Positions 1-64,000 of a DNA stretch of 64,000 nucleotides are shown here, piece by piece (position 1 is the first letter of the stretch; each line of letters starts with the position of its first letter). This DNA comes from Cohnella candidum. GTDB taxonomy: Bacteria; Bacillota; Bacilli; Paenibacillales; Paenibacillaceae. The stretch covers positions 2,915,001-2,979,000 of the forward strand of contig NZ_CP033433.1 of NCBI RefSeq assembly GCF_003713065.1. The letters are read 5' to 3'. The notes under the pieces were generated by a model, which had not been told where the DNA came from, made no database searches, and saw only the letters and a program-made list of their open reading frames with translations. A program made the position numbers and the translations under genes.

Positions 1-1
1 T

Positions 2-1015
2 TCGCCAAGGGGATCCAACGGTACCCCCGAAATGACTGAATCGTATGTGATTGAACATTTGCGGGTGGGAATGACGGAATCGGAGGTCAAGAAAGCCTTT
101 GGCAAGTCTTACAATGGCCTATCCGTCAAACGGGATTTTGCACAGCCTCATGAAGAGGATCCGCTGGATATGTCCACCTGGAGTGCTGTTGACGTCTGGC
201 GGTACGATTACGGCGTGATGGACGGTTACCAAGTGAATGTTACGTCCGATCTCGAGAAAGACGACGGCTTCGATACGCAGGGCTTGATCAACGGCAGCCT
301 AGAGTCGCAATTGGTCATCGTTTGGAAGGATCGTCTTGTGAATAGAGCGATCTTCAAATATTCGGACGGGGCAGGCGTGAATACTTCTTTCATCGGGCCG
401 CAAGCCTCCACGGAGGTCCCGACACCGTCGCCTTCGGTGTCGCCGGACCCGCCGCTATTTTCAAGCTTAGACGTCAGAGCCTTCGCGGACTCCTCGTTCG
501 GGCGGCTGGAGCTCCGTCCTGACGATGGGCTCCCAGAGAAAATCCAAACGCTTGGCGCGCCGAGTTGTCTCGGTCAGGAGACCGACTATTACGTGACGGG
601 AAGCTACGGCGTCTATTTCAAATCCGCGTCCGGTCAGGAAAGCCGGATCGGCAGCTTACCGAACCTCGAAATCATCCAAAAAGAAAACCAGGCGTTCGCG
701 ATGACAAAGCTCGATTTTCCGGATGGGGAGCTGTTCCTGCTCATCCCGCGTTATACCGATTGCCACGGGTTGGAATTCCATGTTTACGGCGTGGATAAGA
801 AAACCGGGGAAGCCTCGGCCTTTACGTTCGAGGAAGCCGGTCGGACCGTCGAGGAATGGACGACTTCTCCCGTAAACTTGCCGACGGTTGACGGCTCGGA
901 ACTCGTCGTCGAGGGCGGGCGGGCCGCCGGCCAAGACGGAACGACGCGGCTCCATTTCGAGCCGGATTGGACGCAGCACAAACTCGTTCTCACGAAAATA
1001 GAAAAAATCCCGTGA
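2..1015 (+). CDS. Hypothetical protein, 5' end cut by the window edge
   Basis: The reading frame is open to the first bases of the window. The first ATG (position 32) has no ribosome binding site, so the true start probably lies upstream and 337 residues are visible. Near the N-terminus it reads VGMTESEVKKAFG, a pattern seen in small exported or lipid-anchored proteins of the SmpA/OmlA-like type. A Pro/Ser/Thr-rich linker (around residues 140-155) then separates it from a C-terminal beta-rich half. I do not recognise the family. An exported or lipoprotein role is inferred only, because the signal peptide would lie outside the window. The stop codon is embedded in the following terminator. Confidence 0.6.
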   Translation, partial: SPRGSNGTPEMTESYVIEHLRVGMTESEVKKAFGKSYNGLSVKRDFAQPHEEDPLDMSTWSAVDVWRYDYGVMDGYQVNVTSDLEKDDGFDTQGLINGSLESQLVIVWKDRLVNRAIFKYSDGAGVNTSFIGPQASTEVPTPSPSVSPDPPLFSSLDVRAFADSSFGRLELRPDDGLPEKIQTLGAPSCLGQETDYYVTGSYGVYFKSASGQESRIGSLPNLEIIQKENQAFAMTKLDFPDGELFLLIPRYTDCHGLEFHVYGVDKKTGEASAFTFEEAGRTVEEWTTSPVNLPTVDGSELVVEGGRAAGQDGTTRLHFEPDWTQHKLVLTKIEKIP

Positions 1016-1036
1016 TCGAAAGGTCGCGGGATTTTT
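1003..1036. terminator. Bidirectional intrinsic terminator
   Basis: A 10-bp stem (AAAAATCCCG paired with CGGGATTTTT) has A/T runs on both sides, so it can end transcription from the left-hand gene and from the convergent membrane-protein gene at 1053-1724. Confidence 0.7.
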
Positions 1037-1052
1037 CGCATCGGAGTTTACA

Positions 1053-1724
1053 TTAAGCCGTCGCAGCCTGCTCGGTTACGGGCGCCGCTACGATCTTGCG
1101 TTCCGTCACCAACAACACTCCATAAACGGCGTAGGTCAAATAGGCGACGGGAAAGACGTATTTCCCATAGCTCTCCCACGGCAGAAAATACGTCGATGGC
1201 ATGAGCAGGAACGTCAAAGCCAGCCATTTGGAGAACACGCGGGACCTGTACATCGCGATCGTGATCAGCGCGAAACCGAGCAGGACCCCCGGCATCGCCA
1301 CCAAGGAGAGCGTCGTCGGGAACCCGTCGTGGTTCATCGTCTTCAGCGCGGTATCCGAAGCGGCTTTCAATTGCGCTTCCGTCGTGATGCCATCAAACAG
1401 AACCGGATATTGGTACACCTGCAGCACTGCATGGATCATTTCGAAAATGAACAGGAAGAACATCAGGAAGCACCCGATCCACCCCCACCAACGAAGCCGT
1501 TCCGCCTGCCTCAAATACAGCCCCGCCAGCCCCATCAAAATCAGCGGCGTAGCGAGCAGCATGGCGACGTGCGTGCCCACGGCCACGTTCAGAAAATAAG
1601 GCAGCTGCGCCAGATTGGCCGGCGTATCCTCGAGATGCACGATCGACACGATGAAGTTCGTCAACCCCGCCGCGATCAGCATCCACCCGCTTGCCCGAAA
1701 CACTCCTTGAGGCACTTTTACCAT
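1053..1724 (-). CDS. Hypothetical polytopic membrane protein
   Basis: This 223-residue protein has about six hydrophobic segments, roughly at residues 12-30, 48-70, 80-103, 140-160, 167-185 and 190-207. It has no catalytic motif I can recognise. The start ATG follows a GGGGAG ribosome binding site with 9-nt spacing. It is transcribed away from the histidine kinase gene that begins 175 bp upstream and ends at a shared terminator. The C-terminus is short and cytosolic-looking (ERKIVAAPVTEQAATA). No function is proposed. Confidence 0.7.
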   Translation of the reverse strand: MVKVPQGVFRASGWMLIAAGLTNFIVSIVHLEDTPANLAQLPYFLNVAVGTHVAMLLATPLILMGLAGLYLRQAERLRWWGWIGCFLMFFLFIFEMIHAVLQVYQYPVLFDGITTEAQLKAASDTALKTMNHDGFPTTLSLVAMPGVLLGFALITIAMYRSRVFSKWLALTFLLMPSTYFLPWESYGKYVFPVAYLTYAVYGVLLVTERKIVAAPVTEQAATA

Positions 1725-1870
1725 TTTCGGTCACTCCCCGTTTCGATTCGTCGACTTCGCCATTCATCGTAAAAAGGTTCGCGTCCCGCAGCAAGGGATG
1801 CCGTCCCGGACAGACGGGAAGTCGCGCGGGAATCTTCCCGAGACCGGCTCCCGATTCCGAAAGTCCGTGC

Positions 1871-1876
1871 TATACT
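1871..1876 (+). promoter_or_regulatory. Possible -10 box for the two-component operon
   Basis: TATACT lies 24 bp before the kinase start. No good -35 is visible 16-18 bp upstream, so this is tentative. Confidence 0.3.
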
Positions 1877-1899
1877 AGGGAAAACTTGCCATTGCGGGG

Positions 1900-4029
1900 A
1901 TGTGGGTCCCTATCGATTCGGTTTCCAAAGCCTTACCTGCGCGCAAAGCGTTGCTCGTATTCCTCCATACGGCATGGTGGGCGGCTTTCGCGGTATCCGC
2001 CGCGGTCTCCTTCTACAGCCATTGGCGGGGAATCGGCATGTACGACTCGACCTGTGGTGACGCGATGGCTTGCGCCAATTATTTTCAATTGACCTCGCGG
2101 CAGCTGCATCAGCTCGAATCTTTCGGGATGACCTCCGAGCTGTACGGCGGTTTGACGGTCATTTTGCTGTTCATTCAAAATCTTTCGTCCTGGATGGTCG
2201 GATTCGTCCTCTATCGTTACGGTTGGAAGGATGCCTACTGCGTCATCGCGTCCATGATGCTGGTCGTCACCGGCACCATGTTCAGTACGGACGACGTTGT
2301 GCTGCAAGGCGATCCTATGCTCCTGCTGCTCATGCAAATCAACGTCATGATCGGCATCTTCTATCCTTTTCTGATGTTTTTCCTGCCGGAAGGAAGATTC
2401 GTGCCCCGGTGGATGGCCTATCCCGCGTGGATCACGATCGTTCTGGCGATGACGAATGTGTTTTTCCCGGAAAACGGGTGGAACTTTTTGAACTGGAATC
2501 CTTACTTGAAAGAGTCCATCGGATTTTTGCTGCATGTGCTCATTCTCGTCTCCCAGGGCTACCGATACTTCCACGGTGCCTCCAGCGAACAAAAACGGCA
2601 GATTGTTTGGTTGGTCGGAAGCTTGACCGCGTTCGTCGCGGGCACGACGCTCGGTTTGGCTCCTCCGCCGCAGCATGGCATCCTCAGACTCGCCGTGCAG
2701 GTACTGCTCTACACGGGACTTCTGTTTGCCCCGATTTCCGTCGGCGTGATGGTGTTGGAACTCCGGCTGCGCCGGATGTCGGTCGCGTTTAACCGGACTC
2801 TCGTGTTTTTCGTGCTCAGCGTTATGAGCATCGCTTTTTATGCGCTGCTGGTCGGCGTGCTGGGGATATTCCTGCAATTCAAAAGCAACACCCTCGCCTC
2901 CCTCATCGCAATCGGTCTCGTGGCCGTATTCCTTCAACCGCTGCGCGATCGAATCCAAAAGCAGATCAACTTGCTCGTGTATGGGGAAAGGGACAATCCC
3001 TATCAAATTTTGTCCGGCTTGACGCGGCGGCTGGAAGGCTCGTTGACCCGCCGTACCCTGCTTGGCGCCGTCGTCGAAACGGTTGCCGCGGCCTTCCGCC
3101 TCCCTTATGCTTCGATCGAAATCCATGGGGTTCACGGAACGGAAACGCTGGCTTCCTACGGACAAGAGACTGCGGCGGCCAGCCGCCTCCCGCTGAAGGT
3201 GACGGGAGAGACGGTTGGCTGGCTCGTGCTGGGGATTCCCGATTTCCGGGACGTCATTCCGCCGAAGCAGCTTCCGCTCCTCGAAGATCTGCTGCGGCAA
3301 GTGAGCATCGCGGTTCAAGCGGTGCGGTTGACCGAAGAATTGCATCGTTCCCGAGAACGGCTGGTGAACGCGCGCGAGGAAGAGCGGCGGCGGTTGCGCC
3401 GCGATTTGCACGACGGGCTGGGTTCAACGATCGCCAGCCTGATGCTGAGGACGGAAGAAGCGAATCAGCTGCATGACGAGGATCCCCCCCGATCCAAGCA
3501 GGCCCTTGTAACGATGAAGCGGCAGATGAAAGAAATCATCGTCGACATCCGCAGGTTAGTGTACGCGCTGCGCCCGCCGGCGTTGGACGAATTCGGTCTG
3601 GCTTTCGCGCTGGAGGAGCTTGCAGGCTCTTATCAAGACCCATCCTTGAGCGTCCGGTTGTTCCTGCCGGATGGCGATCTGAAATACCACGCCGCCGTGG
3701 AGGTGGCCGTTTACCGGATCGTGCAGGAAGCGCTGACCAACGTTTCGCGTCATTCAAAGGCTCGTTCATCCGAAGTTCGGCTCTCTAACCGCGGGGACAC
3801 GCTGCATCTTACGATTCAAGATGACGGCACGGGTTTGCCCGCCGACTTGTCGCCCGGCATGGGCATTCGTTCCATGAAAGAGCGGGCGGAGGAATTGGGC
3901 GGCGTATGCATGCTGAGTTCGGAAGCCGGAGCCGGTACGCGCATCGAGATTCGATTGCCGCTGGAAGAAGGGAGTGGGGAACATGAGCAGACCGTCCAAG
4001 GAGACGCTGCGCATTCTTTTGGCGGATGA
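1900..4029 (+). CDS. Membrane sensor histidine kinase (NarL/DegS-type HisKA_3)
   Basis: This 709-residue kinase probably senses a membrane or extracellular cue and phosphorylates the adjacent NarL-type regulator. The N-terminal half carries about eight transmembrane segments (to about residue 345). A GAF-like region follows (about 370-480), then a dimerisation/phosphoacceptor helix with RRDLHDGLGSTIASL (His about residue 504), and an HATPase_c domain with VQEALTNVSRHS and DDGTGLP. The membrane part plus GAF layout recalls ComP-like kinases, but the ligand cannot be told. The upstream ribosome binding site is weak. The gene overlaps the regulator start by 47 bp, so the two are translationally coupled. 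Confidence 0.88.
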   Translation: MWVPIDSVSKALPARKALLVFLHTAWWAAFAVSAAVSFYSHWRGIGMYDSTCGDAMACANYFQLTSRQLHQLESFGMTSELYGGLTVILLFIQNLSSWMVGFVLYRYGWKDAYCVIASMMLVVTGTMFSTDDVVLQGDPMLLLLMQINVMIGIFYPFLMFFLPEGRFVPRWMAYPAWITIVLAMTNVFFPENGWNFLNWNPYLKESIGFLLHVLILVSQGYRYFHGASSEQKRQIVWLVGSLTAFVAGTTLGLAPPPQHGILRLAVQVLLYTGLLFAPISVGVMVLELRLRRMSVAFNRTLVFFVLSVMSIAFYALLVGVLGIFLQFKSNTLASLIAIGLVAVFLQPLRDRIQKQINLLVYGERDNPYQILSGLTRRLEGSLTRRTLLGAVVETVAAAFRLPYASIEIHGVHGTETLASYGQETAAASRLPLKVTGETVGWLVLGIPDFRDVIPPKQLPLLEDLLRQVSIAVQAVRLTEELHRSRERLVNAREEERRRLRRDLHDGLGSTIASLMLRTEEANQLHDEDPPRSKQALVTMKRQMKEIIVDIRRLVYALRPPALDEFGLAFALEELAGSYQDPSLSVRLFLPDGDLKYHAAVEVAVYRIVQEALTNVSRHSKARSSEVRLSNRGDTLHLTIQDDGTGLPADLSPGMGIRSMKERAEELGGVCMLSSEAGAGTRIEIRLPLEEGSGEHEQTVQGDAAHSFGG

Positions 4030-4657
4030 TCATCCGATGTTCCGCGAAGGGCTGTTGTCTGCCCTGCGGCATCATGAAGAATTCGAGGTCGTCGGCGAAG
4101 CCGGCGGCGGCCGGGAAGCCGTGGAGCTGGCCGAATCGCTCCAGCCGGACGTCATCCTGATGGACGTCGGCATGCCGGAAATGAACGGAATTACGGCGAC
4201 ACGGACGATCGTGAACGCGCATCCGCATATCCACGTGCTCATCCTGACGATGTTCGACGACGACGCGTCCGTCTTCTCCGCGATGAAGGCCGGCGCGCTG
4301 GGCTACCTGCTCAAAGGCTCCGACAAAGAGGACATCCTCCGGGCCATCGTCGCGGCGGGCAACGGCGAAGCGATTTTCAGTCCCTCCATCGCCCGTAAAA
4401 TGATGTACTACTTCAAAACGATCACCCGCAAGCCCCACGTCGCCGACTTGTTCCCCAAGCTTACGGAACGGGAACAGGAGGTGCTGGAGCTGATCGCGGA
4501 CGGTTTATCGAACGAAGAGATCGCGCGGAAATTGGACATCACGATTAAAACCGTCCGCAACAACGTTTCGAACCTGCTCAACAAGCTCCAGGTCACGGAC
4601 CGCGCCCAAGCCATCCTGCTCGCCAAGGAGGCGGGCTTGGGGCATTCGGAGGGGTGA
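3983..4657 (+). CDS. NarL/LuxR-family response regulator
   Basis: This 224-residue protein is the partner of the upstream kinase. The receiver domain has the acidic pair D15-D16, phosphoacceptor D61 (VILMDVGMP) and the conserved Lys in YLLKGS. The C-terminal LuxR-type helix-turn-helix reads LTEREQEVLELIADGLSNEE. An in-frame GTG lies 9 bp upstream, but the ATG at 3983 sits 8 nt after GGAG and is preferred. The gene starts inside the kinase gene, which supports one operon. Targets are unknown. No clear terminator follows; the first copy of the short repeat family begins 13 bp after the stop. Confidence 0.9.
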   Translation: MSRPSKETLRILLADDHPMFREGLLSALRHHEEFEVVGEAGGGREAVELAESLQPDVILMDVGMPEMNGITATRTIVNAHPHIHVLILTMFDDDASVFSAMKAGALGYLLKGSDKEDILRAIVAAGNGEAIFSPSIARKMMYYFKTITRKPHVADLFPKLTEREQEVLELIADGLSNEEIARKLDITIKTVRNNVSNLLNKLQVTDRAQAILLAKEAGLGHSEG

Positions 4658-4670
4658 GGGGCGCTCGCCG

Positions 4671-4803
4671 CAGTTCGATTTTGCACACTTGGAGAGGTTA
4701 TTCATAAGCCTTCTTCTGAAAATCCCTGATTAGTTGTGCATTATCGAATTGCAGCCCTCCGTTCGCGCACTTTTCACCGTGCAGTTGTGCAAAATCGAAT
4801 TGC
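4671..4803. repeat. Upstream cluster of a short interspersed repeat (three copies)
   Basis: Copy 1 (4671-4690) reads CAGTTCGATTTTGCACACTT. Copies 2 (4733-4752, with CATTA in place of CAAAA) and 3 (4781-4803, GTTGTGCAAAATCGAATTGC) are in the opposite orientation. Copy 1 and the later copies can therefore fold back on each other. The same family recurs after the next gene at 5645-5835. The order here is one forward copy, then two reversed copies. No other sequence feature explains this 288-bp intergenic stretch. Confidence 0.85.
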
Positions 4804-4945
4804 GCTGCGAATCGCCCCAAAATTGTCCTTTCCTAGTATGGCAATGCGTGATAGGATGATCGTAAATATGACACGCGCAAAGCATGCGCCGATTCCGGAT
4901 AATTCCCGGGACGGCGCTTTTTTGCGTTCAAGGAGGCCAACGGTT

Positions 4946-5620
4946 GTGGGTACTCAGTTTAAGATGGCGCATCAACAGTGGATTGCGAAACATGTAAACG
5001 CTCGGCGCGGCGAAGCCCGCAGAAGGTTGATAGACGGCCATGCGCATGCGGAACAGGCGATGGCTGAAAAAGTTTGGTGGCCGGCTTTCGGACATTTCGA
5101 TCATCTGCATCCCGAGTATGAAGTTGTGGATTTTTTCGGCGGAAAACGATATGTGGACTTCGCCTATATCCGGGGCGGTCTTTATATCGCGATAGAGGTA
5201 GACCCTTTCGGCACTCATTACGGCAGGCTGGACCGCAGACAGTACAGTAACCAATGGGTGCGGCAAATGCATTTGTTCAACGATGGTTGGCTATTCATTC
5301 GCATCAGCTACGACGATATCCTCGAACGCCCTCGCCTCTGGCAGCAATTGTTGCAGCAAATGGTCGGACGATTGTTCGGGGACCCCGGACTCCGCTATGA
5401 CCTGTCCGCGAGCGAAAGAGATATCCTTCGTTTGGCTTCCCGTTTGGACCGCCCCATCAAACTGGCGGATGTCCGCACCCTGCTCGATTGCGCCTACGAT
5501 TCCGCGCGGAAACCGATCACGAGCCTGGTAGACAAAAAGTGGCTGATCCCGGTAGGAAAGGGAACTTCCCGCGTGCATGCGTGGCGCTTGGACGAAGCCC
5601 GCAAACTTCCGCCGATGTGA
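4946..5620 (+). CDS. PD-(D/E)XK (DUF559/Vsr-like) nuclease domain with C-terminal winged helix
   Basis: The 224-residue protein starts at GTG, 9 nt after AGGAGG; longer upstream reading has no ribosome binding site and runs through repeats. The central region has the spacing of a restriction-endonuclease-like core: E36/E41 in a helix, D71 in RYVDFAYIRG, and E84-x-D86 followed by H91 in IAIEVDPFGTH. This resembles DUF559/Vsr-type nucleases. Residues from about 150 look like a winged helix (LSASERDILRLASRL, then SLVDKKWLIPVG and a beta wing). Both domain calls are pattern-based. It stands alone, bracketed by seven copies of a short repeat, and could be a repeat-linked nuclease or a DNA-binding regulator built on a nuclease fold. 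Confidence 0.7.
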   Translation: MGTQFKMAHQQWIAKHVNARRGEARRRLIDGHAHAEQAMAEKVWWPAFGHFDHLHPEYEVVDFFGGKRYVDFAYIRGGLYIAIEVDPFGTHYGRLDRRQYSNQWVRQMHLFNDGWLFIRISYDDILERPRLWQQLLQQMVGRLFGDPGLRYDLSASERDILRLASRLDRPIKLADVRTLLDCAYDSARKPITSLVDKKWLIPVGKGTSRVHAWRLDEARKLPPM

Positions 5621-5644
5621 TGCCAGTCGACTACCCGAGGAAGA

Positions 5645-5835
5645 GTCTCTCCAATTCGATTTTGCACACTTACAGAAGCGCTGAAGTTGAAAGTCTCTCT
5701 CCAATTCGATTTCGCACACTTACAAGCCAATTTTTCCGTCGCCCGCACCAAAATGAGCTTCCAGTTGTGCAAAAACGAACTACAGCAACATTTCCTCGCC
5801 AGACGGCGCTGTAAGTGGGCAAAATAGAACTGCGC
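5645..5835. repeat. Downstream cluster of the same short repeat (four copies)
   Basis: Two forward copies (5645-5674 and 5694-5724, core CCAATTCGATTTTGCACACT, the second with TTCGCAC) are followed by two reversed, more diverged copies (5762-5785 and 5811-5835). The forward copies share a longer consensus with flanking GTCTCTC and TTACA. Forward-then-reversed order mirrors the upstream cluster, so the nuclease-like gene sits between two inverted-repeat assemblies. The sequence between the copies shows no gene. Confidence 0.85.
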
Positions 5836-5872
5836 GTGCGGGAGATATGGAGGTAGGTTGATTCGCACAAAC

Positions 5873-5906
5873 AAAAAGCCGACGGAACCGAGTTCCGCCG
5901 GCTTTC
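5873..5906 (-). terminator. Intrinsic terminator of the SRPBCC gene
   Basis: A stem of about 13 bp (AAAGCCG.CGGAA with TTCCGCCGGCTTT) is followed on the minus strand by a T run. Confidence 0.75.
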
Positions 5907-5912
5907 TTCCTA

Positions 5913-6344
5913 TCAAGCGCCTTCGCACAGCTGCTTCAGCGCATGCAGTTCTTCTCCCGCGAGGCGCTGCCTCGCTCCGGCCGTCCACCTGCTGATCACT
6001 TTGGTGACCGGGTTTCGGCCCCGCAGCTCCGCCGTCATCTGAACCAGCGTGCCGGACTGGAGCGTCACGAGCCTGTACGTGGATTCAATGTCGAACATAT
6101 GGTCCGACAACCGATAGCGGAAAATGTTCGGCTCCTCCACGGACAGATTCAATCCCCGGAAGCACAGCGTCTTCCCGCCTTCCTTCTGCACCTGAACGAA
6201 GGATGCTCCCGGCGCGGTGCAGGAAGCTCCGCCGTCGTACCGGATGTTGAACGCGTTCTGGATCCACTGCACCCGGTAGTCCGGGTCCACGAGACGTTCG
6301 AACACCTTCTCGACCGGCGCTTCAATGGCGACATGCGCAATCAT
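5913..6344 (-). CDS. SRPBCC (polyketide cyclase/AHSA1-like) family protein
   Basis: The 143-residue protein opens with MIAHVAIEAPVEKVFERLVD, the typical first strand and helix of the START/SRPBCC ligand-binding fold. It ends in the long C-terminal helix (about residues 110-140) that closes the cavity. Such proteins bind or cyclise small hydrophobic ligands, but no ligand can be assigned. A GGAG lies about 13 nt before the ATG, which is longer than ideal. It follows the GH44 gene on the same strand by 21 bp and may be co-transcribed with it, ending at the terminator just downstream. Confidence 0.75.
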   Translation of the reverse strand: MIAHVAIEAPVEKVFERLVDPDYRVQWIQNAFNIRYDGGASCTAPGASFVQVQKEGGKTLCFRGLNLSVEEPNIFRYRLSDHMFDIESTYRLVTLQSGTLVQMTAELRGRNPVTKVISRWTAGARQRLAGEELHALKQLCEGA

Positions 6345-6365
6345 CGGATGCTTCGATCTCCTTTC

Positions 6366-9300
6366 TTACGGCAGCACGATCAGCGTCGCGGATTTCGCGG
6401 GCAGCCGGACGTTCAAACCGTCCTCGCCGCCTTGCACCGTGCCGGCAGCCGCCAGGCGATGCTTCGCGTCGAACCGGTAAACTTGCCCCTCGTCGGACAG
6501 ATCGAGGTCCGCTTTGACGCTCGCCATGCGCGGCGCGGTATCTTTGTTGAACAGCAAAACGTATTTCTTGCCCGTCTTCGAGACGATGGCGTAGGTTCCG
6601 ACCGCGTCCCCGTTCGAGCTGGAGGCGCCGACGACGTCGCCTTCGATTTTGCTGCCTTTGCCGTCATAATCCAGATAGAGCTTAAACGCGTCTTCCAGCG
6701 GAGTGCCGCCGGGCAGCGCACCCCAGCGCATCGCGTAATCGACGCCTTCCCGTGCGAAAATCGCGAGCGCTTCCGCCTGAGCCAAACCGCTGCCGATCCC
6801 GCTTCCGTCGCCGAAGTTGTACTCCGAGATCGACAACTTCGTGCCCGGCGCGTTCCGCGCGATGAGGTCCCTCATGCGGGGGAGCAGCATGACCGGCTCT
6901 TGGATCCAGGAAGACGGATCCGCGAAATTCGGGTCATAGAGCGACTTCAGCGAGTTCAGCCTGCGCTTCGTCATCGCCGGAGACTCGTCGCTCGAGAACG
7001 GCACGTTGTTTTCCGCCGGATAATAGTGGATGTCCAGCACGTCGACCAATCTTACGCCGGTCCGCTGCCGATACTCCTCCACCTTGCCCAAGTACCATTC
7101 CAGATAAGGCTTTCCGTCGTGCGCTTCCATGTCGGTCCCGGGCGAGCAGCCGTCTTTCGCGGAGTAGAAGTACTCGCACCAGCCCCACGGAACCGGTCCG
7201 AAAATTTCCGCCCGCGGGTCCGCCTGCTTGATCGCCTTGGCATAGTCGGACGTATAATTCCAGACCTCGTCATACGTCGTCATTTCGGGATGGACGTCCC
7301 AGTGGGAATGCGGCCACAGCATCGGTTCGTTGTCGAGCGCGTACTTGTGCACGTAGGAACCGAACGTTTGCTGCAGATGCGCGATCCAATCCGTGATAAA
7401 TGACGTCCCGACCTGCTTCGACGTATCCTCGGGATCGTTGCCCGTCACGTAGCTGCCGTCCTTCGTCTTGCCCGTGCCTGCATCCGGACGGCACCAAGCT
7501 TCTTGCCAATCGCATTCGTTGCCGGATTGCTCGCCGTACTTATCGATCGAGAAGCTCCAGCTGATGTCCCGGCTTTTCGGCGTCCAACCGATCGTCGGCA
7601 CTTGGAGCAGCACGTCGGTGCCTTTCGTTTTGGAATCCACGATGAACCGATCCGACAGCGAGCCGTTCGGCAGCGCGGAAGGATCATCGTTGTCGTTCGG
7701 AATGTTGAGGAAGTACCAGTCGCCGCCGCGGTTCGTCGTATCCAACTGCCAGTTGTACCGGGTCATCTGGTTGCCGCCCCAGCGTTTGATCGGGAACGTC
7801 ATCGTCGAAGCGTCTTCGGAGGGCATATCTTCGAAATTGACGCCGAAAATGCCCGGGCTAAGCGCGCGTTTGGCACCGCCGGCGTCGATCGTGACATTCA
7901 CGGCCGGCACCTCGGGGTCGGGCAGGTTGACCGGTTCGGTCGTACGGAGCCACTTCACGTCATCGACGTAAACCGTTCCTTGGTCTTGTTCGCCCCATGC
8001 CGACAAAACGATTCCGTCGAAGTTCAGCTCGCTCAAACCGAGATCTGCGAATTTCAGCTTCACTTCGGTCCATTTGCCTGCCGGTATCCCTTGCGGGAGC
8101 CAATCGTCCAAATTGAACTCGCCCGCGAAATTGCGGCCGTCCATCATGTTCACGCGCAGATGCTGGCCGCCTTTCGTTCCCCCATGAAGCTTAAGCGTCA
8201 AACCATAATAACCGTGCAAGTCCATCACGGTCGTGTCCCGATGGATCCAGATTCCTTCGTAACCTTTGGCCCGGAACGAAATCGAGCGGTCACCCGAGGC
8301 TGCCGGAGCGGCGTTGTCGAAGTCGCTCGTCCCCCAGCTCCAGTTCGAGTACCCATCCGCCAGTCTGTCGCCGTACGCGGTTTCCGGCTCAACAGCCGCT
8401 ACCTGAACGTGCATGGATGCGGAGCTGTCTTCGAACTTGGCTGAGATTTTGGCCATCCCGCTGCCTTTCGCTTGCAGCTTCCCTTTCGCGTCCACGGAAA
8501 CGACCGTAGGATCGCTGGACGTCCATTGCGCGCTTGCGGTGACGTCCTTCGCCGAGCCGTCGCTGTAGCGGGCTTCGTAGGACAAGGACGAAACGTCTCC
8601 GGCCGCCAGCACCATGCCATACTGGGACAAAACGCCTTCCTTCAGGGTCGGAGGCGCGACGTATTTCTCCAGCAAGCGGATATCGTCGAGATATACGTTG
8701 CCTTGTTCGCCGTCCGTCAAACCGCGGAACAGCAGAGCGTCGAAAATGCCGTTTTCGATGTTCATCTGCGTCAAATCAACGCTCACTTTCGCCCACTCGC
8801 CGGCCGGGATCTCCCCTCCAGCCAACAGGCTGCCGATGTTTACCCTGCCCGCAGGAGCGCCGCCGGAATTGAACACGAGCTCCAACTGCTGACCTCCGGA
8901 AACGCCGCCATGTACCCAGAACTCGAGCGTGTCGTAATCTTTGACATTCACCGGACCGCCGTCGCGGTACAGGTATAATCCGCCTTCACCGCTAGGATTC
9001 ATGCGGATAGCAGACTCTCCGGCATGTACGGTCGATGTCTCCGTCAGGTCATGATCCGCCCAGCTGTAGTCCCGGAAATCTTCATGCAAAGTATCTCCGT
9101 AGATCGTAACGCCGGGCCGATCGTCGGCGGAGCCTCCCTGCGGAACGGCGCTCGGGTCCGCCACCGTAACCGGCACGCTGATCTTCATGCCGCCGAACTC
9201 TGCGTCGATTGACGTTTTGCCCGCGCTCACCGCGGTGACCATCCCGTTTTGCACGACCGCGACGTCCGAATTTCGGGAGCTCCAGGAAACGCCTTGCTCG

Positions 9301-9956
9301 ATCGGTGTCCTTGAACCATCGGAGAAGACGGTCGCAGCCGACAGCGTCACGCGGTCTTCCGGCAGCAGGCTAAGAGGCGAAGGCGTTACCTCCAGGCCGA
9401 CTTTAACCGTTTCGCGAACGAATGCGATATCGTCCAGCAGCACGTCGGCTTGCTCGCCGCCCGTCGTTCCCCGAACGAGAATCCCGTCCACGATACCGCC
9501 CGCGATGTCGAGTTCCGCCAAGTTGATCCGAACCGGCTGCCACCCGCCTTGCGGGGGACTCAGCGCCTGACTGGCCACCGGCTGCCCGCCGGATTGCAGC
9601 ACGACCTCCAACCGCTGGCCGCTTGCGCTGCCCCCGTTCATCCAAAACTCCAACACCGGATAATCCGCGACGGACATGATTCTATCTTTGTAAAAATAAA
9701 GCCCATCGTCCCCGTTCGGCTTCAGCCGAATCGCGTTGACTCCTCCATGCGGCGCCGACCGGTCGGCCATGTCGTGATCCGCCCAGCTGTAATCGGCGAA
9801 TTCCCCGCTTAATCCGTCGTCGTAGACGGTCAACCGCACCGGCTGGTCCGCCGCCCGGGCGACATCCGCCTCGCCGATCCCACCCGCCAGAATGGACGTT
9901 GCCGCTGCCGCCGCCGCGATCGCGGACAGCCATTTTTTTAACTTTTTACGTTTCAA
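6366..9956 (-). CDS. Secreted modular glycoside hydrolase family 44 endoglucanase
   Basis: The start is TTG at 9956, 7 nt after GGGGAGG. It gives a classic signal peptide (LKRKKLKKWLSAIAAAAAA, cleavage near ARAADQ) and 1196 residues; a longer frame has no ribosome binding site. Three related beta-sandwich modules (sharing YSWADHD or equivalent, GGxxGGQxL and a VYLDDI end) alternate with two Big_2-type Ig domains. The C-terminal GH44 domain begins near residue 705. Expected catalytic glutamates are in ALDNEP (about E877, acid/base) and ISEYN (about E1045, nucleophile). GH44 enzymes cleave beta-1,4-glucans and xyloglucan outside the cell. The binding role of the repeated modules is inferred. 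No SLH or sortase anchor is seen. Confidence 0.9.
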   Translation of the reverse strand: MKRKKLKKWLSAIAAAAAATSILAGGIGEADVARAADQPVRLTVYDDGLSGEFADYSWADHDMADRSAPHGGVNAIRLKPNGDDGLYFYKDRIMSVADYPVLEFWMNGGSASGQRLEVVLQSGGQPVASQALSPPQGGWQPVRINLAELDIAGGIVDGILVRGTTGGEQADVLLDDIAFVRETVKVGLEVTPSPLSLLPEDRVTLSAATVFSDGSRTPIEQGVSWSSRNSDVAVVQNGMVTAVSAGKTSIDAEFGGMKISVPVTVADPSAVPQGGSADDRPGVTIYGDTLHEDFRDYSWADHDLTETSTVHAGESAIRMNPSGEGGLYLYRDGGPVNVKDYDTLEFWVHGGVSGGQQLELVFNSGGAPAGRVNIGSLLAGGEIPAGEWAKVSVDLTQMNIENGIFDALLFRGLTDGEQGNVYLDDIRLLEKYVAPPTLKEGVLSQYGMVLAAGDVSSLSYEARYSDGSAKDVTASAQWTSSDPTVVSVDAKGKLQAKGSGMAKISAKFEDSSASMHVQVAAVEPETAYGDRLADGYSNWSWGTSDFDNAAPAASGDRSISFRAKGYEGIWIHRDTTVMDLHGYYGLTLKLHGGTKGGQHLRVNMMDGRNFAGEFNLDDWLPQGIPAGKWTEVKLKFADLGLSELNFDGIVLSAWGEQDQGTVYVDDVKWLRTTEPVNLPDPEVPAVNVTIDAGGAKRALSPGIFGVNFEDMPSEDASTMTFPIKRWGGNQMTRYNWQLDTTNRGGDWYFLNIPNDNDDPSALPNGSLSDRFIVDSKTKGTDVLLQVPTIGWTPKSRDISWSFSIDKYGEQSGNECDWQEAWCRPDAGTGKTKDGSYVTGNDPEDTSKQVGTSFITDWIAHLQQTFGSYVHKYALDNEPMLWPHSHWDVHPEMTTYDEVWNYTSDYAKAIKQADPRAEIFGPVPWGWCEYFYSAKDGCSPGTDMEAHDGKPYLEWYLGKVEEYRQRTGVRLVDVLDIHYYPAENNVPFSSDESPAMTKRRLNSLKSLYDPNFADPSSWIQEPVMLLPRMRDLIARNAPGTKLSISEYNFGDGSGIGSGLAQAEALAIFAREGVDYAMRWGALPGGTPLEDAFKLYLDYDGKGSKIEGDVVGASSSNGDAVGTYAIVSKTGKKYVLLFNKDTAPRMASVKADLDLSDEGQVYRFDAKHRLAAAGTVQGGEDGLNVRLPAKSATLIVLP

Positions 9957-10016
9957 TTTGCTGCCTCCCCTGGTTCGACTGCCTAAAAATATAGCACCTG
10001 CGAATACGAGTCCGAC

Positions 10017-10038
10017 ATTATACAAAAGTATACTTTTG
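10017..10038 (-). promoter_or_regulatory. GH44 promoter with overlapping palindromic operator
   Basis: On the minus strand a perfect TATAAT (10022-10017) lies directly next to a perfect 16-bp palindrome CAAAAGTATACTTTTG (10023-10038). The palindrome fills the space where the -35/-10 spacer should be. No good -35 is seen. A regulator bound to the palindrome would cover the promoter. Confidence 0.6.
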
Positions 10039-10130
10039 CGATTTCTACCCCTATTTTCCGGACCAGCCGCTCCCGCGGCAAGGGACTTCATCCCGGCCTT
10101 CCGGGAAGTTTACCGGGAACTCTGCAAAAC

Positions 10131-10163
10131 AAAAACCCGCGACTCCGAGGAGTCACGGGTTTC
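10131..10163 (-). terminator. Terminator of the aldo/keto reductase cluster
   Basis: A stem of about 12 bp (ACCCGxGACTCC with GGAGTCxCGGGT) is followed on the minus strand by a T run, just after the stop at 10180. Confidence 0.8.
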
Positions 10164-10179
10164 TTCGTCGATTCGATCT

Positions 10180-11160
10180 TTACCAAGCGTACGCGTTCGG
10201 CGCGGATCCGCCCGGTCCCGGGAAGATCTCGTCGATGCGGCCGAGCGTTGCTTCGTCGAGCTTCAATTCCACGGCCTTCAGGCTGCGCTCGAATTGGGCC
10301 TGCGTGCGGCAGCCGATGATCGGCGCCGTCACCGCCGGCTGGTGCAGCAGCCAAGCGAGCGCGACGATGTCCTCGGTCTCGCCGAGCTCGGCCGCCAGCT
10401 TCGCGAACGCTTCGAGCTGCGGACGGAGCTTCTCGATCCTCGCTTTGTCGCCGCCGCTTCTGCGTCCCGCGTCCGGCTTCAGCGCCGTGCCGCCCAGCAT
10501 GCCGCCGTCCAGCGGACTCCAAGGGATGACGCCCAAGCCGAGCGCCTGCGAGGCCGGAAGCACTTCAAGCTCCGGCAAGCGGCACAGCAGGTTGTATTTG
10601 TGCTGCTCCGACACGAGACCGAGGTGGCCTCTCGCCTTGGCTTCGCCTTGCGCGACGGCGATGTCCCAGCCCGCGAAGTTGCTGGAGCCGACATAGCCGA
10701 TCTTGCCTTGCTGCTGCGCGATTTCGAATGCGCCCCACAGCTCTTCCCAGACGACCGAACGGTCGACGTGGTGCATCTGGTACAGCTCGATATGATCCGT
10801 CTGCATCCGGCGCAGGGAGCCTTCGAGATGGCGGCGGATCTTGTAGGCGGACAAGCCTTCCTTGCGGTTCGGGCCGTCCAGCGGATCGTGCATGTCGCCG
10901 TACATTTTGGTCGCGATGACCGTCTTCTCGCGGCGTCCGCCGCCCTGCGCGAACCAGCGGCCGATGATTTCCTCGGTTTTGCCGGCGTTCTCGCCCCAGC
11001 CGTATACGTTCGCGGTATCGAAGAAGTTAATGCCCGCATCCAGCGCAGCGTCCATGATGCGGAACGCTTCCTGCTCCTCGGTGTCCACCCCGAAATTCAT
11101 CGTGCCCAGGCACAGCCGGCTGACCCGCAGGCCCGAACGTCCCAATTTGGTGTACTCCAT
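10180..11160 (-). CDS. Aldo/keto reductase
   Basis: A 326-residue NADPH-dependent oxidoreductase of the AKR TIM-barrel family. The start MEYTKLGRSGLRVSRLCLG matches the N-termini of its two paralogues here, so 11160 is preferred over upstream in-frame codons. Tetrad positions are visible: Asp and Tyr in FDTANVYG, Lys in VIATK, His in YQMHHVD. The cofactor site includes PIIGCRTQAQ near the C-terminus. The substrate is unknown. It is the last gene of a minus-strand set (dehydrogenase, reductase, reductase) and ends at a strong terminator, which suggests shared use in sugar or carbonyl metabolism. Confidence 0.88.
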   Translation of the reverse strand: MEYTKLGRSGLRVSRLCLGTMNFGVDTEEQEAFRIMDAALDAGINFFDTANVYGWGENAGKTEEIIGRWFAQGGGRREKTVIATKMYGDMHDPLDGPNRKEGLSAYKIRRHLEGSLRRMQTDHIELYQMHHVDRSVVWEELWGAFEIAQQQGKIGYVGSSNFAGWDIAVAQGEAKARGHLGLVSEQHKYNLLCRLPELEVLPASQALGLGVIPWSPLDGGMLGGTALKPDAGRRSGGDKARIEKLRPQLEAFAKLAAELGETEDIVALAWLLHQPAVTAPIIGCRTQAQFERSLKAVELKLDEATLGRIDEIFPGPGGSAPNAYAW

Positions 11161-11241
11161 CTTCTTCATCCTCTCCTTGCATCCCATGAAAATGCTTACC
11201 TACCTATCATAGCAAATCGCTGCGATGAGATAAACACGCGT

Positions 11242-12225
11242 TCAGCGCAATCCTCCGAGAATGGGGTGCGGCACGTACGGCTCTTCGAGCTTCGCGATCT
11301 CTTCGGGCGTGAGTTTCACCGACAGAGCCGCCACCGCGTCGTCCAGATGGTGCGGCTTGGTCGCGCCGATGATCGGAGCGGTGACGGGCTGCTTTTGCAG
11401 CACCCACGCGAGCGCGACTTGAGCCCGGGGGATGCCGCGTTCCGCCGCGATTTCGGCCACCCGTTCCACGACCTTGCGGTCTGCCGCCGCCGTAGCCGTA
11501 TAAAGCGTTTTGCCGAATTCGTCCGTTTCCGAGCGGTAGCTTTGCTCCTCCCAATCGCGCGTCAACCGCCCCCGGGCAAGCGGGCTCCACGGAATCACGC
11601 CGATCTTCTCCGCTTCGCACAACGGCAGCATCTCCCGTTCTTCTTCGCGGTACAGCAGGTTCAAATAGTTCTGCATCGTGACGAACCGCGTCCAGCCGTT
11701 CTTTTCCGCCACATGGAGCGCTTTGAGGAATTGCCAGGCGTACATGGAAGAAGCCCCTATGTAAAGCGCCTTACCGGCTTTCACGACGTCATGCAGCGCC
11801 TCCATCGTTTCCTGGATCGGCGTTTGCGGGTCCCAGCGATGGATCTGGTACAGATCGACGTAATCAGTACCGAGCCTTCTCAGGCTTGCATCGATCTCCT
11901 GCATGATCGCTTTGCGAGACAGCCCCGCCCCGTTCGGTCCCGGCCGCATCCGGCCCTGAACCTTCGTCGCGATGACGATCTCGTCGCGTCGCGCGAAATC
12001 TTTCAAAGCCCTTCCGACGATCTCTTCACTCGTCCCGTCCGAGTAGACGTTGGCGGTGTCGAAGAAATTGATGCCGAGCTCCAGTGCCTTCTTGATAAAA
12101 GGCCGGCTCTGTTCTTCGTTCAGCGACCAAGGATGCGGGCCCCGCTCCGGGACGCCGTAGCTCATGCAGCCAAGGCACAGGCGGGACACTTCCGCTCCCG
12201 TAGAGCCGAGTTTCACGTAATCCAT
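11242..12225 (-). CDS. Aldo/keto reductase
   Basis: A 327-residue AKR-family oxidoreductase starting MDYVKLGSTGAEVSRLCLG. Tetrad positions are visible in FFDTANVYSDG, VIATKVQG and YQIHRWD; the C-terminal cofactor motif reads APIIGATKPHHLDDAV. The GSP69/YhdN-like subgroup is likely. Its AAGGAGGA ribosome binding site lies in the end of the upstream dehydrogenase gene, which stops only 4 bp before this start, so the two are probably translationally coupled. Carbonyl substrates are not predictable from sequence. Confidence 0.88.
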   Translation of the reverse strand: MDYVKLGSTGAEVSRLCLGCMSYGVPERGPHPWSLNEEQSRPFIKKALELGINFFDTANVYSDGTSEEIVGRALKDFARRDEIVIATKVQGRMRPGPNGAGLSRKAIMQEIDASLRRLGTDYVDLYQIHRWDPQTPIQETMEALHDVVKAGKALYIGASSMYAWQFLKALHVAEKNGWTRFVTMQNYLNLLYREEEREMLPLCEAEKIGVIPWSPLARGRLTRDWEEQSYRSETDEFGKTLYTATAAADRKVVERVAEIAAERGIPRAQVALAWVLQKQPVTAPIIGATKPHHLDDAVAALSVKLTPEEIAKLEEPYVPHPILGGLR

Positions 12226-12229
12226 CCGT

Positions 12230-13126
12230 TTAGTCCTCCTTCGCCGCCGGCCCCATACCGGCCATTTCTTTTAGCTGCAAGTAAACCGAGGCCAAATCCA
12301 GCTCGCCTTTTCCGTTCGCGTTGGCCGCCAGGTAAGTATTCAGCACCGTGGAAACGACGGGAAGCGGAAGGTTACGGCGAACCGCTTCATCCGCCGCCAG
12401 CTTTAAATCCTTGGTCATTAATTTGAGCGCGAACGCGGGAGGGAACTCCTCTTGCAGCAGCATGCCTTTCTTCGCCTGGAACAGCGGCGCGTTCACGGCG
12501 GACTCGGAAATCAAAGCGGCTACCTTCCCCTGATCCAGCCCCAATCCCGAGGCCATCACGAGCGCCTCCGAGATGCCTTGCATCACCATCGCCAGAAGCG
12601 AGTTGATGACGAGTTTGGCGGCGCTTCCGTCCCCAGCGCCTCCGAAATGGATCGTCGTTTTCCCCAGCACGTCGAATATCGGCCGGCAGCGTTCCACCAC
12701 GTCCGCCTCCCCGCCGGCGAGGATGATGAGCTGCCCTTCTTGGGCCGGCTTGACCGAGCCCGACACCGGGGCGTCCAGGAAATCCCCTCCGCGCTCCCGG
12801 ACCATTGCGGCGAACCCTCGCGTTTCCGCGGGACCGATCGTACTCATGTTGACGACGGTTTTGCCGTTCAGCTCCGCGGATAGAATGCCGTCCGGCAGGA
12901 CCAGGAGCCGTTCGACGGCCGCCGCGTCGGCAACCATCGTGACGACGACGTCCGACCGCTCCGCCGCTTCGCGGGGCGACTGGGCCGCCGTCGCTCCGGC
13001 CTCGATCAAAGGCGCGGCCTTCTCCATGGAACGATTGTAAACGTGCACCCGATACCCCGCCCGGAGCAAATTCGCCGCCATCGGCGTGCCCATGGCGCCT
13101 AACCCGATCCAACCTACCGTTTGCAT
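12230..13126 (-). CDS. NAD(P)-dependent 3-hydroxyisobutyrate dehydrogenase family protein
   Basis: A 298-residue beta-hydroxyacid dehydrogenase. The Rossmann motif GLGAMG is at residues 8-13, with the substrate loop DAPVSGS and the catalytic-lysine helix GDGSAAKLVINSL (Lys about 171). This family oxidises short 3-hydroxy acids or reduces semialdehydes such as tartronate semialdehyde; which one applies cannot be told. A strong AAAGGAGG precedes the ATG with 8-nt spacing. It is the first gene of the minus-strand set followed by two aldo/keto reductases, and is divergent from a third reductase. Confidence 0.88.
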   Translation of the reverse strand: MQTVGWIGLGAMGTPMAANLLRAGYRVHVYNRSMEKAAPLIEAGATAAQSPREAAERSDVVVTMVADAAAVERLLVLPDGILSAELNGKTVVNMSTIGPAETRGFAAMVRERGGDFLDAPVSGSVKPAQEGQLIILAGGEADVVERCRPIFDVLGKTTIHFGGAGDGSAAKLVINSLLAMVMQGISEALVMASGLGLDQGKVAALISESAVNAPLFQAKKGMLLQEEFPPAFALKLMTKDLKLAADEAVRRNLPLPVVSTVLNTYLAANANGKGELDLASVYLQLKEMAGMGPAAKED

Positions 13127-13167
13127 GGCCGAACCCTCCTTTAAATGAAGCCCGTGTTCCGTTACGG

Positions 13168-13173
13168 TATAAT
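13168..13173 (+). promoter_or_regulatory. Probable -10 box for the divergent aldo/keto reductase
   Basis: TATAAT lies 46 bp before the ATG at 13219. A convincing -35 is not visible. Confidence 0.4.
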
Positions 13174-13218
13174 CATAGAAAAAGCGGCATTCAAAAACAA
13201 ATCGGCAGGAGGAGAAAC

Positions 13219-14217
13219 ATGGAATACGTCTATCTGGGAAGAACGGGGCTGCAGGTGTCGCGCTTCTGCTTAGGCACGATGACTTACGGGGACTGGGATT
13301 TGGATGAGAAAACGTCTCTGGCGGTCATCGACCGGGTATTGGACGCGGGCATCAACTTTCTCGACACGGCGGATACATACGGGAAAGGCACCAGCGAAGA
13401 AATCATCGGCAAAGCGATCCAAGGCCGCAGGGACCGCGTCATCGTCGCCACCAAATTCAAGGTGCGCACGGCGGAAGGACCGAACGGCGAAGGCGCGAGC
13501 CGCCATCGCATCATGCGGCAGGTCGAAGCCAGCCTGAAACGGCTGAACACCGACTACATCGACCTGTACCAGGTGCATCGGCCGGATCCGCATACGCCGC
13601 TGGACGAGACGCTGCGGGCGCTCGACGATCTCGTCGCGCAAGGCAAGGTCCGCTACGTCGGCTGCTCCAACTTCGAAGCGTGGAGAATCGTCGAATCGCT
13701 CTGGGTCAGCGACAAAATGAACCTCGAACGGTTCGTCACCAACCAGCCCTCTTACAGCATTTTCAACCGTTACGTCGAGCAGGAGATTTTGCCGGCTTGC
13801 GAGCGGCACGGGCTGGCGACGATGGCCTATTCCCCGATGGACGGGGGCTGGCTCTCCGGCAAATACCGGCTCGGGCAGCCGATGCCGTCCGACTCGCGCG
13901 GGGAAAGAATGGATCCGGATGCTCCGGGAAACCGGGCGAAGCTGGAGAAGGTGGAGCAGCTCGCATTATGGGCCGAATCCAGAGGGTTGAAGCTCGGGCA
14001 GTTCGCGCTGGCGTGGCTGTTGCATCGTCCGGGTGTCATTCCGGTCGTCGGCATCCGAAACGAAAGACAGCTCGCCGACAACCTGAGCGCTCTCGACGTC
14101 AAATTGACGGAAGAAGATTTCCGTCAAGTGGATCTCGTATCGCCGAGTCCTTATAAAGACTTTTCTCAAGACGGCAGCTTCTGGTTCCAGGAACCGCGGG
14201 CCTACCGATTCAAGTAA
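13219..14217 (+). CDS. Aldo/keto reductase
   Basis: The third AKR-family enzyme in this region, 332 residues, starting MEYVYLGRTGLQVSRFCLG after GGAGGAG. Tetrad signatures are FLDTADTYGKG, VIVATKFK and YQVHRPD; the C-terminal NADPH motif is VVGIRNERQLADN. It is divergent from the dehydrogenase/reductase operon, and the shared intergenic region is only 92 bp, so common regulation is plausible. Substrate unknown. It ends at a very strong terminator. Confidence 0.88.
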   Translation: MEYVYLGRTGLQVSRFCLGTMTYGDWDLDEKTSLAVIDRVLDAGINFLDTADTYGKGTSEEIIGKAIQGRRDRVIVATKFKVRTAEGPNGEGASRHRIMRQVEASLKRLNTDYIDLYQVHRPDPHTPLDETLRALDDLVAQGKVRYVGCSNFEAWRIVESLWVSDKMNLERFVTNQPSYSIFNRYVEQEILPACERHGLATMAYSPMDGGWLSGKYRLGQPMPSDSRGERMDPDAPGNRAKLEKVEQLALWAESRGLKLGQFALAWLLHRPGVIPVVGIRNERQLADNLSALDVKLTEEDFRQVDLVSPSPYKDFSQDGSFWFQEPRAYRFK

Positions 14218-14221
14218 CGAT

Positions 14222-14265
14222 GAAAACAGCCGCCTACCGATCCAAGATCGGCAGGCGGCTGTTTT
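14222..14265. terminator. Strong bidirectional terminator
   Basis: A near-perfect stem of about 20 bp (AAAACAGCCGCCTACCGATC with its complement, loop CAA) separates the convergent reductase and GH31 genes and has A/T runs on both sides. Confidence 0.85.
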
Positions 14266-14281
14266 CCGTCCTAACGCAAAA

Positions 14282-16693
14282 TTATCGCAATTGCATCCGG
14301 AACGCTCCCGTCTTCCTCAACCCAAGCCAGAGCTCCCTTTTCGTCTCGTCGTACGTCCACTCACCGTCTTCCGCAGCGCCGGACAGTTCCACGGAGGCGG
14401 GTTTGCGCGCCATGTGCTTCACGACGACCTGCAGCGGCTTACCGCCATCCTCCAACTCGTCATGCAGAGAGTTCGCCGTAAGCGTTGCTCCCTCGCCGCT
14501 CTCCTCCCAGGCGAACTCCAGCAGCCGATAAGCCCCTTCGCGATAAGCGAACGTTTTCCCGTCATCCTCGAACAGACGGAAGCGGCTCGCGCCTGAAGCG
14601 CCGGCGTACACCTCCAGCGTCAACTCCCCGTTACCGACCTCGTCGGCGAACTGGCCACCCGCTTCCTTCACGGGAATGATCGCTCCCGCTTTCACGAACA
14701 GCGGCATCGACTCCAGCGGCGCTTCCGCCAACACATGTCTTCCTCCCGCGTACCGTTCACCCGTCCGGTGATCGTACCACACGCCTTCGGGCAGATAGAC
14801 CGCCCTCGCCGTCACGCCGGGACGGCACACCGGCGCCGCCAGCAGGAATTCTCCAACCAGGAACTGGTCGCTCAAGTTCGTGACCAGAGGATCCCCCGGA
14901 TATTCGAGCAGCAACGGTCTTAGAACCGGGAGCCCGGACGCGGAGGCCTCATAGAAGAGAGAGTAGAGGTATGGCATCAGCCGGTACCGAAACCGGATGT
15001 ACTCGCGGCAAATCGCTTCCACCTGCTCCCCGAACCTCCACGGCTCCTGGCGGGAGGTATCGATCGCGCTGTGGTTCCGGCAGAACGGGAACAGCGCCCC
15101 CATTTGCGTCCAGCGGGCGAGCAGCTCCCCTGAGGAATGGTGCGAGAAGCCGCCGATGTCGGCGCCGGCGAACGCCACGCCGGACAATCCCAGATTCAGC
15201 ACCATCGGGATGCTCATCTCCAGGTGCTCCCAATAGCTGCGGTTGTCCCCCGTCCACACCGCGGCATACCGCTGAATGCCTGCGTAACCGGCGCGCGTGA
15301 GCACGAACGGCCGCTCGCCGCCGAGCCCCCGGGCCATGCCCTCGTAGGTCGCCTTGGACATCAGCATCCCGTACAGGTTGTGCAGCTCCCCGTGGGTTTT
15401 CGGGCGGCCGTTGTTGCGGTGAACGACGTCGAGGTCCATCGTTTTGGTCGTGTCGTTAAACACCGAAGGCTCGTTCATGTCGTTCCAGATGCCCGATATG
15501 CCGTGGTCGATATAGAATCGGTGCAAGTCCCCCCACCATTCGGCGGCGCGATCGTCGGTATAGTCCGTGAAGGCGCTCGGCCCGGGCCAGACGTTGCCGA
15601 TGAACAGGTCCCCCTCCAGTTTCTTGCAGAAATAGCCCTCGGCAACGCCCTCTTGATAGACGGCATAATTCGGGTCCTTCTTCACCCCGGGGTCGACGAT
15701 CGGCACGATGCGGAAGCCCATCTCCGCCAGCTCCGCCGTCATCGCCTTCGGATCCGGAAACCGCTCCGGGTCCCAGGTGAACACCCGGTACTCGTCCATA
15801 TAGTGAATGTCCAAATAAATGACGTCGCACGGGATGCCTTTGCTCCGGAACGTGCGGGCGAGCTCCAGCACTTCCTCTTGGTCCATGTAGCTGTACCTCG
15901 ACTGTTGATAACCGAGCGCCCAACGCGGCGGCATCGCGGTTCGCCCGGTCAGGTCGGTGTAACGGGACACGACGTCCTTCAGCCCCGGGCCGTCCACGAG
16001 GTACAAGTCCATGGCCCCGCTGTCCGCTGCGATCGAATAAGCATCCGCGCGGCTCCGCATATCGAACGTCGTTTTACCCGGGTTGTCGAGGAACACCCCG
16101 CTCGCCCTGCCTCCCTTGCGGAAATGGACCAAAAAGGGGATCGATTGGTACAGCGCGTCGATATCCGGCACGTGAGGCTCGTAAACGTCGCTGTTCCACA
16201 TCCGGTAGCTCTCGCCCTTTTTATCGAAAAACCCCGTCTTCTCTCCCAATCCGTAATAGTGGGAGTCCGCTTCGGCGCGGACGGTAAGGGTGATGCGCTC
16301 CCTCTCCCATGACCACTCCGCTTCGCCGAGCAAGCGGTCTCCTCTCGCATCCCTGACGACCAGCGACGAATTTTCTTTATGAAGCGACAAGCGGAACGAT
16401 CCCGCCTGCATGTCGTACCCCGTTTCCGTCTCCTGTACCTCAGCCTCCATCGGAACGCCGGGAGACGCCAACACCGCGGGCGTGGTCTCCCAATCCGGCA
16501 TGGCCGAGAAAAACAGCTTTACCCGGAGGATCCCCTCTCCCGCCAAACGGAAAGCCAAATTGGCTCTTTCCCCGAATACGAGTATTTCTTGCTCCGTCCG
16601 TTCCACGCGCCGAATGCGCCCGATACGCCGGCCGGCAATTCGGTCCGAGCCAGGCCGGTTCTGTTCCGGATGGATGGCTTCGCTGGTCAGCAT
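14282..16693 (-). CDS. Glycoside hydrolase family 31 alpha-glucosidase
   Basis: An 803-residue cytoplasmic enzyme (no signal peptide) expected to release glucose or another sugar from the non-reducing end of alpha-linked oligosaccharides. It has an N-terminal beta-sandwich, a (beta/alpha)8 barrel from about residue 250, and C-terminal beta domains. The family signature GIWNDMNEPSVF supplies the nucleophile Asp (about residue 404); FAGADIGGFSHH supplies the acid/base Asp. It lies downstream of an ABC sugar importer and has its own promoter carrying the motif shared with the transporter promoters, so it probably acts on the imported oligosaccharide. Confidence 0.9.
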   Translation of the reverse strand: MLTSEAIHPEQNRPGSDRIAGRRIGRIRRVERTEQEILVFGERANLAFRLAGEGILRVKLFFSAMPDWETTPAVLASPGVPMEAEVQETETGYDMQAGSFRLSLHKENSSLVVRDARGDRLLGEAEWSWERERITLTVRAEADSHYYGLGEKTGFFDKKGESYRMWNSDVYEPHVPDIDALYQSIPFLVHFRKGGRASGVFLDNPGKTTFDMRSRADAYSIAADSGAMDLYLVDGPGLKDVVSRYTDLTGRTAMPPRWALGYQQSRYSYMDQEEVLELARTFRSKGIPCDVIYLDIHYMDEYRVFTWDPERFPDPKAMTAELAEMGFRIVPIVDPGVKKDPNYAVYQEGVAEGYFCKKLEGDLFIGNVWPGPSAFTDYTDDRAAEWWGDLHRFYIDHGISGIWNDMNEPSVFNDTTKTMDLDVVHRNNGRPKTHGELHNLYGMLMSKATYEGMARGLGGERPFVLTRAGYAGIQRYAAVWTGDNRSYWEHLEMSIPMVLNLGLSGVAFAGADIGGFSHHSSGELLARWTQMGALFPFCRNHSAIDTSRQEPWRFGEQVEAICREYIRFRYRLMPYLYSLFYEASASGLPVLRPLLLEYPGDPLVTNLSDQFLVGEFLLAAPVCRPGVTARAVYLPEGVWYDHRTGERYAGGRHVLAEAPLESMPLFVKAGAIIPVKEAGGQFADEVGNGELTLEVYAGASGASRFRLFEDDGKTFAYREGAYRLLEFAWEESGEGATLTANSLHDELEDGGKPLQVVVKHMARKPASVELSGAAEDGEWTYDETKRELWLGLRKTGAFRMQLR

Positions 16694-16728
16694 GTCTGTT
16701 CACCTCGAAATTTCGATAGGATGCCACC

Positions 16729-16784
16729 ATCATATAAGACGGGCATGTCCGAAACGAGGTCCATTTCTATGTTTTTCATGTGCA
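16729..16784 (-). promoter_or_regulatory. GH31 promoter with shared operator motif (site A)
   Basis: On the plus strand TTCTAT-N4-TTCATGTGCA occupies 16765-16784. On the minus strand the -10 TATGAT is at 16734-16729, so TTCTAT ends 30 bp from the -10. The same motif and spacing recur at 21205-21261 and, more weakly, at 23131-23186. It is a likely site for the YesN-type regulator of this locus. Confidence 0.6.
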
Positions 16785-16805
16785 TTACGATGTTGTAGCC
16801 GAAAC

Positions 16806-16843
16806 GGCCCCTGTCCGTCACTACCGTGACGAAACGGGGGCCA
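16806..16843 (-). terminator. Stem-loop after the glycosidase-like gene
   Basis: GGCCCC.CGT..CGTCAC pairs with its complement around a short loop just after the stop at 16859. The T run is weak, so it may stabilise a 3' end as well as terminate. Confidence 0.55.
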
Positions 16844-16858
16844 TCTTGTTCATTGCGG

Positions 16859-19618
16859 TTACGGACCGTAAACCTCGAACTCCGAAATTTGCGCGGCTGG
16901 CCATGCCGTATTGCCGGTCACCGTAATACGGACATACCGCAGCTTCGCGGCCGAGGGCAGCGGGATTTCCACGCGGTTATCCGCCGCAGGATCGAAGGCG
17001 TAGGCTTTCGGCGGCAGAATGGACGTGAACGTCTCGCCGTCCGAGCTTCCCCATACTTCGATTTCCTGGTCGCGTTTCTCCCAAGCGTCCTGCGGCACGA
17101 GACGCAGCACCGCTTTCGAGATTTCCGCAGCCTCGCCGAGATCCAGCGTGAGCGATTGCGGGAACTTCTTGTTCGTGCTTTCCCAATACGTGAACGGATC
17201 CCCATCGTTCGCTTTCTTCGCGTCAAACGCTTCCGCCGTCGCCGAGGTGGATCGAATCTCTTTGCCAAGTGCCAGGTTCGTCTGCAGCTTCACTTTTTTG
17301 AACGGCGTGCCTTTCACGGCCGAGGGTTGATCGGAGCCGGTCAACTCGACGTAACCGACCTTGCGGTCCAGGATACTCGCGATGTAGTCGAATTGCGCGA
17401 AATCGCCCTCTTCAACGACGGGCAGTTCCGCGATTTTCGTACCGTTCGCTTCATAAGCGGACGCTACCGCATGGCTCCACTTCGCGCCCTTCTTCATCCG
17501 GAGCGTCGTGTCGGAACCGAATGGCTGATACACGCGGATGCGATCGCCGCTCCGGACCTCCACGAGGTCATGCTCGCCGGGATCCAGATCGAAACCGTTA
17601 TAGCGGGCATAATTGCCGGCCCGCACGCCGCCGTCCTTGGCTTCGATGTCGAATCCGCCGGGGGACAACGTGATCTCTCCGTTCAGGACATAAGGCTCCT
17701 TCGCGTTCCAGTTCGCGGTGACCATACGGTGGTCTCCGAAGGAAGTGCGCGTCACGCCGGGCGCGATCTCCTCGAATCCTGTGACCAACTGATCGACGTA
17801 GCCGGACAGCACCTCTTTCTGGAAGACGCCGGTCACGTCCAGCCACGGATTCGAGACGCCGTTGTACAGATCGGCGCTCAGGTTGTAGCCCATGGCGACA
17901 TTCCAGCGCAGCATCTCCTGGCTGTCCGTCATCGTTTCCGCCGCCAAGTCATGCTGGTAGAGCATGACCTTATCTCGAGCCAGCATGCCGATCATCGGAT
18001 AGTACTCCGTATAGCTGGCCGTATTTTTACGGTAGTCCAGCAGGTCCCACAAATAGTTCGTGCCCATGAATCCGACCGTGTCCCCCGCGAGAACGTCGAT
18101 TCCGTCTTCGGTGTACATCCGGTTTTTCAAAGATGCGAAATAGTCGCGGACGCCTTGGAAGTAAGCGGTTGTCGGGGTCGTGCCGGCGGGAATGTCTTTG
18201 TTATAGACGGCCGGCGCGTTGCGGATGCCCCACTGGTCTTCGAAAATGCCGTCGAAGCCCGCACCCTTTAGCAGTTTGTCATGTTCCTGCGCGATCCGTT
18301 CGCGGACGAACGGCTGGTTCGGATCCACGACGTAGCCGCTGTGCGGTCCATAGTCTTCTTTGTTGATCGTCCCGTTTTTCAGGACGGTCACGATGTCTTC
18401 CAGCGTCTTTCCCTGCGGCAGTTTCCCGAGCGTGGGCGAGTTTACGCCCCACCAGGAGAAGTTCGTGTACGGCACGACTTTGAACCCTTTGTCGTGCGCG
18501 TCCTTCACGAACGCCTGCATGTCGGCCTCGCTGCCCCACTTCGAATCCGCGGGCAGGAAGTCCGGATAATTCTCGTCGTGCCCGCCGGTTTGGAAGCCGA
18601 CGAGATGAAGTACGCCCGGATATGTCAGCCGGTCTGCGTAACCGGTCTTCAGCACGTTCCAATTGGCGTCCTTCAAAGCGGAAATATCCATCTTGTAGAA
18701 CGGGAGCGCGGCATACGCCGAGAGCTCTTTGCCCAGCTTGTCTTTCAGGCTCTTACCGTCGCGGATCCCGTTCATTTCGCCATATCGACGGATCGAATCG
18801 GAATAATCCCCTCCGACCTCGAGCACGACCTGCGGCGTCGTCCATTCCGCGTCCGGAGCGATCGACACGGCGTAATTATGGACGAGCGCGGTTTTGCCCG
18901 GATCCTTCACCTGGTTTTTGAAGCCGAGATTCGCCGTCTCTACCTTGTCTCCGTGCACGTCGTAGAGAGCGAGTTGGCCCTCATCCGTGCGCAAGGCAAC
19001 GTAGGAAGCGAACATGACGCCGGGGTACTGGCCTTCATACGAATTGCTTTCCTTGAAGAACGCGTCCTTCAGCTTCGCGCCCGGCAGCATCGGAAGCAAG
19101 CCGTCCTTGACTTGGCCGGCGTCCGCCTTCAGCTCGTAAGGAAACTGGAACGATTCCACCGTTTTCCCCGTGCCGTTCGACACTTTCGCGGACATCCGGA
19201 TCAACCCGTCCTTGGCGAAAGACACTGTCGCCTCCACGCGAAGAGGACCCCCGTAATGAAGCACGAGCTTCTTCGAGCGGTTGTTCCAATCGTAAGAGAA
19301 ATCCGGCGCTTTGGCGCCGTTCCAAAACGCTTCGTTGCCCGAAAACGCCCACCACAGCGCGCTTTCCCGGTTGCCGAGCGAAAGGTCCAGGCCGGTCTGC
19401 TTATCCCGAATGTACCGGATGCCTCCGTTCGCCGTACTGAAGGCGATCTCGTAACGGTCCCCGCCGACGACGATCCGGTCATCTTCTTTCGCGAACTTGA
19501 CCGCGCTGCCCGACACGACCGCCGGGTATCCCCAAATGATCGCGGCCGCGATCAACACGACCAATCCGGCGCCTATCCCGATCCACCGATTCCGGCGGTT
19601 CATTCGGCTTGTCGCCAT
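16859..19618 (-). CDS. Large membrane-anchored glycosidase-like protein with C-terminal F5/8-type (CBM32-like) domain
   Basis: The 919-residue protein starts after GAGGAGG. An N-terminal signal or anchor helix (WIGIGAGLVVLIAAAIIWGY) follows a basic start. Residues about 35-270 look like a beta-sandwich. A TIM-barrel-like catalytic region follows, with FKVVPYTNFSWWG, FDGIFEDQWGIRNAP and DVLAGDTVGF carrying candidate acidic residues. Residues about 780-919 form a discoidin/F5-8 type C fold (TNLALGKEIRSTSA to EFEVYGP), likely sugar-binding. It resembles uncharacterised Paenibacillus families (DUF5696/DUF6259-like); the exact family is uncertain. It follows the solute-binding gene, so surface processing of the imported glycan is inferred. 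Confidence 0.75.
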   Translation of the reverse strand: MATSRMNRRNRWIGIGAGLVVLIAAAIIWGYPAVVSGSAVKFAKEDDRIVVGGDRYEIAFSTANGGIRYIRDKQTGLDLSLGNRESALWWAFSGNEAFWNGAKAPDFSYDWNNRSKKLVLHYGGPLRVEATVSFAKDGLIRMSAKVSNGTGKTVESFQFPYELKADAGQVKDGLLPMLPGAKLKDAFFKESNSYEGQYPGVMFASYVALRTDEGQLALYDVHGDKVETANLGFKNQVKDPGKTALVHNYAVSIAPDAEWTTPQVVLEVGGDYSDSIRRYGEMNGIRDGKSLKDKLGKELSAYAALPFYKMDISALKDANWNVLKTGYADRLTYPGVLHLVGFQTGGHDENYPDFLPADSKWGSEADMQAFVKDAHDKGFKVVPYTNFSWWGVNSPTLGKLPQGKTLEDIVTVLKNGTINKEDYGPHSGYVVDPNQPFVRERIAQEHDKLLKGAGFDGIFEDQWGIRNAPAVYNKDIPAGTTPTTAYFQGVRDYFASLKNRMYTEDGIDVLAGDTVGFMGTNYLWDLLDYRKNTASYTEYYPMIGMLARDKVMLYQHDLAAETMTDSQEMLRWNVAMGYNLSADLYNGVSNPWLDVTGVFQKEVLSGYVDQLVTGFEEIAPGVTRTSFGDHRMVTANWNAKEPYVLNGEITLSPGGFDIEAKDGGVRAGNYARYNGFDLDPGEHDLVEVRSGDRIRVYQPFGSDTTLRMKKGAKWSHAVASAYEANGTKIAELPVVEEGDFAQFDYIASILDRKVGYVELTGSDQPSAVKGTPFKKVKLQTNLALGKEIRSTSATAEAFDAKKANDGDPFTYWESTNKKFPQSLTLDLGEAAEISKAVLRLVPQDAWEKRDQEIEVWGSSDGETFTSILPPKAYAFDPAADNRVEIPLPSAAKLRYVRITVTGNTAWPAAQISEFEVYGP

Positions 19619-19651
19619 TCCGCGCTGCCTCCTCTCTGCTTTTACGGCTTT

Positions 19652-19684
19652 TAAAAATCCGGTCCCGCCAAGGCAGGACCGGAT
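19652..19684 (-). terminator. Stem-loop between solute-binding protein and glycosidase genes
   Basis: ATCCGGTCC pairs with GGACCGGAT and is followed on the minus strand by TTTTTAAAA. Such loops often cap the abundant binding-protein mRNA while allowing some read-through. Confidence 0.75.
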
Positions 19685-19710
19685 CAGATGAAACTGGATC
19701 GGTGATCGAA

Positions 19711-21159
19711 TTACAGCTTAATCGTGTCGTAGAACTTCGCCTGTACCGTTTTCGCGGCGTCGTCCAACAATTTCTTCGGATCGGAACCCTTCTTGGAGAA
19801 TACTTCTTGAATGATGTTGGTCATTGCGGCGTAGTAGTCTTGCGTGTTGTACTGCGCTTCCGGCTTGCCGTCCAGCAGGTTGATCGCGTCTGCGTTGTAA
19901 ACGTACACGTTGTCATGCTTCGCGTAGACGTCCCGTACTTTCTTGCCGTATTCGGAATCGTCCTTGAAGTACTGGATGACCGGAGGAACGAAGTATTTGT
20001 TGTCTTTCTTGCGGGCCGCGATGTTCGCTTCCAACGATTCCAGGCCTTTGTCGGAGAAGTAGTCGAACACGGCGTAGTTGAATGCCATTTGCTGTTCGTC
20101 TTTGGAAGCGTTCGGGTTGATGACGAGGAAGTCGCCGCCGAGCACGCCCGTATGCTTGCCGCCTGCTTGCGCCGCCGGCATCGGGAACACGAGCACGTCT
20201 TCCGGCTTCATCCCGCCTTGGTTCAGCGCTTGGTCGACCGGACCGTCCGGACCCGCGATGACCATCGCCGTGCGTCCTTGAGCGAACGCGCCGACCGCGT
20301 CGCCCCAGCCGAGCGCCCAGTCTTGCGGGATCGAGTTGGCTTCCCATTTGAGCTTCTGATAGAATTGGAGCGCCTTCACGCCGGAGTCGGAGTTGAACGC
20401 TGCCGTGACTTTGCCGTCCGCCACGTTCTGGATTTCGCCGCCCGCTTCGAACAGGAAGTTGGTCCAGTTCCAGCCGGATTCGTTGCCTTTGCCCATCGGC
20501 GCGATGCCGGAGATGCCTTTGCCCGGATCGGCGACCGCTTTGGCCGTGTTCAGCATGTCGTCCCACGTCCAATCGTACGAAGGAACCGCCACGCCTTTAT
20601 CCGTCAGCATTTTCTTGTTGACGACGGTGCCGGTGACATAGCCTTGTTGGGCGAGACCGTACACTTTGCCGTCGATGACGAATTGGTTTTGCAGAATCGG
20701 GTTCATTTGGTCTTTGAACTCGTAGTTGTTGAACAGATCGGTAATGTCGGCTGCCCAGCCCTTTTCGGCGAGGAACTTGCCTTCCGTCGCATACGTGTTG
20801 AACAGCGTCGGCGCTTCGTTAGCGCCCATCTTGATCCCGATTTCGTTCGGGTTGTATTGCCAGTCGCTTTTCACGATCGTGACGTTCGGATACTTCTCGT
20901 TGAAGCGCTTGATCTTGTCGTCTTCCAGCGCCCGTCTTTCGACTTGGTCCGGCGTCGGATAGTAAATGCTGATCGTGATCTTCTTGGAAGAGATGTCGTC
21001 CGAAGGCGCTGCGCTGTCGGTGGAAGCCGGTGCGGAGGATGCCGGTTCGGAGCTTTGCGATGCGGACGGCGAACTGGTGTTGTCGCTCTTCCCGCCGCAG
21101 GCAGCCAGGATGAGGCTGAACGCCATCAAGCAAGCTGCGATCGAAGTGAACTTACGCAT
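19711..21159 (-). CDS. ABC transporter sugar-binding lipoprotein (family 1)
   Basis: A 482-residue lipoprotein with signal peptide and lipobox LILAACGG (Cys 21), then a Ser/Ala/Pro-rich linker to about residue 58. The mature domain has family-1 solute-binding features (KITISIYYPTPDQVERR, FNTYATEGKFLAEKGW, GRTAMVIAGPDGPV). It captures the oligosaccharide outside the membrane for the two permeases encoded upstream. It starts after AAGGGGAG and has its own promoter with the shared motif. The exact sugar is unknown; the neighbouring GH31 suggests an alpha-linked one. Confidence 0.9.
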   Translation of the reverse strand: MRKFTSIAACLMAFSLILAACGGKSDNTSSPSASQSSEPASSAPASTDSAAPSDDISSKKITISIYYPTPDQVERRALEDDKIKRFNEKYPNVTIVKSDWQYNPNEIGIKMGANEAPTLFNTYATEGKFLAEKGWAADITDLFNNYEFKDQMNPILQNQFVIDGKVYGLAQQGYVTGTVVNKKMLTDKGVAVPSYDWTWDDMLNTAKAVADPGKGISGIAPMGKGNESGWNWTNFLFEAGGEIQNVADGKVTAAFNSDSGVKALQFYQKLKWEANSIPQDWALGWGDAVGAFAQGRTAMVIAGPDGPVDQALNQGGMKPEDVLVFPMPAAQAGGKHTGVLGGDFLVINPNASKDEQQMAFNYAVFDYFSDKGLESLEANIAARKKDNKYFVPPVIQYFKDDSEYGKKVRDVYAKHDNVYVYNADAINLLDGKPEAQYNTQDYYAAMTNIIQEVFSKKGSDPKKLLDDAAKTVQAKFYDTIKL

Positions 21160-21204
21160 GTCTGGTTACTCCCCTTCTGAGTCGTTATTTTTGATTACAC
21201 GCTC

Positions 21205-21261
21205 ATCATAATGGAGGCGTTTGCATCGTGACGATGTGTATTCCTATTCCCTTCATGTGCA
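21205..21261 (-). promoter_or_regulatory. Promoter of the sugar-binding protein gene with shared operator motif (site B)
   Basis: On the plus strand TTCCTAT-N4-TTCATGTGCA (21241-21261) is followed by TTTACGATGT. The minus-strand -10 TATGAT is at 21210-21205, 31 bp from the TCCTAT block. The -35 is poor, as expected for an activator-dependent promoter. Site A matches it over about 30 bp. Confidence 0.6.
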
Positions 21262-21302
21262 GGTTTACGATGTGCGAATCTTGAAAAAAGACATATTCGA
21301 GC

Positions 21303-22172
21303 TTAACCTTTCACCCCGCCGAGATGCAGGCCGCGGATGATAAACCGTTGGAAAATCAGGAAAATGGCGACCGGCGGAAGCATGACCATCGTCAAAATCG
21401 CGAATTTGATGTTCGTGTCCAACCGCCTTGCGTCGATGACGAGCCGCTTGATCGCGGTGGCCAGCGGATACTTATCCCCGTTCAGTACGAAGGAGGGCCA
21501 GAACCAGTCGTTCCATGCCGTTCCGAAAACGAAAATGGCGAGCGTGGCGAAAATCGGAATCGACAGCGGAAAGGCGATTTGGAAAAAGTTGCGAAGCTCC
21601 GAAGCTCCGTCGATCCGCGCCGACTCGAACAGCTCGTTGTTGATGCCGTCGAAGAACGTTTTAAGCAGCAGCAGGAAGAAGGCGTTGGCGCCCGCGGGCA
21701 GCCAGAATGCCCAGTAGCTGTTCAGCAGTCCCAGTTCCTTCAGGTTGATGAAGTTCGGGATGATGTAAGTCGTCGGCGGTATGAACAGCGTGGCCAGGAA
21801 GAAGTAGTACACCGCTTTGCGGAAGCGCCAATTCAGCCTGGATAAACTGAACGAGGCCAGCCCGAGCACGATGACGGTGACGACCATGTTGCCGGCGAAA
21901 ATGTACAGCGTGCTCTTCAGGTATTTCGTCAGGTCGATGAAATGCCAGCCTTTACCGTAGTTGTCCCAGTTCCAGGACTTCGGCAGGAACGTCGGAGGGA
22001 ACGAGTTGACTTCCGTGTTGGCTTTCACGCCGTTGAAGAAAGCGATGACGATCGGATACAGCATGGAACAAATCATGAGGATGATGACGAGAATCATCAG
22101 CCAATAGACGAACCGGTTTAACGGTTTCCTCAAATCGTAAGGCGACAGGATGCCGCGTTCCGCGTTATTCAC
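21303..22172 (-). CDS. Carbohydrate ABC transporter permease (MalG/LacG type)
   Basis: A 289-residue inner-membrane subunit with six expected transmembrane helices. The EAA loop that contacts the ATPase reads ELFESARIDGASELRNFF (about residues 180-197). It starts at GTG, overlapping the stop of the partner permease by 4 bp (GTGA), with GGGAGGG upstream, so expression is coupled. The locus has no ATPase gene. A shared MsmX-type ATPase encoded elsewhere is the usual solution in this group and is inferred here. Confidence 0.92.
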   Translation of the reverse strand: MNNAERGILSPYDLRKPLNRFVYWLMILVIILMICSMLYPIVIAFFNGVKANTEVNSFPPTFLPKSWNWDNYGKGWHFIDLTKYLKSTLYIFAGNMVVTVIVLGLASFSLSRLNWRFRKAVYYFFLATLFIPPTTYIIPNFINLKELGLLNSYWAFWLPAGANAFFLLLLKTFFDGINNELFESARIDGASELRNFFQIAFPLSIPIFATLAIFVFGTAWNDWFWPSFVLNGDKYPLATAIKRLVIDARRLDTNIKFAILTMVMLPPVAIFLIFQRFIIRGLHLGGVKG

Positions 22173-23092
22173 GACACGTTCCCTCCCCGGTTCGAAAGTC
22201 TATTCTGGATGATCGCGAGGATGACGAGGACGAAGAACATCATGACGCCGAGCGCGGATGCGACTCCGTAATCCAGCCGGTTAAACGCCATTTTGACGAT
22301 ATAAAGCGAATAAGTCAGCGTGGCGTTGTTCGGGCCTCCGTCCAGCATGGCGAACTGGGACTGGTAGCCTTGGGAGGTGGCGATCAACTGCAGCACGAAC
22401 AGCAGCGCGATCTGATTGCGGATCGAAGGAAGCGTAATGTGGCGGATTCGCGCCCAGACGCCTGCCCCGTCGATTTCGGCGGCTTCGTACCAATCGCGCG
22501 GAATGCTGAGCACGGCCGCCAAGTAGATCAACATGGCCGAGCCGAACTGCTGCCAGGTTTCCATGATGACGAGCGACGCCATCGACCACTTCGTATCGGT
22601 CATGAAGCTGATCTGCGACAGCCCGAGCTTCTGCAGCACGGCGTTGATCGGCCCGACCGGATCGTACAGCCATCTCCACAAGCCGTACAGGACGACGACC
22701 GGGACGACGTACGGCAAATACGCGGCGACCCGCGCGACGCCCTGGCCTTTACGCAGCTCCGAAATCGCGATCGCGAACAGGATGGGCACCCAGAAGCCGA
22801 GCACGAGGCAGAGCAGCATGTAATAGAGCGTGTTCTTGACGGCGGTGACGACATCGGGATCTTTCAGGACCATCTTGTAGTTGTCGAAGCCGACGTAAGT
22901 GTCCCCTTTGACGAAATCGATGTGGTACAGACTGTAGACGAATCCTTTCAGGATCGGCATCCACAGAAACAGGAGGAAAATCGCGACGGCCGGGAAAACG
23001 AACGCGTAACCCCAGAAGGACCGTCTCCATTTGCCCCGTTGAAGAGGCCTTTCCGCGCCGAGCGGGCGAACGGTTGCGGCAGTTTGGTCCAT
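22169..23092 (-). CDS. Carbohydrate ABC transporter permease (MalF/LacF type)
   Basis: A 307-residue permease subunit with six transmembrane segments and an EAA loop YEAAEIDGAGVWARIRHITL. The preferred start is ATG 23092, 5-6 nt after GAGGGAG; an in-frame ATG 33 bp upstream lacks a binding site. It is the first gene of the transporter unit and overlaps the next permease by 4 bp. Together they form the channel for the sugar delivered by the lipoprotein encoded at 19711-21159. Confidence 0.92.
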   Translation of the reverse strand: MDQTAATVRPLGAERPLQRGKWRRSFWGYAFVFPAVAIFLLFLWMPILKGFVYSLYHIDFVKGDTYVGFDNYKMVLKDPDVVTAVKNTLYYMLLCLVLGFWVPILFAIAISELRKGQGVARVAAYLPYVVPVVVLYGLWRWLYDPVGPINAVLQKLGLSQISFMTDTKWSMASLVIMETWQQFGSAMLIYLAAVLSIPRDWYEAAEIDGAGVWARIRHITLPSIRNQIALLFVLQLIATSQGYQSQFAMLDGGPNNATLTYSLYIVKMAFNRLDYGVASALGVMMFFVLVILAIIQNRLSNRGGNVS

Positions 23093-23130
23093 AAGCTCTC
23101 CCTCAGTCCTTTCTCTATCGGTCACTACTC

Positions 23131-23186
23131 ATTGTAGGAAAAGGAGACTGGGGTGAACATGTGCAGTTCTATTGGGATGATGGGCG
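23131..23186 (-). promoter_or_regulatory. Permease operon promoter with degenerate shared motif (site C)
   Basis: On the plus strand TTCTAT-N4-ATGATGGGCG lies at 23167-23186. The minus-strand -10 TACAAT is at 23136-23131, 30 bp from TTCTAT, the same spacing as sites A and B. The second half matches TTCATGTGCA at 6 of 10 positions. An extra ACATGTGCA occurs at 23158-23166, closer to the -10. Confidence 0.5.
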
Positions 23187-23189
23187 TTT

Positions 23190-24500
23190 TTACTTCTTCA
23201 CTTCGCTGGGGCTGACGCCGTAGTATTTTTTGAAAATCTTGCTGAAATGCTCGGGCGATTCGTACCCGACTTTCTCCGCGATTTCGTACCGGCGCATGTC
23301 CGAATGCAGCAGCAATCGGCGGCTTTCTTCCATTCTCAGCTTGATGACGTATTCCCATAGATTGAAGCCGGTATATTTCTTGAACAGATAGCTCAGATAG
23401 TTGGGGCTGACGTGATTCCTCTGCGCGACTTCGTGCAAAGTGAGCCCTTTCTGCGCGTAATTCCGGTCGATATAGGCCTTCGCTTTCTCCACGATCTGGT
23501 TGTTCTGTTCGGCCCATTCCTCTTCCGTCGGTTCCTCGCTGAACAGGCTCCATTTGAAATCCCCGAAGTAGAACACGAAATGGTCCCGATGCTCTCGGTT
23601 CCACAGGATCGCTTTCTTCGCCTGTTCCCCGAGCGTATGCAAAAATTCCGTTCCCTTCAGGATTTGGCTGATCCCGATGACGCACGGAAGGTTCAGGTAC
23701 TTGCTGACGTTGTGGTGAAGGCTTCGGCCGATCATGTCCAGCTGGTTGATTTTATCGACGCCGGAAGCGCCGTACGCGGCTTCGTCCCACTGCACGACGA
23801 CGCTGATCTCGCTCTCGGGCGAGTAGAACGCGACATGGCTCCAGTCCGGCGTCAAGAGCTCCTCCGCGATATTCAGCGCGGCGTATTGAAGGAGCCGGAT
23901 ATCTTCGTTCCGGAGAGACGATTCCCGCTGCGCCGTCATCAGCTTGATCTTAAGGACGGCAAAATAAGGGCCGGTCAGCCCCAGCTCCTTGATCCGTTCC
24001 GAATCGCCGCCGGCGTCGGGAACGTCGAGCAGCCGGTTCAACCGGTCCGTCCTTTCCTGACGCGGCTCCTCCATCTGAAAATGCTCCCGTTGCGCCGACA
24101 GGAACTCGTCTCCGGCGGGCATCGGTTTATCCATCTGCAGCAGCACGTTGCGGACCGAGTTCAGAAACTGCTCGTTTTTAAGCGGTTTGATCAAATAATC
24201 CTTCGCGCCGAGACGAAGGGCGAGTTGGGCGTACTGGAACGTCTCGTGCGCGGAAATGATGATCGCCTGCACCCAAGGCTTGACGATTTTCGCCTGGTGC
24301 ATCAGCTCGATCCCGCTCATCGCGCCCATCTGGATGTCCGTGATCAGCAGGTCGATTTCCTCCATCCGGAGGAAGTCCAGCGCTTCATGCCCGTTGTACG
24401 CCGTAAAAATGCTTTTAATGTCGAGGCCGGCCGACTGGAGAAGGCTGCTCAGCCCTTTGCAAATCAGAGGTTCGTCATCCACGATCAGAATGTTATACAT
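23190..24500 (-). CDS. YesN-type response regulator (REC plus AraC helix-turn-helix)
   Basis: A 436-residue regulator that should activate the transporter and hydrolase genes of this locus when phosphorylated by the neighbouring kinase. The receiver domain has VDDEP and phosphoacceptor D55 (LLITDIQM). A middle region of unknown fold follows (about 140-330), then a C-terminal AraC domain with two helix-turn-helix motifs (LHEVAQRNHVSPNYLSYLFK and YEIAEKVGYESPEHFSKIFK). The ATG follows AGGAGG and overlaps the kinase stop by 8 bp. Sites A-C are its most likely targets (inference). Confidence 0.92.
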   Translation of the reverse strand: MYNILIVDDEPLICKGLSSLLQSAGLDIKSIFTAYNGHEALDFLRMEEIDLLITDIQMGAMSGIELMHQAKIVKPWVQAIIISAHETFQYAQLALRLGAKDYLIKPLKNEQFLNSVRNVLLQMDKPMPAGDEFLSAQREHFQMEEPRQERTDRLNRLLDVPDAGGDSERIKELGLTGPYFAVLKIKLMTAQRESSLRNEDIRLLQYAALNIAEELLTPDWSHVAFYSPESEISVVVQWDEAAYGASGVDKINQLDMIGRSLHHNVSKYLNLPCVIGISQILKGTEFLHTLGEQAKKAILWNREHRDHFVFYFGDFKWSLFSEEPTEEEWAEQNNQIVEKAKAYIDRNYAQKGLTLHEVAQRNHVSPNYLSYLFKKYTGFNLWEYVIKLRMEESRRLLLHSDMRRYEIAEKVGYESPEHFSKIFKKYYGVSPSEVKK

Positions 24501-26307
24501 GCTGTTCCTCCTGTTCTCTGGCGGGAAGCCCGATCGTCACGACCGTTCCCCCGCCTTCCCGCGGCGAATATTGAAGGCCGTAACCCTGTCCGAAATGCAA
24601 GCGGATGCGCTGCTGCACGTTGAAAATGCCGTATCCGGAAGGCGTATCGGCCCGCTCCCCTTCGAGGAGTTGTCGGATCAAGCCGTAATCCGGTTCCGTG
24701 TAGCCGTTATCTTCGACGCGGATGGCGATGCGGTCACCGTTCCGAGCGACGGAAACCGCGATTTCGCCGTCGTCCGCCATGTTGCGCACCCCGTGGATGA
24801 TCGCGTTTTCGAGCAGCGGCTGCAGCGTGATTTTCGGAATCAGGCAATCCAGCGCGCTTTCGTCGATCGACCAAGTCAGCCGGAATTCGTATTCGTACCG
24901 GATTTGCTGAAGGTTCATGTACGCTCTCGCGTGTTCGAGCTCCTCCCGCAAGGTGATCAATTCGCGGCCTCGGCTGAGTCCGATGCGCATGATGAGCGCC
25001 AGCTCCTTGATCATGACGGCCGACTCGGAATTGCCTTCCAGCGAGCTTTTCCAGTAAATGCTCTCGAGCGTGTTGTAGAGCAGATGCGGATTGATTTGCT
25101 GGTACAGGATTTGCAGCTGCGCCTCTTTCTGCTTGATCTCGAGCAGGTACCGGTCTTCGATCAAGGCGTTGAGGCGGCTGGCCATGCCGTATACGGAGTG
25201 GATTAACACGCCCATCTCGTCGTTCCGATCCTTCGCCGGCGCATGCGGAAGCGGCCGTCCCGGCTCGTAAGAACGGGTAAAAACGGCCAGCTTCTGCATC
25301 GGCGTCAGCAAGGAGCGCCAGAAATACGCCATGACCGCCATGGCGAAAACCGAGTACACGATCGAAATGGTGGCAATGACCCGTTTCAGCTCGTTTTGCT
25401 GCTGCAGCAGGGAACGGGTCGGAATTTTATAGATCAGCTTCTGCTGGGCTTCATAATTGTAGTGCTCGACGTAAATGTAGCCCGCCGAGATCTCGTCGAC
25501 GGTCCCGTCGGGATCGTCCCCGGTGACCAGCTCAGGCGGCAATTCCAGCGATTGACCGATGATCGCGTCGTGAACCGATGAAGCGAGAATCCGGTTCGCG
25601 TAATCGGTCACGAAGATTTCGCCGTTGTCCGGCAGCGTGATCGTCTGCAAGGACTGCTGCATTTTCTTGTTCATGTTGATCGCGATCAGGACGCCGATTA
25701 CTTTGTTTCCTTCTGCGGTGCTGTTCACGGCCCGCACGTAGGCGAGCGTAGGTTGGGTCAAGCTCAGCGATCGCGGCTCGAACACCCGGAAGTAGCCTTT
25801 GCCTTTGCGTTCGGCGGCTTCCGTCATCCAATCCTGGCGGTTCCGGTCATTGTAGAAAAATACTCCGCCGCCTTTGAATCGGATCGACGTATTCGGCGCG
25901 AAGGAGTAGTCGCCGTTCGGGTCGTAGATGTACAAGTAGTAAGCGATGGCCTCTCCTTCGGTCACGCTTGAAGAATAGGTGGACAGGAGGCGGTCCGCGG
26001 TCGAGTATTTCTGTACCCGGGTCACGATGTCGTCCCCGCCCGTTTGGAGCGTTTGCGTAACCGGGTTCACGATGATCGTGTTCATGATTTTGCTGATCGT
26101 GTCGATATCCCGGTTGATGATCGTGAAGTTCTGTTTGTTCAGCTCCACGTAGGCGTTCGTCACGTGGCGCTTCAAAATTTCCTCGGCCTTCATGTTGGCA
26201 TAGAAGTTCAACAGGAACACCGGGCTCACCAAGATGAGGAAAAGCAGAATGAGCTGCTGTTTTACTTTCATTTTCGTTAACGGATTGGTCCATCTCCAAC
26301 GCAACAT
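24493..26307 (-). CDS. YesM-type sensor histidine kinase
   Basis: This 604-residue kinase starts at ATG 26307, 8 nt after GGGGAG; a GTG 9 bp upstream is less likely. A transmembrane helix (about 19-37) is followed by an extracellular sensor domain of roughly 240 residues, a second helix (about 285-310), a HAMP-like linker, and the His_kinase domain with phosphoacceptor His in QINPHLLYNTLE. The ATP-binding part follows (LQPLLENAIIHG, VEDNGY, GYGIFNVQQR). YesM kinases commonly sense extracellular glycans or the loaded binding protein. It overlaps the regulator gene by 8 bp. Confidence 0.92.
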   Translation of the reverse strand: MLRWRWTNPLTKMKVKQQLILLFLILVSPVFLLNFYANMKAEEILKRHVTNAYVELNKQNFTIINRDIDTISKIMNTIIVNPVTQTLQTGGDDIVTRVQKYSTADRLLSTYSSSVTEGEAIAYYLYIYDPNGDYSFAPNTSIRFKGGGVFFYNDRNRQDWMTEAAERKGKGYFRVFEPRSLSLTQPTLAYVRAVNSTAEGNKVIGVLIAINMNKKMQQSLQTITLPDNGEIFVTDYANRILASSVHDAIIGQSLELPPELVTGDDPDGTVDEISAGYIYVEHYNYEAQQKLIYKIPTRSLLQQQNELKRVIATISIVYSVFAMAVMAYFWRSLLTPMQKLAVFTRSYEPGRPLPHAPAKDRNDEMGVLIHSVYGMASRLNALIEDRYLLEIKQKEAQLQILYQQINPHLLYNTLESIYWKSSLEGNSESAVMIKELALIMRIGLSRGRELITLREELEHARAYMNLQQIRYEYEFRLTWSIDESALDCLIPKITLQPLLENAIIHGVRNMADDGEIAVSVARNGDRIAIRVEDNGYTEPDYGLIRQLLEGERADTPSGYGIFNVQQRIRLHFGQGYGLQYSPREGGGTVVTIGLPAREQEEQHV

Positions 26308-26336
26308 CCTGCACACTCCCCGCCGCTGCTGACTCC

Positions 26337-26342
26337 ATTATG
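26337..26342 (-). promoter_or_regulatory. Possible -10 box of the kinase/regulator operon
   Basis: CATAAT on the minus strand, 30 bp before the ATG. A weak TTCTGA lies 17 bp upstream. Tentative. Confidence 0.3.
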
Positions 26343-26500
26343 AAACCGGCCTCGCCCGTTCAGAAGAGCCGAACGCCAACTCGGTATTTCTGCGCATGAT
26401 TTCCGTAATTACACACATACGTTGCCTAGGGGTGAAAACCCTTTCTATTCGGGAAAAAAATGTCCATTTCGACAGGAAACTTACTCAATCTGCGAGCTTG

Positions 26501-26657
26501 GAGGTACCGAAGACGTTCTCTCCGTTTTGCGGAGCAGATTGTGCGACATTGGCGTTACCGAAGACGGTCTCACCGTCTTGCGAAGCTGGATTGGCGACTT
26601 TGGCGTTACCGAAGACGGTCTCACCGTCTTGCAGGGCAAGCTTAGAGAGTCTAAACC
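26501..26657. repeat. 51-bp minisatellite A (three units)
   Basis: Units are anchored by TACCGAAGACG at 26505, 26556 and 26607, exactly 51 bp apart. Units 2 and 3 contain a perfect 8-bp hairpin (AAGACGGT, loop CTC, ACCGTCTT). Unit 1 keeps the hairpin in plus-strand RNA through a G-U pair (AAGACG with CGTTTT). The period is a multiple of three and several frames are open, but none has a ribosome binding site or codon bias, so I do not call a gene. This and array B fill most of the 590-bp gap between the kinase and the GGDEF/HD-GYP gene; the rest (26343-26500) shows nothing I recognise. Confidence 0.9.
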
Positions 26658-26666
26658 TCTTCAGCA

Positions 26667-26858
26667 GTAAAAAGTAACGTTGCATCCTGGCAGTAGCGTC
26701 CAAGAAGCGCTCCAGCGGTAAAAAGTAACGTTGCATCCCGGCAGTAGCGTCCAAGAAGCGCTCCAGCGGTAAAAATTAACGTTGCATCCCGGCAATGGCG
26801 TCCAGGAGCAGCTGTAGCGGTAAAAATTAACGTTGCGTTGTCGCAATGGCGTTCAAAA
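26667..26858. repeat. 51-bp minisatellite B (three full units and one partial)
   Basis: Units begin with GTAAAAAGTAAC or GTAAAAATTAAC at 26667, 26718, 26769 and 26820, each 51 bp apart, followed by GTTGCATCCCGGCA and GCGTCCAAGAAGCGCTCC in the better copies. The sequence is unrelated to array A but has the same period and starts immediately after it. The last copy is diverged and runs into the terminator of the GGDEF/HD-GYP gene. Confidence 0.9.
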
Positions 26859-26867
26859 TCGGCATGC

Positions 26868-26895
26868 AAAAAAAGAGCAGCCGAGGCTGCTCTTT
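26868..26895 (-). terminator. Terminator of the Sia/GGDEF-HD-GYP operon
   Basis: An 11-bp stem AAAGAGCAGCC/GGCTGCTCTTT with a 3-nt loop, then seven T on the minus strand, directly after the stop at 26901. Confidence 0.88.
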
Positions 26896-26900
26896 CGCGA

Positions 26901-28526
26901 TTATCCGTATGATTCACCGCTCAACCACGCCGAGAAAACTTCCGCGAGACGCGGTTCGAATTGTTTACCGGACGCTTTGCGGATTTCCGCCAACGCTTCG
27001 TCCCGGCTCAAGGCGCGGCGGTGAGGACGCTCGTGCGTCATGGCGTCGTAGGCGTCGACGACGGCGAACAGCCGCGACAGCTCGGGGATTTGATCCTCCC
27101 GAAGCCCGTAAGGATACCCGGAACCGTCCCAGCGTTCGTGCACGGACAGGATCGCTTCGGCCAGCGCCGGCTCTCCCAGCGAGAACGCCAGACGATAGCC
27201 GATTTCGCTGTGCGTCCGCACGATTTCCCATTGCTCCGGAGTCAAATCCCCGCCGTGCCGGAACACGTCCTGCGGGATGGCGATGTTGCCCACGTCATGC
27301 AGGCGGGCGAGCAGCTCGAGCGTGGCGGCTTGCGGCGATTCCGGCGCGATGCCGATGCGCTCCGCCAAGCCCAGCGCGAGCTTGGACACCCTCTCCACGT
27401 GGAGGGGATCCTCGATGCCCCGGTCGTACATCGCTTCCGAAATCTCCCGGATCAGCTTCTTGCGGACCCGGCGGCTTTCGAGCAGCTTCTGCTTGTACAT
27501 TTCCTTCTCGGCTTGCAGGAACAGGCGCGATTCGTCTTCGTCCGGGCCGTTCATCGTCGCGGAACCGACCGCCATGCTGATCTGGATCGGATATGCCGCC
27601 ACGGCTTCGCAAGCTTCCCGAAGCTTGGCGATTTTCTCCGCGCAAGCGTCAGCGTCCGCGCCGGGCAGCAGCACGAGGAACTCGTCGCCGCCCCAGCGCG
27701 AGCACACCGCGTCTTCGCCGAACGCCTGCCGGATGATGCCGCCTGCCCGGGTCAGCATCTCGTCGCCCTGCAAATGCCCGAAAACGTCGTTGACCAGCTT
27801 CAAGCCGTTCATGTCGGCCATCACCATGCTGAGCGGCCGGAACGCGCCGCGCCGGAATTCGGACAGCCACTTGTCCACGTAATTCCGGTTGAACATCCCG
27901 GTGAGCGGGTCATGGGTGCTGAGGAATTCGAGCTGCTCCTTGGACTTGTACTGCTCCGTGATGTCGGTCAGGATGACCATGATCCGGGGCTCGTCCACGG
28001 CAGTAGACATGGCCATCCGCTTGTAGTCGATGCGGATTCGCAGCCCGTCCCGTTCGAACGAGTTGGGCAGACCGTCGGAGTAGCCGACAGGCCGTTCCCC
28101 GTCGCGGTCCTCCAGCATTTGCCCCAGCAGGCGTTCCACCCTCATACGGGTATCCGTGTCTTCCGGCCACAGCAGCTCCGCGAACGGCGCGCCGCCGATT
28201 TTGCGGCCGAAAATCCGCCGGCATTCCGAGCTGTACGGTTTCTGCACCGCCAGGCTCCGGTTGATCGTCAGGAACCCTTGGCCCGCGTTGTCCAGCAAGG
28301 CGGTGAGCTCCATTTCCATCCGGTGCAGCGCCAAACTCTGGGTGTCGCTGATGTGAAGAACCTTGTTCATTTCCTTGAGCAGCTTCTCGTACCGCGCGGC
28401 CAGCCTCTCGTAACCGGGAAGAAGACCGTTTTGCCGATGCTCGGTCGACCGGACTTCCGTCTGGGCGATGCGCAGCGTCTCGCGCTCCTCATGAAACGCT
28501 TCGAAATCCTTGTTCCGTTTGACCAT
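26901..28526 (-). CDS. PAS-like/GGDEF/HD-GYP cyclic-di-GMP enzyme, output of a Sia-type switch
   Basis: A 541-residue cytoplasmic protein. The start ATG 28526 lies just after the SiaA-like stop; an upstream in-frame ATG (28553) overlaps it. The N-terminal coiled coil (about 30-75, with HISDTQSLALHRMEMEL) leads to a PAS-like region (about 75-190). The GGDEF domain is intact (RWGGDEFLVLL), so it should make c-di-GMP. The HD-GYP domain has LLARLHDVGN and GSGYPYGL, so it may also degrade it. Being the last gene after SiaB/SiaC/SiaA homologues, it occupies the place of SiaD, which is a cyclase without HD-GYP. The net activity cannot be predicted. Confidence 0.88.
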   Translation of the reverse strand: MVKRNKDFEAFHEERETLRIAQTEVRSTEHRQNGLLPGYERLAARYEKLLKEMNKVLHISDTQSLALHRMEMELTALLDNAGQGFLTINRSLAVQKPYSSECRRIFGRKIGGAPFAELLWPEDTDTRMRVERLLGQMLEDRDGERPVGYSDGLPNSFERDGLRIRIDYKRMAMSTAVDEPRIMVILTDITEQYKSKEQLEFLSTHDPLTGMFNRNYVDKWLSEFRRGAFRPLSMVMADMNGLKLVNDVFGHLQGDEMLTRAGGIIRQAFGEDAVCSRWGGDEFLVLLPGADADACAEKIAKLREACEAVAAYPIQISMAVGSATMNGPDEDESRLFLQAEKEMYKQKLLESRRVRKKLIREISEAMYDRGIEDPLHVERVSKLALGLAERIGIAPESPQAATLELLARLHDVGNIAIPQDVFRHGGDLTPEQWEIVRTHSEIGYRLAFSLGEPALAEAILSVHERWDGSGYPYGLREDQIPELSRLFAVVDAYDAMTHERPHRRALSRDEALAEIRKASGKQFEPRLAEVFSAWLSGESYG

Positions 28527-28530
28527 GATT

Positions 28531-30378
28531 TCACCGTTCTTTCGTTCCGTCATCCGTTCTCGGCCTGAACGCGAACAAGGTCATGTCGTCGCGCTGCCGC
28601 TCTTGCTCCATGAATGCCGCGATATCCCGTTCAAAATGGTTCCGTTGTTCCGCGAGCGGCGAATCGCCGTACGAGGCCAGCCACTCCAGCAGCGCGGTTT
28701 TCCCGAGAGACAGCTTTTTCGCGCCGCCGTTCTGGTCGGGAATGCCGTCCGTTGCCATGTAGACGACCGTATCGTCTCCGAGTTCGATATCGTGAAGGGA
28801 ATATTCGGCGTCGGCCGGCGTCCGGCGGTAACCGATGCCCGGTTTGTCGCCTTTGATCATCCGCAGCCCGCCGGCATCCTTGACGGCCATCACGATGCCC
28901 GTCCCGGCGTATTGCATGTTCCCGTCCCGCAGGAATACGAGCCCTAAATCGAGACCGTCGTCCGTCGGTCCTTCACGGTCGGTTTGGCCGAGCGTCTCCT
29001 TCAGAAGAACGTTCAGCTTACGGAGCACCTCGGACGGCGACGCATTGTCCTCCTGGTCGGCAATCCGATCCAGCAGCGACACGCTCAGCATGGTCATCAG
29101 GGCTCCCGGCACGCCATGGCCGCTGCAGTCGCCCGCCGCGATCCACTTGACGCCTCCGACCTCCTTTACCCAGTAAAAATCCCCGCCGACGCCGTCCCTT
29201 GGTTTCCAGTAGGTCAGAAACTCGGCGAAATGCTCCCGAAGCGCCTCTTCGGAAGGAAGGACGGACCGCTGGATCCGGTTGGCATAGGCGATGCTTTCCG
29301 TCATTTCGCGGTTTTTGTCCGCGAGCGCCTGGGTTCTGTCCTCCACCATGCTTTCCAGTTCCTCGTTGAGCCGGAGCGCGCGCTTGTATGGATCGGCCAT
29401 GCGGCGGGACACGTAAGTGAAAAAATAGATGCTGAGAATCAGCGACAGCACGACGGCCACGGTCGTGCTTTGCTTGATCGAGCCCAGGAAACCCGTCGTT
29501 TGGCTTCTCGGGATCTGTACGAGCAGCCGCATGTCCGCCGACGCGATCGGATAGCTGATCATGTCCATACGGCCGCCAGACAAGTCTTCCGCTTCGAAGA
29601 CTCGTTCCCGGTCCGCAGGGCTTCGGTTCCATTCCTGCAAGGCCGCTGCCGTCAGATGCTCGGACAGTTTCGTTCCGGTATCCGCATAATCGGCCGAAAG
29701 ATGGATCGTGCCGTCTCCGCCGACCATCCACAGCCGGCTGCCTTCGACGAGCCGATAGTCGGCGAAATCTTCGGACAGCTTCTTCAGGGACAATCCGACG
29801 CCGGCGATGCCGAGCGGTCGGTCCGGCTCCCCGATCAAGACGTTGACGAAAACGAACGTGTCCTTGCGGGCGCTGTTCGAATCCACGACGACATCCGTCT
29901 TCTTGCCGGAAGCGATCGTATTGAAAAACCACTTGTCATCCGGGTCGCTTTCGCTGACGGTATCGATCACCTTTCCGGATTCCGCCCAATAATGGTGCGT
30001 TGCGGCGCTCACGACAAAGGAGTTGGTATAATCGTAATCCCTGGGGATCGAGGCGAGAACTTGCTTCACGAGCATGCCCAGCCGTTCGTCCTTCTCCCCG
30101 CCCGCGACCCATTCCCGCACGGCGGGGTCGTCCGCCACGATCCGCGACGTCTCCATCGCCCGGTCGATGCGGCCTTCTACTTGGCTCGCGATCGATCGCG
30201 CGATGAAAGACAGGTCGCTCGTCTTCAGCTTGCGGATAACTTCCTTCTGCGTCATTCGGTAGGACATGAATCCGATTAAGGAAGTCGTCAGCACGATCAG
30301 GGCGGAAGCCAGGATGACGACCTTCCACACGCTTCCGTCGTAAAGCGATCGATGCCGGTTGTCTTTCGGCGAGCTCAT
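28531..30378 (-). CDS. siaA: SpoIIE-family (PP2C-like) phosphatase with extracellular Cache sensor, SiaA-like
   Basis: The 615-residue membrane protein starts at ATG 30378, 8 nt after GGAG; the longer frame upstream overlaps the SiaC gene and is not real. It has a transmembrane helix (about 17-37), a periplasm-facing dCache region (about 40-275), a second helix (about 280-300), then a HAMP/coiled-coil linker and a PPM phosphatase domain (NRIQRSVLPS, GVGGDFYWV, AAGDCSGHGVPGALMTM). In Pseudomonas, SiaA dephosphorylates SiaC in response to an external signal, which allows SiaC to stimulate the cyclase SiaD. The same wiring is inferred here from gene order. Confidence 0.85.
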   Translation of the reverse strand: MSSPKDNRHRSLYDGSVWKVVILASALIVLTTSLIGFMSYRMTQKEVIRKLKTSDLSFIARSIASQVEGRIDRAMETSRIVADDPAVREWVAGGEKDERLGMLVKQVLASIPRDYDYTNSFVVSAATHHYWAESGKVIDTVSESDPDDKWFFNTIASGKKTDVVVDSNSARKDTFVFVNVLIGEPDRPLGIAGVGLSLKKLSEDFADYRLVEGSRLWMVGGDGTIHLSADYADTGTKLSEHLTAAALQEWNRSPADRERVFEAEDLSGGRMDMISYPIASADMRLLVQIPRSQTTGFLGSIKQSTTVAVVLSLILSIYFFTYVSRRMADPYKRALRLNEELESMVEDRTQALADKNREMTESIAYANRIQRSVLPSEEALREHFAEFLTYWKPRDGVGGDFYWVKEVGGVKWIAAGDCSGHGVPGALMTMLSVSLLDRIADQEDNASPSEVLRKLNVLLKETLGQTDREGPTDDGLDLGLVFLRDGNMQYAGTGIVMAVKDAGGLRMIKGDKPGIGYRRTPADAEYSLHDIELGDDTVVYMATDGIPDQNGGAKKLSLGKTALLEWLASYGDSPLAEQRNHFERDIAAFMEQERQRDDMTLFAFRPRTDDGTKER

Positions 30379-30383
30379 GTCGG

Positions 30384-30782
30384 TTACTCCGCGGCTTTCG
30401 GCACGATTTCGAAGGGAAGGACAAGGTCCTCCTTGAATTCTTCGGCACACTCGAGTTCGCTCTCGTTCTCTTCGTCGTACAGCCAGCGAACCGATACCCG
30501 CTTCCCTTCCTTGAACGCCCCGTCCAGCTTCTCCAGGAACATGAGGAAGCATTTGGTGCTCGTCGTATTGATATAGGGAAGCTGGAGCTCGATTTCGACG
30601 GTCGTCTCCGCCGTCAGCTCCGCCAAGTATTCGTCCAGCCACTTCAACAGCGGTTCATAAAACGCGAACGCGTTTTCCGGATAGGATTGGCCTCGGATCG
30701 CGAGAATATGGCGCTCGGGATCGAACCGCACCTCCGGCGTGCTTCTCGTTCCTTCGATTTGGATGTGCCGGATGCTGCCCAT
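30384..30782 (-). CDS. siaC: SiaC-family regulatory phosphoprotein (DUF1987)
   Basis: A 132-residue protein matching the DUF1987/SiaC pattern: RSTPEVRFDPE near residue 13, GQSYPENAFAFYEPLLKWL at about 31-49, and PYINTTSTKCFLMFLE at about 69-84. The NTTSTK stretch (about T74/S75) corresponds to the residue phosphorylated by SiaB in characterised systems. Unphosphorylated SiaC binds and activates the diguanylate cyclase. The gene stops 5 bp before the phosphatase gene and starts 2 bp after the SiaB gene, a tight operon. Confidence 0.88.
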   Translation of the reverse strand: MGSIRHIQIEGTRSTPEVRFDPERHILAIRGQSYPENAFAFYEPLLKWLDEYLAELTAETTVEIELQLPYINTTSTKCFLMFLEKLDGAFKEGKRVSVRWLYDEENESELECAEEFKEDLVLPFEIVPKAAE

Positions 30783-30784
30783 TG

Positions 30785-31357
30785 CTACACGACCGCCTTT
30801 AACGTGAAAAATGAGAGGTTGCCTTCCGCCGGGGTGACGGAGTACTGAAGGGCATGCGAGGATTTGCGGGCCATGTCGATCAAGCCGACGCCCGCGCCGA
30901 ATTCGGGTTCGCTCCGCTTCAACCGGTCCTTGTACAACGTTTTAAGCTCGTCTTTGTTCAATCCGGAAAGCTCGTCGATGCGCGCGGTCAGCACCTCCAA
31001 ATCCGGCCCTTCGACCAGATTGCCCGCACAGATGTAGCTGCCCTGGCCGTCCTTGCCGATCGTAATGATGCTCGATTGCACGATCTTGTCGTAAAACGGG
31101 GAATCCGTCTTGGCGGTTCCGTAATTTTTGATGTTCTGGGTGAGCTCGATGAAAATCGAGAAAATGTGAAAAATCTCGTTTTTCGGGCGGTTCTCCGATT
31201 CCAGGTAGGTTTTGACGGCTTCGCCGTACTCTTCGATCAATTGCTGCGACAAACGGCCTGAAAAACTAATCAGGATGCCGTTGCGCCGCAGCAGGGTCTG
31301 CACGTCCAGCAGATTTTTGTCGATCAAGCGCCACACTTCCTCTGCGTCATGTTTCAA
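30785..31357 (-). CDS. siaB: SiaB-family protein kinase (DUF6272)
   Basis: This 190-residue protein has the features of SiaB kinases: FSIFIELTQNIKNYG (N-box-like, about 66-80) and FGAGVGLIDMARKSS (about 153-167), within a GHKL-like fold. It should phosphorylate SiaC and so oppose the phosphatase. The reported start is TTG 31357, which lacks a ribosome binding site. In-frame GTG 31336 or TTG 31327 (with GAGGAA upstream) are alternatives, so the first 10 residues are uncertain. First gene of the Sia cluster. Confidence 0.82.
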   Translation of the reverse strand: MKHDAEEVWRLIDKNLLDVQTLLRRNGILISFSGRLSQQLIEEYGEAVKTYLESENRPKNEIFHIFSIFIELTQNIKNYGTAKTDSPFYDKIVQSSIITIGKDGQGSYICAGNLVEGPDLEVLTARIDELSGLNKDELKTLYKDRLKRSEPEFGAGVGLIDMARKSSHALQYSVTPAEGNLSFFTLKAVV

Positions 31358-31397
31358 ACGTGTCCGAACAGGGTATAGTCAAAACCCATTTTTTCTC

Positions 31398-31403
31398 ATT
31401 ATA
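31398..31403 (-). promoter_or_regulatory. Probable -10 box of the Sia operon
   Basis: A perfect TATAAT on the minus strand about 40 bp before the SiaB start. The -35 is weak. An imperfect inverted repeat (TTGTCCGAAA and TGTTCGGACA) brackets the transcription start. Confidence 0.45.
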
Positions 31404-31461
31404 CCATCCATTTCGGACAAGCAAAGACATAGAACGACAATTTCTTCGCCGCTTTGACGCT

Positions 31462-32580
31462 TTAATCCACATCTTCGTCATAAATCGCGCGCTTGCCCGC
31501 GACGCGTTCTTTTTTGCGGGTTTGACCGGACTTGCCGTCCGCGGAGCGCTGCCGCCTTCCCGCCGCGGAAGACTCCTTGCGCGCCAGCCTCGCAAGTTCC
31601 CGCTCGGTTTTACCGTAGTTGGCGTAACGCTTGGCGTCCAGCTCGCCCGTTTCCAGCGCTTCCCGTACGGCGCAGCCGGCTTCCGAGCGATGCGTGCAAT
31701 CGCGGAAGCGGCAGCGGAGCGCCAACTCGGCGATGTCGGAGAACGCTTCCTGCCAGCCGTCCTGCGCGTCCCAGAGCTGGAGCTCGCGCATGCCCGGCGT
31801 ATCCATCAGCAGGGCGCCGGAAGGCAGCAGAAACAGCTCGCGGTGCGTCGTCGTGTGGCGGCCTCTCGCGTCATCTTCGCGGATGCCCTGCACCCGCTGA
31901 ACCGCTTCATCCGCCAGCCAATTGAGCAAGGTGGATTTGCCGACCCCTGACATCCCGGTCACCGCGACCGTTCGGCCCGGCTGCAGGTACGGAAGCAGCT
32001 TCTCCTTGCCTTCGTTCTCCGCCGCGCTGACCGCATGGACCGGCACGCCGGGCGCGATCGCTTCGACCTGCGCTTCTTTCTCTTCCGGATCCGCGCACAG
32101 GTCGGCTTTCGTAAGCAGCACCACGGGCTGGGCTCCGCTCTCCCAAGCCATGACCAAGTAACGTTCGATCCTGCGCAGGTTGAAGTCCTCGTTCAGCGCG
32201 TTGACGATGAACAGGTAGTCGATGTTCGTCCCGATCACCTGCTCTTCGTCACGGCTGCCCGCCGCCCGGCGGGTCATGGCGGAGCGGCGCGGCAGCACGG
32301 CATGCAGGGCGGCACGGTCTTCGCCGGACAGCTCCGCGGCCACCCAGTCCCCGACGGCGGGAAACTCGCTTTTGGCGGAGGCGCGGAACTCGAATTTGCC
32401 CGTGACCTCAGCCAGCCGCTCACCGGTTTCGGTGACGACGCGGTAGGCGTGGGAGAACTGGGCGGTCACGCGGGCGGGACGCAGGTTCGCGTTCGCCGCG
32501 AATTCTTTCTGTTGCCACAGCGACTCCCAATGGCCGTTCCAGCCGTAATTCTGAAGGTAATTTTGATTTTCAACGTTCAT
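31462..32580 (-). CDS. rsgA: Ribosome small subunit-dependent GTPase RsgA
   Basis: A 372-residue circularly permuted GTPase that checks late 30S maturation. Motif order is permuted: G4 (LLTKADL) comes before G1 (GMSGVGKSTLLN) and G3 (DTPGMREL). The zinc knuckle CRFRDCTHRSEAGC is at about residues 296-309. The N-terminal OB-like domain starts MNVENQNYLQNYGWNGHW. It is longer than the YloQ form usually linked to prkC, with a basic Arg/Lys-rich tail, so it may be a second, paralogous RsgA. Ribosome binding site AAAGGGG. Confidence 0.9.
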   Translation of the reverse strand: MNVENQNYLQNYGWNGHWESLWQQKEFAANANLRPARVTAQFSHAYRVVTETGERLAEVTGKFEFRASAKSEFPAVGDWVAAELSGEDRAALHAVLPRRSAMTRRAAGSRDEEQVIGTNIDYLFIVNALNEDFNLRRIERYLVMAWESGAQPVVLLTKADLCADPEEKEAQVEAIAPGVPVHAVSAAENEGKEKLLPYLQPGRTVAVTGMSGVGKSTLLNWLADEAVQRVQGIREDDARGRHTTTHRELFLLPSGALLMDTPGMRELQLWDAQDGWQEAFSDIAELALRCRFRDCTHRSEAGCAVREALETGELDAKRYANYGKTERELARLARKESSAAGRRQRSADGKSGQTRKKERVAGKRAIYDEDVD

Positions 32581-32590
32581 GCGATAACCC

Positions 32591-32626
32591 CTTTGGTTGG
32601 TTTGGTTGGTTAAGTTGGTTTGGTCT
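32591..32626. repeat. Short TTGG/TTTGG repeat in the rsgA leader
   Basis: About five repeats of TTGGT or TTTGGT lie directly before the rsgA ribosome binding site. On the minus strand this is AACCAACC-rich, unstructured leader sequence. Confidence 0.6.
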
Positions 32627-32756
32627 CATTTTCAGCAGCTTGCATTTCTCGTGAACTGGATAAACTCGCGTCTATTCGGCTTGATTTCGGCTCCCGGGTG
32701 ATTAACGCATGTTGGACTGGAGGTTTTCCAGCTCGCTGCGTTGATTTTCGGACAAC

Positions 32757-32788
32757 AAAAAACCGCAGGGAAAGAACCCCCTGCGGTT
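32757..32788 (-). terminator. Second tandem terminator after the 26-residue peptide gene
   Basis: A 10-bp stem AACCGCAGGG/CCCTGCGGTT with an 8-nt loop, then a six-T run on the minus strand. Confidence 0.88.
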
Positions 32789-32798
32789 GGCGCTGCCA

Positions 32799-32836
32799 TA
32801 AAAAAACCGCGGGAGACCGTCCGGTCTCCCGCGGTT
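32799..32836 (-). terminator. First tandem terminator after the 26-residue peptide gene
   Basis: A perfect 14-bp stem AACCGCGGGAGACC with its complement and a 4-nt loop, then seven T on the minus strand. It begins 7 bp after the peptide stop codon. Confidence 0.9.
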
Positions 32837-32842
32837 CGCGTA

Positions 32843-32923
32843 TTACTTGCGAACCGAAGCCGATGAGACCGATGCATATGCCGTTTGACGCGCTGCGGCA
32901 ATCGAAATGGAAATGGACATCAT
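32843..32923 (-). CDS. 26-residue Ser/Ala-rich peptide of unknown function
   Basis: The ORF begins MMSISISIAAARQTAYASVS and ends SASVRK. It has a full AAGGAGG site 10 nt upstream, a textbook promoter (TTGACT-N17-TATAAT, 32986-32958) and two strong terminators, so a dedicated transcript of about 190 nt is almost certain. The peptide is basic at the end and has an amphipathic, Ser-rich middle, but no transmembrane stretch or Cys. An alternative frame from ATG 32930 runs on through both terminators and is unlikely. I do not recognise the family. The transcript could instead act mainly as a small RNA. Confidence 0.65.
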   Translation of the reverse strand: MMSISISIAAARQTAYASVSSASVRK

Positions 32924-32957
32924 ATGACATCAGCCTCCTTGGAATAAGATGTAAGTA

Positions 32958-32986
32958 ATTATAGCGGCCCTTCGGACCCCAGTCAA
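32958..32986 (-). promoter_or_regulatory. Strong sigma-A promoter of the small peptide gene
   Basis: TTGACT (32986-32981), a 17-bp spacer and TATAAT (32963-32958), about 25 bp before the AAGGAGG site. Confidence 0.85.
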
Positions 32987-33011
32987 GCGGCGAAAGCCCA
33001 TCGCCCGGCCG

Positions 33012-33593
33012 TCAATCCTTGTCGACGAGCCCGCGTTGAAAATAGCCTTCCAGCGTTTCGGTGATCCGCGAAACGGTATCCGCCAAATCGTAATTGCCGT
33101 AAGTATGCTCACAGGATGAGCGGTAAGCCAATTCTTCGTCGTATCTCCGCATGCGATTCGCGATGACGTCCGCGGACAATCCCAGGTCCCGGTGCCGGTC
33201 CTCCAGCGTCCGCCGGTCGGCGTACAGGAAAAGCCGGATGGCGAGGTTTCCGTAAAGCTCCTTGATCCGTTCGGCGCCTTCCCGGTTCAGGATCAGGTAA
33301 ACGCATCCGTTGTCGCGAAGGCCCGCTTCCACGTCCGACCGGCGGATGCCGTAAAATTCCCCGTCGATCTCGACGCTTTCCAGAAACTCTCCTTCCATCT
33401 CCCGGTAGACGTCCTTCGTGACGAAATGGTAGTCCTGTCCGTTCACTTCCCCTTGGCGCGGCTTCCGGGTGACGTAGGAAAGCACCTTTTCCATGCCGAA
33501 AGTCTGCCCGACCGCTTCCGCAACCGACTTGCGTCCGGAACCGTCGGGACCCGTAAAGACGATAATCCGATCCTGCCCGCTCCGCTCGTGCAT
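33012..33593 (-). CDS. Guanylate-kinase-like P-loop protein
   Basis: A 193-residue protein with a P-loop variant GPDGSGRKS (residues 15-23), and the GMP-kinase-like stretch SYVTRKPRQGEVNGQDYHFVT, which matches the substrate loop of guanylate kinases (TRxxRxGExxGxxYxF). It also has an arginine-containing lid region (RHRDLGLSADVIANRMRRYDEE). It is not in the usual gmk context, so it may be a paralogue with a different role. The gene ends before the peptide promoter. Start ATG after GGGGA. Confidence 0.75.
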   Translation of the reverse strand: MHERSGQDRIIVFTGPDGSGRKSVAEAVGQTFGMEKVLSYVTRKPRQGEVNGQDYHFVTKDVYREMEGEFLESVEIDGEFYGIRRSDVEAGLRDNGCVYLILNREGAERIKELYGNLAIRLFLYADRRTLEDRHRDLGLSADVIANRMRRYDEELAYRSSCEHTYGNYDLADTVSRITETLEGYFQRGLVDKD

Positions 33594-33682
33594 CGAATCA
33601 GTCCCCTGTCCCGTAAAATTGTCAGACTATTTCCAGCATAGCCGGGGGGACGCGAAACTGTCAACGATTTCCTGTAACGGTT

Positions 33683-35527
33683 TCAATGCTCTCGGATGAC
33701 GTCCAGAAAAGCTTTGCCGTACTTCGCGATCTTCGCCTCGCCGATGCCTTTGACGTCCTTTAAAGCACGTTCCGTCGTCGGGCGGACCCGGCAAATTTCG
33801 CGCAGCGTGGCATCGTGGAATATGACGAATGGAGGCACGTTCTCCCGGTCGGCGAGCGACTTTCGCAGCGTTTTGAGCTTGGCGAACAGCGCTTCCCCTT
33901 CCGCGCCCAGATCGTCGTCCGCCGGACGCCCTCTTCTTGCCGACCCCATACCCGAACCCGAGCGGGAGTACCCGGTGCCGCCGGAAGCTTCGGCATCCGC
34001 GGAGCGCTCTGCCCGGCGGTACACCCTTTCCTCTCCGTCCAGCACGGCACGGACTTTGGCGGTTAACGTCACGACCGGATAAGCGCTGTCCGTCACCCGC
34101 ATATAACCTTGTGCGGCCAGAGCTTGGATGAGGCCGACGATGTCTTTCTCCGAACGGCCGCTCATACGACCGTACACGGGAAGCCGATCGAAGCCGAATT
34201 GGCGGATTTTCGCCTCGCCCGATCCTCTCAGCACCTTAGCGGTGAGCGAAACGCCGAAGCGCTGGCGCATGCCCGCCACGCAAGCGAACACGACCTTCGC
34301 GGCTTCCGTAACGTCCAGCCGTTCTTCCGTGTCGAGGCAGTTGCCGCATTTGCCGCACGGCTCGCACGTATCCCCGAAATAAGCGACGATCGCCTGCTGG
34401 AGGCACTCCTGGCTGAACGCGTATTGGACCATGTCGTTCAACTGGCGGTACGCCGTTTTTTTGCGTTCCTCGTCGCCCTCGCCCTGTTCGATCAGGAATT
34501 TCTGCGTGACCGTGTCCTGGGGGGAATAGAGCAGGATGCATTCGCCCGGCGCTCCGTCCCTGCCAGCCCTGCCCGCTTCCTGGTAATACGCTTCGACGTT
34601 TTTCGGCAGGTTGTAGTGGATGACGAATCGGACGTTGGATTTGTCGATCCCCATGCCGAATGCGTTCGTCGCCACCATCACCTGAATGTCGTCGCGAAGG
34701 AACGCGTCCTGCGCGTCCGCGCGTTCCCGTTCCTCCAGCCCCGCATGGTACTTGCCGGCCCGGATGCCCTGCTTCCCGAGGAAGGCGTGGCATTCCTCCA
34801 CTTCCTTGCGGGTCGAAGCGTAAACGACGCCGGCCTCCCCTTCATGTTCCTGCAGGCAGCGAAGCAGCTCCCTCCGCTTGTCCCCGCCCCGCACGACGCG
34901 GAACGACAGGTTCTTTCGCGCGTAGCCGGTCGTTACCCTAAGCGGTTCCTGCAGCCGCAAGCGCTTCGCGATGTCTTCGCGCACCTCCGGCGTCGCGGTC
35001 GCCGTGAAGGCGGCCACGACCGGCCTCGGCTCCAGACGGTCCGTAAGCCTCGCGACGGACAAATAGCTGGGGCGGAAATCGTGGCCCCATTGGGAAATGC
35101 AATGCGCTTCGTCCACGGCGACGAGCGAAACCTCCACCCGGCCCAGCCACTCCGTGAAGCGGTCCGATTCCAGCCGCTCCGGCGCGATATAGACGACGCG
35201 ATAACGGCCGGCCTCGATATCCCGGTAGCGGCGGTTCATCTCCGCCGCCGTCAGCGTGCTGTTCAGCAGCGCCGCGGGAATGCCGTTCTCGTTCAACGCG
35301 TCCACTTGATCCTTCATGAGCGATATGAGCGGAGACACGACGATCGTCAGTCCGGGCAGCAGGACGGCCGGTATCTGGTAGCACACCGATTTCCCCGCGC
35401 CGGTCGGCATGATGCCCAGGACGTCCCGTCCTTCCAGGATCGCGCCGACCAGCTCCTCCTGCCCTTGGCGGAACGAGTCGTATCCGAAATAAGTCCGCAG
35501 CGCCGCCCGCGCCTGCTCCATCGACAA
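33683..35527 (-). CDS. recQ: ATP-dependent DNA helicase RecQ
   Basis: A 614-residue 3'-5' helicase for recombination and fork repair. The preferred start is TTG 35527, 7 nt after GGGGAG (ATG 35521 is next). Walker A is GIMPTGAGKSVCYQ, motif II DEAHCISQWGHDFRP and motif VI QEAGRAGRDG. A zinc-binding CGKCGNC follows, then a winged helix and a single C-terminal HRDC domain (about 530-610). It begins 24 bp after the stop of helD and is probably co-transcribed with it. Confidence 0.93.
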   Translation of the reverse strand: MSMEQARAALRTYFGYDSFRQGQEELVGAILEGRDVLGIMPTGAGKSVCYQIPAVLLPGLTIVVSPLISLMKDQVDALNENGIPAALLNSTLTAAEMNRRYRDIEAGRYRVVYIAPERLESDRFTEWLGRVEVSLVAVDEAHCISQWGHDFRPSYLSVARLTDRLEPRPVVAAFTATATPEVREDIAKRLRLQEPLRVTTGYARKNLSFRVVRGGDKRRELLRCLQEHEGEAGVVYASTRKEVEECHAFLGKQGIRAGKYHAGLEERERADAQDAFLRDDIQVMVATNAFGMGIDKSNVRFVIHYNLPKNVEAYYQEAGRAGRDGAPGECILLYSPQDTVTQKFLIEQGEGDEERKKTAYRQLNDMVQYAFSQECLQQAIVAYFGDTCEPCGKCGNCLDTEERLDVTEAAKVVFACVAGMRQRFGVSLTAKVLRGSGEAKIRQFGFDRLPVYGRMSGRSEKDIVGLIQALAAQGYMRVTDSAYPVVTLTAKVRAVLDGEERVYRRAERSADAEASGGTGYSRSGSGMGSARRGRPADDDLGAEGEALFAKLKTLRKSLADRENVPPFVIFHDATLREICRVRPTTERALKDVKGIGEAKIAKYGKAFLDVIREH

Positions 35528-35550
35528 CCTGGTTCTCCCCTTCCCGGGTC

Positions 35551-37896
35551 CTAGCTCCCTTGAGGCAGCCAGGACGACGGTTCCCCTAAATGATAAACGT
35601 GAAGGACGTGCAAAGCCCGCGTACAAACGGTGTACAGCAGCTTGCGGTCCCTCTCCTGGCCGTACCGGGCGGCCGACGCGTCCCACACGACGACCGCGTC
35701 GAATTCGATGCCTTTGGCCAAATACGAAGGCAGAACCGATACGCCGCGCGGCAGCTCGGCGGACCCTCCCGTGACGTAAGTCACCGGCACTTCGTCAGGA
35801 AGCCTTTCCTTCAGCAAAGCGGCGGCGTTGCCGCACTCCTTGGCCGATTTGGCGATCACGCCGATCGTGCCGTGCCCTTGTTCCAGCAGGCTGCGGATAT
35901 CGGCGGCGACGGTGTCGGCGAGCTGAGCCCCGTCGCGGCAACGCATGAGCCTCGGCTCTTCGCCTTCCCGCTGGAAAGGGCGAATTTCGGCCGCCTCCTC
36001 AGGCAGCAGAATCTTTCGGCTGAACTCGACGATTTGCCGAGTCGAGCGGTAGCTGGTCGTCAGCCGCCAGACGGCGGTGTCTTCCTTGGCCATAAGCCGG
36101 GTCCAGCCGCCGAATCCGCCGCTGTCCTGCGAGCCCGCGTAAATCGCCTGGTTGAAATCGCCCAGCACGGTCAACCGTGCCTGCGGGAACCGCCGCCTTA
36201 AATAGGCGGCCTGAAACGGCGAGTAATCCTGCGCTTCGTCCACGAACAGGTGGCGGATATCCCCTTCCACCTTGCGGAAGCCCTCAAGCCCTTCCATTAA
36301 ATAAAGAAGCGGCGTGGCGTCTTCATGGTCGATGATTTTACGGGCCAGCGTCTCCTCCGCCCGGGCGGCCATCCATTCCCAGCCTTCCGGGAGTTTACCG
36401 TCCGGCGAACAGTCCGTGAACAGGCTTCGGCTCCGGAACAGTTCGCGGTAAGTGCCGACGGCATCCAGGAAGCGGTAAGACTTCACGGCTTTGCGCAGCG
36501 GCTCGACCGCGGCTTCGACGGCCCGCTTCTTCAGCGCGTCCGTCATGCGGTCCTCGTCGTCGAAGGCGTCTTCGTGAAATCCGCCTCCGCGGCGGATCTG
36601 CACGTAGGCTCGCTGAATTTCCTCATCGTCCGCCAGCTCGGCGGCTTCCTCGACCCACGGCTGATCCAACTGCGAATCCGCCCATGCGGCGAGCTTCGCC
36701 AATAGCCATTTCCGTAAGGAAGCCGCGCGGTAAGCGAAGCCTTCCGAAGCTTTGATCGAATAATATTGCGTCGCCATCTCGTCCGCCGAAGCGATCGTAT
36801 CCCCGCGGAACCGCAGCGGACGGAAACGGATGCCCTCGTTTTCCAATCGGTCGAAATACCTTTCCACGGTGAGGAAGAAGTGCTCGGAGCCCTTGTAACG
36901 GACCGCGCGCTCTCGGGCCGCACCTTCCGCCGTGCCTTCCGACGCGCTCAGCACTTCCGTCTGGGAGAACAGGTCCTCCACCTGGAAACGGCGGCCCAGT
37001 CGGGCTTCGATCAGCTCCCGGAACGTCATCTGGCGCATGTTCGCTTCGCCGAGTTCCGGGAGCACCCGGCTGATATACCCTTTGAACACGGGGTTCGGCG
37101 AGAACAGGACGATCTGGTCCGGCGTCAGGCTTTGGCGAAAACGGTAGAGCAAATAAGCGACCCGCTGCAGGGCGGCGGACGTTTTGCCGCTGCCCGCGGC
37201 TCCTTGGACGACGAGCAGCCGATGCTTCTCGTCGCGGATGATCCGGTTCTGTTCCTTCTGAATCGTCGCCACGATGCTCTTCATGGACGTATCCGATTTT
37301 TCGGACAGCACCGCCTGCAAAATATCGTCTCCGACCGTCTCGTCCGTATCGAAAACGTGCTTCAGCTTGCCGGCGCGAATGACGAACTGCCGTTTGAGCG
37401 TCAGTTCGCCGTCGATCTCCCCTTCGGGAGTGTCGTAAGAAACGAGGCCCGGCTCATGGTCGTAGAACAGGCTCGATACCGGCGCGCGCCAGTCGTACAC
37501 CCAGAACGTCTCGCCGTCGTCCCCGACGAGGGACGCTCGGCCGATGTAGATTTGCTCCGGTTTGCACCCGTCCTCGGCGAAGTCGATCCGGGCGAAATAC
37601 GGGTTGTCGTGCATTTTGGCGAGCTTTTCGACCGCTTCGAAAGCAACCCTGTGGCTGCGTTCCCGTTCCATGAGGATTTCCTTCTGCTGCATAATGCTGG
37701 TCCAGGTCTCGCCCAGTTCCGTCGCGTCCGAGAAGTTCATGCGGACGTCGTCCCAGAATTCCTGGCGGATGCCGACGACGTCTCCCCGCCTCTCGCCCAG
37801 GACGGACAATTCCTTATCCAGCCGGAGTTCAACCTGCTTCAGTACTTCGGACAACCGCCGTTCCTCTTCTTTGCGCACGGATTGTTCGTCGGCCAC
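35551..37896 (-). CDS. helD: RNA polymerase recycling motor HelD (UvrD/Rep-like)
   Basis: A 781-residue superfamily 1 ATPase that pulls stalled RNA polymerase off DNA in Firmicutes. GTG 37896 follows AGGAGG with 8-nt spacing; an upstream ATG has no site. The N-terminal coiled coil (about 5-70), which enters the polymerase secondary channel, is present. Motif I is VQGAAGSGKTSAALQRVAYL, motif II VDEAQDYSPFQAAYLRRRF, and the C-terminal RecA-like domain has TSYRSTRQIVEFSR and CTRALHVL. It leads a minus-strand pair with recQ and is divergent from the moxR operon. Confidence 0.92.
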   Translation of the reverse strand: MADEQSVRKEEERRLSEVLKQVELRLDKELSVLGERRGDVVGIRQEFWDDVRMNFSDATELGETWTSIMQQKEILMERERSHRVAFEAVEKLAKMHDNPYFARIDFAEDGCKPEQIYIGRASLVGDDGETFWVYDWRAPVSSLFYDHEPGLVSYDTPEGEIDGELTLKRQFVIRAGKLKHVFDTDETVGDDILQAVLSEKSDTSMKSIVATIQKEQNRIIRDEKHRLLVVQGAAGSGKTSAALQRVAYLLYRFRQSLTPDQIVLFSPNPVFKGYISRVLPELGEANMRQMTFRELIEARLGRRFQVEDLFSQTEVLSASEGTAEGAARERAVRYKGSEHFFLTVERYFDRLENEGIRFRPLRFRGDTIASADEMATQYYSIKASEGFAYRAASLRKWLLAKLAAWADSQLDQPWVEEAAELADDEEIQRAYVQIRRGGGFHEDAFDDEDRMTDALKKRAVEAAVEPLRKAVKSYRFLDAVGTYRELFRSRSLFTDCSPDGKLPEGWEWMAARAEETLARKIIDHEDATPLLYLMEGLEGFRKVEGDIRHLFVDEAQDYSPFQAAYLRRRFPQARLTVLGDFNQAIYAGSQDSGGFGGWTRLMAKEDTAVWRLTTSYRSTRQIVEFSRKILLPEEAAEIRPFQREGEEPRLMRCRDGAQLADTVAADIRSLLEQGHGTIGVIAKSAKECGNAAALLKERLPDEVPVTYVTGGSAELPRGVSVLPSYLAKGIEFDAVVVWDASAARYGQERDRKLLYTVCTRALHVLHVYHLGEPSSWLPQGS

Positions 37897-37999
37897 GTCG
37901 ATCCCCTCCTTTTCCGTCCATTCCGTCAATACACCCTTTTGTAACATGCGTCACGTGGGAAATCAACCCGCCGCGCTGTCGGCGTTCCCACGCTTGGAC

Positions 38000-38005
38000 T
38001 ATAAT
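38000..38005 (+). promoter_or_regulatory. Probable -10 box of the moxR operon
   Basis: TATAAT 54 bp before the MoxR start. The -35 is unclear. Confidence 0.4.
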
Positions 38006-38059
38006 GGAAATAAAATGCCTCATCCCAAGATTCCTATCCCATCCGAAAGGCGGATTTTC

Positions 38060-39043
38060 ATGTCCTCATCCCTCGATCGCCAGTCGCTTTTCCGCAGCAT
38101 CGATACGGTTCGCGCCCAGATCGGACAAGTCATCGTCGGCAAGGAAGCCGCCGTCGACCTGCTCCTCACCGCGTTATTCGCGGGCGGACACGCGCTGCTC
38201 GAAGACGTACCCGGAACGGGCAAAACCCTGCTCGCCAAAACGCTGGCCCGCACGCTCGACTGCTCCTTCCGCCGCGTCCAGTTCACGCCCGACCTGCTGC
38301 CCTCCGACCTGAGCGGCATCAACTTCTATAACCAGAAAACGGGCGAATTCGAGTTCCGCCCCGGCCCCTTATTCGCGAACGTGCTGCTCGCCGACGAAAT
38401 CAACCGCGCGACGCCCCGCACCCAATCCAGCCTGCTGGAGTGCATGGAAGAGCGGCAAATCACGGTGGACGGCGTCACCTACCCGCTCGGAGCGCCATTT
38501 CTGGTCATCGCCACGCAAAATCCGGTGGACAACCAAGGGACGTTCCCGCTGCCGGAGGCGCAGCTGGACCGGTTCCTGCTCCGCATCCGGATGGGGTACC
38601 CCACCTTCGGGGAATCGCTGGACATCCTGACCCGCTTCCGCGCGCGCAACCCCCTCGAGGAGCTGCAGCCGGTGCTGTCCCCGGACTTGCTCATCGCCAT
38701 TCAGCGGTTCGCGGCGAGCGAGGTCACAATCGCCGAAGACCTGCTCGCCTATATCATCCGCTTGTCCGAAGCTTCCCGCCGCCACCCCGACGTCAGCTTG
38801 GGTATCAGCCCGAGGGGAAGCCAAGCGCTGCTGCGTGCCTCGCTGGCTTACGCGCTCGTTCGGGGGCGGGATTATGTCACGCCGGACGACATCAAAACGT
38901 TGGCGGAACCGGTACTCGCCCACCGGCTGCTCTTGCGGCATTCGATGCACGGACGCGACGAACGGTCAGCCGAGACGGTGCGGGCGCTGCTTCGGGAGAT
39001 CGAGGTCCCTGCCGAGCCGTCCCGCATTCCCGGCGGCAGGTAA
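38060..39043 (+). CDS. MoxR-family AAA+ ATPase
   Basis: A 327-residue chaperone-like ATPase. The start at ATG 38060 follows GAAAGGCGG; the frame extends upstream antisense to helD but has no start signals there. Walker A is EDVPGTGKTLLAKTLA, Walker B VLLADEINRA, sensor 1 VIATQNPVDNQGTFPLPEAQ. MoxR proteins mature or load cofactors onto partner proteins, usually encoded next to DUF58 and transglutaminase/DUF4129 proteins, as here. First gene of a three-gene operon; the next start is 5 bp after the stop. Confidence 0.9.
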   Translation: MSSSLDRQSLFRSIDTVRAQIGQVIVGKEAAVDLLLTALFAGGHALLEDVPGTGKTLLAKTLARTLDCSFRRVQFTPDLLPSDLSGINFYNQKTGEFEFRPGPLFANVLLADEINRATPRTQSSLLECMEERQITVDGVTYPLGAPFLVIATQNPVDNQGTFPLPEAQLDRFLLRIRMGYPTFGESLDILTRFRARNPLEELQPVLSPDLLIAIQRFAASEVTIAEDLLAYIIRLSEASRRHPDVSLGISPRGSQALLRASLAYALVRGRDYVTPDDIKTLAEPVLAHRLLLRHSMHGRDERSAETVRALLREIEVPAEPSRIPGGR

Positions 39044-39048
39044 CGCCG

Positions 39049-40164
39049 ATGCCGTTCTACGCCATCGTCCTTAACGGCGTTTTGCTGCTCGCCGTTCTCG
39101 TTCTGATCTACCGTAATCAGGTGCTCAAACACGTCGGGTACACCCGAGGCTTTAACCGGACGACCGCTTTCGAGGGCGATCACGTCGAAATGGTTGAAGT
39201 CATTGAAAACCGGAAGCTGCTGCCCGTGCCTTGGCTTCGCCTGGAGTCGCTCCTGTCGCGGAACTTGCGTTTTCATCGGCAAGCCAATCTCGACATCCGC
39301 AGCGGCGAACGCTTCCAGAACCATCTCAGCCTGTTCAGCCTCCGGCCTTACCGGCGTATCGTCCGCCGCCACGACATCCTATGCGGCAGGCGGGGGCTCT
39401 ACGAGCTCGGAACCGCGACGATGACCGCCGGCGACCCGCTCGGCTTCGTTAACGTCTCGCGCCAGACGGCCGTGGCCTCCGCCCCGCTGCTCGTGTATCC
39501 CCGCATCGTGCCGATGCGCGAGCTGCCGCTCCCGATTCACAACTGGCTCGGGGAAGTCGCCGTACGGCGCTGGATCGTGGAGGATCCGTTCTTGTCCGCG
39601 GGCGTCCGCGCTTACGCCCAGGGCGATCCGCTCTCCGGCATCCACTGGAAGGCGACCGCCCGCACCGGGGAGCTTCAAGTCCACAAAAGAAGCCACACGG
39701 CGGATCCGCGTCTGGTCATCTGCTTGAACATGGAAACGACAGCTTCGATGTGGAAAACGGTTCCGGTCCCCGAGCGGATCGAGCTCGGCATCCGTTACGC
39801 CGCCTCCATCGCCGATTACGCGCTGGGCTCGGGCATCGAGACGGGCTTGCTCAGCAACGGCTGGGTACCGGGCGAGGCCAAAATTCCCGCCCATATCCCT
39901 CCGGCCGGCGGGACCGTGCAACGGGAAGAGATTCTCGCCAGCCTGGCACAGCTCAAGCTCGAAACCGTCTCGAACATGGCCTATTTGCTCGATCGTGAAG
40001 CGGAAACCGCGGCGGGGCGGACGGATTACCTCATCGTGACGTGCCATCGGGAAGAGAAGCTGTCGCTCGCCGCCGATCGCCTGCGCCGTTCGGGCAACGG
40101 CGTGGAATGGCTGCTGATTCCGGAAATCGAAGAAGGAGGGGACGAAATTGAGTACGAATCCTGA
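39049..40164 (+). CDS. DUF58 domain protein
   Basis: A 371-residue membrane-associated protein with one or two N-terminal hydrophobic segments (MPFYAIVLNGVLLLAVLVLI). The DUF58 signature YAQGDPLSGIHWKATARTGELQ is at about residues 185-206, followed by a von Willebrand A-like region (LVICLNMETTASMW). It is the typical partner of MoxR ATPases. Start ATG 39049 follows GGCAGG; the next gene overlaps its 3' end by 17 bp. Exact function unknown; an envelope or peptide-processing role is inferred from family context. Confidence 0.88.
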   Translation: MPFYAIVLNGVLLLAVLVLIYRNQVLKHVGYTRGFNRTTAFEGDHVEMVEVIENRKLLPVPWLRLESLLSRNLRFHRQANLDIRSGERFQNHLSLFSLRPYRRIVRRHDILCGRRGLYELGTATMTAGDPLGFVNVSRQTAVASAPLLVYPRIVPMRELPLPIHNWLGEVAVRRWIVEDPFLSAGVRAYAQGDPLSGIHWKATARTGELQVHKRSHTADPRLVICLNMETTASMWKTVPVPERIELGIRYAASIADYALGSGIETGLLSNGWVPGEAKIPAHIPPAGGTVQREEILASLAQLKLETVSNMAYLLDREAETAAGRTDYLIVTCHREEKLSLAADRLRRSGNGVEWLLIPEIEEGGDEIEYES

Positions 40165-41503
40165 CCTTGAAACGTCGGTCCTCTCCCCTTTGCGTCCCGT
40201 CCTCGCGGCCGCGTACGAGCTGTTTATGCTGCTGCCGATCTGGCTGTTAGCCCTACATTCACCTTATTTGAATGCGGAAATCGCAAATAAATGGGCAGCG
40301 GCGGGCGTCCTGCTGTCGCTGATCGGCGCCGCCTCGAGCCCTCGCGTACGCATGCTGTGGAAACGCATCGCGATCGGCATGCTGGCTGCAGCGGGCGCCG
40401 GCGGACTGCTGATCCACGCCTACGGCAGCAGTTTCGGAGCCTATACAGGATGCTTGCTCCTCTTCGCGGCCGCCATGCTGGGCTTTACCGTGGCGAACCG
40501 TTACCGCAGGCAAGGCTGGTATTGGACCGCCGTGGGCGTCTACTTCCTGGCCAGCGCCATCCTGCACTTCGTGCCGGAATGGAAGGGCGACGCCTCGTTC
40601 CTGACCTTCGGCGGATTCGTCTGCCTGGCCATCGCCCTGTTCGCGGTCAATGGGCTTCATCTGCATGGCGTCACGCTTTCCGAAAATGACCGCGGACGCG
40701 TGCCGTCCGATCTGAAGCGGCACAACCGCCGGTTCCTCGTTGCGATGCTCGTTCTGCTGGCGCTGCTTCCGGCCGGAGCCGGCGGCTGGCTGTTCCGGCT
40801 GCTGAGAGGCGCGATCCGCGGGTTTTTCGCCATCTTGGCGGCCTTGCTGCCGAAAGGCGAACCGCAGCCGACTCCGCCGCCCGAGACGGAAGCGCCCCCG
40901 CCGCAGATGGAGATGCCACCGACGAAAGAGCCCGGCTGGTTTCTTCGGCTGCTCGACCATGTGCTTCCCTATTTCGTCCTGGCGGCCCTCGCCGCCCTGC
41001 TTATCTGGGGAATATACCGGTTGTACCGGGATCATAAAGGCTTCTTGCGCAGATGGTTAGAGGGCATGGCCCGGTGGCTCCGGCGCCCGGGCAGGGAGGC
41101 GGAATCCCCCGGATTCACCGACGAGCAGTCCTCCTTGTTCTCCTGGGAGGAGACGCTGGGCAGGCTGCGCAAGTCCCGGATCGGCCGGCTGTTGAAAGCG
41201 AACCGGGAGCCGGGGTGGAAGGATTTGACCCGCAACCGGGACCGCATTCGCTACTTGTACCGGAAATGGCTGAGAGAGCAGACCGCCGGCGGTTACCCCG
41301 CCTCCCCTCATTTGACGCCTCGGGAAACGGCGCTCGAAGTCGAAAACCTCCGCCGGCCGGAGCGGCATTCCCGCCTGAGCCGCGGGGATAAGGCCGAATG
41401 GGACGAAGCACGGCTTATCGATACGTATTACAAAGCCCGTTACGCCGAGGAAGAGCCGACCGACGAGGAATTGAAGGCGGTCCGCGGGACGTATCGCGGT
41501 TGA
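40148..41503 (+). CDS. Membrane protein with C-terminal DUF4129-like domain
   Basis: A 451-residue protein starting at TTG, 7 nt after AAGGAGG. It has about six N-terminal transmembrane helices (to about residue 225), a Pro/Glu-rich loop (PTPPPETEAPPPQMEMPP), one more helix (about 277-297), and a C-terminal cytosolic region (about 320-451) with NRDRIRYLYRKWLREQT and HLTPRETALEVE, typical of DUF4129. In many Firmicutes this domain is fused to a transglutaminase domain in MoxR operons; here no transglutaminase motif is visible. Third gene of the operon, overlapping DUF58. Confidence 0.78.
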   Translation: MSTNPDLETSVLSPLRPVLAAAYELFMLLPIWLLALHSPYLNAEIANKWAAAGVLLSLIGAASSPRVRMLWKRIAIGMLAAAGAGGLLIHAYGSSFGAYTGCLLLFAAAMLGFTVANRYRRQGWYWTAVGVYFLASAILHFVPEWKGDASFLTFGGFVCLAIALFAVNGLHLHGVTLSENDRGRVPSDLKRHNRRFLVAMLVLLALLPAGAGGWLFRLLRGAIRGFFAILAALLPKGEPQPTPPPETEAPPPQMEMPPTKEPGWFLRLLDHVLPYFVLAALAALLIWGIYRLYRDHKGFLRRWLEGMARWLRRPGREAESPGFTDEQSSLFSWEETLGRLRKSRIGRLLKANREPGWKDLTRNRDRIRYLYRKWLREQTAGGYPASPHLTPRETALEVENLRRPERHSRLSRGDKAEWDEARLIDTYYKARYAEEEPTDEELKAVRGTYRG

Positions 41504-41560
41504 CAATCGAACCGATCCGGAGAATAATACTATATGAGCAGATGCTCATATAGTATTATT
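41500..41560 (+). promoter_or_regulatory. Promoter and perfect palindromic operator of the metal-resistance operon
   Basis: TTGACA (41500-41505) and AATAAT (41523-41528) are 17 bp apart. The -10 is the first part of a perfect inverted repeat, AATAATACTATATGAGCA, 2-bp centre, then its complement (41523-41560). The core ATATGAGCA-N2-TGCTCATAT is of the SmtB/CzrA 12-2-12 class. Repressor bound here would block the promoter. The -35 overlaps the stop codon of the upstream gene. Confidence 0.88.
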
Positions 41561-41587
41561 TCATTTCGAGAGAGCGGGCGATAACCG

Positions 41588-41917
41588 ATGAAGACCCACG
41601 AACATCTTTTCTTGACTGCGGATACGGTAGATGCGGTGGCCCAAACGTTCAAAGCGCTCGCCGATCCGACCCGGATCCGGCTGCTCTATTTGCTGTCCCA
41701 AGAAGAATGCTCCGTCGGCCACATCGCCGAGGTGCTCGACCTGTCGCAATCCGCCGTTTCCCACCAGCTCGGCTTTCTTCGGAATATCCGGCTGGTCAAA
41801 CACCGCCGGGACGGAAACATGCTCTACTACAGCTGCGACGACGAGCACGTCATCTCGCTGCTGAACCAAGCGATACGCCATGCCGAGCACCAGAAAGGAG
41901 CGGACAGCCATGACTAG
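41588..41917 (+). CDS. ArsR/SmtB-family zinc-type repressor (CzrA-like)
   Basis: A 109-residue winged-helix repressor. The recognition helix lies in [20 protein letters not shown]. The last helix carries D85, H87, H98 and H101, matching exactly the spacing of the CzrA alpha-5 Zn/Co site (D-x-H-x10-H-x2-H). There is no ELCVCDL cadmium/arsenic motif. It should repress itself and the downstream exporter from the palindrome at 41523-41560 until zinc or cobalt binds. The stop overlaps the exporter start by 8 bp. Confidence 0.9.
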
Positions 41918-42920
41918 CCGCGGTTCACGCGATCACGATCACGAGCATGATCACACCCATGATCACGCCCATGGTCACGCCCACTTTCACGGGCACCATC
42001 ATCAAGCCCACCATGGGCATTCCCATCACGGCCATTCCCATGAAGTCTCGCGGGAAGGGAACCGCAAAGGGCTGACGCTCGCCCTTCTCATCACCGGTGG
42101 CATCATGGTGCTGGAGTTCATCGGCGGAATCGCCACGAACAGCCTCGCGCTCATTTCCGACTCGGGCCATATGCTGAGCGACGCCGCCGCGCTGCTGCTC
42201 AGCCTCGTCGCGATCCGGTTAGCCGCCCGTCCCGCTTCCCACAGCAAAACGTACGGCTTTTACCGTTTCGAAATTTTGGCGGCGCTGTTCAACGGCCTCG
42301 TTCTATTCGCGATAGCCGCTTACATCGTATGGGAGGCCGTCCGCCGCTTCGCCGAGCCTCCGGAAGTGGCCGGCGGCGCAATGATGGCGATCGCCGCGGT
42401 CGGGCTGCTCGCCAACCTGGCCAGCGCCTTGGCGCTCATGCGGCAAGGCGACGTCAAAAACAACGTGAACCTGCGCAGCGCCTATCTTCATGTGCTCGGC
42501 GACGCTCTCGGTTCCGTCGGCGCCATCGCGGCGGGCGTCCTGATGGCCGCGTTCGGCTGGTATGCGGCGGACCCGATCGTTTCCGTCCTCGTCTCCCTGT
42601 TGATCCTGCGAAGCGCATGGGGTGTCGTCCGCCATACCCTGCACGTGCTTATGGAAGGCACTCCTCTTTCCGTTGACCGGGCACGCGTCCAAGAGGCGTT
42701 GACCGAGATCGAAGGAGTAACGGACGTGCACGACCTCCATATCTGGACGATCACTTCCGGCTTCGACGCCGTCAGCTGCCATCTTCGCACGGACGGCCAA
42801 GGGGATACCCAAGCCGTTCTGCGGCAAGCGCTCAAGATTTTGGAGGAGCGTTTCTTCCTCAAACACGCGACGGTCCAGGTGGAATCCCCGGACATCGATC
42901 ACGGCGATACCTGCCGTTAA
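41910..42920 (+). CDS. Cation diffusion facilitator (CzcD/ZitB-like) zinc exporter
   Basis: A 336-residue efflux protein that exchanges Zn2+ (or Co2+/Cd2+) for protons. ATG 41910 follows AAAGGAG. The N-terminal 40 residues are a His tail of HDH/HGH repeats. Six transmembrane helices follow, with metal-site motifs [13 protein letters not shown] (helix II) and [11 protein letters not shown] (helix V), then a cytosolic ferredoxin-like domain ([16 protein letters not shown]). The tail is a likely metal-gathering segment. Controlled by the preceding repressor. Confidence 0.93.
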
Positions 42921-43024
42921 AACGCCGGCAACGCCCCCGCCCTATTTTCAGTGTCAAAGCGGTCCCGTTCCCACATATATATAGGTTGGTGTAATCTCGG
43001 TGCGGAACGGGGGGCTTGACCGGC

Positions 43025-44416
43025 ATGAACGACCAGCAAGCGTTGGAGACGGCGATCGGGGAAATCACGGAGATCGCGCAAGGCTTCGGCCTCGATTTTT
43101 ACCCGATGCGCTACGAGATTTGTCCGTCGGACATCATCTATACGTTCGGCGCGTACGGCATGCCTACGCGTTTCAGCCATTGGAGCTTCGGCAAAACCTT
43201 CAATCGCATGAAAATGCAGTACGACCTCGGCTTGAGCAAAATTTACGAGCTCGTCATCAACTCCAATCCATGTTACGCCTTCCTCTTGGACGGCAACTCG
43301 CTCGTGCAGAACAAGCTGATCGTGGCGCATGTGCTGGCCCACTGCGATTTTTTCAAAAACAACGCGCGTTTCTCGCGGACGAACCGGAACATGGTGGAAA
43401 GCATGTCGGCGGCCGCGGAGAGAATCCGGCAGTACGAGATGGATTTCGGCGCGGAGAAAGTGGAGAAGTTCCTGGACGCCGTCATGGCGATCCAAGAGCA
43501 TATCGATCCGGTCCTTCACAAGCCTTACGGCCAGGATAAAAACCGTTATTTGGAGTGGCGGCGGCGGGAGGAGAAGGAGAGAAGCGCGAAAACGCCGCCC
43601 CCTTCCCCTTACGAGGATCTGTGGGTGCTGGACGATACGCAGACGGGAAAAGGTACCGGCGCCGAATCCGCGGCGGACGCGCGCCGCATGCCTCCGCATC
43701 CCGAGAAGGACATCGTCTGGTTCGTGCAGGAGTTTTCCCCGGTGCTGGAGGATTGGCAGCGCGACATCATGAGCATGCTCCGGGACGAAATGCTCTACTT
43801 CTGGCCGCAGATCGAAACGAAAATCATGAATGAAGGCTGGGCGACGTTCTGGCATCAGCGCATCATGCGCGAGCTGCCGCTGACGAGCGAGGAGACGGTA
43901 GAGTACGCGAAGCTGAACTCTGCGGTCGTGCAGCCGTCCCGCCATTCGCTGAATCCCTACTATTTGGGGCTTAAAATGTTCGAGGATATCGAGAAGCGCT
44001 TCGGGCGCGAGAGGATGTTCGAGGTTCGCGAGATGGATTCGGACCCGTCGTTCATCCGCAACTACATGACCAAAGAGCTCGCGGACGATCTGGATCTCTA
44101 CGTTTTCGAGAAGAAGGGGCCGGAGTGGCAGATTACCGATAAAGCCTGGGAGAACGTCCGCGATCAGCTCGTTTTCTCGCGCGTGAACGGCGGGTTTCCT
44201 TATCTTGAGGTCACGGACGGCGATTGGCAGCGGACCGGCGAGCTGTACGTCGTCCACCGTTACGAGGGAATCGAGCTCGACCTGAAATACGTAGAGCGCA
44301 CGCTCCCTTATATCGTGAAGCTTTGGGGAAAGCCGGTCCACCTGGAAACGAACGTCGACGGCAAAGGCGTCGTCTTCACTTGCGACGGCGTCAAAACGAC
44401 CCGGAAAACCGCCTGA
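43025..44416 (+). CDS. spoVR: SpoVR family sporulation protein
   Basis: A 463-residue protein of the conserved SpoVR family, needed for normal spore cortex in Bacillus; molecular activity unknown. Recognised by [20 protein letters not shown] and [14 protein letters not shown] near the N-terminus, [12 protein letters not shown] in the middle, and [14 protein letters not shown]. Start ATG 43025 (a TTG 9 bp upstream is less likely). SpoVR usually pairs with YhbH/YeaH and PrkA. PrkA is in this window at 53.3-55.2 kb but no YhbH is seen. The gene ends 3 bp from the convergent GGDEF/EAL gene with no visible terminator. Confidence 0.92.
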
Positions 44417-44419
44417 TTC

Positions 44420-46474
44420 CTACCGGAAGTACAACGCCTCCATCTGCTCCGCCGGCAAGGGCTTGCTGAAGAAGTACCCCTGCATGCGCCGGCAGCCGAG
44501 CGCGCGAAGAAACCTGATCTGTTCATCCGTCTCGACGCCTTCCGCCACGACACCGATCCGCAGGCTATCCGCCATGGCGACGACCGCCTTGATGATGGCC
44601 TCCTGGTTGGTGTCTTTTTCGATGTCGCGCACGAACGACTGGTCGATTTTCAGGGCGTGGATTTGGAACTTCTTCAAATAGCTGAGCGAGGAATACCCCG
44701 TCCCGAAATCGTCGATCGACAGCTTCACGCCGAGCGTCTTGAGCTGCTCGATTTTCGGAAGGATATCGGTCAAATTCTGCATCGCCGTGCTTTCGGTGAT
44801 TTCCAGCGTCAAGCTGCCCGGGGCGAGTCCCGTCTGCTGAAGCGTCTTCTCGACGACGGGAATGAAGTTTTCCATCAGCTGAAGGGCCGAAATGTTCACG
44901 CTCACGCCGATGTTCGGAAACCCTCTCGACTGCCACAGTTTCGTCTGGAGGCAAGCCGATTTGAGCACCCATTCGCCGATCGGAACGATCAACCCGGTTT
45001 CCTCGGCGATCGGGATCAGCTCCGCGGGCGAAACATAGCCGAGCGTCGGATGGATCCAGCGCAGCAACGCTTCGTAGCCCAGCAGTTCTCCCGACTCCGC
45101 GTCTACGATCGGCTGGTAATGCAGCAGGAGCTCGTCCCCTTTAAGCGCGTGATGAAGGGACTGCTCGAGAAACATTTTCCGGGCCAGCGTCTCGTCGAGT
45201 TTCTGGCTGAAAAATTGATAGTGCCCTTTGCCTTTCTCTTTCGCGACGTACATCGCCTGGTCCGCCTGTTTGAGCAATGTGGCCGTATCCGTGCCGTAAT
45301 CCGGAAACACGCTGATTCCGATGCTCGTCGTGACCATGAATTCCAGGTGGAACAGCTTCACCGGCTGGTGGACGGCCGCCAGCACCTTCTCGGCCGACAG
45401 GCGGATTTGCTCCTGGCTTCTCACGTTCGCAAGCACGATGGCGAATTCATCCCCGCCTTGGCGGGACACGACGTCTCCGGCGCCCGCGCAAGCCTGCAGC
45501 CTCGTCGCGATGACCTGCAGCAGCTGGTCTCCGATGTCATGACCCAGCGAGTCGTTGATGTATTTGAAGCGGTCCAAATCCAGATAGAGAACGGCCGTTT
45601 TGTTCCCCGTACCCCTGGAACGGGCGATGGCGGCGTCAAGCTTCGCCGTGAACAGAAGGCGGTTGGGCAAGCCGGTTAACGCGTCGTGATAGGCGAGATG
45701 CTGCAGCCGTTCCTCCGCCTCCTTCCGGAGCGTGACGTCCGTTGCGACGCCTTCGAGGCGGATCAGGCTGCGGGACTCGTCAAAGATCGGAATCGTATGG
45801 CTTTCGACCCACTTCACGGTGCCGTCCGGATGCACGATGCGGTGTTCAAGAAGCAGCTTTTGTCCTTTCAAGAGCAGCGGCTGCGCCTCATCGACCCTTT
45901 GGCTGTCCTCCGGATGGATTTGTTTTCTCCAATAGTCCGGGTGAGAAGCGTAAAGTTCGCGCGGGATGCCGTAAATTTTCTCGACGGCGGAAGAGACGTG
46001 AATATATCGCTGCTGCGACACGTCGAAAGCCCACGAGAGAATATCGAGATTATCGAAAATCGTCTGCAACTGGTTCCGCGACGCCGACAGCTCTTCGCCT
46101 AGACGTTTATTTTCGGTCATGTTGCTCGCTACGCCAATCGCGCCTTCGACTTTTCCGTTCACGATCAACGGGGCGGCCGTGATGCGAAGCTCGAGGAAGC
46201 TTCCGTTCTTATGCTTAAGGGAGAGGTCGATCACCTCGTGTCTGCCGGCCAATATTCTATGGAAATGGGCGATGACGCGCTGCAAGTCCTTCTCCGCGAT
46301 GATCGGCATAAATGCCATCGAGAGAAGCTCCTCTTGAGAATAACCCGTCAGTTCGGCAGCTGCCCGATTGACAAGGAAGAATTGGCCATCCGTTCCGATC
46401 GCATAGCACGCTTCCGGATTGTTTTGGAAGAGGGATTGGAAAACCTCGAACTGTTGTCGGACGTCGTTCATCAT
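44420..46474 (-). CDS. PAS-PAS-GGDEF-EAL cyclic-di-GMP signalling protein
   Basis: A 684-residue cytoplasmic protein; the start pair ATGATG at 46474 follows AAGGGAG. Two PAS domains (about 5-120 and 130-250) precede GGDEF (about 260-420, intact RQGGDEFAIVL) and EAL (about 430-680, with YEALLRW, LEITEST, IDDFGTGYSSL and KIDQSFV). Both catalytic motif sets are intact, so it may make or degrade c-di-GMP depending on the PAS state. It has no transmembrane segment and no operon partner; the divergent neighbour is an SDR. Confidence 0.92.
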   Translation of the reverse strand: MMNDVRQQFEVFQSLFQNNPEACYAIGTDGQFFLVNRAAAELTGYSQEELLSMAFMPIIAEKDLQRVIAHFHRILAGRHEVIDLSLKHKNGSFLELRITAAPLIVNGKVEGAIGVASNMTENKRLGEELSASRNQLQTIFDNLDILSWAFDVSQQRYIHVSSAVEKIYGIPRELYASHPDYWRKQIHPEDSQRVDEAQPLLLKGQKLLLEHRIVHPDGTVKWVESHTIPIFDESRSLIRLEGVATDVTLRKEAEERLQHLAYHDALTGLPNRLLFTAKLDAAIARSRGTGNKTAVLYLDLDRFKYINDSLGHDIGDQLLQVIATRLQACAGAGDVVSRQGGDEFAIVLANVRSQEQIRLSAEKVLAAVHQPVKLFHLEFMVTTSIGISVFPDYGTDTATLLKQADQAMYVAKEKGKGHYQFFSQKLDETLARKMFLEQSLHHALKGDELLLHYQPIVDAESGELLGYEALLRWIHPTLGYVSPAELIPIAEETGLIVPIGEWVLKSACLQTKLWQSRGFPNIGVSVNISALQLMENFIPVVEKTLQQTGLAPGSLTLEITESTAMQNLTDILPKIEQLKTLGVKLSIDDFGTGYSSLSYLKKFQIHALKIDQSFVRDIEKDTNQEAIIKAVVAMADSLRIGVVAEGVETDEQIRFLRALGCRRMQGYFFSKPLPAEQMEALYFR

Positions 46475-46626
46475 GTTGCGTGACTCCCTTGGTGTTTGGC
46501 TGTTCCGTATAATTCGACATCTTTCGAGGCTTCCCCTGCCTGGAACGGCAAATTCGCCTGCGTAACTTCCGCGTGAATGGTTTAACCTACTCCTAGAAAC
46601 AAGATCCACGAAAGGAGCGGTTATCC

Positions 46627-47511
46627 ATGACAACGGATCAGAACCCGCCTGTGCCCTCACGCCCCAGCTCATTCCCGGAGCAGCACCAGAACCGCCAGCC
46701 CGGCCTGGAGAAAGACATGACGCCGCTGCCCGAGTCCGAATCGCCTCTTTACCGTCCGGGCGGCAAGCTGAAAGGCAAAACCGCGCTCATCAGCGGCGGC
46801 GACAGCGGGATCGGAAAAGCCGTCGCGATCGCGTTCGCGAAAGAAGGAGCGGACGTGGCGATTTTCTACCTGAACGAAGAAACCGACGCCCGCGAAACAA
46901 AAAAGCAAATCGAAGCCGAAGGACGGCAATGCCTTCTGCTTGAAGGGGATATCGGCGATCCCGCGGTCTGCAAACGGTCCGTGGATGAGACGGTCAAAAC
47001 ATTCGGAAAACTGGACGTTCTCGTCAACAACGCAGCCGAGCAGCACCCCCAAGACAAGCTGGAGCAGATCACGCCCGAACAGCTGGAGCGGACGTTCCGG
47101 ACGAACGTCTTCGGCATGTTCTATCTGACGCAGGCGGCGATGCCCCATCTGAAATCCGGCGCCAGCATCATCAACACGGCTTCCATAACGGCTTACAAGG
47201 GAAGCCCCGCCTTGCTGGACTATTCTTCGACCAAAGGCGCGATCGTTGCCTTCACCCGCTCATTGTCGATGAATCTCGCCGGACAAGGAATCCGCGTCAA
47301 CGCCGTGGCTCCCGGGCCGATTTGGACGCCGCTGATTCCGTCCACGTTCGACGAGCAGAAGGTGGCCAAATTCGGTGCGGACACGCCGATGAAACGCGCC
47401 GGCCAACCCGACGAGCTGGCTCCCGCCTATGTCTATCTGGCCTGCGAGGATTCCTCGTACATGTCCGGCCAGACGCTGCACGTCAACGGCGGAGAAATCG
47501 TAAACGGATAA
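46627..47511 (+). CDS. Short-chain dehydrogenase/reductase (YhdF/YhxC-like)
   Basis: A 294-residue SDR. The N-terminal 45 residues are a Pro/Gln-rich extension (PSSFPEQHQNRQPGLEKDM) common in this stress-associated subgroup. The NAD(P) motif is SGGDSGIGKA, the stability motif NNAA, and the catalytic Tyr/Lys YSSTKGA. The C-terminal SGQTLHVNGG is typical of glucose-1-dehydrogenase-like SDRs. AAAGGAG precedes the ATG. Substrate unknown. Confidence 0.9.
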   Translation: MTTDQNPPVPSRPSSFPEQHQNRQPGLEKDMTPLPESESPLYRPGGKLKGKTALISGGDSGIGKAVAIAFAKEGADVAIFYLNEETDARETKKQIEAEGRQCLLLEGDIGDPAVCKRSVDETVKTFGKLDVLVNNAAEQHPQDKLEQITPEQLERTFRTNVFGMFYLTQAAMPHLKSGASIINTASITAYKGSPALLDYSSTKGAIVAFTRSLSMNLAGQGIRVNAVAPGPIWTPLIPSTFDEQKVAKFGADTPMKRAGQPDELAPAYVYLACEDSSYMSGQTLHVNGGEIVNG

Positions 47512-47535
47512 CCGCTGCTTCTGCGCAGAAACGCG

Positions 47536-47573
47536 AAACCGGCACCCGAACGGATGGGGTGCCGGTTTTTTTG
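47536..47573 (+). terminator. Intrinsic terminator of the SDR gene
   Basis: An 11-bp stem AACCGGCACCC with its near-complement GGGGTGCCGGTT, followed by seven T. Confidence 0.88.
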
Positions 47574-47579
47574 TGACTA

Positions 47580-48932
47580 TTAATGAATGAGTACAGATTC
47601 TTTGAGCCGCACCGCCCGAAAATCGGTCCGGTAATAGCGGATCATCACCGCCGTTCCGAGCACGGTCAGGAAGCCGTACAAGGCGAGCCATGCTCCCATG
47701 CTTCCGCCATGCAGCACGTTCACGAACAGGTACGTGAGCGGAACGAAAAGCAGCCAGCTGCAGATCAACGAGGCTTTCATCAGGAAGGAGGTGTCCCCGA
47801 TCCCCCGCAAACCTCCGGCGTAGAAGTTATAGAAGCCGTCGAAAATTTGGAGGTAGGCCGATACCGAGATGAGGAACGCGGCAAGCTCCGCGACGGCCGC
47901 ATCTTTCGTGTACAGTCCCGCGATGTTCTCGGCCCAGATGAGCTCGGCCGTTCCAAGGAGCAGTAAAAACAACGTCCCGAGCATGGCGGTATGCGTGCCG
48001 GCGCGCCGGGCTTCGTCCGGCTGCCGGCTTCCGACACCCTGACCGACCAGGATCGTCGCCGTGGAACCGAAAGCGAATGCGGGCATGAACCCGAACGACA
48101 TGATGCTGAGCGATACCTCATTGGCGGCCAGCGCCACTTCCCCGAGTTGAATGACGAACGCGGTGAAGATGAACATCGAGATGCTCATCGAAAATTCCAT
48201 CATGCCGAGCTTCCCGCTTTCCCGGCCGATCAGGCCGAGCTCTCCCCAATCCGGCTTCGGCAGGCTTCGCGTCCGGAACTTCCGGTGCATCGGTCCCCAG
48301 AAGACGCCCAGGCAGGCAATCAGACCGACCGACTCTCCGATCAGCATGGCGTAACCGGCGCCGGGCAGACCCATTTCGGGGAATCCCCAATGTCCGTAGG
48401 TCAGCCCGTAGGTTAATCCGACGATGACGAGATTGGACAGAATGGAAATGATCATGGATGTCCGGGTATCGCCGACGCCCCGGAAAAATCCGTGGAAAAC
48501 GAAGCTGACCATGCCGATCGCCATTGCGTAAAAACGAAGCTCCAAATAGCGATCGCCGGCGGCAATCAGGGAAGGCGAACCTCCCGTCCATTTTAGAATC
48601 AGTCCGCCTGCCAACCACCCGGTTAAGGTAATCACCATACCGACGGCCAAGCTGACGCCAAGCGCCAGATAAGTTCGGCGGATCCCCTTCGGCATGTCGC
48701 CGGATCCGTAGTTTTGGGCGACCAGATAGTTGATCGAGTGGCCGATGCCGGAGAAGATGGCGAAAACGTTGTACATGATGATGTTGGAGACTCCGACGAC
48801 GCCGATGATCAGAGCGCCCAAATCCCCGACCATGATCAAACATATCGTGCCGGTCAGCGTCTGCGTGGCGAATGCGAACAGCGAAGGAAGCGCCAGCACG
48901 AGTATCTTTTTCCATTGTCTCAGCAGCTGCAT
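47580..48932 (-). CDS. MATE family efflux transporter
   Basis: A 450-residue multidrug/toxin exporter with twelve predicted helices in two halves. Family features include LALPSLFAFATQTLTGTICL in helix 1, FHGFFRGVGDTRTSM (about 145-159), and the second-half counterpart GGLRGIGDTSFLM (about 366-378). It is driven by Na+ or H+; the substrate is not predictable. Start ATG 48932 after AAGGAAAG. It is convergent with the SDR gene. Confidence 0.9.
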   Translation of the reverse strand: MQLLRQWKKILVLALPSLFAFATQTLTGTICLIMVGDLGALIIGVVGVSNIIMYNVFAIFSGIGHSINYLVAQNYGSGDMPKGIRRTYLALGVSLAVGMVITLTGWLAGGLILKWTGGSPSLIAAGDRYLELRFYAMAIGMVSFVFHGFFRGVGDTRTSMIISILSNLVIVGLTYGLTYGHWGFPEMGLPGAGYAMLIGESVGLIACLGVFWGPMHRKFRTRSLPKPDWGELGLIGRESGKLGMMEFSMSISMFIFTAFVIQLGEVALAANEVSLSIMSFGFMPAFAFGSTATILVGQGVGSRQPDEARRAGTHTAMLGTLFLLLLGTAELIWAENIAGLYTKDAAVAELAAFLISVSAYLQIFDGFYNFYAGGLRGIGDTSFLMKASLICSWLLFVPLTYLFVNVLHGGSMGAWLALYGFLTVLGTAVMIRYYRTDFRAVRLKESVLIH

Positions 48933-49003
48933 CGCGGCATCTTTCCTTCCGGTCGTTTGGTGTTCCCATTCTGCCCCAGAACGCCGGTACTGTCAATGAA
49001 GGG

Positions 49004-49783
49004 TTAAGAGAGTCCGTCGATCTTCACCGCATGGATGAGCAATCGCCGGTATTCGATGATCCATGCGCCTTCATGGTAATATTTCCGCTTCAGAAGCTCC
49101 GCGGATTCCGCGAACCATTCCGCTTTTTCACTTTGCGTCGCGCCCGGTATGAGGGCTCCGCCGAACATCTCCAGCCACCTCAACATCCCGTCTTCCCCGT
49201 CCAACCGGGTCGGCCGTTCGAACAGCATCGCGTTCCTCACCTCGAAGCCCACGCTTTCCAGGAGCGAGGCGTATTCCCCGACGCTCGGAAAATACCACGG
49301 CATCACGCCGACATCTTCCCGCCCATGTCGCTTCAAAGTTTGATTCATGGCCTTGATCACGCATTTCACGTTGCCCCGGCCCCCGAATTCCGCCGCTAGT
49401 CGCCCGCCGGGCTTGAGGCATTCCGCCATCGCCCGCGCTGCGCCTTCCGCATCTTTCATCCAATGGAGAGCGGCGTTGCTGAAGACGGCGTCGAACCGCT
49501 CGGCCGGCCGCCATGTCTTCGCATCGGCGCAGTGGAACACAAGCTTCGGATACTTGGTACGCGCCCGATCGATCATTTCCGGGGAAATGTCCACCCCTTC
49601 GACAACGGCGCCTTCCTCCGCGATTCGAGCCGCCAAATCGCCGGTACCGCAGCCGAAATCCAAAATCCTCTCTCCCGGTTTGGGGTCGAGCCACGACATG
49701 GCGTCCTGACCGTATCGGGAAACGAATCCCATCGACTTGTCGTACCCTTCCGCATCCCAGTGAACCCTTTGACCGTTTTCCAT
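49004..49783 (-). CDS. Class I SAM-dependent methyltransferase
   Basis: A 259-residue enzyme. Motif I is ILDFGCGTGDLAARI (about 35-49), motif II VEGVDIS, motif IV FDAVFSNAALHWM (about 93-105), and the post-motif LKPGGRLAAEFGG. The order and HW motif resemble trans-aconitate methyltransferase-like enzymes, but the acceptor is not known. GGAGG precedes the ATG. No operon partner. Confidence 0.88.
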   Translation of the reverse strand: MENGQRVHWDAEGYDKSMGFVSRYGQDAMSWLDPKPGERILDFGCGTGDLAARIAEEGAVVEGVDISPEMIDRARTKYPKLVFHCADAKTWRPAERFDAVFSNAALHWMKDAEGAARAMAECLKPGGRLAAEFGGRGNVKCVIKAMNQTLKRHGREDVGVMPWYFPSVGEYASLLESVGFEVRNAMLFERPTRLDGEDGMLRWLEMFGGALIPGATQSEKAEWFAESAELLKRKYYHEGAWIIEYRRLLIHAVKIDGLS

Positions 49784-49935
49784 ATCCCCGCCTCCTCACG
49801 TTTCTGTGATTCGGTTATACCACGCGAGAGCATGATCGAGGAAATATATAAAACATATCAACTTAATAGTTTTTAACTATAGTTACAAAACAAAAAAAGA
49901 GGCCTGATCGCCCCTCCGTCTTCTTCCGTTTTTCC

Positions 49936-49978
49936 TTCCGCCCGGACATAAAACGCGTGTTTCTCTGCCCGGGCGGAA
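49936..49978 (-). terminator. Stem-loop downstream of the LytTR gene
   Basis: A 10-bp stem TTCCGCCCGG/CCGGGCGGAA lies just after the stop at 49993. It lacks an immediate T run; a T-rich stretch follows about 35 nt further on the minus strand (near 49892-49898). Confidence 0.45.
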
Positions 49979-49992
49979 AGCTTCAAATAGAG

Positions 49993-50379
49993 TTACCCTT
50001 TTCCGAACAACGGTTTTCGCACTGGCTTGTAAGTCGCTTGAGACTCTTTCGACAAATGCTGAACCTTGCTTACGTTGGCTTCGGATACCGTCGCGAACTG
50101 GCTGTCCTTCGACCAGGGATTTTCGAAATACACCCTTCTGGCTTTCGGGTCGAAGGCTTGGACGTGGTTCATGTTGACGAGGTTCGTTCGGTCCAATCTT
50201 TCAAAACCGACGTCTTTGAAAAGAATTTGAAGCTCTTCCATCGTAGTGGGATAGAAATACATGCCGTCCTTCGTATGAAACTCCGGACCGTCGGCTGTTG
50301 GCCGAATGGCAATCAAATCCTCGATATTCACCGTGCAAAGATTCCCGTCCCGATCAAGCAGCCGAATTTGCTCCGACAT
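49993..50379 (-). CDS. Stand-alone LytTR DNA-binding protein (no receiver domain)
   Basis: A 128-residue protein with a LytTR-type domain. The segment YPTTMEELQILFKDVGFERL matches the typical R-x-L-x-L-x-x-F region, followed by DRTNLVNMNHVQAFD and RRVYFEN. There is no REC domain, so it cannot be phosphorylated like AgrA. It is the last gene of the agr-like minus-strand operon. It may bind the direct repeats at 51830-51859. AGGAGGG precedes the ATG. Confidence 0.82.
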   Translation of the reverse strand: MSEQIRLLDRDGNLCTVNIEDLIAIRPTADGPEFHTKDGMYFYPTTMEELQILFKDVGFERLDRTNLVNMNHVQAFDPKARRVYFENPWSKDSQFATVSEANVSKVQHLSKESQATYKPVRKPLFGKG

Positions 50380-50411
50380 GATTTCTTCCCTCCTAGACGT
50401 GTTTTACAGCC

Positions 50412-50534
50412 TTACTTCTTCAGTTCTGCCGGAATTTCCGGGCGGTGGATCGCAAACAGGGAAGCCGTGCTGACGAATACGACCGCGAACACTGCCAGCA
50501 GCTTCGAAACGCCGATGACCACTTTTTTGCTCAT
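50412..50534 (-). CDS. agrD: AgrD-like cyclic lactone autoinducer precursor with serine at the ring position
   Basis: A 40-residue peptide beginning MSKKVVIGVSKLL, with an amphipathic helix (3-21), then STASLFAI and the tail HRPEIPAELKK. The tail matches the conserved P-x-P-x-EL processing segment of AgrD. Lined up on that tail, residues S25-L26-F27-A28-I29 occupy the place of the staphylococcal thiolactone ring, with Ser replacing Cys and thus predicting an ester lactone. A strong AAAGGAGGTGA precedes the ATG, and agrB ends 4 bp upstream. There is no other Cys/Ser candidate ending five residues before the tail. Confidence 0.8.
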   Translation of the reverse strand: MSKKVVIGVSKLLAVFAVVFVSTASLFAIHRPEIPAELKK

Positions 50535-50538
50535 GTTA

Positions 50539-51057
50539 TCACCTCCTTTGCAGGCGGATTAATGTCGCGGCTTGGATCGCGAAAACGACGCAAACCGTGT
50601 CATTCATGATAAGGAAATTCGACAGGACGATCGCTATCGAAATCAGTTTCAAATAGATGAAGTATTTGCTGGGGATCCGGGCTTGTCCTTCGATATTGGA
50701 AGGAGCATAGATCAGAACCAATACCGCGCTGAGCGTGCCGATGCCCCACATCCAACTCTCGTTCAAAGGAATATGAGGGGCTGACGCGATCAAAAGCGTG
50801 GAAACGATCGAACAATGGAGCGCTTTCCGCATATGCAAGCCGCCGGAGAAAAACCTCAAAAAAGCAAACGCGCCGAACGCCAGCATGGATTCCGCGAACG
50901 TCGAGGTCACAAGACCTGCCACTCCGACTAACACGATTACGACCAAGGTGTTCATGATCGCTTCCAAACTGAATTTCATGACTTCGACGCTTGCCGTCTT
51001 TTCCGGATCCACTCTCTTGATCGCTTGGGCAATTCGCAGTGCCAACGATTCAACCAT
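50539..51057 (-). CDS. agrB: AgrB-family membrane peptidase
   Basis: A 172-residue membrane endopeptidase that cleaves and cyclises AgrD. The catalytic motif GGLHMRKALHC gives His and Cys with the family spacing (x6). It starts MVESLALRIAQAIKRVDPE, matching the usual N-terminus; ATG 51069 is an alternative 12 bp upstream. Four to five transmembrane helices follow. Its start overlaps the upstream sensor-like gene by 8 bp. Confidence 0.9.
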   Translation of the reverse strand: MVESLALRIAQAIKRVDPEKTASVEVMKFSLEAIMNTLVVIVLVGVAGLVTSTFAESMLAFGAFAFLRFFSGGLHMRKALHCSIVSTLLIASAPHIPLNESWMWGIGTLSAVLVLIYAPSNIEGQARIPSKYFIYLKLISIAIVLSNFLIMNDTVCVVFAIQAATLIRLQRR

Positions 51058-51712
51058 TGTCCTTCGCATCCCTTTGTAGGCATAGGAACATCAGACCGAT
51101 CAGTGCGACGAATAACAAAATGGATATCATCAGGTAAGGGGGCTTGCTGGATCTGTATAGCAGGAAGTTAGCCGCGAAAGTCAGAATCACCGAAAACGTG
51201 ATGAGTAAAAACAACGGTCGGTTTTCCTTGACGAAAATTTTGCTTCGCTTGGATCTGCTTTGATGATCGATAAAACTAAACCCGCCTTTTTGCCAATGGA
51301 TAAAAAGACTGATCAACAGCATCATTAAGGACGAGATCGATTGAATCACGAAAGATTCCGTCGTATAAGGTTCTATTTCGGTGTGGCCGGTAAAGTGGAT
51401 GACGCCGATAATCGTGACCCACTGCACGATGTAGTTGATGACGTAGCCGGTGATCACCATGATCATCGAATTGAAAATATGTATGCGCAGCAAGAATGCG
51501 ACGAAGCAAACGAGGATCACAGCTTGAATCAAAGCGGATACCGCTTGAAGCGACTCGGTCTGCAACGAATTGGAGACCAGACTCAATACGACTGAAAACA
51601 CACCGAACTTAAGCAGATTTTCTTGCAAACTGAAACGAAAGAGAGAGAGCACGAAAATGACAAATGATAGGTTCTCTAAAGTGGAGAAGAACACAAAACC
51701 CAAGTAGCTCAT
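51050..51712 (-). CDS. Kinase-less paralogue of the AgrC sensor domain
   Basis: A 220-residue membrane protein (start ATG 51712, GGGGGA upstream) with about six transmembrane helices and no kinase domain. Its N-terminus aligns by eye with the sensor part of the divergent AgrC-like kinase: FVLSLFRFSLQENLL against FVFSFLQPQPKRLLQ, then FSVVLSLVSNSLQ against FAVIHSLYTDSLQ. It may bind the same peptide, act as a partner or decoy of the receptor, or serve in immunity. It is the first gene of the agrB-agrD-LytTR operon. Confidence 0.7.
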   Translation of the reverse strand: MSYLGFVFFSTLENLSFVIFVLSLFRFSLQENLLKFGVFSVVLSLVSNSLQTESLQAVSALIQAVILVCFVAFLLRIHIFNSMIMVITGYVINYIVQWVTIIGVIHFTGHTEIEPYTTESFVIQSISSLMMLLISLFIHWQKGGFSFIDHQSRSKRSKIFVKENRPLFLLITFSVILTFAANFLLYRSSKPPYLMISILLFVALIGLMFLCLQRDAKDNG

Positions 51713-51761
51713 GAAGCGAAGTTCCCCCGACATTGAAGTACAGTACTCTCTTGATAGTTCT

Positions 51762-51859
51762 ATTCTACCAGAGTTCTTGAAAAACGCGCGAATAATTTTT
51801 CGCATTGAGATTCACCGTCAAACGTGATATGGTCACATTATTCGACAAGTGGCGACATT
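51762..51859. promoter_or_regulatory. Divergent agr-like control region
   Basis: A minus-strand -10 TAGAAT (51767-51762) lacks a good -35. Two direct repeats TGGTCACATT (51830-51839) and TGGCGACATT (51850-51859) are 20 bp apart, close to two helical turns as for LytTR sites. They lie between the sensor-like/agrBD operon and the agrC-like kinase. Confidence 0.45.
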
Positions 51860-51897
51860 TTCCACTCAGAACGATTCACCAAAAAGGATGATACGCC

Positions 51898-53247
51898 ATG
51901 GAAGAATTTTTAAATCTAATGAAGGTCAGCATTATGGGGTCCATCCCTCAGCTGTTCGTTTATTTGCTATTCGTATTTTCCTTTTTGCAGCCGCAGCCGA
52001 AAAGATTGCTGCAGCGGCTTGCCCTCTTCGCGGTCATTCATTCGTTGTACACCGATAGTCTCCAGTTGGTGCTTCCGCTGCCCCTACATTTATTGAATTC
52101 CTATATTGGGCAAATCGTCCTATTCTGGTTGTTATTCAAAGACATCAGCGTGAAAAAGAAAATCATGCTTTTCATCTTCATTAACGCGTTTTTCATGCTC
52201 ATGGATCTAATCAGCGTCGCGATCGCGAATTACGCGCTGGGCATCTTAGACCGCGAAGCCATTTTGCACGGGATGTTTTTCAGATACTTGATTATCGTTT
52301 ACGGACAAATCCTGATCGTGCTCATCGCCTCCTTTTACATCCGGAACCGTTCAAATTTTAAAAGGTATTTTTCCTTGCTGTCCGAAGAGGGAAGCGGTAC
52401 TTTGAGCAAGACGGTCATTCTGATCGTCATTCAATTCATTCTCCTGAGCGCGCTTCAATTCGTGCACTTCGCCGGAGAAAAAAACAAGGAACTCACCAGC
52501 GTCATTATCCTTTTTTTAACCATCGCAGTTTCACTGACCGCTCTCGCCATGGTCATCCGCCTGATCGTCCGTTCACGAGAGCAAGCCGTCCGAATGACCC
52601 AGGATGTGTACGTCGAAGACATTCAACGCATGTTCGCCTCCATCCGGGGCCAGAGGCACGATTTCATCAACCATCTGCAGGTCATCCACTCCTTCGTGCA
52701 AATGGGAAAAACGGACGAGCTTAAACGGTACGTGACGGATCTTGTCCAAGAAACGCGGGAGATGAGCGAAATCGTCAATCACGCTTCGCCCGCCTTGGCC
52801 GCATTCGTCCAAGCGAAAACGACGGTCGCCGTCGCCCAGGGCATCGCTTTTTCCTTCGAGCTGCCTTCCGCGAACGCCAACGAGGAACGGCCCATCCGCG
52901 ATATCGACCTTGTCAAAATTCTAGGCAACCTGGTGGACAATGCGTTCGACGAGGTGTTGAAACTTCCTCCGGGAAGCCGTTTCGTGCACGCCTCCGTGCG
53001 ACGGGAAGAAGGAAGACTGCTGCTCGAAGTCTCGAATAGAGGGAGTGTCCTTAGCCGGGAAGCGAAAGAGAATCTGTTCAAAGCGGGTTACACGACCAAA
53101 ACGGACGGCAGCCATTCGGGACTCGGCCTCGCCATCGTCGAGGAGCGGACGAAGCATTACGGAGGCACGCTGGAGCTGCAGTCGGACGAGCAGTCGGGCA
53201 CCGTGTTTCGGATCTCCATCCCCGTCAAGGAAATGAAGGCCATTTGA
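51898..53247 (+). CDS. agrC: AgrC-like GHKL sensor histidine kinase
   Basis: A 449-residue receptor kinase. About six transmembrane helices (to about residue 225) form the peptide sensor. The SpoB-like helix RGQRHDFINHLQV holds the phosphoacceptor His (about 255), and the ATP-binding domain has ILGNLVDNAFDEVL, SNRG and SGLGLAIVEERTKHYGG. It should detect the AgrD-derived lactone. It is divergent from the rest of the agr-like genes. No receiver-containing AgrA is encoded nearby, so its phosphotransfer partner is unknown. Confidence 0.88.
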   Translation: MEEFLNLMKVSIMGSIPQLFVYLLFVFSFLQPQPKRLLQRLALFAVIHSLYTDSLQLVLPLPLHLLNSYIGQIVLFWLLFKDISVKKKIMLFIFINAFFMLMDLISVAIANYALGILDREAILHGMFFRYLIIVYGQILIVLIASFYIRNRSNFKRYFSLLSEEGSGTLSKTVILIVIQFILLSALQFVHFAGEKNKELTSVIILFLTIAVSLTALAMVIRLIVRSREQAVRMTQDVYVEDIQRMFASIRGQRHDFINHLQVIHSFVQMGKTDELKRYVTDLVQETREMSEIVNHASPALAAFVQAKTTVAVAQGIAFSFELPSANANEERPIRDIDLVKILGNLVDNAFDEVLKLPPGSRFVHASVRREEGRLLLEVSNRGSVLSREAKENLFKAGYTTKTDGSHSGLGLAIVEERTKHYGGTLELQSDEQSGTVFRISIPVKEMKAI

Positions 53248-53248
53248 A

Positions 53249-53297
53249 AAAGCAAACCCCCGTGATCCCGGTGTTGCCGGGAACGGGGGTTTGCTTA
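53249..53297. terminator. Bidirectional terminator between agrC-like and prkA genes
   Basis: A 14-bp outer stem AAGCAAACCCCCGT/ACGGGGGTTTGCTT encloses an inner stem CCCGG/CCGGG. Confidence 0.82.
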
Positions 53298-53305
53298 TGC
53301 ATGGA

Positions 53306-55201
53306 TTAACGGTTCAGCAAGCTGCCCACATAACGCAGCAACTCGTTCGCGCATACCGGGCAGTAGCCGTGCTCGTCGATCAGCCTCTTCGTCACCTCGT
53401 TGATGCGTTTCAGCTGGTTTTCGTCCGGCGTTTTCGTCGAGGTCGTGATTTTGACGATGTCCTTCAAGTCCGCGAACAGCTTCTTCTCGATTGCCTCGCG
53501 CAGCCGTTCGTGCGTATTGTAGTCGAATTTCCGCCCTTTGCGGGAGAATGCCGAAATCCGGATGAGAATCTCCTCGCGGAACGCCTTCTTGGCGTTTTCG
53601 GAAACGCCGATCTGCTCCTCGATTGAACGCATGAGCCTCTCGTCCGGGTCCATTTCCTCTCCCGTCAGCGGATCCTTCATTTTCGCCCAGTTGCAATAGG
53701 CCTCGATATTGTCGAGGTAATTCTCGAACAACGTGCGCGCGGATTCCTCGAACGAATACACGAATGCCTTCTGGATTTCTTTCTTGGCCAGGTTGTCGTA
53801 TTCCTTGCGGGCCACCGAAATGAAGTTGAGGTGTTTCTCCCGCTCTTCTTTGGTGATCGAAGGATGCTGGTCCAGGCCGTCCTTGAGCGCCCTCAAAACG
53901 TCGAGCGCGTTGATGCAGGGGAGGTCGTGCTTGATAAGCGCGCTGGAAATCCGGTTGATGACGTAACGCGGGTCGATGCCGGACATCCCTTCCTCGGCGT
54001 ATTCGTTCTGCATCTCCTTGAGGTCGGCTTCCTTGTAGCCTTCGACCTCTTCGCCGTCGTACATTCGCATTTTTTTGACCAGGTCCATGCCCTGTTTTTT
54101 CGATTCTTTCAGACGCGTCAAAATGGAGAAAATGGCGGCGGCCCTGAGCGCGTGCGGAGCGATGTGGACGTGACTCATGTCCGATTGGCCGATCAGCTTC
54201 GTGTAGATTTTCTCTTCCTGCGTGACCTTGAGGTTGTAGGGGACGGGCATCACGATCATGCGGGACTGCAGCGCCTCGTTTTTCTTGTTGGCGATGAACG
54301 CTTTATATTCGGACTCGTTGGTATGAGCGACGATCAGTTCATCAGCGCTGATGAGCGCGAACCGGCCCGCCTTGAAATTCCCTTCCTGCGTCAGCGACAG
54401 CAGGTTCCATAGGAACTTCTCGTCGCATTTGAGCATTTCTTGGAACTCCATGAGGCCGCGGTTCGCTTTGTTGAGTTCGCCGTCGAAACGGTAAGCGCGC
54501 GGATCGGACTCGGAGCCGAATTCCGTGATCGTGGAGAAATCGATGCTGCCCGTCAGGTCCGCGATATCCTGGGACTTCGGATCCGAAGGACTGAACGTCC
54601 CGATGCCGACCCGGCTTTCTTCGGAGATAAGCACCCGTTCCACCGGCACCCGTTCGATATCCCCTTCGAACTCCGTCCTCAGCCTCATTTGGCAGGATGG
54701 GCAGAGGTTCCCCTCGATCCGGACGCCGAGCTCCCGCTCCACGTCCGACCTCAATTCGCTCGGAATCAAATGGAGAGGCTCTTCGTGCATGGGGCAGCCC
54801 TTGATGGCGTAAACCGCCCCCTTATCCGTCCGGGAGAACTGTTCCAATCCTTTTTTCAGCAATGTGACGATCGTCGATTTTCCTCCGCTCACGGGGCCCA
54901 TCAGAAGCAGAATGCGCTTGCGCACATCGAGCCGCCTGGCCGCGGAATGAAAGTATTCTTCCACCAACCGTTCCATCGTCCGATCCAATCCGAAAATATC
55001 CCGGTCGAAAAATTTGTATTGTTTACTGCCGCCCGCTTCCTCCACTCCCTGCGACACGATCATTTCGTAAACACGGGCATGAGCCGTCATCGCCGGCGAC
55101 GGGTCGCGGCGAAGCAGATCGATGTAGTCCCGAAACGTCCCCGTCCAGGTCAGCTTCTCGCTCTCGGCACGGTACTCCGCGATCCGCTTGAAAATGTCCA
55201 T
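53306..55201 (-). CDS. prkA: PrkA family serine protein kinase/AAA+ protein
   Basis: A 631-residue protein linked to sporulation and stationary phase. The N-terminal AAA+ part has MGPVSGGKSTIVTLLK (Walker A) and a zinc-like CPSC segment (about 168). The C-terminal part carries the PrkA kinase-like domain (EEILIRISAFSRKGRKFDYN). Family members phosphorylate serine in vitro and act with SpoVR and YhbH. SpoVR is 9 kb away here; no YhbH is seen. GAGGAGG precedes the ATG. Confidence 0.93.
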   Translation of the reverse strand: MDIFKRIAEYRAESEKLTWTGTFRDYIDLLRRDPSPAMTAHARVYEMIVSQGVEEAGGSKQYKFFDRDIFGLDRTMERLVEEYFHSAARRLDVRKRILLLMGPVSGGKSTIVTLLKKGLEQFSRTDKGAVYAIKGCPMHEEPLHLIPSELRSDVERELGVRIEGNLCPSCQMRLRTEFEGDIERVPVERVLISEESRVGIGTFSPSDPKSQDIADLTGSIDFSTITEFGSESDPRAYRFDGELNKANRGLMEFQEMLKCDEKFLWNLLSLTQEGNFKAGRFALISADELIVAHTNESEYKAFIANKKNEALQSRMIVMPVPYNLKVTQEEKIYTKLIGQSDMSHVHIAPHALRAAAIFSILTRLKESKKQGMDLVKKMRMYDGEEVEGYKEADLKEMQNEYAEEGMSGIDPRYVINRISSALIKHDLPCINALDVLRALKDGLDQHPSITKEEREKHLNFISVARKEYDNLAKKEIQKAFVYSFEESARTLFENYLDNIEAYCNWAKMKDPLTGEEMDPDERLMRSIEEQIGVSENAKKAFREEILIRISAFSRKGRKFDYNTHERLREAIEKKLFADLKDIVKITTSTKTPDENQLKRINEVTKRLIDEHGYCPVCANELLRYVGSLLNR

Positions 55202-55296
55202 CCCGCTTCCTCCTCGCTCTCTGTCTCTAAAAAACGTATTACATACCTATGCGGGCGCGTAGATGAAGTTGCCCTTAAACCGCTTCGATCTCGTGT

Positions 55297-55302
55297 TATA
55301 AT
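55297..55302 (+). promoter_or_regulatory. -10 box of the DUF2161/Rieske unit
   Basis: TATAAT 31 bp before the GTG start; no strong -35 at 17 bp. Confidence 0.45.
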
Positions 55303-55333
55303 GTCTTCTATATGCCATAGAGGAGGACGCGAA

Positions 55334-56170
55334 GTGGCCGTTGCGCGAGAAACGGAGCTGTACCCTCCCGTCAAACGTTTTTTCGAGGCTCGGGGATACG
55401 CCGTCAAGGCCGAAATCCGGGGCTGCGACCTGGTCGCCGTCCGCCCTGACGAGGCGAACCCCTTGATCGTGGAGATGAAAAAAATATTTACGCTTCCGCT
55501 GCTGCTGCAGGGCGTCGACCGCCAGAAAACGGGCGCATCCGTCTGGCTCGCCGTCGAGCGAAACCGCACGAAAAAGGGAGCCCACAACCAGCGTTACCAC
55601 GAGTTGACCGAGCTGTGCCGCCGTTTGCGGCTCGGCTTCCTGACGGTCACCTTCTATAAAACGAAAGACCCTGTCATCGACGTCTGGTGCGAGCCCGGTC
55701 CGGCGCCGGCAGCTTCGGCGGCTTTGGCCGTCGCCGCCGAGACGGCCGCCGCTTACGGCGCCGATCGCGCCCCGGCCGCGGGTCGTTCCCGGTCGCGCAA
55801 GGCAGCCCGGCTTCTCCAGGAGTTCGAAGCCCGCAGCGGCGACTACAACGTCGGCGGCAGCACGGGCAGAAAGCTCGTCACGGCCTATCGGGAGCGATCG
55901 CTGCAATGCGCGCTGGCGCTTTGCTGCCACGGGCCTTCGTCTCCGAAAAACGTCCGGGAATGGACGGGCAATCCGAAAGCGGGGGCAATGCTGCGGGACA
56001 ACGTATACGGCTGGTTTTCCCGCGTGGGCAAAGGCGTCTACCGTCTGATGCCCGCCGGTGAACTTGCGCTCAGGGAGTACGGCGAAGTCACCTCCGTATG
56101 GGCCTCTCGATTCCCATGGGCTGCAAATTGGGCAACAGCCGACAGAAAGGAGCCGACGCCGCATGTCTGA
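55334..56170 (+). CDS. DUF2161 family protein, putative PD-(D/E)XK phosphodiesterase
   Basis: The start is GTG, 7 nt after AGGAGG, giving 278 residues; the upstream open frame lies antisense to prkA. The N-terminal half has a nuclease-like core: ETELYPPVKRFFEARGYAVK, IRGCDLVAVRP (Asp) and PLIVEMKKIF (E-x-K), the PD-(D/E)XK arrangement described for DUF2161. An Ala-rich linker (about 130-160) precedes a C-terminal region with NVREWTGNPKAGAMLRDNVYG and VGKGVYRLMPAGELAL, which looks winged-helix-like. Substrate unknown. Its stop overlaps the Rieske gene by 8 bp. Confidence 0.83.
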   Translation: MAVARETELYPPVKRFFEARGYAVKAEIRGCDLVAVRPDEANPLIVEMKKIFTLPLLLQGVDRQKTGASVWLAVERNRTKKGAHNQRYHELTELCRRLRLGFLTVTFYKTKDPVIDVWCEPGPAPAASAALAVAAETAAAYGADRAPAAGRSRSRKAARLLQEFEARSGDYNVGGSTGRKLVTAYRERSLQCALALCCHGPSSPKNVREWTGNPKAGAMLRDNVYGWFSRVGKGVYRLMPAGELALREYGEVTSVWASRFPWAANWATADRKEPTPHV

Positions 56171-56483
56171 CATCCCCCCGGGATCGATCGACCTCGGTCT
56201 ACCCGAGGATTACGCCCCATTCCCCGCCTCCGTCACCTTGGACGGGGCCCCTTATTGGCTCGTCCGCCGGGAAGAAGGGGATTACCGCTTGTTCTCGGCC
56301 CTTTGTCCCCACGCGGGCGGCGACGTTCTCGTGCACGGGAACCTCTTCTTCTGTCCGCTTCATTTTTGGACGTTCGACCAAGCCGAAGGCCGCTGCCAAA
56401 ACGTCCATGGGGAACGCCTGATGGAGCGGACGATCGAGCAAGACGCCGACGGCCGTCTCTATGCGGTCGGAGAAAGTTTCTAG
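56163..56483 (+). CDS. Small Rieske [2Fe-2S] protein
   Basis: A 106-residue soluble ferredoxin. The cluster ligands are in CPHAGG (C-x-H) and CPLHFWTFD (C-x2-H), 15-16 residues apart. No oxygenase or cytochrome domain is attached, so it resembles the small Rieske ferredoxins of nitrite-reductase or dioxygenase systems. Start ATG 56163, 11 nt after AAAGGAG, overlapping the DUF2161 gene. The redox partner is not in the window. Confidence 0.88.
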   Translation: MSDIPPGSIDLGLPEDYAPFPASVTLDGAPYWLVRREEGDYRLFSALCPHAGGDVLVHGNLFFCPLHFWTFDQAEGRCQNVHGERLMERTIEQDADGRLYAVGESF

Positions 56484-56496
56484 CCCCCGCGTCCCG

Positions 56497-57627
56497 TCAG
56501 GAACCGTAATCGGACGAGCGGCCGAGAAAATCGCCCATGGCGTTTAGCAAGCGGGACACGCCGGCTTTCATTTCCCGTTCGTCGCTGAACGCGAACGTGA
56601 CGCGCATCGCGTTCCGCTCCGGCCGCTCCGCGAAGAAAGGCGCTCCCGGCTGGAACATGAGGCCTTTGATCCACGCCCCCCTGAGCAGAACTTCCCCGTC
56701 CAAACCTTCGGGCAGCCGAAGCCATATATGAATGCCGCCGGAAGGATCCTTCCAACGGAGTCCCGACCGAGGATGCTGCCGCAATAATTGCGTAAACCGC
56801 CGCATCCTTTCCCCGCACTGCACCCGGAGCATATCGACCAACGGCTCCAGCGGCTGGTCGCGGATTAGTCCGCACAGCGCGTTCCGCTCTAGCGGCGTTA
56901 TGCCGGGCTCCGCCAGATTCGCATCCCGGGTTTCCGGCGGGAACCATCTTCCGAGCTCCTCACGCTTTCCCGCTGCCCAGCCGAAACGCAGCTCCGCCAC
57001 CAGCCCGGGCGGCAGCTGCCCGATCGAAAGCACGCCGTCCGGTACCGATTCCCCTGCCGCTTCATCCTCGTACGCCAGCATCTCCTGGCGATCGTCCCGA
57101 AGAAACAAAACACCGGTTTCCCTGCAAATTTCGGTCACTTCACGGACGCGTTCCTCTGCCCACGCGGCCCCTTCCGGATCGCTGCAGGCGGGAGCCGCGT
57201 ACAGAAGCCTCGGACGGAACTGCGTGATCGCCGCGCGCAAAGCCGAGGGTTCGGGTCCCCGCCCGTCTCCCTCCACCGCTTGCGTCCGAATGCCCGATTT
57301 CCGGAAAACCTGCAGCGCCGACCGGGAGGTCACCCGCTCGACGAGTACGATATCCCCGGGATTCAGGGATTTCGCGGCCAAACGGACGAGCAGGGCGTCG
57401 GCGCCGGATGCCAGCCGGAGCCGATCCGCATGACCTTCTGTCTTGGCTTTCAGCAGTCCCAGCGCAAGCACGGATTTGAGTTCGCCGCGCGAAACCTCGC
57501 CGTCCGCGTCGTTTTTTCCGTCCCGGTGCGCTCGTTCCGCGGCGGCCGCCAGCCGTTCTTCCCAATCCGATGCCGATACGAGTCCTTCTTTCGGCCATCC
57601 GCCCATCCAATTGATGATTTTGTTCAT
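56497..57627 (-). CDS. Aminotransferase-fold protein lacking the PLP lysine
   Basis: A 376-residue fold-type I PLP-enzyme homologue, related to MocR/class I aminotransferases without the GntR domain. Start ATG 57627 after GGGAGGGG. Where active enzymes have S-F-S-K before PGLRxGW, this protein reads SIGQLPPGLVAELRFGW, with Gln in place of the Schiff-base Lys. The pyridine-ring and phosphate motifs are also altered: SDPEG for QNPTG and RDDRQE for EDDPY. The C-terminal Arg (AMRVTFAF) is kept. It is probably catalytically dead or has a changed role. Confidence 0.8.
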   Translation of the reverse strand: MNKIINWMGGWPKEGLVSASDWEERLAAAAERAHRDGKNDADGEVSRGELKSVLALGLLKAKTEGHADRLRLASGADALLVRLAAKSLNPGDIVLVERVTSRSALQVFRKSGIRTQAVEGDGRGPEPSALRAAITQFRPRLLYAAPACSDPEGAAWAEERVREVTEICRETGVLFLRDDRQEMLAYEDEAAGESVPDGVLSIGQLPPGLVAELRFGWAAGKREELGRWFPPETRDANLAEPGITPLERNALCGLIRDQPLEPLVDMLRVQCGERMRRFTQLLRQHPRSGLRWKDPSGGIHIWLRLPEGLDGEVLLRGAWIKGLMFQPGAPFFAERPERNAMRVTFAFSDEREMKAGVSRLLNAMGDFLGRSSDYGS

Positions 57628-57720
57628 GGCGCCCCTCCCGTCTGGCACTCGCCTGCTTCCATTGTATGCGGGGGCGGTTTGTTCACAACTTTTTGCGTTT
57701 TCTTTTTGGTGCGGCTTGGG

Positions 57721-57726
57721 TATAAT
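57721..57726 (+). promoter_or_regulatory. -10 box of the small membrane protein gene
   Basis: TATAAT 28 bp before the ATG. The upstream region is T-rich without a clear -35. Confidence 0.5.
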
Positions 57727-57753
57727 AAAGAAAGTTAACCGGAGGTGTGGGAG

Positions 57754-57900
57754 ATGTTTCTTGCAGAAGAGGCGGTAGCTCGGTCGATTCAGTTTCTAGG
57801 CATGTCCGGGAAATTCTGGATCCTTATGATCGTAATGGCTTTGTTCATCACCGCGATTTGGACTGCGTCTTATAACGACGACAAAACCAAAGGGCTGTAA
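57754..57900 (+). CDS. 48-residue single-pass membrane protein
   Basis: The peptide begins MFLAEEAVARSIQFLGMSG and has one hydrophobic helix (FWILMIVMALFITAIW, about 22-37) followed by a polar tail SYNDDKTKGL. A GGAGG lies 8 nt upstream, a TATAAT precedes it and a strong terminator follows, so it is very likely expressed. I do not recognise the family. The one-pass layout with a charged C-terminus suits a small regulatory or complex-stabilising membrane protein. Confidence 0.75.
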   Translation: MFLAEEAVARSIQFLGMSGKFWILMIVMALFITAIWTASYNDDKTKGL

Positions 57901-57905
57901 TCCCC

Positions 57906-57946
57906 GAATGCCGGGCCGTCGACTTCCTCGACGCCCGGCATTTTTC
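57906..57946 (+). terminator. Terminator of the 48-residue protein gene
   Basis: AATGCCGGGC and GTCGA pair with TCGAC and GCCCGGCATT, followed by a T run. Confidence 0.88.
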
Positions 57947-57969
57947 ATTCCCCGAAGATATCGGGACCC

Positions 57970-58020
57970 ATGAAAAAAATCGCCCGGCATTCCGCTTGTG
58001 CGGCCATGCGGGCGATTTTC
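57970..58020 (-). terminator. Terminator of the AbrB-like gene
   Basis: The outer stem AAATCGCCCG/CGGGCGATTT with an inner CCGC/GCGG stem is followed by a T run on the minus strand, 30 bp after the stop. Confidence 0.8.
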
Positions 58021-58050
58021 GTCGTTTCCCGGCAACGGGACGTGGATTCC

Positions 58051-58293
58051 TTAAAGTCCTTGCATTTCCTTCAGGCAGGACGCGCATACATAGCGCTCCT
58101 TGAATTCTCCGACGCCTTCCATCGAGGTGCAGAATACGCAGCGGGGCCGATATCTTTCCAGTATGATATGGTCGCCTTGGACCAAAATTTCTACGGGATC
58201 CCCTTCGTTCATCTGATAACGTTTACGCAGCGATTTGGGCAATACGATGCGACCCAATTGGTCTACTTTCCGAACGACGCCTGCAGGTTTCAA
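58051..58293 (-). CDS. AbrB/SpoVT-type transcriptional regulator with C-terminal Cys pairs
   Basis: An 80-residue swapped-hairpin DNA-binding protein starting at TTG (MKPAGVVRKVDQLGRIVLPK) 9 nt after GGAGG. The N-terminal 50 residues match AbrB/Abh. The C-terminal part differs: two CxxC pairs (CVFC and CASC) suggest a zinc ribbon, which AbrB and Abh lack. Upstream, at 58419-58447, lie two perfect inverted Spo0A boxes, the arrangement expected for a transition-state regulator repressed by Spo0A~P. Confidence 0.85.
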   Translation of the reverse strand: MKPAGVVRKVDQLGRIVLPKSLRKRYQMNEGDPVEILVQGDHIILERYRPRCVFCTSMEGVGEFKERYVCASCLKEMQGL

Positions 58294-58418
58294 AATTCCG
58301 TTCCTCCCATTCGCGGCTTATCTAGCTAGTTAGCTGAACCCTGTTAGCCACTCTATACGGTTCGATGCCGGGAGGCGTAATCCTTCACTTTTGCCGTTTT
58401 GCTTAGTATCGTGCAAAT

Positions 58419-58447
58419 TTCGACAAATTGAGTTCGATTTTGTCGAA
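58419..58447 (-). promoter_or_regulatory. Two inverted Spo0A boxes upstream of the AbrB-like gene
   Basis: TTCGACAAA (58419-58427) and TTTGTCGAA (58439-58447) each match the Spo0A consensus TTTGTCGAA perfectly on opposite strands, separated by 11 bp. A weak minus-strand promoter lies alongside (GATACT near 58405). Confidence 0.75.
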
Positions 58448-58474
58448 TCTACAAAATTAGATGGATTTCCCAAA

Positions 58475-58966
58475 TCATTCGTGGAGCGGAGCTCCGGAAC
58501 CGACATCCAATTCGGGAAATCCGTTCTGCTTGAGCGCCTCGTACACGACGATTGCCGCCGTGTTCGCCAAGTTCAGGGAACGGACCTTGTCCGTCATCGG
58601 CAGACGCATGCACGTCTCCGGATGCCGGTCGAGCATCTCCTGGGGAAGGCCTTTCGTTTCTTTTCCGAACACGAACAAATCGCCGTCACGGAACGCGAAA
58701 TCCGAATAACGCTTGGTCGCGCGCGTGCTGGTGAAAAAGAAGCGCCCCTCGGGGAACGCGGCCTCCACTTCCTCGAACGAATCGTAATACGTGATGTTCA
58801 CGGCGTACCAATAATCCAGACCCGCCCGCTTCAGCACCCGGTCGTCGGTCGAAAAACCCAGCGGCCGCACGAGATGGAGATGGGTGCCGGTGGCGGCGCA
58901 GGTACGCGCGATATTGCCCGTATTCGCCGGAATTTCCGGATTCACGAGCACGATGTGGAACGGCAT
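58475..58966 (-). CDS. trmL: tRNA (cytidine/uridine-34 2'-O)-methyltransferase TrmL
   Basis: A 163-residue SPOUT methyltransferase that modifies the wobble ribose of tRNA-Leu. Start ATG 58966 follows AAGGAGG. Motifs: NPEIPANTGNIARTCAATG (motif 1), FGKETKGLP (motif 2) and RSLNLANTAAIVVYEAL (motif 3), together forming the trefoil-knot SAM site. Length and motifs match TrmL (CspR) of Bacilli. It lies between the AbrB-like gene and serC. Confidence 0.93.
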   Translation of the reverse strand: MPFHIVLVNPEIPANTGNIARTCAATGTHLHLVRPLGFSTDDRVLKRAGLDYWYAVNITYYDSFEEVEAAFPEGRFFFTSTRATKRYSDFAFRDGDLFVFGKETKGLPQEMLDRHPETCMRLPMTDKVRSLNLANTAAIVVYEALKQNGFPELDVGSGAPLHE

Positions 58967-59002
58967 GGTCATCCTCCTTACGCTTGTGTTCATGCAAACG
59001 GC

Positions 59003-59030
59003 AAAACGGCGGCCGCTTGGGCCGCCGTGA
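59003..59030 (-). terminator. Terminator of serC
   Basis: An ACGGCGGC/GCCGCCGT stem followed by TTTTG on the minus strand, 16 bp after the serC stop. Confidence 0.75.
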
Positions 59031-59045
59031 CTGTCAAACCCTCGA

Positions 59046-60134
59046 TTAACCGTTGCGCTGCTTGAAATCCTTCATGAACGAAACGAGCGCTTTGACGCTT
59101 TCGAGCGGGACGGCGTTGTAAATCGAAGCCCGCAGGCCGCCGACGTCGCGGTGGCCCTTCAAACCGACGAAGCCCGCCGCCTCCGATTCCTTCACGAAAC
59201 GTTTCTCCAGCTCTTCGTTCTCCATCCGGAACGTGACGTTCATGATCGAACGGCTGTCCGCCAGCGCCGCGCCCCGGTAGAAACCGCCGCTGCCGTCGAT
59301 CGCGTCGTACAGCAGACCGGCCTTTTCCTTGTTGATGCGCTCAATCGCTTCGGCCCCGCCTTGTTCCTGGAGCCACTTGAGCACCAAGTTGACCATGTAG
59401 ATCGCGAAGGTCGGCGGCGTATTGTACAGCGAATCGCTTTTCGAGTGCGTCGCGTACTGCAGCATCGTCGGAACGGCTCCTGCGGGAGGCGCGATCAGAT
59501 CTTCCCTCATGATCACGATCGTGACGCCCGAAGGACCGAGGTTCTTCTGCGCGCCGGCATAGATCAGGCCAAATTGGGAAACGTTCAAAGGACGGCACAA
59601 AATGTCGCTGGACATATCCCCTACGAGCGTAACCGATCCGGTATCCGGGTATTCCTGCCATTGCGTCCCGCCGATCGTTTCGTTGCTCGTCAGATGGAGG
59701 TAGGCCGCATCTTCCGGCACCTTCAGCTCGCTGAGGGAAGGAATCCGCATGAAGCTATCCGCCTCGGTGGAAGCGGCGATCGCGATCTCTCCGAACATTT
59801 TCGCTTCCTTGATCGCTTTTCCGGCCCATGCGCCCGTATGGACGTAAGCGGCTTTACGGCCGGGAGACAGCAGGTTCATCGGCACCATGGCGAACTGCGT
59901 GCTGGCTCCGCCTTGCAAGAACAGAACCTTGTAGCCGTCCGGAATGGACAACAGCTCGCGGAGCAGCTTCTCGGTCTCGAAATGGACGCCTTCGTAGGAT
60001 TTCCCGCGGTGCGACATCTCCATGAGAGACATGCCCGTCCCCTCGAATTCGACGAATTGCTCCTGCGCCCGCTTCAGCACTTCCAGCGGCAGCGCGGCCG
60101 GCCCGGCGTTGAAATTGTAGGCTCTGCTCTCCAT
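59046..60134 (-). CDS. serC: Phosphoserine aminotransferase
   Basis: A 362-residue PLP enzyme of serine biosynthesis that converts 3-phosphohydroxypyruvate to phosphoserine. Start ATG 60134 (MESRAYNFNAGPAALPLEVL) after AAGGGTG. The PLP lysine is in AGAQKNLGPSG, with further motifs QGGASTQFAMVP and NVTFRMENEELEKRF. Full length for the family. It stands alone, with no serA/serB beside it, and is divergent from thpR. A 16-bp palindrome lies in the promoter region. Confidence 0.95.
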   Translation of the reverse strand: MESRAYNFNAGPAALPLEVLKRAQEQFVEFEGTGMSLMEMSHRGKSYEGVHFETEKLLRELLSIPDGYKVLFLQGGASTQFAMVPMNLLSPGRKAAYVHTGAWAGKAIKEAKMFGEIAIAASTEADSFMRIPSLSELKVPEDAAYLHLTSNETIGGTQWQEYPDTGSVTLVGDMSSDILCRPLNVSQFGLIYAGAQKNLGPSGVTIVIMREDLIAPPAGAVPTMLQYATHSKSDSLYNTPPTFAIYMVNLVLKWLQEQGGAEAIERINKEKAGLLYDAIDGSGGFYRGAALADSRSIMNVTFRMENEELEKRFVKESEAAGFVGLKGHRDVGGLRASIYNAVPLESVKALVSFMKDFKQRNG

Positions 60135-60165
60135 GACATTCACACCCTTCGATTCGTTTAAAATC

Positions 60166-60181
60166 ATGATAGGCCTATCAT
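60166..60181. promoter_or_regulatory. Palindrome in the serC/thpR divergent promoter region
   Basis: ATGATAGGCCTATCAT is a perfect 16-bp inverted repeat 32 bp before the serC start. It may be an operator; the regulator is unknown. Confidence 0.45.
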
Positions 60182-60267
60182 AACAAAGGGGGGGCGACGG
60201 GAGCAACCTAAAAAAGGCCCGTTTCACCCCAAAAAAGCCGAAATTCCGAACGAAAGGTGACATGTAT

Positions 60268-60855
60268 ATGAGTAACCTTCGCCTTTTTATCGGCGTTGCT
60301 CTTTCCCCATCCCTGACCGAACGGATCTCCCCGATCATGGACCGGCTCGCGTCGGAGCTTCCATTCCGCAAATGGACGCACCCCGAGGATCTCCACGTGA
60401 CGCTTCATTTTCTCGGGGACACGCCGGAAGACCGAGTCGAGGCCGTCGCCAAGGCCATGGAAGATATCGCCGCGAATACGGAACCGATGGACCTGCGTTT
60501 GACAGAGCCGGGCACATTCGGCCCCCCGGCGGCGCCTCGCATCCTCTGGCTTGGCTTGACCGAACCGTCGCGGCAGGGAGGGCTCGCCCGGCTTCAAGCG
60601 GAGCTTGCGCCTAAACTCGCCGAGGCAGGATGCCGCTTGGAGGACCGGCCGTTCCGCGCCCATCTGACGCTGGCGCGCCAGGGCGGTGCCGGCTGCACCC
60701 GGGCGGCGATTGCCGCCGCATGGCAAACGGCGGCCCCCGAAGCCGCCGCTAAGCCGCTCGAATGGACCGCCGATCGCGTTACGCTATTCTTGTCTCATTT
60801 AGGGAAAAGGCCGAGTTATGAAAAACGGAGGGAGTTCCCGTTTCGCCGGTCATAA
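60268..60855 (+). CDS. thpR: RNA 2',3'-cyclic phosphodiesterase ThpR
   Basis: A 195-residue 2H phosphoesterase. The two catalytic HxTx motifs are HVTLHFLG (about 43) and HLTLARQ (about 132). The ATG at 60268 has better spacing from AAAGGTGA than the ATG 6 bp upstream. Family enzymes open 2',3'-cyclic phosphates and can ligate tRNA halves in vitro. The last 40 bp overlap the convergent LacI-type gene. Confidence 0.9.
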   Translation: MSNLRLFIGVALSPSLTERISPIMDRLASELPFRKWTHPEDLHVTLHFLGDTPEDRVEAVAKAMEDIAANTEPMDLRLTEPGTFGPPAAPRILWLGLTEPSRQGGLARLQAELAPKLAEAGCRLEDRPFRAHLTLARQGGAGCTRAAIAAAWQTAAPEAAAKPLEWTADRVTLFLSHLGKRPSYEKRREFPFRRS

Positions 60856-61850
60856 TCCGAGGATTCCCGAATGATCAGCTTGGAATCGATCACGAATTCG
60901 CGCGTGCCTTGAAACTCGTTGTCGTTCATGATGTCGATCAGCTTCTCCGCCATCAGCGCGCCCATCGCGTATTTCGGCTGTTCGACCGTGCTGAGCGGCG
61001 GGGACAAGTACTTGGTGATCCGGTTGTTGTCCACCCCGACGACGGCCAAATCCTCGGGAATCCGGATGTTCCTTTCCCTGCACGCCTTGTAGACCCCGAG
61101 CGCCATTTCGTCGTTGGCTACGTAGACCGCCGTGAACGGAACGCCACGTTCGATCAGCCGGATCATGGCCGCATAGCCGCCCTGCTCGTGGAAATCGCCG
61201 TTGTCCATCAGGCCGGGAGCGAACGGAATATGGTGCTCTTTCATCGCTTTCATGTAGCCTTCCATCCGCTCGTAACTGTCGAGCGAATCGGCGTAACCGG
61301 CGATATACGCGATGCTGCGGTGGCCGAGCTCGATTAAGTGCGTGACCGCCTGGTCGGAAAACTTGACGTTGTTCGTTTTGACGGTCGGAATTTTGTCATG
61401 GTTGACGGGCCTTCCGATGATGCCGATGAAATGTCCTTTGTCGATATAATCGAAAATCAATTCGTCGGCCGCGTACGGGGCGACGAGGATCATCGCGTCG
61501 ACGGCGCGGTTGGGCAGCAGGCCGAGATATTCCTTCTCCTTCTCCGGCTTGTTGTCCGAGTCGCAGATGATCACTTTGTATTTGCGGGCGTGCGCCATGT
61601 TCTCGACGCCCTTGATAATCTCCGCAAAGTAAGAGTTGTTGATGTCCGGCACGATGACGCCGATCGTCATCGTTCTTTGCGAGCGCAGCTGTTTGGCCGC
61701 CGCGTGGGGATGGTAATCCATCTCCTCGATGACCTGCAGTACCTTGCGCTTCGTTTTTTCCGTGACCAGGTTGCTGTCGTTCAATACGCGCGACACGGTG
61801 GCGGGGGACACGCCCGCTCTCCGAGCCACGTCTACGATCTTATTATCCAC
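60816..61850 (-). CDS. LacI-family transcriptional regulator
   Basis: A 344-residue repressor starting at GTG (MDNKIVDVARRAGVSPATVS). The LacI helix-turn-helix fills residues 5-25, with a hinge helix HPHAAAKQLRSQ, then a periplasmic-binding-protein-like effector domain ending in AVVGVDNN and STVEQPKYAMG. It probably regulates the adjacent GH2/sugar-binding genes. Its promoter lies in the 3' end of the GH2 gene. The 3' end overlaps thpR by 40 bp on the opposite strand. Confidence 0.92.
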   Translation of the reverse strand: MDNKIVDVARRAGVSPATVSRVLNDSNLVTEKTKRKVLQVIEEMDYHPHAAAKQLRSQRTMTIGVIVPDINNSYFAEIIKGVENMAHARKYKVIICDSDNKPEKEKEYLGLLPNRAVDAMILVAPYAADELIFDYIDKGHFIGIIGRPVNHDKIPTVKTNNVKFSDQAVTHLIELGHRSIAYIAGYADSLDSYERMEGYMKAMKEHHIPFAPGLMDNGDFHEQGGYAAMIRLIERGVPFTAVYVANDEMALGVYKACRERNIRIPEDLAVVGVDNNRITKYLSPPLSTVEQPKYAMGALMAEKLIDIMNDNEFQGTREFVIDSKLIIRESSDYDRRNGNSLRFS

Positions 61851-61886
61851 GGAATTCCAGCCTCGGATCGGTACGATTTTCTCCTC

Positions 61887-61915
61887 ATTATAGGCCTAGA
61901 TTAAATCGATTTCAA
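61887..61915 (-). promoter_or_regulatory. Promoter and operator-like site of the LacI-type gene
   Basis: TTGAAA (61915-61910), a 17-bp spacer and TATAAT (61892-61887) on the minus strand. The spacer and -35 contain TGAAATCGATTTAA (61914-61901), one base from the LacI/CcpA pattern TGNAANCGNTTNCA. The whole promoter overlaps the last codons of the GH2 gene. Confidence 0.7.
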
Positions 61916-63848
61916 TATTCGCCAATCTCCGGTAATCGGTTCGCAGGCGTTCGAGCAGCGGCTTCGGCGTCCGTCGGTCCATATGGAAGAGCCCGAACGT
62001 GTCGATCCAGTCGTTATGGTTGACGTACCAATCGTACAGAATCCAGAAGTCGATTCCCGCGAGGTATCCCTCCGGCCGGCCCGGTCCGGCGGCTTTCTCC
62101 AGCAGGGCCCGCAGCGTCTCCCGGTAGATTTCCGTTTGCATGTGGGCCTCCGCGTCTCCCTCCCCCGTCCAATGGCCGAATTCCGTGTTGAGAATCGGTT
62201 TGTCCGGAAATGCCCGGTGGGCGCGTTCCAGGAAGTCGAGCGTTCCTTCGTAAGGCGTGCCGCCGTGGAAAATGCCGAAGTACATCGTCCAGCCGGCGAC
62301 GTCCAGCGGTTCCATGGACGGATCCGAAGGTCCCGGTTGATCGGCCGCGGCGCTTTGCGTGATTAACCGACCGTCGTCATAGCGGGAACGAAGGTCGTTC
62401 ACCAGCATCCGGTTATGCTCAAGCCGCAGGGCCACGTCCTTCGACTCGTTCTGCGTGCTCCACAGAAGCACGGATGGCCGGTTGTACTGGGAGAACACCA
62501 TTTCCCTCCACATTTGCAAAGCCAGCCCGCGTTCCCGCTGCGCCTCGTAATGCTCGGTTTCGAACTGCCAGAGAGGAATCTCGCTCATGGCCGCGAGTCC
62601 CAACCGGTCGAGCAAAATGTACGTATGGACATGGTTCGGATAATGCCCGGTCCGCACCATATTCGCATGGAGAGAGCGGGCATGCTCGAGATCGGCGCGA
62701 ATCCGGTCCCATGAAGCCGTCCTCCCGGTATCCGGCCACTCCTCGTGGCGGGCGATGCCCGCGAGGAACACCGGTTTCCCGTTGAGCAGAAGCCGCGTCT
62801 TGTTCGTCGACACGGTTCGAAGGCCGAATTGCGCGGCGAACCGGTCGACCTCACGCTTCCCTGTCTCCCCCGTCTCTTCCGTCAACGTGAACTCGCCTAC
62901 GTAGAGATGGGGGAAGCCGAGCGACCACAGCTTCGGCTCGGCGATCTTTACGTCCCAGCCCAGCACCCGCACTTCCCCGGCATCCAAGTCCAAGCCGGCC
63001 TCTAGCGGCCGGTCCGTCACCGCGGGGATTCCTTTGATTCGCGCGGCCTCCGGCGCGGACAGGAAAAGCTCGCTCTCCGCATCGGCTTCGAACACTTTCC
63101 CCCGCAGGCGAACGTGCCGTTTCACAGACCCGCCGTTGCGGACGACGGCGTGTATTCGCACTTCGCCGTCCGTTCCGGTCGGCACGAAATCCGCCCTCAC
63201 GACGTGGACCGCGTCCGTAACCTCCAAGTATAGGTCTTGAATAACTCCGGTGTAGTTGAAGAAATCCGTGCCTTGAACGGCAGGAATCGTATCGTTCCGG
63301 CTTCCCCACGGCGGATTGTCGACCCGGATCCGGATTTCGTTCGTGTTGGCTCGAACGCAGGACGTGACGTCGAAAGCGAACGGCGTGAACCCGCCTTCGT
63401 GGACGCCGACCCATTCGCCGTTCACCCACAAATCGGCGACGTAACTGACTCCCAGCGCCTTCAAAGTCAGACATCCGGAAGCAACGTCCGCCTCCGTCAG
63501 CTCGAACGTCCGCCGATACCAGACGCCGTCCTCATAGGTTTCGGCCGCGCCGGCCTTTTCCTCGCCGGTCAGCCGGTTCTCCGGCATCGGCAAAACATGC
63601 GGCTGCCAATCGTCGCCATCCCCGACGAGGAATCCCCCTTCCCGTTCCAGCACTTCCCTCAGCCAAGTCTCTCCTCTCGGCGACATGGTCAAATTGTGGG
63701 CCGCCCGGAATCTCCGTTTTAGCCACCTGCCGGACAGCGCGATCGTTCTTCGCTGTTGGGGATCGAATGACGGCACGGGCATTCCGTTCTGCCAAGGAAC
63801 GGCCGCGCCGTCCACTGTCCTTAAACCCAACGTCGTCTGCAAGCGCAT
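61896..63848 (-). CDS. Glycoside hydrolase family 2 protein (beta-galactosidase/glucuronidase-like)
   Basis: A 650-residue cytoplasmic enzyme. It has an N-terminal sugar-binding jelly roll (VWYRRTFELTEADV, LWVNGEWVGVHEGGFTPFAF), an Ig-like domain (about 215-345), then a TIM barrel. The acid/base Glu lies in LLWSTQNES (about residue 468) and the nucleophile Glu in PILNTEFGHW (about 566). It is shorter than classic LacZ and closer to beta-glucuronidase/mannosidase-like GH2 forms. Substrate not certain. It lies between a solute-binding gene and a LacI-type regulator, so it likely cleaves an imported glycoside. Confidence 0.88.
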   Translation of the reverse strand: MRLQTTLGLRTVDGAAVPWQNGMPVPSFDPQQRRTIALSGRWLKRRFRAAHNLTMSPRGETWLREVLEREGGFLVGDGDDWQPHVLPMPENRLTGEEKAGAAETYEDGVWYRRTFELTEADVASGCLTLKALGVSYVADLWVNGEWVGVHEGGFTPFAFDVTSCVRANTNEIRIRVDNPPWGSRNDTIPAVQGTDFFNYTGVIQDLYLEVTDAVHVVRADFVPTGTDGEVRIHAVVRNGGSVKRHVRLRGKVFEADAESELFLSAPEAARIKGIPAVTDRPLEAGLDLDAGEVRVLGWDVKIAEPKLWSLGFPHLYVGEFTLTEETGETGKREVDRFAAQFGLRTVSTNKTRLLLNGKPVFLAGIARHEEWPDTGRTASWDRIRADLEHARSLHANMVRTGHYPNHVHTYILLDRLGLAAMSEIPLWQFETEHYEAQRERGLALQMWREMVFSQYNRPSVLLWSTQNESKDVALRLEHNRMLVNDLRSRYDDGRLITQSAAADQPGPSDPSMEPLDVAGWTMYFGIFHGGTPYEGTLDFLERAHRAFPDKPILNTEFGHWTGEGDAEAHMQTEIYRETLRALLEKAAGPGRPEGYLAGIDFWILYDWYVNHNDWIDTFGLFHMDRRTPKPLLERLRTDYRRLANIEIDLI

Positions 63849-63885
63849 GTCATCCCTCTCTCCCGACTTCCGCCGAAATCAAGGA

Positions 63886-63925
63886 GGGGATGAAGATCCG
63901 ACCGTTCGGCCTTCTCTTCATCCCC
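63886..63925 (-). terminator. Stem-loop between the binding-protein and GH2 genes
   Basis: An 11-bp stem GGGGATGAAGA/TCTTCATCCCC with an inner CCGA/TCGG stem; the T run is weak on the minus strand. It is probably a 3'-end stabiliser with partial read-through. Confidence 0.6.
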
Positions 63926-63945
63926 CGCCTCGTCAAACGGTGATT

Positions 63946-64000
63946 TTACTGGATTCCTTTTTCGTCGAAGTACTTATTCGCTTCGGTCTTCGTGTACTCG
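63946..64000 (-). CDS. C-terminal end of a probable ABC sugar-binding protein (cut by window edge)
   Basis: The last 17 codons, ending EYTKTEANKYFDEKGIQ, before a TAA at 63948-63946. This kind of ending and the position upstream of a GH2 gene fit an extracellular solute-binding protein, but too little is visible for a firm call. Confidence 0.4.
   Translation of the reverse strand, partial: EYTKTEANKYFDEKGIQ

Follow-up and report, generated by a model that had tools for sequence, protein, structure and literature searches.

An Agr-type peptide cassette in Cohnella candidum that may signal without phosphotransfer

A four-gene operon and its divergent neighbor

We analyzed a 64,000-nucleotide stretch of the genome of the soil bacterium Cohnella candidum (the window; positions 2,915,001 to 2,979,000 of contig NZ_CP033433.1), and all coordinates below are those of the window. 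Its minus strand carries an operon with the order SENS-AgrB-AgrD-LytTR. The first gene (51050..51712) encodes a 220-amino-acid membrane protein with seven helices, homology to AgrC-like sensors, and no kinase domain; we call it SENS and propose that it is the peptide receptor. Its open reading frame spans 51050-51805 (251 codons), and the start of its relatives corresponds to the methionine at 51712. AgrB, a membrane peptidase (50539..51069), overlaps SENS by 20 bases and is followed after 4 bases by AgrD, the 40-amino-acid signal precursor (50412..50534), and then, after 32 bases, by a 128-amino-acid regulator with a LytTR domain and no receiver (49993..50379), which is the proposed output. 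A putative extended -10 element of the operon's promoter, TGGTAGAAT (51762..51770, minus strand), was assigned by its match to the consensus only. Divergent from the operon is a histidine kinase gene (51898..53247, plus strand), whose product contains SPOB_a and HATPase_c domains and is probably not the cognate receptor (see below). Every feature in the initial annotation of this locus lies where it was placed, but the SENS reading frame, which heads the operon and falls within the same interval, had been missed.

AgrB matches PF04647 (67.4 bits), and the histidine and cysteine that were thought to be intact are indeed so: His79 and Cys86 are invariant in an alignment of 30 AgrBs. AgrB is present in 56 of 60 relatives. 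We assembled 71 Cohnella loci (69 of 80 fetched AgrB loci and the two of this genome, with two fragmentary matches left out) and found SENS upstream of AgrB at 69 of them and LytTR downstream at 68. At 64 loci, AgrB is accompanied by all three of the other genes in the order seen in the window, and at none of the 71 is AgrB followed by a receiver gene on the same strand. The site of the window-type cassette is also recurrent: of 27 loci, several of which end short, 16 have a gene for a PrkA-type kinase beside the cassette and 15 have one for a MATE transporter.

Serine as the ring residue of AgrD

The AgrD of the window scores 37.8 bits against TIGR04223 (the cut-off is 19 bits) and has both the ring residue and the P-x-E-L tail. 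Ser25 opens the predicted ring segment SLFAI (Ser25-Ile29; 50448..50462, minus strand), which aligns with the cysteine segment of its relatives and is followed by HRPEIPAELKK; the end of the ring rests on a predicted cleavage site. The initial annotation presented this serine as a distinguishing feature. The serine is real, but it is not unusual: among the 67 AgrDs that our search pattern found at the 71 Cohnella loci, the ring column holds cysteine in 43, serine in 23, and neither in one. (The pattern missed AgrD at four loci, two of which, L054 and L108, were then read by eye.) Judging from this alignment, serine instead of cysteine is an ordinary alternative in the Cohnella group. When serine and cysteine are mapped onto a tree of 129 AgrBs, there are at least 8 and at least 6 changes on well-supported branches, with bootstrap values that are not fully settled.

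The peptide of the window is predicted to be a serine lactone that contains SLFAI. PMC3673130 describes the autoinducing peptide of Staphylococcus pseudintermedius as a serine lactone and the GBAP of Enterococcus faecalis as a lactone. The likeness to these signals is in the use of serine as the ring-closing residue; the difference is that in these AgrDs serine and cysteine swap repeatedly on one AgrB tree.

A LytTR regulator without a receiver

The LytTR protein matches PF04397 (38.9 bits) and no other family, which agrees with its earlier description as a LytTR protein without a receiver. It had also been noted that no receiver-type AgrA is present, with the suggestion that the genome be searched for an orphan protein that combines the two domains. 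The whole genome (one contig of 5.29 Mb, 99.93% complete) contains 4 LytTR matches and 133 receiver matches, and no receiver lies at the same place as any of the 4 LytTR domains, so the observation extends genome-wide. Similarly, when we scanned 39 LytTR proteins from Cohnella cassettes, we found the Pfam LytTR domain in 37 and a receiver domain in none. In one cassette, the LytTR domain is fused to GGDEF-EAL.

SENS resembles the sensor domain of AgrC

Family scans of the SENS protein of the window gave no significant match. Across 48 SENS proteins, three Pfam families each matched a single member, weakly, and none covers more than one of the 48. A protein search returned 24 SENS homologues (one of them the window's own), and the names that could be read were all "hypothetical protein" or "uncharacterized protein." An AlphaFold2 model based on 74 aligned rows, which begins at residue 33 of the reading frame, is alpha-helical with seven helices (pLDDT 92, pTM 0.88).

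The identity of SENS is suggested by profile comparisons. A profile built from 41 SENS proteins of Cohnella matches, over nearly the full length of SENS, three AgrB neighbors of 452-469 residues from another family of the order (E = 2e-36, 8e-31, and 3e-27). Two of these were scanned, and in both the SENS region is followed by a kinase ATPase domain; at one such locus (L116), a receiver protein is encoded directly upstream. We also compared SENS profile A1 to 21 kinases. Four, which lie beside AgrB in other Bacillota, were matched at E = 2e-9 to 3e-7 and three more only at E = 0.03-7; the other 14, including the window's own kinase, were unmatched. The 121 decoys, made up of AgrBs and of kinase sensors in reversed or shuffled form, gave no match at E ≤ 10. 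As the profile matches the sensor regions of AgrC-like kinases and not the decoys, we conclude that SENS is an AgrC-type sensor domain that stands alone, without a kinase.

SENS is widespread in the order: of 198 genomes sampled, 143 have it, and these represent 31 of 43 genera (E ≤ 1e-12). Among the matches listed, its reading frames have 207-324 residues, except for four of more than 400. In a sample of the phylum, it was matched in 18 of 398 genomes (E ≤ 1e-6). Full-length, stand-alone SENS accounts for 4 of the 18 (this genome and three others of its family), and the remaining matches are kinase sensors or shorter proteins.

Which protein recognizes the peptide?

If SENS, AgrB, and AgrD have peptide specificity in common, then they should change together, and this is what we found. 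At 13 loci with the kinase, the pairwise identities of AgrD, AgrB, and SENS are mutually correlated (r = 0.55-0.87; 0.87 for SENS with AgrB and 0.61 for SENS with AgrD), as are those of the kinase sensor, the kinase domain, and LytTR (r = 0.65-0.84). Across the two sets, in contrast, the correlations range from -0.07 to 0.18. The correlation of SENS with AgrB holds across 24 loci (r = 0.83, Mantel P = 0.0005), where those with LytTR are 0.21 for SENS (P = 0.015) and 0.16 for AgrB (P = 0.036). Furthermore, SENS and AgrB show little correlation with the kinase (r = 0.02-0.10, 11 loci) or with the flanking MATE transporter (0.11 and -0.05, 13 loci).

The trees give a similar picture. SENS and AgrB have 11 of 21 splits in common, compared to 3 of 21 for SENS and LytTR and 5 of 21 for AgrB and LytTR; among the AgrB splits, 14 are supported, and of these 10 conflict with the LytTR tree and 3 with the SENS tree. 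LytTR is itself correlated with the flanking PrkA (0.61), MATE (0.53), and the kinase sensor (0.72). However, it shares 6 of 10 splits with PrkA and just 2 of 10 with MATE, so LytTR, too, traces descent imperfectly. In the simplest view, SENS-AgrB-AgrD forms a central block that changes together, and the kinase is not part of this block. As neither the kinase nor LytTR follows this block, SENS, rather than the divergent kinase, is likely to be the peptide receptor. On the other hand, co-divergence of neighboring genes could reflect exchange of the block without a common function, and beside this caveat we count the moderate correlations with the flanking PrkA of SENS (0.40, P = 0.0015) and of AgrB (0.34, P = 0.004; both 13 loci).

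The kinase was initially taken to be AgrC, which our data do not favor. It adjoins just 14 of the 71 Cohnella loci, it scores 118 bits with a DcuS/MalK model and 33 bits with staphylococcal AgrC, and its sensor region tracks neither AgrB (r = 0.07 at 13 loci; r = 0.04, Mantel P = 0.37, at 11 loci) nor AgrD (r = -0.07, 13 loci). It could still be that the kinase recognizes the peptide and phosphorylates an unlinked response regulator, such as one in the sporulation phosphorelay, with SENS acting as a decoy or modulator and LytTR tuning the operon. The genome's 133 receiver domains offer possible partners, and in another family of the order, two genomes also have a kinase of this type next to AgrB. 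Nevertheless, we consider this unlikely, given the lack of co-variation, the 57 of 71 Cohnella loci that have no such kinase beside them, and the lack of a significant match between the kinase and the SENS profile (the profile-profile probability is 23%).

Alternatively, SENS might be a partner of AgrB in producing or exporting the signal, or might provide self-immunity, and not be a receptor at all. This would account for why the co-divergence of SENS is strongest with AgrB, for the overlap between the two genes, and for the lack of an output domain in SENS. But SENS is homologous to the sensor domains of kinases, and SENS-LytTR pairs also exist without AgrB and AgrD (in three genomes, at one common site), which makes this role rather improbable. 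We give little credence to a mixed receptor, in which SENS and the kinase, both multi-helix membrane proteins and divergent neighbors at 14 loci, would signal together by phosphotransfer while LytTR regulates expression separately, because most cassettes have no adjoining kinase and the correlation of the kinase with SENS is just 0.08-0.10.

A proposed route from peptide to LytTR

We propose that the locus is a complete Agr-type peptide cassette that operates without phosphotransfer, from peptide to SENS to LytTR, in a manner that resembles the LytTR Regulatory Systems (LRS); we put the probability of this at roughly 0.55. The proposal builds on what can be read from sequence, namely the gene order, the homologies, the conservation of the cassette, the co-divergence of SENS with AgrB and AgrD, and the absence from the genome of a receiver-LytTR protein. 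AgrB would cut and cyclize AgrD, and the product (here, the predicted SLFAI serine lactone) would be exported and then recognized by SENS, which resembles an AgrC sensor without its kinase. Without phosphotransfer, SENS would relay the signal to its operon partner LytTR, which has no receiver. The simplest route would be for SENS to tether LytTR at the membrane, so that binding of the peptide releases LytTR or changes its activity; we infer both this direct contact and its sign. Inhibition of the regulator by the membrane protein is a mark of LRS. LytTR might then act on the promoter of its own operon and on further targets. Thus, the initial suggestion that the signal path differs from the staphylococcal one is probably correct, as the sensor lacks a kinase, LytTR lacks a receiver, and the genome has no protein that joins a receiver to LytTR.

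Across 67 Cohnella cassettes, the divergence of LytTR follows that of SENS (r = 0.81) more closely than that of AgrB (r = 0.67), even though SENS is the more distant gene, and the partial correlations with LytTR are 0.62 for SENS and -0.06 for AgrB. These become 0.51 and 0.24 with Kimura distances and 0.47 and 0.30 with equal columns, so the outcome hinges on the distance used. Among the 27 loci of the window's clade, LytTR tracks neither SENS (r = 0.14) nor AgrB (r = 0.02). One locus has SENS, an AgrD-like reading frame, and LytTR without AgrB. At 3 of 26 loci, LytTR is kept while SENS and AgrB are absent, which speaks against exclusive coupling. Outside Cohnella, we examined 90 order-level SENS loci (30 from search lists and 60 from among the higher entries of a ranked list, which makes the sample non-random). 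AgrB and LytTR are both present at 68, LytTR without AgrB at 4, and AgrB without LytTR at 6; none of the 90 loci has a receiver and LytTR in one frame. The other 12 have neither AgrB nor LytTR within reach, which counts against our proposal.

Of 80 loci, 29 have an extended -10 element in the 120 bases that precede SENS, compared to 3.7 ± 1.8 in mononucleotide shuffles, and the aligned regions upstream of SENS contain no consensus -35. This would fit a promoter that depends on an activator.

Relation to Agr and to LytTR Regulatory Systems

Agr quorum sensing, as known from staphylococci and Listeria and from the enterococcal Fsr system, is a textbook two-component system with the components AgrB-AgrD-AgrC-AgrA. 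The cassette resembles it in the histidine and cysteine of AgrB, in the ring and P-x-E-L tail of AgrD, in the AgrC-type sensor, and in the LytTR output domain; also, as in Agr, the block of signal and receptor diverges faster than the output protein. In contrast to AgrC, whose sensor is joined to a kinase in the operon, SENS has no kinase, and in contrast to AgrA, neither the LytTR protein of the cassette nor any other in the genome has a receiver.

In the LRS of Streptococcus mutans (HdrRM and BrsRM), one operon encodes both a LytTR regulator that lacks a receiver and a multi-helix membrane protein, according to PMC6193735, and the cassette shares this arrangement. As far as the same source describes these systems, there are also differences. 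SENS precedes the regulator, whereas the S. mutans type has the regulator first. SENS is of the AgrC-sensor type and not of an S. mutans LRS membrane family such as DUF2154 (in HdrM), and no such family is among the Pfam matches of the 48 SENS proteins. The direct repeats of LRS lie 11-13 bp apart and upstream of the -35; in the regions upstream of 81 SENS genes, no offset stood out for such repeats, in a search that a diverged repeat could escape. Finally, the words "ligand" and "pheromone" do not occur in the main text of PMC6193735, while in the cassette AgrB and AgrD would supply the likely ligand. Overall, the cassette is Agr-like at its signal end and, as proposed, LRS-like at its output end, and it is not fully an example of either.

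More tentatively, there may be an order-wide class in which a kinase-less seven-helix receptor directly controls a receiver-less LytTR protein, so that these would be LRS with secreted peptide signals, many of them lysine lactams (see below); we lean slightly against assuming this much. If true, a peptide receptor can function without phosphotransfer, unlike in textbook Agr, and LRS would gain a class of ligands. Four small genes would make up a compact module that leads from peptide to transcription, and there would be a function for SENS, a protein that is common in the order yet of whose 48 scanned members no Pfam family covers more than one.

AgrDs with lysine near the ring position

Among 136 AgrDs (Cohnella and order-level, near-copies included), 29 have a lysine at position -9 from the proline of P-x-E-L and no cysteine or serine at -10 or -11. 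In 27 of the 29, position -10, the usual place of cysteine or serine, holds a non-polar residue. The rings of autoinducing peptides are 16-membered, and by arithmetic, this size is reached both by a lactam from a lysine side chain over four residues and by cysteine or serine over five. Other AgrDs have the nucleophile at -9 (7 with serine) or at -11 (6 with cysteine and 2 with serine), and these would form rings of another size if cleaved at the same site. The argument that the lysine-type AgrDs are closed as lysine lactams is therefore suggestive only. The histidine and cysteine motif of AgrB is kept at 28 of the 29 lysine-type loci. The second cassette of this genome (L007:7749-9423), with an AgrD that the NCBIfam AgrD model does not recognize, is of the lysine type.

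Possible signal reception by the LytTR domain

One cassette (locus L271, positions 3949-5651) encodes a fusion of the LytTR domain with GGDEF and EAL domains, which suggests that the signal is received by LytTR itself. In the window's clade, the LytTR proteins end in a basic tail (alignment A4): it is KPLFGKG in the window, where the C-terminal part of the protein is encoded at 49993-50040 on the minus strand, and KPSLFWKK in several relatives. This tail might contact the membrane or SENS (the proposed peptide receptor, an AgrC-type sensor homologue without a kinase). At eight loci (L204, L208, L214, L217, L220, L222, L223, and L225), a second LytTR-only gene lies on the opposite strand and faces the LytTR gene of the cassette.

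A second cassette and lysine-type AgrD proteins

The genome of C. candidum encodes another SENS-AgrB-AgrD-LytTR cassette outside the window (L007, 7749-9423), and no kinase adjoins it in the locus neighbourhood. Its AgrD (8912-9031) has alanine in the ring column (the Cys/Ser position), with lysine adjacent (AKFWW). Lysine at position -9 (counted from the proline of the P-x-E-L tail), combined with the absence of Cys and Ser from -10 and -11, is found in 29 of 136 AgrDs, for example at L142, L204, L217, L240, L253, and L259; in 27 of these 29, a non-polar residue takes the Cys/Ser position. Ordinary AIPs have 16-membered rings. By arithmetic, a lysine lactam over four residues would give the same ring size, a match that is only suggestive.

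Reduced cassettes and apparently split sensors

Three genomes share one site (L237, L239, and L242) with a SENS-LytTR gene pair and neither AgrB nor AgrD, and L227 keeps SENS, an AgrD-like ORF, and LytTR but lacks AgrB. These may be receive-only cassettes. At L148, L157, and L169, SENS, AgrB, and AgrD are all missing and LytTR still adjoins the PrkA gene, a recurrent neighbor of window-type cassettes. In other families of the phylum (L127, L129, L132, L135, L137, L139, and L140), the gene order is a SENS-like piece of 155-167 residues, then a kinase-like frame of its own (about 280-305 residues), then AgrB; this looks like a split AgrC. Finally, two genomes from family f4 of the order have 12 (G039) and 15 (G047) matches to SENS, several of which adjoin each other on one contig.
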